This document shows, piece after piece, positions 1 to 24,269 of a DNA stretch of 24,269 bases. Source of the stretch: a virus; IMG/VR virus record IMGVR_UViG_3300030099_001336, positions 1 to 24,269 of that record. One strand, given 5' to 3'. The notes beneath the pieces are model-generated. The model searched no databases, was not told the origin of the DNA, and worked only from the letters and a program-made list of their open reading frames with translations. Both the position numbers and the translations under genes were made by a program. Positions within the stretch are counted from its first letter, which is position 1; every line of letters begins with the position of its first letter.

Positions 1-29
1 TTAAGAGTTATATCAACAAAAAATCATAA
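1..29 (+). CDS. 3' end of an upstream gene (partial)
   Basis: The third frame is open from the window edge and ends at TAA 27-29, whose last base is the A of the next gene's ATG (TAATG). The same one-base junction recurs many times in this window, so this is probably the tail of the preceding gene, ending KSYINKKS. The first frame is also open, to a TGA at 46-48, so the choice of frame is an inference. Nothing can be said about function. Confidence 0.35.
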
Positions 30-847
30 TGAAAAATTGTCCAGTTGACATAGAAGGTTTGTACGAAGGCTATATTGCCCGTAAAAACGAAGAAAACTAC
101 AAAGAACGATACGAGGGTAGGGAAAGGTATTATCATGGCTCTGGTGCGGGTTCTTGCTCACGTAAGCTGTATTTTGAATCTGTAGACCAAGTAGATGCTA
201 CTAATTTTACAGATGAAAGAATAAATCGCTTACTACGTTTAGGAACGATTGTTCATGATGACTTACAAATCGCTTTAAAAGATATGGTAGTTTCCGATAC
301 TATATATAGTAATACTATAGATAGTAATACTATATATTGTAAAGAAAAAGAAATACATAATTTACAAAAAGAAAGTTTTGATTTTCATATTGAAAAAGAA
401 GTTATCCTAGCAGACTTAAATGTCCGAGGTTTTTATGACCTCGTTGCGGTGTCTAGGACTACTGGCAAAGTTTTTCTTATAGACTTTAAAACCATGGCGA
501 GTTACGCGTGGTCTCGTAAGTTTGGATATAAGAATCCAGACCCCAACGCTACGAAGCATCAAGAGATTCAGCTTGGAACTTATGGCTTGGCGGTTGAGAA
601 AGAATTTGGTAGATTAGATGGGATGTATTTGTACTACTACAAGAAAGATGACTCACGTATGAGATGTGTGAGTGTCGGTCTTCATATGCTAAAAAGTGCA
701 TATAATTTTTGGGTAAATGTAAACAAAGAACATGAAAAAGGATTGCCTCAATTTAGGCAAGGTATCTCTCCAGTAGAAGACTGGAATTGCAGTTATTGCA
801 AGTATCTTGACCATTGCAATCCTCCATTTCACAAAAGAAAAAAGTGA
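29..847 (+). CDS. Cas4/RecB-type PD-(D/E)XK nuclease with Fe-S cysteines
   Basis: A 272-residue protein with the hallmarks of the Cas4/AddB-like exonuclease family. His76 (RLGTIVHDDLQ) is followed by Asp137 (GFYDLV), Asp152-x-Lys154 (FLIDFKT) and Gln181/Tyr185 (QLGTY) of the PD-(D/E)XK core. Cys43 together with Cys254, Cys257 and Cys263 (CSYCKYLDHC) matches the four-cysteine arrangement that holds a 4Fe-4S cluster in Cas4. Such enzymes resect DNA ends to expose single strands. The annealing protein and SSB encoded just downstream fit that role, making this the likely nuclease half of a phage recombination pair. There is no cas1 or cas2 nearby, so a CRISPR role is not suggested. The start follows an in-frame stop at 2-4 and overlaps the stop of the upstream gene; no clear SD is visible. 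An in-frame pentapeptide repeat (residues 91-105) sits between the His and Asp motifs. Confidence 0.85.
   Translation: MKNCPVDIEGLYEGYIARKNEENYKERYEGRERYYHGSGAGSCSRKLYFESVDQVDATNFTDERINRLLRLGTIVHDDLQIALKDMVVSDTIYSNTIDSNTIYCKEKEIHNLQKESFDFHIEKEVILADLNVRGFYDLVAVSRTTGKVFLIDFKTMASYAWSRKFGYKNPDPNATKHQEIQLGTYGLAVEKEFGRLDGMYLYYYKKDDSRMRCVSVGLHMLKSAYNFWVNVNKEHEKGLPQFRQGISPVEDWNCSYCKYLDHCNPPFHKRKK
299..343 (+). repeat. 15-bp in-frame tandem repeat inside the nuclease gene
   Basis: Three imperfect 15-base units encode TIYSN, TIDSN and TIYCK. Inside them the imperfect inverted motif ATAGTAATACTAT occurs twice (306-318 and 321-333), each copy symmetric around a central base. The repeat sits in a loop of the nuclease between conserved motifs, so replication slippage could change its copy number without breaking the frame. 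Confidence 0.7.
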
Positions 848-855
848 TTCATACC

Positions 856-1614
856 ATGATGCAATGCACAAGATGCAAAAAAAATAAATCGTTAGATGAA
901 TTTTACAAAAGAAAACAAAATAAATGCGGATACAGAAAGCCTTGTATCGAATGTCATAAAGAAGCATCTAAAAAGTATAGAGAAAATAATAAAGATAAAA
1001 TTGATGCATATACATTGAAAAATAAAATTAAAATACAAAAATATGCTAAAGAATGGTATGAAAACAATAAAGATAGAGTCAATCAAGTAAATAAAGAATG
1101 GAAAGAAAAAAATAAAGAGAAAGTTAAAGGTTATCGTAAGAAGTATTATTATAACAATATTGATAAGATTAAAAGTTACAGATTAGAAAATTTAGAAAAA
1201 ACAAAAGAATATAGAAAAAAATATAGAAAAGAAAATTTAGATAAAATAAAAAAGCACCTGCAAGAATATTATATTAAAAACAAAAAAGACATTCTAAAAA
1301 GAAACAAACAACATTATAATGATAATAAAAAAAATATACTAGAAAAGCAAAAAAAATACTATCAAGAAAATAAAGAAAAAGTATATGAATCTAATAAAAA
1401 ATGGAAAGAAAAAAATAAAGACTATTTAAAAAAATGGTATCAAGAATATAAAAAGTACAATAGAGAGAATTTAACTGATGTTTATATTAGAGGAATTCTT
1501 ACTAGTGATGGAGATTTAAAATCAAAAGATATACCTCAAATACTTATTGATGCTAAAAGAAATTTTATAAAACTAAAACAAGTAGTGAAAGGAGATGATA
1601 AACATGAAAAATAA
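856..1614 (+). CDS. Lysine-rich repeat protein with N-terminal CxxC...CxxC zinc motif
   Basis: About 252 residues. The N-terminus carries Cys4-x2-Cys7 and Cys30-x2-Cys33, a likely zinc ribbon (numbered from the ATG at 856; ATG 859 is equally possible). Then comes a run of about nine Lys/Tyr/Asn-rich units with a period near 15 residues (KEWKEKNKEKVKGYR, KKYRKENLDKIKKHL, QEYYIKNKKDILKRN and similar), predicted to be long, highly basic helices. The C-terminus (about the last 50 residues, ENLTDVYIRGILT...DIPQILIDAKRNFIKLKQ) looks like a separate small helical domain. Similar zinc-motif plus KxxYxxNKxK arrays occur in phage HNH-type proteins, but I see no HNH active site here. Nucleic-acid binding is inferred from the charge and zinc motif. 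An upstream in-frame ATG at 814 would overlap the nuclease gene and lacks an SD. The overlap with the next gene is 11 bases. Confidence 0.75.
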   Translation: MMQCTRCKKNKSLDEFYKRKQNKCGYRKPCIECHKEASKKYRENNKDKIDAYTLKNKIKIQKYAKEWYENNKDRVNQVNKEWKEKNKEKVKGYRKKYYYNNIDKIKSYRLENLEKTKEYRKKYRKENLDKIKKHLQEYYIKNKKDILKRNKQHYNDNKKNILEKQKKYYQENKEKVYESNKKWKEKNKDYLKKWYQEYKKYNRENLTDVYIRGILTSDGDLKSKDIPQILIDAKRNFIKLKQVVKGDDKHEK

Positions 1615-1870
1615 TAAACGTCAAATGGGGGATTTTAAAGACTTTGAAGAAATGGTAAAAGCACATAGAGGGGTGCTGAAGTCTTTAATTGATGGTGATG
1701 GATATTTTAGGAGGAATGAAGCTGTAGAAATCAACAATGGTTTTGGGAAGCAACTAAGCTATTTAAAGCTCAAGCTTGAGGCGTATAAAATGTTGCGAGA
1801 AACTCCTACAAAAGAAGAATTATTTTTATCATCTAAAAAAGAAGTAAAGGAGAATAGAGATGGCAAATAA
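1604..1870 (+). CDS. Small phage protein of unknown function (88 aa)
   Basis: ATG 1604 is chosen over the in-frame ATG at 1595 because GGAG at 1591-1594 lies nine bases before 1604 but touches 1595. The product is mostly helical and has a patch, NGFGKQLSYLKLKLEAYK, that resembles small helical-hairpin proteins common in phage replication modules (N..GK....K..LE). No catalytic motif is visible. It overlaps the lysine-rich gene by 11 bases and the annealing-protein gene by 11 bases, so it is part of a coupled operon. A regulatory or accessory role in recombination is possible only by position. Confidence 0.75.
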   Translation: MKNNKRQMGDFKDFEEMVKAHRGVLKSLIDGDGYFRRNEAVEINNGFGKQLSYLKLKLEAYKMLRETPTKEELFLSSKKEVKENRDGK

Positions 1871-2444
1871 AAAAAATAATACATTTAGCACACTTAATCA
1901 AATTAACGTGTCTAAATATGTAGAAAAGAAAGGTAACTTTAATTACTTGAGTTGGAGTTTTGCCGTTCAAGAACTATTAAAGGTTTGCTCTAATGCAACA
2001 TGGGATGTACATACTTTCAAAACACCAGAAGGTATAGAACAACCATATATGCGAACAGAAACTGGTTACTTTGTACAAGTTACAGTCGACGTTGATGGAG
2101 TTAAAAGAACTCAAGTTCACCCAGTATTAGACAATAGGAACAGCCCTATAATGAAGCCTAATGCGTTTCATATTAACACATCAATTCAAAGGTGTTTAGC
2201 TAAGGCTATTGCACTTCATGGTCTTGGTCTGTATATTTTTGCGGGAGAGGATTTACCAGAGGCTGACCCGATTACTGCTAAACAAGCTGAAGAATTAAAT
2301 GCTTTAGCAGATAAGATAAAGGATAAAAAATTGAGAGATGGTGTGTATAACGCTGTATCTCAAGGCAAAGTTGACGCAAGTAACTTTGAAGCATGTAAAG
2401 AACAATGTAATAAAATAATAATAGAGGAGAAAGAAAATGGCTAA
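1860..2444 (+). CDS. DUF1071 (Sak3-type) single-strand annealing protein
   Basis: A 194-residue protein whose N-terminal two-thirds has the pattern I associate with DUF1071/Sak3 phage recombinases: VSKYVEKKGNFNYLSWSFAVQEL, then a beta-rich stretch (TGYFVQVTVDVDGV), PVLDNRN..I, and the signature NTSIQRCLAKAIALHGLGLYIFAGEDLPE. This family anneals complementary single strands during phage recombination and replication. The C-terminal 55 residues are a helical, mixed-charge tail (ITAKQAEELNALADKIKD...) that may bind a partner. AAAGGAG lies about seven bases before the ATG. Neighbours fit: a Cas4-like nuclease upstream and an SSB downstream, overlapping by 8 bases. Confidence 0.8.
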   Translation: MANKKNNTFSTLNQINVSKYVEKKGNFNYLSWSFAVQELLKVCSNATWDVHTFKTPEGIEQPYMRTETGYFVQVTVDVDGVKRTQVHPVLDNRNSPIMKPNAFHINTSIQRCLAKAIALHGLGLYIFAGEDLPEADPITAKQAEELNALADKIKDKKLRDGVYNAVSQGKVDASNFEACKEQCNKIIIEEKENG

Positions 2445-3072
2445 TTCAAATGACATGTTTGACGACTTGTTAACAAACAAAGAAAGTTTCTTTGTACCGA
2501 CTAGCACTCCAAGCAAAACCTCAGTTGCTCCAAATGTACGAGGCGAGTTTTATGGACACCTAGCTGACGCACAAATGAAAGAAGTTTCTTGGACTAAAGA
2601 CGGAGAGAAGTTTAAAGCAATAGTTTATAATTACTCATTCGTTGTTGATGAAGCAAATAAGTCGCAAAGCTATACATATGCTAGCTATAAAGACTCATCA
2701 GAGCAAGTTGCATCTGGAGAGGATTATATTGGTCGTTCTTACAAGGCTAACGGAGTTTTTAGATTCCTAGAGCCTAGTGAGGGAGATGATTTCAAGTCTA
2801 ATGCATCTGGCAATAAATCTTATTTTAGATTCTGCGAGACGCTAGGCTTGGATATAGAAAAGAAAGTCGCACAAATCGATGGGCAAGATGTAGAAGTTAA
2901 AATCTTACCATCACTTGACCCTTCTCAAATCAACGGAAAACCTGCAATAGCAGTTGTTGATAAAGGTAAACCATATACTACGAAAGATGGTAAAGAAAGG
3001 ACACCATTTGTAGTTAAGTTTATCAAAACATGGGAAGGCGGAGAAGTTAAGAACGATGACATTCCTTTCTAG
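2437..3072 (+). CDS. ssb: Phage single-stranded DNA-binding protein with SSB-type acidic tip
   Basis: A 211-residue protein ending in NDDIPF, nearly identical to the last residues of bacterial SSB (DDDIPF). In bacteria that tip recruits SSB partner proteins such as RecO, RecQ, exonuclease I and primase. The body is beta-rich and could form an OB fold (GEFYGHLADAQMKEVSW, KFKAIVYNYSFVV, ANGVFRFLEP), but the sequence is not an obvious copy of bacterial SSB. Its place after the annealing protein supports the call. AGAGGAG at 2423-2429 precedes the ATG by seven bases. It overlaps the annealing protein by 8 bases and the next small gene by 17 bases. Exact fold and family are uncertain; the tip is what I am sure of. 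Confidence 0.72.
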   Translation: MANSNDMFDDLLTNKESFFVPTSTPSKTSVAPNVRGEFYGHLADAQMKEVSWTKDGEKFKAIVYNYSFVVDEANKSQSYTYASYKDSSEQVASGEDYIGRSYKANGVFRFLEPSEGDDFKSNASGNKSYFRFCETLGLDIEKKVAQIDGQDVEVKILPSLDPSQINGKPAIAVVDKGKPYTTKDGKERTPFVVKFIKTWEGGEVKNDDIPF

Positions 3073-3208
3073 AGATAAGAGGAGACGTGTAGGTCGAGCA
3101 AAAGAGTTTTTAATTAACACTCTTTATGGCTTTGGTCTAAACGGAAGAAAGATATCCAAAATTGTGGGGGTATCGAGAGCTACTGTGTACAGACACATAC
3201 GCAAGTAG
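3056..3208 (+). CDS. 50-residue helix-turn-helix protein
   Basis: An open frame starting at ATG 3056 inside the end of ssb and stopping at TAG 3206-3208. The product is short and basic. Its C-terminal half (GLNGRKISKIVGVSRATVYR) is a clear helix-turn-helix of the Hin/resolvase type: G-x-x-GRKI-xx-I-x-GVSRATVYRHI matches the two helices and the turn glycine. GGAG at 3040-3043 lies 12 bases upstream, and the 17-base overlap with ssb suggests coupled translation. No catalytic recombinase domain is attached, so it may act as a stand-alone DNA-binding regulator. It sits directly before the structured non-coding stretch, which it could control; that link is an inference. Confidence 0.68.
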   Translation: MTFLSRDKRRRVGRAKEFLINTLYGFGLNGRKISKIVGVSRATVYRHIRK

Positions 3209-3241
3209 CATATGGGAGACTCTGCTATCCGCGAGGAAGTA

Positions 3242-3269
3242 GGGAGTGTTTTTTGGGCTCCCTTTATTT
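3242..3269 (+). terminator. Possible intrinsic terminator or attenuator hairpin
   Basis: GGGAGT...GCTCCC forms a 5-6 bp stem with a U-rich loop, followed by TTTATTT. It lies 34 bases after the helix-turn-helix gene stop. The stem is short and the U tract is interrupted, so termination would be weak. It may instead be one arm of the larger structured element. Confidence 0.25.
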
Positions 3270-3352
3270 GCCTAACAGCCCATCCTTTCGCACTCTGGTT
3301 CAGTCTCCCAAGAATTATAGGTAGCATGATGTTACCTCGTCGAAAAGAGAAC

Positions 3353-3370
3353 GGGAGTCTTCGGACTCCC
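3353..3370 (+). promoter_or_regulatory. UUCG-capped hairpin just before a ribosome binding site
   Basis: GGGAGTC-TTCG-GACTCCC is a perfect 7-bp stem with a C(UUCG)G loop, an unusually stable RNA tetraloop. It ends ten bases before the SD AGGAGG (3380-3385) of the 49-residue gene. No U run follows, so it is not a terminator. It may protect a 5' end, block ribosome or nuclease passage, or set SD accessibility. Confidence 0.5.
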
Positions 3371-3388
3371 TGACTCGATAGGAGGAAT

Positions 3389-3538
3389 ATGAAAAAAGAG
3401 TCAAGCCATATACGAAATGTAAGAAAAGTAAAAGAGATTGCTAATGGATGTTGGTGGGTTGAGATGTATCTTATGGATAGATGTGGACTAACAACATCTT
3501 GGAAGACCGTTCAAGGTAGAAAAAGAGAGAGGTTTTAA
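3389..3538 (+). CDS. 49-residue basic protein of unknown function
   Basis: Starts at ATG 3389 after the strong SD AGGAGG (3380-3385), though the spacing is only three bases, which is short. The frame runs to TAA 3536-3538 and the next gene's ATG follows after one base. The product is basic, with VRKVKEIANGCWWVEMYLMD in the middle and VQGRKRERF at the end. It looks like one compact beta-containing unit; no family recognised. The stable UUCG hairpin directly upstream suggests its translation may be controlled by RNA structure. Confidence 0.6.
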   Translation: MKKESSHIRNVRKVKEIANGCWWVEMYLMDRCGLTTSWKTVQGRKRERF

Positions 3539-3539
3539 G

Positions 3540-3866
3540 ATGGTTAAAGCAGAAATGAATGATTTAATGGAGCATATATTTGATGAGGTTACTCGCATCA
3601 GAAATGCGGGGCAGACTGAGTATGCTAGAGATTTAGATAATGTATTTGCAAATTTTGAAAGAGTCGCATCGTTTACGGGTACGACAAGAGAGAAAGCATT
3701 ATTGACCTACATGATTAAGCACGTTGATGGACTATGTGCTTACGCTGATGGTCATAATTCACAACGAGAAGATGTTAGAGGTAGATTGACAGACATCATA
3801 GTTTATGCAATGCTATTCTGGGGAATGGTAGTGGATAATAAAAACAAAGGAGATAGTAATGGGTAG
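3540..3866 (+). CDS. DUF1599-like helical phage protein
   Basis: A 108-residue all-helical protein. The pattern EYARDLDNVFANFERVA (27-43), then YMIKHVDGLCAY (57-68) and REDVRGRLTDIIVYAMLFWG (76-95) resembles phage proteins of the DUF1599 / nucleotide-modification-associated type, which have a conserved YA..D.NAF.NF and a late R..D...Y motif. That family is thought to relate to all-alpha nucleotide pyrophosphatases, but I do not see a full MazG-type EExxE set, so enzymatic activity is unproven. AGAGG at 3528-3532 lies seven bases upstream. It overlaps the next gene by 8 bases. Confidence 0.6.
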   Translation: MVKAEMNDLMEHIFDEVTRIRNAGQTEYARDLDNVFANFERVASFTGTTREKALLTYMIKHVDGLCAYADGHNSQREDVRGRLTDIIVYAMLFWGMVVDNKNKGDSNG

Positions 3867-4059
3867 AGCCATACAAATGGAAAAGGATATTGATATCCTA
3901 AAAAAAGATGTACAAGAGCTAAAAGACATACTTAATGACATTTTAAATGAGGTACAAGAAGATGACAAAAAAGAAATTAAAAAAACCGACACTAAACGAA
4001 GTAAAGCAAGTAGTGGAAAATCTGATACACGACACGACGATAGTAAATCAGAAGGTTGA
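3859..4059 (+). CDS. Small coiled-coil protein (66 aa) with a disordered tail
   Basis: GGAG at 3849-3852 lies six bases before the ATG. Residues 7-35 (EKDIDILKKDVQELKDILND) form a short leucine/isoleucine heptad helix. The C-terminal half is a Lys/Asp/Ser-rich, probably disordered tail encoded where a second gene overlaps in another frame for about 98 bases. The N-terminal part resembles small coiled-coil proteins often seen in phage early operons. The tail may exist only because the overlap lacks a stop in this frame. Function unknown. Confidence 0.6.
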   Translation: MGRAIQMEKDIDILKKDVQELKDILNDILNEVQEDDKKEIKKTDTKRSKASSGKSDTRHDDSKSEG

Positions 4060-4189
4060 TTCTATAGCATTAGTGGTCAATGACTATATAGAATATAAGA
4101 AAGATGAAACTAAGTTTTTGAAGTATTTACAGAAGAAAAAGGAGGCTAAAGATGTTAAGCAAGGAACTACTGATAAAAGTTCTAAGTGA
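3962..4189 (+). CDS. Small basic phage protein of unknown function (75 aa)
   Basis: ATG 3962 is preferred to the in-frame ATG at 3947, because GAGG at 3949-3952 lies nine bases before it. The core LNEVKQVVENLIHDTTIVNQ followed by KVDSIALVVNDYIEYKKDE looks like the small phage proteins with a T(L)xEVxxxIxxLI...xxx.LD.Y.E.KKD pattern. It is probably a helical hairpin with charged ends. It is read in a different frame across the last third to half of the preceding gene and overlaps the next by 38 bases. No function is known to me. Confidence 0.65.
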   Translation: MTKKKLKKPTLNEVKQVVENLIHDTTIVNQKVDSIALVVNDYIEYKKDETKFLKYLQKKKEAKDVKQGTTDKSSK

Positions 4190-4346
4190 GCATAATTGGG
4201 GGATATTCCTCAAGAGTAATCCTTTACAAGAGATGTCTACATCTAATGTTGGTATGATATATAAAATCAACGAAATAGATATAGATAGCGTTGTAAATGA
4301 ATACAATACTATGCTTGATACTTATACCGACAAACCAGAAGAATAA
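4152..4346 (+). CDS. Small acidic protein of unknown function (64 aa)
   Basis: AAGGAGG at 4139-4145 lies six bases before the ATG, one of the best SD sites in the window. The product is acidic, mixed helix and strand (LLIKVLSEHNWGIFLKSNP, then INEIDIDSVVNEYNTML). No family is recognised. It ends 12 bases before the helicase start, so it is the last of four small genes leading into the helicase and may be an accessory or loader-like factor, by position only. Confidence 0.65.
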   Translation: MLSKELLIKVLSEHNWGIFLKSNPLQEMSTSNVGMIYKINEIDIDSVVNEYNTMLDTYTDKPEE

Positions 4347-4358
4347 AGGGAGAAAACA

Positions 4359-5699
4359 ATGAACCAAATTGTAGATGAGTCTACTGAAAATGTAGTCTTA
4401 GGGAGCCTTATCCTCAATCCAGATGAATATAACATGGTCGCACAGTATGTACCAGAGAATGAAGTGTTCTCACAAAAGAAGTCAAAGAAGCTGTGGGAAA
4501 AGATAACAAAGATGCGACAAACAAGCCAGCATATTGATACGCTTACAGTATGTTCATCCATTACTACTGATGACATGAATAGCGGTATTACAAAGAGTTA
4601 TGTTATTGATTGCACGAGCAATGCATGTATGGTAGGTGCTACCGAAGCATATGCACAGAAAATATATGAGAAATATCTTCTGCGAAGAATTGTGCAAGAA
4701 TCTGATAAAATAAAGCATGATGTATTGCACTATGGTACAGATGTATATGAGTTGATTGGAGATGCACATACGCTTATGGGAGAACTTATAAAGGTTAGAC
4801 CAGGCATGAAGTTTAGCATCAATGAGGCGATGGCAGAGACAGTTAAAAGTATGGGTAGCGGTGACAAGAGAATGATACGTACTGGGTATCCTAAGATAGA
4901 TAGCTTCGCAGGTGGTCTTACAAGAGGAGAGATTACGATTGTAGGTGGCAGACCAGGTCATGGTAAAACTACGTTCCTTGTAAATCTACTTGCATCACTT
5001 GTGGGGAAAGGGTTTAAAGTCGCGGTGTTTAATAGAGAGCTACCTAACACAGAGGTGCTTAAAAAATTAATATGTATAGAAGAACCTAAACTAAACTATA
5101 GAGATGTGAGGCGTGGAATATTCTCAGAGAAAACTGTAGAACTTCTGAGACAATCACAGAAAAAGATTACATCTAAGTACAGCGAAGACAAGTTTATTAT
5201 GTTTGATGATGTCAGAGACTTTCCTAAAACTGCATCAGAAGTAAAGAAATTTAAACCCGATGTTATTATAGATGATTATATACAGCTTATAACTCCTTCA
5301 ACAAGACAAGATACAAGACGTCTACAGCTTGAGGAGATTTGCAATGCATATAAATGGCTTGCTAAAGAAAGTAATGCATCTGTAATCCTAGCATCACAAC
5401 TTAACAGGTATTTAGAAACAAGAGGTGGCGAACATAAAAGGCCACAGCTTTCTGACCTTGCAGAGTCTGGAGCAATAGAACAAGTGGCAGAGAACGTATT
5501 CTTTATATATAATCAGTATAAAGTAGACCCTGCTCACGGGAGTCAAAATGAGCTACGTCTTATTGCCAGTAAAGTACGTTATGGTGAGACTGGCGAGGTT
5601 ACGCTTGGTTACCATGGAGACATCTGTACGATATACGATGAACTACCAATACCTGTATATGGAGCAAATTATGCCAAAGAGCAACTCAAAATTAATTAA
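4359..5699 (+). CDS. dnaB: DnaB-type replicative DNA helicase
   Basis: A 446-residue protein with the full DnaB layout. An N-terminal helical domain starts ENVVLGSLILNPDEYN, followed by a linker and the RecA-like ATPase. Walker A is GGRPGHGKTT (196-205), Walker B is DVIIDDYIQL (301-310), the sensor motif is LASQLNR (344-350), DnaB motif 4 is RPQLSDLAESGAIEQVAENV (361-380), and a probable arginine finger lies in KVRYG (405-409). It unwinds duplex DNA as a hexamer at the phage fork. No fused primase is present and no primase or polymerase is visible in this window, so these may lie to the left or come from the host. AAGGGAG precedes the ATG by six bases. It is slightly shorter than most bacterial DnaB proteins, mainly at the ends. 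Confidence 0.95.
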   Translation: MNQIVDESTENVVLGSLILNPDEYNMVAQYVPENEVFSQKKSKKLWEKITKMRQTSQHIDTLTVCSSITTDDMNSGITKSYVIDCTSNACMVGATEAYAQKIYEKYLLRRIVQESDKIKHDVLHYGTDVYELIGDAHTLMGELIKVRPGMKFSINEAMAETVKSMGSGDKRMIRTGYPKIDSFAGGLTRGEITIVGGRPGHGKTTFLVNLLASLVGKGFKVAVFNRELPNTEVLKKLICIEEPKLNYRDVRRGIFSEKTVELLRQSQKKITSKYSEDKFIMFDDVRDFPKTASEVKKFKPDVIIDDYIQLITPSTRQDTRRLQLEEICNAYKWLAKESNASVILASQLNRYLETRGGEHKRPQLSDLAESGAIEQVAENVFFIYNQYKVDPAHGSQNELRLIASKVRYGETGEVTLGYHGDICTIYDELPIPVYGANYAKEQLKIN

Positions 5700-6153
5700 G
5701 TATATAGGTATAGACCCTGGTAAGGGTGGTGGCATTGCAATGCTACAAGGTAGAACAATGAAGGTCAATAAGTGCCCAGCAACAATCGATGATATGTCTA
5801 TGATGTTCGCGTTACTCATAGGCGACACTCCTCCTAGTAACATCCGTGTTATTATTGAAAAAGTCTGGGCACGACCTACAGATGGTAAATCATCTATATT
5901 TACCTTTGCACAAAACTATGGAAATTGGGAGGGTATAGTCTCTTCGCACGAAATAAAAACATATTACGTGACTCCTCAAGTATGGATTAAATCCATTGGG
6001 TGCCCTCCTAAGCTTTCCAAGAAAGACCGTAAGAACTATTTAAAAGAACTGGCAAAGAAAAAATATCCAAAGGTAGCTAAGAAAATCATATTAGCAACAG
6101 CAGACGCTGTGCTCCTAGCAGACTATGGAAAGAACATTGCTAAAATTAAGTGA
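5671..6153 (+). CDS. RuvC-like Holliday junction resolvase
   Basis: 160 residues from ATG 5671, chosen because GGAG at 5661-5664 lies six bases upstream; a longer frame from 5548 lies inside the helicase and lacks an SD. RNase H-fold motifs are visible: YIGIDPGKGGG with catalytic Asp15, RVIIEKVWARP with Glu63, TPQVWIKSIG, and a C-terminal TADAVLLADYG with Asp145. Phage RuvC-like enzymes cut four-way junctions, resolving recombination intermediates or branched DNA before packaging. The acidic residue normally 3-4 positions before Asp145 appears replaced (LATAD), which may reduce or shift metal binding. It overlaps the helicase by 29 bases. Confidence 0.82.
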   Translation: MPKSNSKLIKYIGIDPGKGGGIAMLQGRTMKVNKCPATIDDMSMMFALLIGDTPPSNIRVIIEKVWARPTDGKSSIFTFAQNYGNWEGIVSSHEIKTYYVTPQVWIKSIGCPPKLSKKDRKNYLKELAKKKYPKVAKKIILATADAVLLADYGKNIAKIK

Positions 6154-6205
6154 CATAGCAGAAGTATTTGGAGAACTAAAACGAGTAGCTGAAGGAGGCA
6201 AACTA

Positions 6206-6589
6206 GTGGGCATAACATACGAAGAAATGAAGAAGTTTGATTTAGACTTAAAATTTGGCAAAATTGGAGAGGATTTTGTTAAAGACATGCAGAATGGTAA
6301 CACCATGATAGAAGTTAAGACAGAACGCGATATATGGAAGGATACAGGCAATATAGCTATAGAGGTTAGATGCAATGGCGTTCCATCAGGTATTTCTACT
6401 ACAGGCTCTGCAGTTTGGATACATTTACTGAGTTATAATAATAAGATAGAAGGTGGATTTATATTTTCAGTAGATGATTTAAAAGATAAGATTAGAAGAT
6501 TGTTGAAAGAAGAAAAAGCTAGGCTTGTAATGGGTGGTGATTTTGACTCTAGTCAGATGGTATTACTACCAATTAAAGAACTATTTTAA
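6206..6589 (+). CDS. Small PD-(D/E)XK-like nuclease or DNA-binding protein
   Basis: 127 residues from GTG 6206, chosen because AAGGAGG (6192-6198) lies seven bases upstream; an in-frame ATG at 6125 gives a 154-residue form without an SD and overlapping the resolvase by 29 bases. The fold signature is GKIGEDFVKDM followed by MIEVKTERD (E-x-K) and TGNIAIEV, with a later GVPSGISTTGSAVWIHLL. This matches small phage PD-(D/E)XK-like proteins I have seen near replication genes (EVK...TGN..IE...GKPSGI.TT). The Glu and Lys needed for metal-dependent cleavage are present. Target unknown. Its 3' end overlaps the giant gene on the opposite strand by 9 bases. Confidence 0.7.
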   Translation: MGITYEEMKKFDLDLKFGKIGEDFVKDMQNGNTMIEVKTERDIWKDTGNIAIEVRCNGVPSGISTTGSAVWIHLLSYNNKIEGGFIFSVDDLKDKIRRLLKEEKARLVMGGDFDSSQMVLLPIKELF

Positions 6590-9500
6590 CGCTTTTTTTA
6601 TTAACTTTACTGCCTCTGGGTCTCGTAAATATTTATGTATTAACTTTTCCATTTCATCTACTTTTGTAAAGTATTGTCCCTCTAATTTCCTAAGTTCATA
6701 CATATATACCTTACCTCTTTTTTCATCTTTGTTAAGCCATTTCACCCATTTAGCAGTTTCTACAGGTTTTTTCTTAACTGGAGATAAAATATTAGGATTC
6801 ATTCTAGTGATAGAGGCTTTAACTTGCTTTACTGCTTCTTTTATAGCTTTAGAATACCCATTTGGGCCTCTATACTTTGTATGTTCTCCATTTTTATCTA
6901 CGTCGTTCCTATAATATTCTGTTGCAATCCCATACACAGATATTGCATATTGTCTGGCCGCTTCATCTGGAGTTCCCATAAGAAAAACTTCTTTTAATTC
7001 TCTGTAAAATGGGTCTTTAGTAGTTGCAATTCTATCTCCAAAATCAGGCCCGTCAGGCATAACTTCATTTTTAAACTCGTAATATAATGCTCTGTATTTA
7101 GACGAGCCTTTATTAAGAGCGTTTTTCTCTCCTCGCTTTCTTATATTAGATAAGTATGCTCTATAAGCTGAAGATGTGTTCTTTAAAAGGTCTTCTAATG
7201 ATTGACTTTTAGTTTTAGTTCCTTCTATAGGGGCTCTAAGAGCAGTTACAAACGCTTTACCCCATTCATATAAAGCAGGATATACAGTCATATCTGCGCC
7301 TTCTCCATCCATCATTCTAAGCACATCGGTGGCAAGTCCAAATGTTTCACCTCTTACAAGCAATGTTTTCATATAAGTATCCCAGTTAGAATTTTCCTCT
7401 GGAACATTTGACTGTAAAAGATAACTATACATTGATATTAATGCTTGCCCTGTAGCAATAGGAGCAAGACCCATCATTGCAATTTTTATATAATCATTAT
7501 TCTTTTTTGCTAATTGAAAGTTTCTTAATTGATTTCTGTTAAACTGATACGCCATCTTTTTAAATAAAAGCATTGGCTTAACCATACCTTTATCCCAGTA
7601 ATCTGGCATAAATAATCCTTGAGCAGAGCCTTGAGTGTTTATATGTGCATAAGTATTGATTTGATTAGACATTACTTCTAATTCTCTTTTAATTTTTGAT
7701 GCTTCAAAAGAGTCCTTAAAAGAATGTCCATCAACACCATTTAGGCCATACTTTTTAAACAAACTAACCTGTCTATCACTCATGTGATAAAATTCTTTTA
7801 ATCTATCTGTTGCATTTCTAATAGCTTTTTCTGACGAGCCTGAAGATTGAAGTATTTTTACCAACCTAGCCGCATCATATTTAGCACTAGCTATTGCAAT
7901 AATTCTATTCGCATTCTCTGTAGGCTTCATGCCTCCGAGTGCAAACATAGCATCCCATATCTTATTAGTTCTTATATCAGTAATATGCCCCACACCAACA
8001 GAAGTATCAAGAGTCATCCTAACATCATTCCTAAAATCTTTTGACATCGATAAAACAAGGCCTCTCATATAATCTCGCAAATAAAATGATGACATATTAA
8101 TATTTTGACCTAAAAATAAGTTTTTAGCCCCAGCGGTAATAAAACCTAGCGCAGTTTTAGAATAAATTCCTGCTAAACTATTTGCTCCTGTAACAAAAAC
8201 ACCATTATCCCCATACAATCTTTTATTAATACCAAGCTCTTTATCTATTTGAACTTCTAACCAGTTACCCCATTGTTTATTTTTTAATTTTAACGAGCCT
8301 ATAAGGGCTTCTGTTTGCCTTCCTTTAATATTTGTATCTTTTAACTTAACCATATCTGGAAACATCTCAGCATTAGCTAAAAACTTTGACATCCCTGCGG
8401 CATATGGTTGTATATAGCTATTAAAATCAGTTTCATATACTTTAACATTTTTACCATTAATCTCTATAATTTCTGGTAATTTAATGTGCCTTGTTTTTAA
8501 TGCACTAGACGTTGCTTTTGCTCTTGAGAATTTAAACATATCATTAATAGAAGCTTCTACTTCCATTCTAGCAATCTCATCAAACTCCGCTATCTGTTCT
8601 TTTGTTACATCTTTCTTTTTGTATTTTTCTTGTGCAAGTCTTTTCGCCAATTTGTTCTTAGGCTCTTCTACAAGTTTATGATAATACTTCCCGCCATTTG
8701 ACTCATCAAACAGCTCTCTAAATTGTTTTGTTGTAGTACGAGTAAGATAAACATTGTCTTCTATCCAATTAATAGGATGATTTTCTAAAAACTGTTTGTA
8801 TTCCGCTTCTGATTTAAAAGCTGCTTTAACTGCTGTATAGTATGCATCTTTATTATATTGTCTGTAGTCATCCCACATTAATGCTACTTCTGCTTCTCTT
8901 GTAGCAGGCTTACCATCTTTGTCTTTTTTAACAGCATCTATAACACGTTTGTATTTTTTATTGTTGAATTTAAATTTATCTTTTTCAACAATAACATAAT
9001 CACTTTCAAAAGTATTTTTAATAAACTTGCGCTCATATGGTTTTAATATATTTTTATTTAATCGCTCTAAGTATCGTTCAATATCCATTAGATATAAAGA
9101 CTTTTTAACATTGTTAAGCTCAATCTTATTGACTCTATATAATGAATTAAATTTATCTTGGAACGCATTAAATTTAGCATAATGCTCTGATTCAATACTT
9201 GCTCTTGTTAGTAATTTTTTACTTAATACTTTTTCCCCAAGCATTTCAACGACTTCCCATACTGGTATAAAAGATTTAGCTATACCGCTCATTATGCCTT
9301 CAAGCTTTTTTATTTTTTTAAACTTTGATGAGTCACTTTCTACTTTTGCATCAAATAAATATTGTTCATTGTCGACAGGAATATCTTTTGCAGGCTCTTT
9401 AATAGCATATTCAAACTCAGCAAGCTGTCTGCTATTAGCACGCACAATATCTCCGTTAGGGACACCTAGTGCTGTTAATACTTTGTTGCTTTGCGTCTTA

Positions 9501-11446
9501 CTAAGCACAGTATCTTTTAGTTTGTCAACCCTTGCCATTGTTCTTAATTCATTTGCTTTATTAGATAGCTTCATTAAGTTTTTAGAAGAATCTATATCAA
9601 GTTGTTTAGAAAATCTATTAATGTCAGCCTGTGTTGTGTTAGGGTCATTTAATTTAAATTTAGCAGGATTTTTTATACCAGCTCGGGTCGCGACAAACTC
9701 TGTTATCTGCCTTGACTGCAAAGCACTCACTTTCTTTTTAGGCTGTTTTACAAACGATTTGTATTTAGCCTGTGTATCCTCTATAAGTTTTATTTTCTTC
9801 TCAGAAACAGGCTTTACAGGCTCTATATCACCCTTAGTAGTTTTTTGAAATAAAGATTGTTGCTGAACATCAGTTTTTGGTATACCTGTTAACTGATAAT
9901 TAACATCATCAAACACATCTACTATTTGACCTATGCTTGTATTTAAATCATTTTTCATTGTAGAGAATTGTTTGTCAGTTAAAGGCTTATCTGTCATTGA
10001 TTCAAAAGCAGATTTTAATTTAACGTTATCTTTAGCTACACTATCAAGTATAATTCTAGTCTCATTAAGCGTTCTAGCTCCATCTTCTGCCATCCATCTT
10101 GCATCTTCCTTAGATACTTTATTGCCCTGTATTTGCTCATCAGTATATTTATTTGCAATCTTCTCTAACTTTGCTGACCGTTCTTTAAAATCTTTTAAAC
10201 TTTTAATATCATCAAAAAGATTTACGTCTTGTAAATTTAACTCTTCAATAACTTCTCTTGATAGTTCAGGGTTCTTTAAATTTTGACGAACTCTTACGAG
10301 CATATCATTATTCATTTGCCCTTCTTCTATATTTATGTCTTCTATTTTAGCAGCAACTTTTGACATATTATATTTAGATAAAATTTTACTACCAGCAAAT
10401 AACGATGCAACCATCGAACCATCAGCAGCTACATTTGTAAACCACTCATCAGAACCTATCATAGGATAGTCTTTAAAATTATTTAATCCAATCTCTTTGT
10501 AGAATGAAGGTAGTGTAGCGAACGCTACGGTCTCTACAGATGCTTGTCCAGGTAGTCCATATAATGCTTTCTGTGATGCAGATAAAGTCTCTCCACCCTC
10601 TTTTGCAGCATTTACTTTCATCGCGTACTTAGACCCTAGTAACCCTCTGCCAACAACACCCGCAGGGAAACCTATAAGAAATGACTCTAAGAATCCATCT
10701 CCAGCATCTGACATTACTTGGGATACATCAATACTGCCCTTTTCAGATTTTTGATTTGCCGCAGAAGCTGTGGCTGCATAAGCAGAAGATATCATTCCAA
10801 ACGCAGTACCATCTTGTATCCCAGATTCTACTAATTGCTTGGCTAATAATTTGTTTTTAGGGGCTGCAGTTTTAACTAAAGATTTAACTCCTGTTGCTTT
10901 TGCTACGGCTGTAGATGCTTGTGCTGCCTTTGCTCCTAATCCTGCCCCAGAAACATATAAAGCAATTTCCATAGGAGAAGCCATACCTGTAATAAAACTA
11001 CCTACTTCTGCTCCCCATCCTGGGTCATAATCACCTATATCATATTTTGGCTTACCATACGTTGCTTGATATGCAAGGCCAACTAAAGATTGATTATAAG
11101 ACTTTCTAAAAAATTCTGGAGAAATCCCTAATATAGGAATACCTGAATCTGTAAACATCTCAGACGCTCCACTTAAACCTATTTGATATACAGACTCTAA
11201 AAATCCTTTTGACGCATCTGGAGAAACATCAACATCTTGATATCGATTGCTTAACATTGGAGCATTTTGCTCGGGTTCTATTTTATTTGCAGGGGGTTCG
11301 TAATCAGGGACTTCTACACCTTGAGATTCAAAAAGTAAATTTTTCCCATAAGTATAAACATCTAAATCACTCATGTCTTGAGTAAATTGTGGTCGTTTAT
11401 TTCTAAAATATTGTATTAAATCGTCTTGATTATTTACGTTTTGCAT
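6581..11446 (-). CDS. Giant virion-associated protein, probable internal/ejection protein (1621 aa)
   Basis: The largest gene in the window and last of the minus-strand block. The N-terminus is polar and has a short leader-like SDLDVYTYGKNLLFES. Residues about 147-180 (VGSFITGMASPMEIALYVSG) and 250-271 are hydrophobic, with Gly/Ala-rich helices that could enter a membrane. The middle is long, charged and helical. Near the C-terminus, TENANRIIAIASAKYDAARL, then KPMLLFKKMAYQFNRNQLRN and a hydrophobic IAMMGLAPIATGQALISMYS resemble the LPD38-type region of large phage polyvalent proteins. No lytic transglycosylase motif is visible. By position and size it is the counterpart of T7 gp16, which is ejected with the genome to form a channel. 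No SD is seen; the 21-base gap upstream is nearly pure A/T. Confidence 0.7.
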   Translation of the reverse strand: MQNVNNQDDLIQYFRNKRPQFTQDMSDLDVYTYGKNLLFESQGVEVPDYEPPANKIEPEQNAPMLSNRYQDVDVSPDASKGFLESVYQIGLSGASEMFTDSGIPILGISPEFFRKSYNQSLVGLAYQATYGKPKYDIGDYDPGWGAEVGSFITGMASPMEIALYVSGAGLGAKAAQASTAVAKATGVKSLVKTAAPKNKLLAKQLVESGIQDGTAFGMISSAYAATASAANQKSEKGSIDVSQVMSDAGDGFLESFLIGFPAGVVGRGLLGSKYAMKVNAAKEGGETLSASQKALYGLPGQASVETVAFATLPSFYKEIGLNNFKDYPMIGSDEWFTNVAADGSMVASLFAGSKILSKYNMSKVAAKIEDINIEEGQMNNDMLVRVRQNLKNPELSREVIEELNLQDVNLFDDIKSLKDFKERSAKLEKIANKYTDEQIQGNKVSKEDARWMAEDGARTLNETRIILDSVAKDNVKLKSAFESMTDKPLTDKQFSTMKNDLNTSIGQIVDVFDDVNYQLTGIPKTDVQQQSLFQKTTKGDIEPVKPVSEKKIKLIEDTQAKYKSFVKQPKKKVSALQSRQITEFVATRAGIKNPAKFKLNDPNTTQADINRFSKQLDIDSSKNLMKLSNKANELRTMARVDKLKDTVLSKTQSNKVLTALGVPNGDIVRANSRQLAEFEYAIKEPAKDIPVDNEQYLFDAKVESDSSKFKKIKKLEGIMSGIAKSFIPVWEVVEMLGEKVLSKKLLTRASIESEHYAKFNAFQDKFNSLYRVNKIELNNVKKSLYLMDIERYLERLNKNILKPYERKFIKNTFESDYVIVEKDKFKFNNKKYKRVIDAVKKDKDGKPATREAEVALMWDDYRQYNKDAYYTAVKAAFKSEAEYKQFLENHPINWIEDNVYLTRTTTKQFRELFDESNGGKYYHKLVEEPKNKLAKRLAQEKYKKKDVTKEQIAEFDEIARMEVEASINDMFKFSRAKATSSALKTRHIKLPEIIEINGKNVKVYETDFNSYIQPYAAGMSKFLANAEMFPDMVKLKDTNIKGRQTEALIGSLKLKNKQWGNWLEVQIDKELGINKRLYGDNGVFVTGANSLAGIYSKTALGFITAGAKNLFLGQNINMSSFYLRDYMRGLVLSMSKDFRNDVRMTLDTSVGVGHITDIRTNKIWDAMFALGGMKPTENANRIIAIASAKYDAARLVKILQSSGSSEKAIRNATDRLKEFYHMSDRQVSLFKKYGLNGVDGHSFKDSFEASKIKRELEVMSNQINTYAHINTQGSAQGLFMPDYWDKGMVKPMLLFKKMAYQFNRNQLRNFQLAKKNNDYIKIAMMGLAPIATGQALISMYSYLLQSNVPEENSNWDTYMKTLLVRGETFGLATDVLRMMDGEGADMTVYPALYEWGKAFVTALRAPIEGTKTKSQSLEDLLKNTSSAYRAYLSNIRKRGEKNALNKGSSKYRALYYEFKNEVMPDGPDFGDRIATTKDPFYRELKEVFLMGTPDEAARQYAISVYGIATEYYRNDVDKNGEHTKYRGPNGYSKAIKEAVKQVKASITRMNPNILSPVKKKPVETAKWVKWLNKDEKRGKVYMYELRKLEGQYFTKVDEMEKLIHKYLRDPEAVKLIKKALK

Positions 11447-11467
11447 TAATTGTATAAATATTTTTTA

Positions 11468-13480
11468 TTATTTTTCGTCAGCATACCCAAACTTAGCAAA
11501 AGGTGTAGCTAGCAATATTCCTTGCTCTAACTCATTAATTGTTTTAGCTTTTGAGTGCTTACTCATCATACTTGCTAATTTTTGATTTGAAGTTAAATCA
11601 TAATTTAAGCCTAGCAATTCTTTTAATATTGGTATTTGACCTTTAAGTGCCTGGTAAGAGCTATAATCTTGCTTTCTATTTTCTCCTACGGAATAATATT
11701 TTTTTAATTGTTTTATTGCGTTAAAAATACTTGATTTTCCACCGCTAGGAAATCCTTTTTCTCCACGAAATGAACCAGGAAATTTTTCGCTAATTAAATA
11801 TTTTCTTAATAAACTTTTGCCTAGCCTTCTATTTTCTTCAGTATCTGATTCTTTTGCAATTCTATCAATTAAATCTCTTTCTTTTTTTGAAAATTCTGAT
11901 TTAGTCAAATCAAAGTTAGATAGAAAATCATTTAAATTATTAAATGTCAATACACCTTCTTTATCCATTGTTTGTTTAATATATTTTTTTGGTTCTGCTC
12001 TTCTAAGTTGCCCAGTCCAAGAATATGTACTATCATTATCAACCATACCTGCCTTCACTCGTCCATTAGAATCTACCTCATGTTCTCTACCTTTATACAT
12101 AATAGTATTTTTCTTAACTTTTTTAACAGGCTCTCTAGCTTGCAACAATTCTGCATCGGTCATAGCTGTATCTGTCTTAGCTTCAACTTTATCTTGGTCT
12201 TTAGCGTCACTTACAACAAATGATTCACTTAAATTTAAATCAGAAAAATCAATATTTTGAGAATCTTGTGTTGATTTTTTAATAGTTTCTTTATTAAAAT
12301 CATCATCGTCACCAGTTGGCTCTATATTACCATAGATACCCTTTACATCCCAAGCTTCTAACCCTCGTATAGCTCTCTTAATACCTGCATCATTTTTTTC
12401 TATAAGGTCATTTAGCATTACTGTAAATAAACCTTTATCTATATTTCCTGATTGAAGTTGTTTAAAAAATTCTTCAGTATCTTTTTCTGGGTCTCCAGTT
12501 AAAGCAACTGGATTTACAGATTGCACGTCTTCATTGTTAGCGAAATCCTTAGTATTTTCTACATATGCTGCTTCATTAAATTCACCTTCTTTATAAGTTC
12601 TAAGTATTGAACTTAATTTAGTAATAGCGTCTTTATTTGAGCCTCTTCTGAATTTCAACTCGTCCGTAAACATTTTTCTCTGATTTTCTCCAGTCTTTAT
12701 AAAAGCATCAATATCAAAACCTTCTTCTCCAGTTAATGATACGATTACTGAAGCTTGCTCTGGAGATATAACTCCATCAATAGCTGCCCCTGAAACTACA
12801 CCTTGTAAAACTTCATCATGCCTAGCTTGTCTTTTAATTAACTCCGCTAAAGACATTTCTCCTTGACTCCCATCATCTCTTGTGTAAGGGATTTTCATTG
12901 AAGGTATTGTCTTCATTCTTCCATAACCATCTTTACCTACAAAATTTTCAATCAATGAATTAAACCCTGCAGCTTTCATTCTTCTTTCAGCAACACTAGC
13001 AAGATATCCACCTTCTTTCTTTTCTTTAGCAATATTATCAGTAAAAGAGCGAACTAAATCTGCCTCAGTTAGTTCATATAACGGTGTCCCTAAAACATTA
13101 TTAGAACTCATAAGCTCAGTTGCTAGTTGGCTTGCTTGGCTTCTTACATCTGTATAATTACTACGTTTTTTAGAAATAGCAAAATCAAGTGTTTCATTTA
13201 ATATATTACCTGCTTGATTATTGTATACTTTATTAGAAGATATATTATCTTTCATTCTTTGCAGTCTATCTAAATCTGCTGGAGTGGTATAATTATCAAT
13301 AGTTTCGTACAATACTTTCATCGCATTAATGTCAGAAACTTCTCTCTTTTCTTGTATTTGCTGAACACCAGAAGATATAGCTCCAACAGTAGTAATTAAA
13401 TTATTTAACTTATTAATAGGAGACTCTTCGTCAAACCCCATATTTACATTAACACCTGATGGTAATCTTTTTACTGCCAT
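11468..13480 (-). CDS. Large virion-associated protein, possible internal core protein (670 aa)
   Basis: Begins at ATG 13480, not the in-frame ATG at 13507: the former follows TAGGAG by ten bases and shares a base with the upstream stop (TAATG). The product is soluble-looking, largely helical and acidic, with a low-complexity linker around residues 385-430 rich in Asp/Thr/Lys, and a C-terminal helical half (RDLIDRIAKESDTEENRRLG). No enzyme motif is recognised. By order (small, small, about 670 aa, giant) it parallels T7 gp15, which forms part of the internal core. That analogy rests on synteny and size, not on sequence similarity. Confidence 0.62.
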   Translation of the reverse strand: MAVKRLPSGVNVNMGFDEESPINKLNNLITTVGAISSGVQQIQEKREVSDINAMKVLYETIDNYTTPADLDRLQRMKDNISSNKVYNNQAGNILNETLDFAISKKRSNYTDVRSQASQLATELMSSNNVLGTPLYELTEADLVRSFTDNIAKEKKEGGYLASVAERRMKAAGFNSLIENFVGKDGYGRMKTIPSMKIPYTRDDGSQGEMSLAELIKRQARHDEVLQGVVSGAAIDGVISPEQASVIVSLTGEEGFDIDAFIKTGENQRKMFTDELKFRRGSNKDAITKLSSILRTYKEGEFNEAAYVENTKDFANNEDVQSVNPVALTGDPEKDTEEFFKQLQSGNIDKGLFTVMLNDLIEKNDAGIKRAIRGLEAWDVKGIYGNIEPTGDDDDFNKETIKKSTQDSQNIDFSDLNLSESFVVSDAKDQDKVEAKTDTAMTDAELLQAREPVKKVKKNTIMYKGREHEVDSNGRVKAGMVDNDSTYSWTGQLRRAEPKKYIKQTMDKEGVLTFNNLNDFLSNFDLTKSEFSKKERDLIDRIAKESDTEENRRLGKSLLRKYLISEKFPGSFRGEKGFPSGGKSSIFNAIKQLKKYYSVGENRKQDYSSYQALKGQIPILKELLGLNYDLTSNQKLASMMSKHSKAKTINELEQGILLATPFAKFGYADEK

Positions 13481-14280
13481 TAATCTATTGCTCCTACATC
13501 CTGCCAACTTGCAATTGTTCCATATAAATCATCAAGTGCACTCGCTCTTTCTGCATCTACATCGCTATATATATTTTCTACCCCGCTCATGAATGAGCCT
13601 TCAGCAATATCTTGATACTGCTCTCTTTGCCCATAACCTGCAAAATCCCCACCTAATGCGGTAGCAGTCTTACGTTTATCAATTAATCTATCCACTAAAG
13701 GCTTTTTTTCTTTTTCAATATATGGATTATAAAAACCTGTAGTTGTTTTTCTTATTTGCTCCATAGTCAAAGGTTTAACTGATTCTAATAAATTTTGAGT
13801 ATTGCCTTCATATGCATCTTCTCTATATTTTTCTCCTACGCCTGGTAAGTTTTCTAATATAGACTCTCTACTCAATGGATTAAAACCAATCCCGCCAAAT
13901 GATTCTGGGGATGTATATTGAGATGACAATGTATTACTAGCAGTACCAAATCCCATTGTAGCAATAAGCTCAGAAGCGGGTACAAATACCCCTGTATCAG
14001 TAGTAACTCCTTCCGTAAAAGCTTGTGCATTTAAACCAATTGTTTCGCTAATACCTGAAGCTTCTGCAGAAGATAAATCTAAATCTCCAGTAAAAAATTT
14101 TGCTAAGCCTTTCCTAGTCTCTTCATTCAAATCATCCCATGGTGTTAAATTGTCAAATCCTTCATACCATTCTTTTGTTTCATTTTCTATATTGCCAAAC
14201 TCTTCTGAACTACGAACTCCCATCGCTCCTATATCTCTTCTAACACTTGGACTTAATAATTTATCTAAAAAACTTGACAT
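13480..14280 (-). CDS. Virion-associated protein of unknown function (266 aa)
   Basis: A soluble, mixed-composition protein. The N-terminus has SFLDKLLSPSVRRDIGAMG. The middle is Gly/Ser/Thr-rich with several NPLSRESILENLPG-like segments. The C-terminal third is helical and charged (RLIDKRKTATALGGDFAGYG). AGGAG lies 12 bases before the ATG, and the upstream gene stops two bases before it. Nothing in the sequence names a function; its place between a glycine-rich membrane-like protein and the 670-residue protein suggests an internal or tail-associated component. Confidence 0.6.
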   Translation of the reverse strand: MSSFLDKLLSPSVRRDIGAMGVRSSEEFGNIENETKEWYEGFDNLTPWDDLNEETRKGLAKFFTGDLDLSSAEASGISETIGLNAQAFTEGVTTDTGVFVPASELIATMGFGTASNTLSSQYTSPESFGGIGFNPLSRESILENLPGVGEKYREDAYEGNTQNLLESVKPLTMEQIRKTTTGFYNPYIEKEKKPLVDRLIDKRKTATALGGDFAGYGQREQYQDIAEGSFMSGVENIYSDVDAERASALDDLYGTIASWQDVGAID

Positions 14281-14282
14281 GG

Positions 14283-15098
14283 TTATCTGATTCTCCTTCG
14301 TGGTGCATCTATTTCGCTAAAACTAATATCTCCTGGTTGACCTATTAAATAATCAATTAAAGGTGATTTACCTGCTCTTAATAATGAATATGGATTAAAT
14401 GTTGCACTTATGTTAGACCTTGGTATACCTAGCGTAACAGGCTTGGTGATTGATTTAGCAGTTTTTGATAAAACTTCGCCCTCTTTACCACCAAATGTTT
14501 CTAAAATTCCTTTAAGAGCGTCTGTTCCTGTAGTAACTGCTTTATTAATTTTAGGCATTTTTGTTGATATATTTGGAATACTTTTTAATTGCCCTCCGAG
14601 ACTAATACCACTTAATACTGCGTCTAAAATATTTCCAGTTTTAGCAGCTCCTCTAGCTCCCTGTAAATATTGTTCTCCCTCCATACTAGCTTGACCTACT
14701 GCATTTGCCAGAATTGATTCTAAAGGTGTTCCTTCGAATCGTTTCATTGTATCACTATCTAATGCGCCTAATTCTCTTAAATTATCTATATATTTTTTAT
14801 AATCTTGGTCAGTTAAAATACCAGTACGAACAGAATCTAATAACTGTAACGCTGCACCTGCAGGACCTAAAGCTCCAAACACTAAGCCTTTAAGAAGATT
14901 AGCCCCAAAACCACCTCCAAAAAAATTACCACTTTTAGATTTTTTTGATGCTTGGTCTTGTATTTTTTGTAATTGTTCTTCTAATGCTTGATTAGCCGCT
15001 TCGGTTTCTTGTTGTCTAAATTGATTTGCAGCAACTTGCCTGCTAACGCCATAATCTTGAGCTGCTTTTTGTGTTGAAAATCCTCCGAGTCTAGCCAT
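14283..15098 (-). CDS. Glycine-rich virion-associated protein with a membrane-like segment (271 aa)
   Basis: N-terminal residues 10-55 are a Gln/Ala-rich helix (RQVAANQFRQQETEAANQAL) typical of small podovirus internal proteins. Residues 57-87 (NFFGGGFGANLLKGLVFGAL) are Gly-rich and hydrophobic and could insert into a membrane. The rest is soluble, ending in an Arg-rich tail (APRRRIR). The layout of a helical Gln/Ala N-terminus plus a hydrophobic glycine stretch is what T7 gp14-like ejection proteins show, so an internal virion/ejection role is inferred. GAAGGGAA precedes the ATG. Confidence in the function is moderate only. Confidence 0.6.
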   Translation of the reverse strand: MARLGGFSTQKAAQDYGVSRQVAANQFRQQETEAANQALEEQLQKIQDQASKKSKSGNFFGGGFGANLLKGLVFGALGPAGAALQLLDSVRTGILTDQDYKKYIDNLRELGALDSDTMKRFEGTPLESILANAVGQASMEGEQYLQGARGAAKTGNILDAVLSGISLGGQLKSIPNISTKMPKINKAVTTGTDALKGILETFGGKEGEVLSKTAKSITKPVTLGIPRSNISATFNPYSLLRAGKSPLIDYLIGQPGDISFSEIDAPRRRIR

Positions 15099-15153
15099 AA
15101 TATTTCCCTTCGTAGTCTAACTTGTAATTTATGTAATTTTTTTGTTTATTCAT
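15091..15153 (-). CDS. Possible 20-residue leader peptide
   Basis: In the 62-base gap between two structural genes, ATG 15153 opens a 20-codon frame ending at TAG, overlapping the next gene's start by 8 bases. GGAG lies 11 bases upstream, inside the previous gene's end. The peptide (MNKQKNYINYKLDYEGKYYG) is Tyr/Asn/Lys-rich. It could couple translation across the gap or be chance in A/T-rich DNA. The rest of the gap shows no clear promoter. Confidence 0.2.
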   Translation of the reverse strand: MNKQKNYINYKLDYEGKYYG

Positions 15154-15160
15154 AGTACAA

Positions 15161-16795
15161 TTATTCTCCAGTAACTATCGTTGCAGGCAATGCAACAGCC
15201 TTTACTATTATTGGTGGATAATGTTTTCCTGACGCTCTAAATCTACCATGATGTATTTGTGCAAATGCACCACTTGTTTCTGCAGCTGCAATCCAATATG
15301 TATATTCATCTCCTGCAGTTAATCCTGTTACCGCCCAATTTACATTAACTACATCAATATCAGTTTCATCCATTCTATGGCTAGTATTATCATAAGTGTG
15401 AGTTTCATTTATTTCAGTAAACGAAGAAAGGCTAGATAAAGCAAAGCCAATGCTAGTAGAGCTTGAAAAAACTCGACAACTAAATTGTATTTCAACATTT
15501 CCTGATGGAGGTGCTTTAAATGTAACTTTTACATCTGTGCCTTGATTTGTTTGTAAAACTGTCATTGTGTTAGTTAAATTTATTAAATTATCAAGAGAAG
15601 CTGTTCCATTATTTTGTATTCTTGTATATCCTAATATCATACCAGCATAAGCACTATTAGCTGCACTAAATTCTGTGCCAGCTTTTTTTGCTATAAAATT
15701 ACCACTTGCAGAATCTAATATAATGTTTTTTGCTGAATCTAATACAATATCTCCATCTGCATCTAATGTAAGATGAGCAGCTGTTGCATCATCATCTTCT
15801 GTTTCTATTGTAGTAGCTCCATGAGCATTAGTAGTAATTTTAAATAAATCTCCAGTATCTGCAGAGCTTGTTATTTGTAAAGCTGTACTTCCATCTGTTC
15901 CATTAATAGTAACATCTGTAAACGTACTAGATGCAGCAGTTCCTCCAATATCGCCTTTTATTTGAGCAGCTGTTCTATATCCTATTAATCCATCTGTAGT
16001 AATGTGTAAATATCTGTTGTCACCAGAAGAGCCATCGCCATTAGAAGCCGTCCCTGTAGATGTTATTCCGCCAGTGTCGTTAACTTTTAATTTACTAGAA
16101 CCATCTACTTGCAAATCCATTACATTCATAGTATAATTAGTAGTATTTCCACTAGTTTTATCTAAATTAATAGCAATTCCATTAAGAGTTCGTGCAAGTC
16201 CACTTGATGAATCAACTGTCGCTGTACCTGATATTAAATTATGTGTTCCTCCGCCAAGTGCACCAGTATATGTTTGTGAAACCACCATATTACTAATAGC
16301 TTTATTGCTATCTACGACAATAGCTTTGGATGCGGTTAATATCCCTGCAGTAGCGTCAGTCAAAGCAGTAGCCTTAATTTCAGATGCAGTAACAGCCCCA
16401 GTATTTCCATCAACTTCTGTAACTTTAGCTGCAGTATATGTAGTAGATAGTTCAACATCTCCATCGTCAGCAGCATTTCTAATATTTAACGCACCACTAC
16501 TGTTTTTTAATTGTATGTTTGCAGCACCTGGTTTTCTTAATATAGCTGAATCAAGAACAGGTCTATTGCGTGTAGAATTTTTTAATGAACGTACATCTTT
16601 TAACAATGCATTTATCTTACTATTTAAATCTGACGTATTAACATCTAAGTTAATAGAATGCCATTTATTAGCGTCTTTAACAAAAAGTTTTTTACCGAAA
16701 GGCGTTGTTCTTATTGTAATATCGCCATTCTGCCCCTCTAAACGCTGAGGGGTTCCTTTCCCAGATGTTACACCTCTTGAACTTTTAATAGCCAT
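15161..16795 (-). CDS. Tail fibre / receptor-binding-type protein (544 aa)
   Basis: A beta-rich, Gly/Ser/Thr/Asp-rich protein. The N-terminus (GKGTPQRLEGQNGDITIRTT) looks like a virion-attachment region, followed by a short helix of coiled-coil type (DLNSKINALLKDVRSLKN). The centre has many short repeats of the LTLDADGDIVLDSAKNIILD type, common in marine phage fibres that form trimeric beta structures. The C-terminal about 120 residues (TFKAPPSGNVEIQFSCRVFS) may be a compact head domain that contacts the host, in line with phage fibres generally. No intramolecular chaperone triad was seen. The start overlaps the preceding stop (TAATG). Confidence 0.75.
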   Translation of the reverse strand: MAIKSSRGVTSGKGTPQRLEGQNGDITIRTTPFGKKLFVKDANKWHSINLDVNTSDLNSKINALLKDVRSLKNSTRNRPVLDSAILRKPGAANIQLKNSSGALNIRNAADDGDVELSTTYTAAKVTEVDGNTGAVTASEIKATALTDATAGILTASKAIVVDSNKAISNMVVSQTYTGALGGGTHNLISGTATVDSSSGLARTLNGIAINLDKTSGNTTNYTMNVMDLQVDGSSKLKVNDTGGITSTGTASNGDGSSGDNRYLHITTDGLIGYRTAAQIKGDIGGTAASSTFTDVTINGTDGSTALQITSSADTGDLFKITTNAHGATTIETEDDDATAAHLTLDADGDIVLDSAKNIILDSASGNFIAKKAGTEFSAANSAYAGMILGYTRIQNNGTASLDNLINLTNTMTVLQTNQGTDVKVTFKAPPSGNVEIQFSCRVFSSSTSIGFALSSLSSFTEINETHTYDNTSHRMDETDIDVVNVNWAVTGLTAGDEYTYWIAAAETSGAFAQIHHGRFRASGKHYPPIIVKAVALPATIVTGE

Positions 16796-17625
16796 TATCG
16801 GATATTTTTCTCTCTATATATAATTGTTATATCATTGATTGCAAATTCTTTTGGAATAAACCCTACATCGTAATATGAATTAGTTGACAAAATCACTCCA
16901 TTAGTATCATCGGTATCTTCTAGTCCATCATCTACGCTATCTAAATTACATTGCCTAGAGGTGCCTATATAATCATTAACTCTTCTTTGTAGTCCAAACC
17001 CTGGTCCTGCAAATATATAAATAGGTTGACCATTATAAGTATCATTGCTACTTGATGCACTAGCATCTAACTCTAAATGATTATCTGAATTAATTTGAGA
17101 ATCTTTTAATGCAAAATTGGCTCTACCCGCATTTGCAAACTCAAACTTTAATTGAAACGAAAATACATTGTTAATAGAATTAGTAGGCTTTAAAGCGACT
17201 GTTATCCAATCATCTGTAGAATTAGCTTGACTTCCAGAGAAAGAATCAAATCCTTTAGTATTGCTATATAAAGTAAAACTTGAATCAGTTTGACCTTTAA
17301 TCAGTGTATTGTCAAATCCTTCAGTAAATGTATTAGAACCATTGGTTGCATATTTAGCAATAACACCTGACGTATATCCACCTGCTTTAAATGTTACATA
17401 TACTTTGTAAATTTTTTTTCTTCGACTAGGATTGCCAAAATCAATATCTTTTGTTTGTATGTTAAAGCTATTTGCTGCACCATTCCATTGATATAAATTT
17501 TGAGAAGAATCATTCCATTGATTAAAATTACCACGTGAAGGCATTAAATCATTGTTGTGTGCAACAACAAGTTTTTTATCTTTAGTGCTTACCATATTTG
17601 TTCTATATATTTTACTTTCTGACAT
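16795..17625 (-). CDS. Beta-rich tail structural protein (276 aa)
   Basis: Largely beta strands with few charged helices. The motif DIDFGNPSRRKKIYKVYVTFKAGG (about 60-83) resembles a segment found in phage tail proteins that sit beside the large FSGGIN-type tail protein, as this one does. It overlaps both neighbours by one base (TAATG), suggesting fixed stoichiometry with them. AAGGG lies 11 bases upstream of the ATG. Probably a tail hub or nozzle-associated component; the exact role is unknown. Confidence 0.6.
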   Translation of the reverse strand: MSESKIYRTNMVSTKDKKLVVAHNNDLMPSRGNFNQWNDSSQNLYQWNGAANSFNIQTKDIDFGNPSRRKKIYKVYVTFKAGGYTSGVIAKYATNGSNTFTEGFDNTLIKGQTDSSFTLYSNTKGFDSFSGSQANSTDDWITVALKPTNSINNVFSFQLKFEFANAGRANFALKDSQINSDNHLELDASASSSNDTYNGQPIYIFAGPGFGLQRRVNDYIGTSRQCNLDSVDDGLEDTDDTNGVILSTNSYYDVGFIPKEFAINDITIIYREKNIR

Positions 17626-20597
17626 TAAGCTAATGGCCCTTCCCCATCTGTTACAATTAATGGAGGTGATACTTTAGGAGTTCCTGACACTTCATCTACG
17701 TCTGCATCATCTACGCTTTCGCTAATATACCATTTAAATAATTTTTGACATTGTATAATTGCACTTGTAGATAAATCATAAATAAAACCACCGCTGTTTG
17801 TAGCTGCATTATTTAATGTTTGCACAATTACTTTATTAGAGTTTTCGTGATATCCTAGTATAACAGGTGTTTCTTTGTTCTCATTAATAGACCATTCTTC
17901 AGACTTAAACCTATCTTCTGATACTTGATTTAATTTTTCTCCATCATATAAATACAATCCATTACTATTTGCCCACACTACGCCTTTATTTGTTCTAACA
18001 ACTTGACTTGGAGATAACACTCCTGCTCCTTGCCATGTTTCTAATAGCTCTTCACCTTCACTTGTAACTTTAATTAAAAATGATGTTTTTTCTTTATACT
18101 GAATTAATTTATCTCCAAATGATTCTAGTTTAACAATACTATCTCCATCTGCAGTGGCTACGTCAATAAAATGCGTGCCATCATCTGGGAATGTATCAAA
18201 CTTATCTGCATCAGCTCTCATCATTCTATCTGGAAATGTTCTATTGTTTATTTTAAGATTACCTATATATACTTTTCTTTGTATTGTTGCAGATGTTTTA
18301 TACATTGCTGCAAGATTAGTTCCTGCAGGATATCCATTTTCTGACTCATAACTTAGCAATGGAATACTTTTAATAGTATCGCCATTTAAATTAGATGTAA
18401 CTAATGCTTTAGCGTCTGTAGTATTAGTCGCATCCCATGCATTACTACTAATATCTCCTAATCTTAAAATTTCTGTATCTCCGTCTTTACCATGACATAC
18501 ATATGTTCCATTTTTTAAACTTACATCATATAAAAGTAAAAAATCTTCAGCTAATCCTTCACCCATCATATCTACTTGTTTCATGTAAATTTTAAATCCT
18601 TCAATTCTTTCATTCCAACTATTGTTTTGGGTAGAGCCACTCCTTGAGTTATTACATAAAAATGCAATACTAGACTTAGCCGCTGATTCTAAATCTCGCA
18701 AATCTAAAGCATTTGTTGCAGACATTTCATTAGTAACGTCTTTCCATACTTGCACACTATTAATAGTTAATGATGGTGCATTACCGTCTTTATCTACAAA
18801 TTTTATTGAAACTCCAATTGTTGAAGTGCTACCTGCTGCTATTTTTGCTGTGTGAGTACCTGCTGAAGATATATCTAAATGTTCTGCTCCATCACCATTT
18901 TGACCAACGGCAACTATAGCTGCTCCATCAGTATAACTACTAACATTAACGGAGACATAATAATCTGCTGCATTTGTAATGCCTGTAGTTATAAAACCAA
19001 GATGTTTATTTGTTGCATTATTAACAACAACTCCTCCATTTTTAAGCTGCATATTCTCACCATCTGAACCAGCATTTAACAAATTAGCATCATAAGTGCC
19101 ATCAGCACCAGCTGTGTCCCAATTACCAACTGTTTTAAATACTGACTGTTCTTGTGGAATTATACTAGTGTGCATATTAGCAATAGTAACATCAGATTCT
19201 TGGACTTCGTTTCCTCCGCCTTGATAAGTGTAAGACATTCCTAAAATATATTTATTTTTTAAATCATCACTAATTATTTCGCCTTCTAATGTTACGGTAG
19301 CATTGCTAAAATGCTGTTGCGTAATTGTTGCAGGTATTTCTGCAGCAATTTTAATAACATCTGAGCCAAGTCCAACTATTTCAAAAACTCCATTTAAAGA
19401 TGAAACAGTAGATTGACATCCTGATATAATTACTGATTTACCTATAGAAAAAGGACCAGGAAAATCTGAAGGTGCAGTATTAGTACCTTTTACAACAATT
19501 GGTATATTTATTATTGGCTCTGAAGAACTTCCTGATTCTTCAGTTGTTTGCGTTCCAGAACTTAAAGCATTTATTGCAAATTCTTCATTATCATCTACAG
19601 CTTCAGTAATACCCATAAACACTTTTTCTGGCTCTGAAGGATATATTGAGCCTGCTAAAACTGTTGAAGCAGAAGAAGAAATTATTTTTCCATTTTGAAA
19701 AAAAGACAATGCTCCTGGGTCTGGTTTTTCTGGAGCTTGAATATCTTCTACCCACCTATTAATATTAACATTGGCTCCTGCTTTTTCTAACATTGGTCTA
19801 TTAATATGAGTAAGCACTTTAGGTACATTAATTCTAAAAATAGATGAGTCAGTATGAGTTGTTGCAGTAGTTCCAAATTGACCTCTTTTTACTGGAATAG
19901 TCGTATCAGAATTATCTGCAATAACTTTCATAATTTCATTATTAATTCTTATGTATTCATCTTTTTTTAATATTAAACTAGATTCAGCTGTTATAGTTTC
20001 ATTGGTTGCTGAAATTTCACTTACATGTGTATTTACATTTGTATCTAATTCGCAAAACTGCCCGTCACATACTCTAAGTCCATTACCTGCCATATAATAT
20101 GTAGGTTTTACTTTTTCAGAAAATTGAACATCGCTAGGGTCTCCAACAGCATGAGCTTCTCCTAATTTTATTGCACTACTTATCCAAGCACTTAGTCCAA
20201 AAGAATCATGACACGAATCCCAAATATCAATATGAGCTCCGTTATTAATACATAAAAAATCTGTATTCTGTTCTCTTGGAGAGAAAGACTCTTCTCCTGG
20301 GAAAAGACTTACCATATTAAAATCGTGAGAAAAAGCAAATAAACCATAACCTGGAGTCAAACCTTGATTAGTATTTAAAATATTAAACCCACTTGAATTA
20401 TCAGGAGACACTACAGTATTTTTAACATTTGTTGTTTGATAAGGCTCTAATGCATTGCCAGGCAATGTAATTCTACCAATACGAGAAACATCAGCATTAA
20501 ACAATTCTTCAAACTGATTATCTTGAATATCTCTTGGGTCTGCTAGTTGATTGATTCCTCCTGAGAAGTCTTCTATTTTGTAGGCTTTTTTGGGCAT
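17625..20597 (-). CDS. Large tail protein, FSGGIN...DPRDI family (990 aa)
   Basis: The N-terminus, YKIEDFSGGINQLADPRDIQ followed by DNQFEELFNADV, is the typical opening of large podovirus/siphovirus tail (nozzle or stabilisation) proteins, which begin F.GG.N...DP..I..NQ. A repeated strand pattern through the middle (YIRINNEIMKVIADNSDTTI, then PVKRGQFGTTATTHTD) suits a beta-propeller or stacked beta domains. Near the C-terminus GVVWANSNGLYLYDGEKLNQ looks like the propeller blades of tail tubular proteins (W.....GLY..DG). The product is therefore likely to form the tail tube tip or nozzle, like T7 gp12. The preceding gene stops immediately before its ATG (TAAATG); only AAAGAAG serves as an SD. 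Confidence 0.72.
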   Translation of the reverse strand: MPKKAYKIEDFSGGINQLADPRDIQDNQFEELFNADVSRIGRITLPGNALEPYQTTNVKNTVVSPDNSSGFNILNTNQGLTPGYGLFAFSHDFNMVSLFPGEESFSPREQNTDFLCINNGAHIDIWDSCHDSFGLSAWISSAIKLGEAHAVGDPSDVQFSEKVKPTYYMAGNGLRVCDGQFCELDTNVNTHVSEISATNETITAESSLILKKDEYIRINNEIMKVIADNSDTTIPVKRGQFGTTATTHTDSSIFRINVPKVLTHINRPMLEKAGANVNINRWVEDIQAPEKPDPGALSFFQNGKIISSSASTVLAGSIYPSEPEKVFMGITEAVDDNEEFAINALSSGTQTTEESGSSSEPIINIPIVVKGTNTAPSDFPGPFSIGKSVIISGCQSTVSSLNGVFEIVGLGSDVIKIAAEIPATITQQHFSNATVTLEGEIISDDLKNKYILGMSYTYQGGGNEVQESDVTIANMHTSIIPQEQSVFKTVGNWDTAGADGTYDANLLNAGSDGENMQLKNGGVVVNNATNKHLGFITTGITNAADYYVSVNVSSYTDGAAIVAVGQNGDGAEHLDISSAGTHTAKIAAGSTSTIGVSIKFVDKDGNAPSLTINSVQVWKDVTNEMSATNALDLRDLESAAKSSIAFLCNNSRSGSTQNNSWNERIEGFKIYMKQVDMMGEGLAEDFLLLYDVSLKNGTYVCHGKDGDTEILRLGDISSNAWDATNTTDAKALVTSNLNGDTIKSIPLLSYESENGYPAGTNLAAMYKTSATIQRKVYIGNLKINNRTFPDRMMRADADKFDTFPDDGTHFIDVATADGDSIVKLESFGDKLIQYKEKTSFLIKVTSEGEELLETWQGAGVLSPSQVVRTNKGVVWANSNGLYLYDGEKLNQVSEDRFKSEEWSINENKETPVILGYHENSNKVIVQTLNNAATNSGGFIYDLSTSAIIQCQKLFKWYISESVDDADVDEVSGTPKVSPPLIVTDGEGPLA

Positions 20598-20771
20598 TTA
20601 CTTCTTTTTACTTAATACTGCTTCTAATACTTCCATTACAGCGTCAAACAAAGAATCAAATATATCTTCTTCTTTAGCTTCTGAGACTAGAGGAATGTTT
20701 ACTTTCTTGTTAATGCCATCTACAATTTCTTCTTTATTACTTTTTAGGTAAGTTATTATCATGTCTACCAT
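20598..20771 (-). CDS. 57-residue acidic-rich small protein
   Basis: ATG 20771 follows AAGGAG by ten bases and ends at TAA directly touching the next ATG. The product has two amphipathic helices, MVDMIITYLKSNKEEIVDGI and DIFDSLFDAVMEVLEAVLSK, separated by VNIPLVSEAK. Small proteins of this IITYLKxNKxEIxxxIN...IP...E type are common in phage structural/lysis regions. Its hydrophobic faces suggest a helical bundle or peripheral membrane binding rather than a full membrane span. Function unknown. Confidence 0.65.
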   Translation of the reverse strand: MVDMIITYLKSNKEEIVDGINKKVNIPLVSEAKEEDIFDSLFDAVMEVLEAVLSKKK

Positions 20772-20865
20772 GAGTCTTTTTCTCCTTGTTGTTAAATATT
20801 AAATTAAATCTTTTGGCAAATGATTTTGACCATTTAACTCTTTGCTTGTCACCTTTACCATTCAT
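20737..20865 (-). CDS. MNGKGD-type small basic protein (42 aa)
   Basis: Starts MNGKGDKQRVKWSKSFAKRF at 20865 and ends at TAA 20737-20739. Short MNGKG(D/S)..R......F....IF proteins are widespread in phages, and this one keeps the pattern (F..RFNLIF). It is strongly basic and lacks a membrane segment. It overlaps the 101-residue gene by 11 bases and the next small gene by 35 bases, and only a weak AGAGAAG precedes it. Function unknown; nucleic-acid or protein binding is a guess. Confidence 0.65.
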   Translation of the reverse strand: MNGKGDKQRVKWSKSFAKRFNLIFNNKEKKTHGRHDNNLPKK

Positions 20866-21160
20866 TATTGTTTCTTCTCTTTTTTGTTACAAATTTCTCT
20901 TTAAGTCCATTTCCGCTTAAACTAGCAAGTATTTCTACGATAGCATGGTAACTAGCCTTAATCTCTTTTGTTTCCATTAAAGACTGTTTTTGAGCGTCTA
21001 TAAGCTTTATGGTTATCCCTTCGAGCCTTTCAAAGGATTCTCTTAGCTCTTTTTGTAATTCATCCTGAATCCAAGTTGTTTGAGATTTTGCATAATATCC
21101 AAGAGCAATAACCATCATGACTGGCAAACCAAAGCGTTCAAGTAAGTCAAACATCTCCAT
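20855..21160 (-). CDS. Membrane-anchored coiled-coil protein, holin-like (101 aa)
   Basis: Residues 9-24 (RFGLPVMMVIALGYYA) form one membrane span, followed by a charged, heptad-containing helix (IQDELQKELRESFERLEGIT) to about residue 80 and a basic C-terminus. The layout of one N-terminal span plus a soluble helix resembles BhlA/UviB-type holins and related phage membrane proteins. It starts two bases after the stop of a 29-residue membrane peptide gene. A holin role is inferred from topology and location; it could equally be a spanin- or tail-associated protein, and no lysin gene is visible beside it. Confidence 0.6.
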   Translation of the reverse strand: MEMFDLLERFGLPVMMVIALGYYAKSQTTWIQDELQKELRESFERLEGITIKLIDAQKQSLMETKEIKASYHAIVEILASLSGNGLKEKFVTKKRRNNNEW

Positions 21161-21162
21161 TG

Positions 21163-21252
21163 TTACTTCTTCCTTTTAATTTCACTTATTATACTTACAG
21201 CATAAATAACAAAAATAATAAAGAAACAAAATCCTATTAACCAACTACTCAT
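21163..21252 (-). CDS. 29-residue single-span membrane peptide
   Basis: A tiny frame from ATG 21252 (sharing ATGA with the upstream metallophosphatase stop) to TAA 21163-21165. After MSSW it has one long hydrophobic run (LIGFCFFIIFVIYAVSII) and then a basic tail SEIKRKK, so the N-terminus is probably outside and the tail inside. It lacks a good SD and likely depends on translation from the gene before it. It sits next to the holin-like gene, so an anti-holin or lysis-timing role is plausible but unproven. Confidence 0.6.
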   Translation of the reverse strand: MSSWLIGFCFFIIFVIYAVSIISEIKRKK

Positions 21253-22028
21253 CCTTTAATCAATTCTCCCCATAATGATGCTTTGCCGTCAACAATCTGT
21301 ACGATATTAACCGAAAAATTTCCTTTATCAAAAAAATCCACAATGGCGAAAGCGTGAGACCAATTAATTTTTCTTCCTCCAAGCCAATCATTTTGTTCTT
21401 CTGTCATATCCTTGAGGCAACCTATACTCCACGCTGACTTCACCCCATCCATGTGCGTTACTGACGATTGCTGTAAATCGTGGTGATGTCCGTACATTAC
21501 ATTTGCACCAAGACGCATTAAATGATTTCGAGCATGATGAGTTCCCGCGAAATGATGGCCATGGTAAAAATGAAGATTCCCAACTTTTAGAAACTTCCCC
21601 GCTGGATGATACTTGTAACCTCTTTCTTTTAATTTTACGCATTCTTTAAACCTATATCCTTTTAAAAATGGATGTTCATCTACAAACTTGTTCATCCAAT
21701 CATCATGATTACCTTCTATCATGTGTTTCGTTTTACAATTAACTTTGTCTAACGATTCATCTATCCAGTCCATCCCTGCATTTACCTCTGCTATATCTTG
21801 GTCAATAAAAGGTAATTGATACTCTAAAGGTGGACGTTTCTTTCTTTTCCATTGCCAATGAGATGCACCGTGCCATTCTCCAACATCTCCTAAATCTATA
21901 TATATATCTGGTTTGACTATTTCAATTGCCTGTTTTAAGCAGCTAATTGCTGACATATCAGCCAAAGGAAAATGTTTGTCGGGGGTGACAATTGCACGTT
22001 TTACCACCCCCTTAGACTTTCTAGCCAT
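21249..22028 (-). CDS. Calcineurin-like metallophosphoesterase (259 aa)
   Basis: All metal-binding blocks are visible: Asp17-x-His19 (TPDKHFP), GDVGE with Asp48, EGNHDDW with Asn107-His108, HGHHFAGTHH around His156, and GHHHD with His181/His183. The family cleaves phosphomonoesters or diesters using two metal ions. Its substrate here is unknown; phage members have been linked to nucleic-acid end processing or nucleotide signalling, but nothing in the sequence selects one. It lies inside the structural/lysis operon, between two short membrane-protein genes. The ATG touches the previous stop (TAAATG) and the stop overlaps the next start (ATGA). No signal peptide, so it is probably cytoplasmic. 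Confidence 0.85.
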   Translation of the reverse strand: MARKSKGVVKRAIVTPDKHFPLADMSAISCLKQAIEIVKPDIYIDLGDVGEWHGASHWQWKRKKRPPLEYQLPFIDQDIAEVNAGMDWIDESLDKVNCKTKHMIEGNHDDWMNKFVDEHPFLKGYRFKECVKLKERGYKYHPAGKFLKVGNLHFYHGHHFAGTHHARNHLMRLGANVMYGHHHDLQQSSVTHMDGVKSAWSIGCLKDMTEEQNDWLGGRKINWSHAFAIVDFFDKGNFSVNIVQIVDGKASLWGELIKG

Positions 22029-22175
22029 TTATTTCATTTCTTTGCGTAACTTCACTACCATATAGGCAAGTGTAACTGCAGCGATTAGTACTCTAAGCAC
22101 ATCTGGAATTGCTTCCATAAATGTTAGAGCTAGGCCGCCTAAGCCACAACATGAAGTCTTTAGTGTATCAAGCAC
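22029..22175 (-). CDS. 48-residue membrane protein with GTG start
   Basis: GGAGG lies seven bases before GTG 22175, which overlaps the upstream TAG (TAGTG). The product has an N-terminal LDTLKTSCCGLGGLALTFME stretch, then IPDVLRVLIAAVTLAYMVV and a basic KLRKEMK tail. That gives one clear membrane span and perhaps a second, weaker one. The TAA touches the metallophosphatase ATG. I think it is a small holin- or pinholin-like membrane protein because of its size, topology and setting, but I see no family signature that proves it. Confidence 0.6.
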   Translation of the reverse strand: MLDTLKTSCCGLGGLALTFMEAIPDVLRVLIAAVTLAYMVVKLRKEMK

Positions 22176-22351
22176 TATTCTTCCTCCTTTGTTTCTGATT
22201 CTTTTTCAAGCTCTTCAAGAACTTCAATAGCTCCTTGTAGCTTTAATGCCAATGTAGTCATATCATTTATCTCTGACTGCAAAGACTGTCGTTTGCTTAT
22301 CACATCTTCTAGCTGTTTATATACACTAGATAGCTTATCTTTATTTGACAT
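22175..22351 (-). CDS. 58-residue coiled-coil protein
   Basis: ATG 22351 is preferred over the in-frame ATG at 22399 because GGGGA lies about four to five bases upstream and the longer form would overlap the preceding gene. Nearly the whole product is one coiled coil (LSSVYKQLEDVISKRQSLQS, then LKLQGAIEVLEELEKE) with an acidic end. Such small helical proteins commonly accompany phage tail or lysis genes as assembly factors, but the role here is unknown. Confidence 0.65.
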   Translation of the reverse strand: MSNKDKLSSVYKQLEDVISKRQSLQSEINDMTTLALKLQGAIEVLEELEKESETKEEE

Positions 22352-22364
22352 CGTATCCCCTGCT

Positions 22365-22766
22365 TTATAATTTTGGTACTGATAATGCCCTAATACCACT
22401 TTTTCGATGTGGATATTGTTTTATCGTACGCTCATACTTTGACTTATAATATGCTGCTCGCTGTAAATCTCCCATATCTTCAAGCAATCTTGATTTAACA
22501 TAATCTATAATTGCTGGATGTAAAGATGTATCTACACCAGAGTCAGCTCTTAAATCATCTGTTAATTGTGATACTTGACCATATTTTGCATGAAAATGTA
22601 TTCTAAGACCATTTGTTACGCTAGTACCAGTATACGTATCATACTTATCTTGTATTGTTTGTGCGGTATCGCTTACGTCATTTGATACTACTTGGCACAA
22701 TACACCTAATCTATCATCGTCATTATACCATGCAAAATAATCATTTGGGAAATCTCTCTTAGCCAT
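22365..22766 (-). CDS. Small virion-type protein, possible head-tail adaptor (133 aa)
   Basis: AGGAG lies five bases before the ATG. A mostly beta N-terminal half (GVLCQVVSNDVSDTAQTIQD; GLRIHFHAKYGQV) is followed by a helical part, LHPAIIDYVKSRLLEDMGDL, then YYKSKYERTIKQYPHRKSGI and a conserved-looking tail RALSVPKL. The HPA(I/L).DYVKxRLxED.GD.Q.A...K..YE pattern recurs in small phage connector-region proteins. A connector or completion role is inferred from it and from its place after the adaptor-like gene. No catalytic residues stand out. Confidence 0.6.
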   Translation of the reverse strand: MAKRDFPNDYFAWYNDDDRLGVLCQVVSNDVSDTAQTIQDKYDTYTGTSVTNGLRIHFHAKYGQVSQLTDDLRADSGVDTSLHPAIIDYVKSRLLEDMGDLQRAAYYKSKYERTIKQYPHRKSGIRALSVPKL

Positions 22767-22774
22767 TTATTCTC

Positions 22775-23239
22775 CTATGTTGATGCTATAAAAATTTGAA
22801 CATCAACAGCACTACCATTAGGTCTTACTTGTATACTTCCTAAATCAGCCATTGCGCCAAAGCTAGGTGATGTATCTGCTTGTGATAGCATTAAATCATC
22901 AGCACTACCAAGTATATGGCTTTGACCTGCAGCTAATTTTACCTGATAAAGTGTTGCTGCGCCAACTATAGCTATTTCAACAGCATTAGCGTCATCTAAG
23001 TTTGTAATCCTTATATACTTACTATTTTCAATATCAATAGCTCCAGCAGCACCATGTACATCTGCATTAAAAGTTGCTATTGTAGTAGTTTGACTTGCTG
23101 GACAACTAACTATTCTTTGAAATATATCAGAAATACTTTCAATACTAACAGTATTTGTCCCACCTTGATTTTTTCCATTTAATGTAATAGACTCAGATAT
23201 TGTAACTGTCATTGTTGAGGCTGTCACTGTACTTGCCAT
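22775..23239 (-). CDS. Beta-rich virion protein, possible decoration or head-fibre protein (154 aa)
   Basis: An almost wholly beta-strand product with Thr/Ser/Ala-rich strands (TVTASTMTVTISESITLNGK), an IRITNLDDANAVEIAIVG core and a C-terminal QVRPNGSAVDVQIFIAST strand pair. This is typical of capsid decoration or small fibre domains with an immunoglobulin-like or jelly-roll fold. The preceding gene's TAG is embedded in the SD (TAGGAG, six bases before the ATG). No enzyme motif. The assignment is by composition and context only. Confidence 0.55.
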   Translation of the reverse strand: MASTVTASTMTVTISESITLNGKNQGGTNTVSIESISDIFQRIVSCPASQTTTIATFNADVHGAAGAIDIENSKYIRITNLDDANAVEIAIVGAATLYQVKLAAGQSHILGSADDLMLSQADTSPSFGAMADLGSIQVRPNGSAVDVQIFIAST

Positions 23240-23248
23240 TTTTTACTC

Positions 23249-23554
23249 CTATGTTAATGAATCAGATGAATCATCTGAATCGTCTTTTAATAATTTATGT
23301 GGGTCAGCCAACTTAGGTATCATCACATATCTATTATCTGTATCTAAAATTTCTACTCTTGTGATATCAATAACATTGTCATCTAAAGGATACCACCTTT
23401 GCTTTGAATTTAAATTTTGTTTTTTCTGTGCAGTATGATGCTGTATCTTCCCTGACATATCCATCAATCCATCATTAATTAACTGCATCATATATCTTTC
23501 TGGCTGTCTACCCATAAGATATTCTACTTGCTGTATTAAATCTTTTACTTTCAT
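23249..23554 (-). CDS. Small connector-region protein (101 aa)
   Basis: The start shares ATGA with the stop of the adaptor-like gene, so translation is probably coupled. A helical N-terminal half (KVKDLIQQVEYLMGRQPERY; QLINDGLMDMSGKI) is followed by strands YPLDDNVIDITRVEILDTD and an acidic Asp/Ser-rich end (DDSDDSSDSLT). The pattern of a short helical bundle then YPL...VI.I..VE is seen in head-tail connector proteins. The role is inferred, and I am not sure of the family. Confidence 0.6.
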   Translation of the reverse strand: MKVKDLIQQVEYLMGRQPERYMMQLINDGLMDMSGKIQHHTAQKKQNLNSKQRWYPLDDNVIDITRVEILDTDNRYVMIPKLADPHKLLKDDSDDSSDSLT

Positions 23555-24240
23555 TCTTCACCGCCTTGCTGAATATTTTCTAAACCCTCTAATGGATTAC
23601 GACGTTTTTGGCCTGTTCCTCTTGGTGCCTGCGCTCCTACCCCTAAAAGATTTAAAGCTTGCGCATAATCCTGCTTTAAGGTCGTTATAATAGGCACATA
23701 TAGCTCATCATCCTCTTCTATTGCAAGCAATGACTGTGCAGCTTTAATAGATGCATATAATACTACAATATATTCTAAATCATTAGGAAATCCATTGATT
23801 TCTTCATCGCTATGAGATACTGCAGTTAAAGGAACAAAAACAACTTCTGCTGGCTGAGAATTAGTAGGCGTTGGGAGTACATTAAGAACTCCTCCACTTA
23901 CATAGTAAGCAGGGTCTGTTGCAGAAATAAACATTAAATCTTCTGGGTCAGAAGCTCTAGAAACTAAAGATATTGGAATTTGACGACACAATTGCTTAAT
24001 ACCATTTGCATTTTGCCTTGATACGCTTATAATGTTTCCTCTAGCATTATTCCCACTATCATTAAGAGAAAATGTAGAAGTGCTGCCATCTAATTCTTGA
24101 ACAGTCAATATATCATTTAGTCTATCAGCAGGAAGTACATTGACTAGTTGTCTAACACCATCTCTTAAAAATTGAGTTATTGCTGCCGTATCAGTAAATG
24201 CGCCAACTAAATCATTTATTTGTGCGTTAAATGTTGCCAT
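23551..24240 (-). CDS. Head-tail adaptor-like structural protein (229 aa)
   Basis: The N-terminal helix region (INDLVGAFTDTAAITQFLRD-GVRQLVN) and a central beta part with YYVSGGVLNVLPTP, then a C-terminal helix block NDLEYIVVLYASIKAAQSLL ending in an Arg/Gly/Glu-rich tail resemble adaptor/tail-tube proteins of podovirus-type phages (I.DFL.dG...V; Y....G.L.V.P.P; YV.L.A..K..). It probably sits between portal and tail nozzle. The start shares a base with the upstream stop (TAATG), and AGAGG lies three bases before it. Confidence 0.68.
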   Translation of the reverse strand: MATFNAQINDLVGAFTDTAAITQFLRDGVRQLVNVLPADRLNDILTVQELDGSTSTFSLNDSGNNARGNIISVSRQNANGIKQLCRQIPISLVSRASDPEDLMFISATDPAYYVSGGVLNVLPTPTNSQPAEVVFVPLTAVSHSDEEINGFPNDLEYIVVLYASIKAAQSLLAIEEDDELYVPIITTLKQDYAQALNLLGVGAQAPRGTGQKRRNPLEGLENIQQGGEE

Positions 24241-24269
24241 TAACCTCTATTCCTATCTGCAATATCTTG
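24240..24269 (-). CDS. 3' end of the upstream structural gene (partial)
   Basis: The frame is open from the right edge and ends QDIADRNRG then TAA (24240-24242), sharing one base with the adaptor gene's ATG. This repeats the one-base junction used along the whole block, so it is probably the C-terminus of the preceding structural gene. Which protein it is cannot be told from nine residues; capsid or portal are likely by position. Confidence 0.5.
   Translation of the reverse strand, partial: QDIADRNRG

Follow-up and report, generated by a model that had tools for sequence, protein, structure and literature searches.

The 24,269-base virus record IMGVR_UViG_3300030099_001336 (GC 0.34), analysed over its whole length and referred to here as the window, has a gap between a helix-turn-helix gene and a 49-aa gene, which raises the question of whether this gap encodes a structured RNA and what such an RNA might do. 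The element separates two early genes of an uncultured bacterial virus. The + strand carries an exonuclease-like and an HNH-type gene, the gene of a Sak-like annealing protein and a 211-aa gene, which has no family match and occupies the place of an ssb; these are followed by the 50-aa helix-turn-helix gene, the RNA element, the 49-aa gene, more small genes and the genes for a DnaB helicase and a Holliday-junction resolvase, and a large block of late genes lies on the minus strand. The HNH/endonuclease-VII-like gene (window 814-1614), here between the exonuclease and the annealing protein, lies directly after the RNA element in the relative L028. No close relative was found by DNA among 50,697 phage records, distant DNA search included, nor by searching the phage records with four proteins, where the best matches were distant ones to helicases and primases and one of 37% in Rhodothermus phage RM378. 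The IMG sample numbers of several related contigs are, we believe, those of marine samples.

The original prediction placed in this gap an 8-bp closing helix, a GNRA-capped stem, two further inner stems and two downstream hairpins, and read them as a cloverleaf plus two hairpins that is not a tRNA. Every one of these blocks is present within 3209-3388: the closing helix (GGGAGACT with AGTCTCCC), the GCGA-capped stem and the inner stems at the positions given in Table 1, and the hairpins at 3320-3326/3330-3336 and 3353-3359/3364-3370. The gap is also richer in G+C than its flanks, as had been noted, with 0.50 and 0.45 in two 100-base bins compared to 0.37 and 0.35 in the adjoining ones and 0.34 for the window. 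The two hairpins stand, and the cloverleaf has to be replaced by a three-way junction, because the two inner stems stack through an internal loop instead of forming separate arms of a four-arm fold. The element is thus a three-way junction (module M1) plus two hairpins (module M2), and ARAGORN detected no tRNA or tmRNA gene in the window or in 15 related loci. Against dinucleotide shuffles, the + strand of 3209-3388 folds at -65.9 kcal/mol compared to -51.8±4.6 (z -3.10; 1 of 200 shuffles as good) and the minus strand more weakly (z -1.92). Taken separately, M1 (3213-3310) and M2 (3318-3377) gave z-scores of -3.35 and -3.81, with none of the 200 shuffles as good in either case.

Table 1. Positions of the RNA element, its parts and the adjoining genes in the window.
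Feature	Position	Strand	Evidence or remark
Upstream gene, 50-aa helix-turn-helix protein	3056..3208	+	ORF; HTH_7 E 5.7e-05, just under cutoff
M1, three-way junction P1/P2/P3-P4	3213..3310	+	z, CM matches, covariation
M1 P1, 5' strand GGGAGACU	3214..3221	+	pairs with 3302-3309
M1 P1, 3' strand AGUCUCCC	3302..3309	+	pairs with 3214-3221
M1 P2: CUGC/GUAG, UA/A bulge, UCC/GGA, GNRA loop GCGA at 3231-3234	3222..3242	+	
M1 P3: GAGUG/CACUC	3244..3248/3291-3295	+	all five pairs double-changed
M1 P4: GGGCU (3255-3259)/AGCCC (3277-3281), variable loop	3255..3281	+	all five pairs double-changed
Unpaired UCCUUUC, anti-Shine-Dalgarno-like	3283..3289	+	motif enrichment, sequence
M2: hairpin a, near-invariant linker, hairpin b on GAG/CUC base	3318..3377	+	z, CM matches, covariation
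M2 hairpin a: GGUAGCA/UGUUACC	3320..3336	+	99% paired in A7; one-sided changes via G-U
M2 near-invariant core UCGUCGAAAAGAGAA	3337..3351	+	exact 16-mer match in 12 related contigs
M2 hairpin b: GAG/CUC base, AAC/UGA internal loop, GGGAGUC-UUCG-GACUCCC	3347..3376	+	
Shine-Dalgarno AGGAGG of next gene	3380..3385	+	sequence; start codon at 3389
Downstream 49-aa gene	3389..3538	+	first gene past the element varies among phages

Related elements were collected by several routes. A protein search gave four homologous contigs, the exact 16-mer TCGTCGAAAAGAGAAC from the gap gave eight further related contigs with other flanking genes, later sequence patterns added four more, and searches with two neighbouring proteins yielded about 150 additional loci. 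Three matches to the 16-mer (L011, L019 and L021) have no hairpins around it and were set aside as chance. Among bacterial and archaeal genome contigs the 16-mer occurs 81 times, never with both the upstream GTTA/GTTG-type hairpin end and the downstream ACTC; since about 120 chance matches are expected for a collection of that size, there is no sign of prophage copies in it.

The helices of M1 are maintained by compensatory changes. All pair counts come from alignments of the separate modules (A6, A7 and A9), the full-length MAFFT alignment (A1) being too poor for counting. Among 15 sequences, 95.4% of the cells are paired and 45 carry double changes, compared to 17.6±3.3 after shuffling, and pairing falls to about 45% when the partners are slid by one base. 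RNAalifold, unaided, recovered the same helices, with compensatory changes in 11 of 23 pairs. A covariance model built from these 15 sequences matched 30 records (E up to ~0.02), including the divergent L188, L204, L219, L249, L254, L270 and L271, and its weaker matches (E 0.15-4) fall exactly in the GAGCAGU-type gap (L143, L195, L032, L016 and others). In the resulting alignment of 29 homologues, which was fitted to the model and is therefore biased towards it, pairing is 95.5%, double-sided changes affect 19 of 22 pairs, and 153 double-change cells were counted compared to 45.5±5.8 in shuffled and 13-26 in slid controls. Such changes reach 5 of 7 pairs of P1 (alignment A9). The base of P2 alternates between CUGC/GUAG, CCGC/GUGG, CUAC/GUAG, CUGU/ACAG and other forms, and its loop is GNRA in every aligned M1.

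M2 behaves as a unit of its own. Its model matched 24 records, and the first 12 related records carry one copy each. In 15 sequences, 99.2% of the cells are paired and 19 show double changes compared to 4.8±2.1 after shuffling; these stem from hairpin b, since hairpin a varies one-sidedly and the GAG/CUC base never, and RNAalifold agrees with the fold. The linker between the stems comprises about 10 near-invariant bases. Hairpin b ranges from ~16 to ~90 nt among relatives and in L229, L030, L242 and L160 encloses another conserved module, M3. The modules also occur apart: M2 without M1 in L036, L192, L030, L160 and L242, and M1 without M2 in L150-L164, where the Shine-Dalgarno and start codon come directly after it. 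A nearly identical long hairpin (GGGGGCGGGCUAAUGnAG..AACAGCCCCC) lies in hairpin b of L143, L165 and L225; its occurrence beside different replication genes suggests module exchange. The near-invariant UCGAAAAGAGAA of M2 (window 3340-3351) resembles the Shine-Dalgarno segment UCGAAAGGAGAA (3376-3387), which lies downstream of M2 in many relatives, and it could conceivably act as a decoy or as an alternative partner of UCCUUU.

In the paired columns, G-U cells outnumber A-C cells by 23 to 4 in M1 and by 27 to 0 in M2, which is expected only if the + strand RNA folds. Coding does not account for the conservation, because homologues break the 53-codon frame at 3212-3373: it is stopped within M1 in 14 of 29, the indels are not multiples of three, and lengths vary regardless of reading frame. 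A second frame, ATG..UGA across M2, is shifted in L036, L192 and L030 and was discarded. As the original prediction held, no known RNA family was recognised: at the gathering threshold neither the window nor 14 homologous loci match any Rfam 15 family, and permissive searches returned only chance-level matches below threshold (TeloSII_ncR30, Pinc, SAM-SAH and NEAT1_2), which are unrelated. The literature holds comparable motifs from marine phages but none that can be equated with the element; this survey did not extend to preprints and most subscription papers, so an earlier description outside Rfam is possible. The gap thus contains a conserved folded RNA, and the proposal of a new structured RNA is borne out by folding better than shuffles, abundant compensatory changes in homologous gaps, the failure of coding as an explanation and the lack of an Rfam match. 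With strong comparative support, this is a genuine new family of structured RNAs in uncultured phages, which consists of two exchangeable modules and is entered in no RNA catalogue. It adds well-supported RNA families in a phage lineage without close relative in the searched collection, and indicates that such phages swap folded RNA modules irrespective of the genes on either side.

A switch between mutually exclusive pairings had been suggested from the three copies each of GGGAG (3214, 3242 and 3353) and CTCCC (3258, 3305 and 3366). The repeats are where they were said to be, but they are not conserved, and the switch finds no support. CTCCC at 3258 reads GTTCCC in L146-L148 and is gone in L149, L165 and L150-L164; GGGAG at 3242 reads GTCAGAG in L148, and in the downstream hairpin it is elsewhere replaced by GGGGTGG, AGGGCGC or GGGGGCG. 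To judge from these homologues, only this phage and its closest relatives have the repeats. A pseudoknot between the P4 loop and hairpin a (UUGCCUA/UAGGUAG) was likewise rejected; it is available in the closest relatives, but L149, L165 and L150-L164 lack the loop sequence. A regulatory role is still plausible because of a different feature, a conserved unpaired stretch that resembles an anti-Shine-Dalgarno sequence.

Of the mechanisms considered, control of translation is the most likely. Our tentative reading, with a probability of about 0.4, is that of a cis-acting element in a polycistronic early mRNA, composed of two independently inherited modules, which controls translation of the next gene. 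In 29 of 30 M1 loci the upstream stop codon ends close to the base of P1, no more than 10 nt past it and no more than 11 nt ahead of it (4 nt ahead in the window), an abutment that spans at least five unrelated upstream genes and that compact phage genomes would explain in part. A Shine-Dalgarno usually follows M1 or M2 within a few to 16 nt; in loci with M1 only, it begins 9-16 nt past the module. Of 33 elements, 28 contain a UCCUUU-type stretch, mostly unpaired, in the P3/P4 part of M1, compared to 8.5 expected from shuffled domains, these elements being related and not 33 independent events; the stretch is missing in L175, L195, L031, L225 and L227. The motif is found in an internal loop in most elements (the window, L150 and L204 among them) and in an apical loop in L270, L219, L206 and L143, so that the sequence appears to be kept while its structural setting changes. 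The position of the stop codon, the proximity of the Shine-Dalgarno and the conserved UCCUUU together lead us to favour masking of the Shine-Dalgarno by a pseudoknot.

In the folded M1, UCCUUU would pair with the following AAAGGA(G) Shine-Dalgarno in a long-range pseudoknot and, where M2 does not intervene, P1 would crowd the Shine-Dalgarno site, so that the downstream gene would be held off. A ribosome terminating on the upstream gene would overlap the 5' strand of P1 and open the fold, amounting to translational coupling by unfolding; alternatively, the balance may be set by a ligand or a protein that recognises either the GNRA stem-loop or the near-invariant linker of M2. M2 would be a second recognition domain between M1 and the start site. 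In the window, UCCUUUC is complementary to GAUAGGA (3377-3383) at 6 of 7 positions, with a U-U mismatch in the proposed pairing, and the best plain duplex with the Shine-Dalgarno lies elsewhere in M1; the predicted duplexes between motif and Shine-Dalgarno are best in L204, L271, L270, L219, L206, L022 and L143. Such complementarity is common to any pyrimidine-rich stretch and, since Shine-Dalgarno sequences hardly vary, the complementarity test is weak and covariation between motif and Shine-Dalgarno uninformative. We infer that the complementarity may nevertheless reflect an actual pairing. M2 alone (L036, L192 and L030) is unexplained by UCCUUU and, against control of a single gene, the variable first downstream gene agrees no less well with a role across the whole operon.

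One such role would be that of a nascent-transcript element acting on RNA polymerase, by antitermination or anti-pausing like that of HK022 put, which prevents termination in cis with no protein needed; transcription would then continue through the early operon regardless of the gene that comes next. The single M2 of each phage record always lies in the middle of the early operon, the first gene after it varies from phage to phage and the later gene block is common to them, and M2, with about 60 nt and two stem-loops, is built much like put, which has ~70 nt and two stem-loops (PMC9378689). However, put sits downstream of early promoters, while here many genes precede the element and a consensus scan found no sigma-70-type promoter in 2900-3700 and no terminator on the + strand; moreover, the M2 stems are set apart by their linker, and close abutment to a Shine-Dalgarno is unnecessary for such a role. 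We regard this explanation as possible but doubtful. Rather unlikely is an element of mRNA processing or stability, whose hairpins would be cut or would protect ends, splitting the replication and recombination cistrons from the small-gene block. The element does lie within the early gene block upstream of a common small-gene set in three phage lineages, and its modules interchange, as protective structures could, yet processing by itself does not predict the constant unpaired UCGUCGAAAA, the GNRA loop or UCCUUU. We consider still less likely a ligand-binding riboswitch with M1 or M2 as its aptamer: a three-way junction with a constant GNRA loop, a conserved bulge and an internal loop beside a Shine-Dalgarno would suit it, but the genes downstream have no evident common pathway and no Rfam riboswitch matched.

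That the operon transcript releases a small RNA acting in trans is improbable. One copy per record and a conserved unpaired UCCUUU that could pair with the Shine-Dalgarno of other mRNAs would agree with it, but the consensus scan gave the element neither a promoter of its own nor a + strand terminator, M1 and M2 are found apart, and in M1-only loci the distance to the next Shine-Dalgarno is short (9-16 nt). That the 53-codon frame is a small protein gene instead of an RNA is scarcely credible given its interruptions, the non-triplet indels and the covarying helices, even if it is open in the window and many relatives and often has an ATG at the start of P1. A DNA-level signal (an origin or a protein site) or a minus-strand terminator, suggested by one terminator-like match on the minus strand (3370-3353), is equally hard to credit, since the bias of G-U over A-C demands a + strand RNA and 0.6 such matches are expected by chance in the scan.

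Further modules were observed in the same phages. M3 is a conserved structured module found in L016 (3927-4001), L144 (318-400), L032 (240-340), L182 (3561-3642), L186, L190, L218 and L260, and nested in M2 in L229 (5329-5410), L242, L030 and L160. Its closing stem covaries (GGGGGAC/GUCCCCC, GAGAGCC/GGCUCUC, GGGAACC/GGUUCCC), a near-invariant AAYAACUGGUCCURUAAG stands opposite GCAAAGGAAUAUGUGAG, and its outer hairpin is variable; it contains an SD-AUG-UGA-like string and had no Rfam match in the loci tested. M3 looks like an aptamer or ribozyme core. In L183 (5599-5749) a tRNA-like stretch, TGTAAGA...GGGTTCGAATCCC...TCTTACA, is apparently inserted in its variable hairpin. M4 (GAGAGAGUUUYAGGGGCAAUAAAAACCUAACG..ACCCUACGAGAA...GCAACUCAAGCAAUGGUUCUCUCUC) replaces M1 before M2 in L036 (~830-930) and L160 (~5570-5660), and M5 (UUAGGGCAAACRACACGRCAACGGUGAGCAGUU...GUUUGCCCUA) follows M1 or M3, at L188 after 3234, L249 after 6620, L254 after 6623 and L182 after M3. 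A speculative and rather unlikely extension is that these phages use exchangeable, stackable and nestable RNA cassettes (M1, M2 and at least M3, M4 and M5) between early genes, as a modular layer of RNA control including at least one new riboswitch or ribozyme class.

Several known systems share features with the element. The manA and wcaG RNA motifs are structured domains nearly confined to marine metagenomes and phages and thought to be cis-regulatory (Weinberg et al., 2010; PMC2864571); the likeness lies in a structured phage RNA of that presumed function, and the difference in the absence of a cmscan match at the gathering threshold and in phages that have no close relative among the 50,697 records. 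In T4-like phages, the promoter-early stem-loops (PeSL) are conserved intergenic cassettes that combine promoter and terminator, lie beside variable genes and are swapped between phages (cited in PMC4503421). The element also borders exchangeable genes, its first downstream gene being variable and the same hairpin occurring in the distant lineages L143 and L165, but the consensus scan gave it neither promoter nor terminator on the + strand, unlike PeSL. With HK022 put it shares a compact two-hairpin RNA in phage early transcripts and the irrelevance of the downstream gene (PMC9378689); it differs in its place in mid-operon with no sigma-70-type promoter ahead, its abutment to the Shine-Dalgarno, the long near-invariant linker (~10 nt) in place of adjoining stem-loops and the separate three-way junction module. 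Translational riboswitches likewise have a multi-helix junction and an anti-Shine-Dalgarno-like stretch ahead of the start, conserved here well above the shuffled expectation (28 of 33 compared to 8.5), but the element has no common downstream pathway and no known family or ligand. To our knowledge, the coupling structures of f1 VII/IX and MS2 coat/lysis are hairpins each peculiar to one gene pair, whereas a single conserved fold is found here between various gene pairs. Like those systems, the element places a structure after the stop codon of one gene and ahead of the start of the next, with the stop codon here at or next to it (29 of 30 loci, at -10 to +11 nt), and RNA unfolding is established as one of the two models proposed for translational coupling (PMC12548453). 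The element therefore offers a testable case in which an anti-Shine-Dalgarno loop within a three-way junction, placed between unrelated gene pairs, would control translation.
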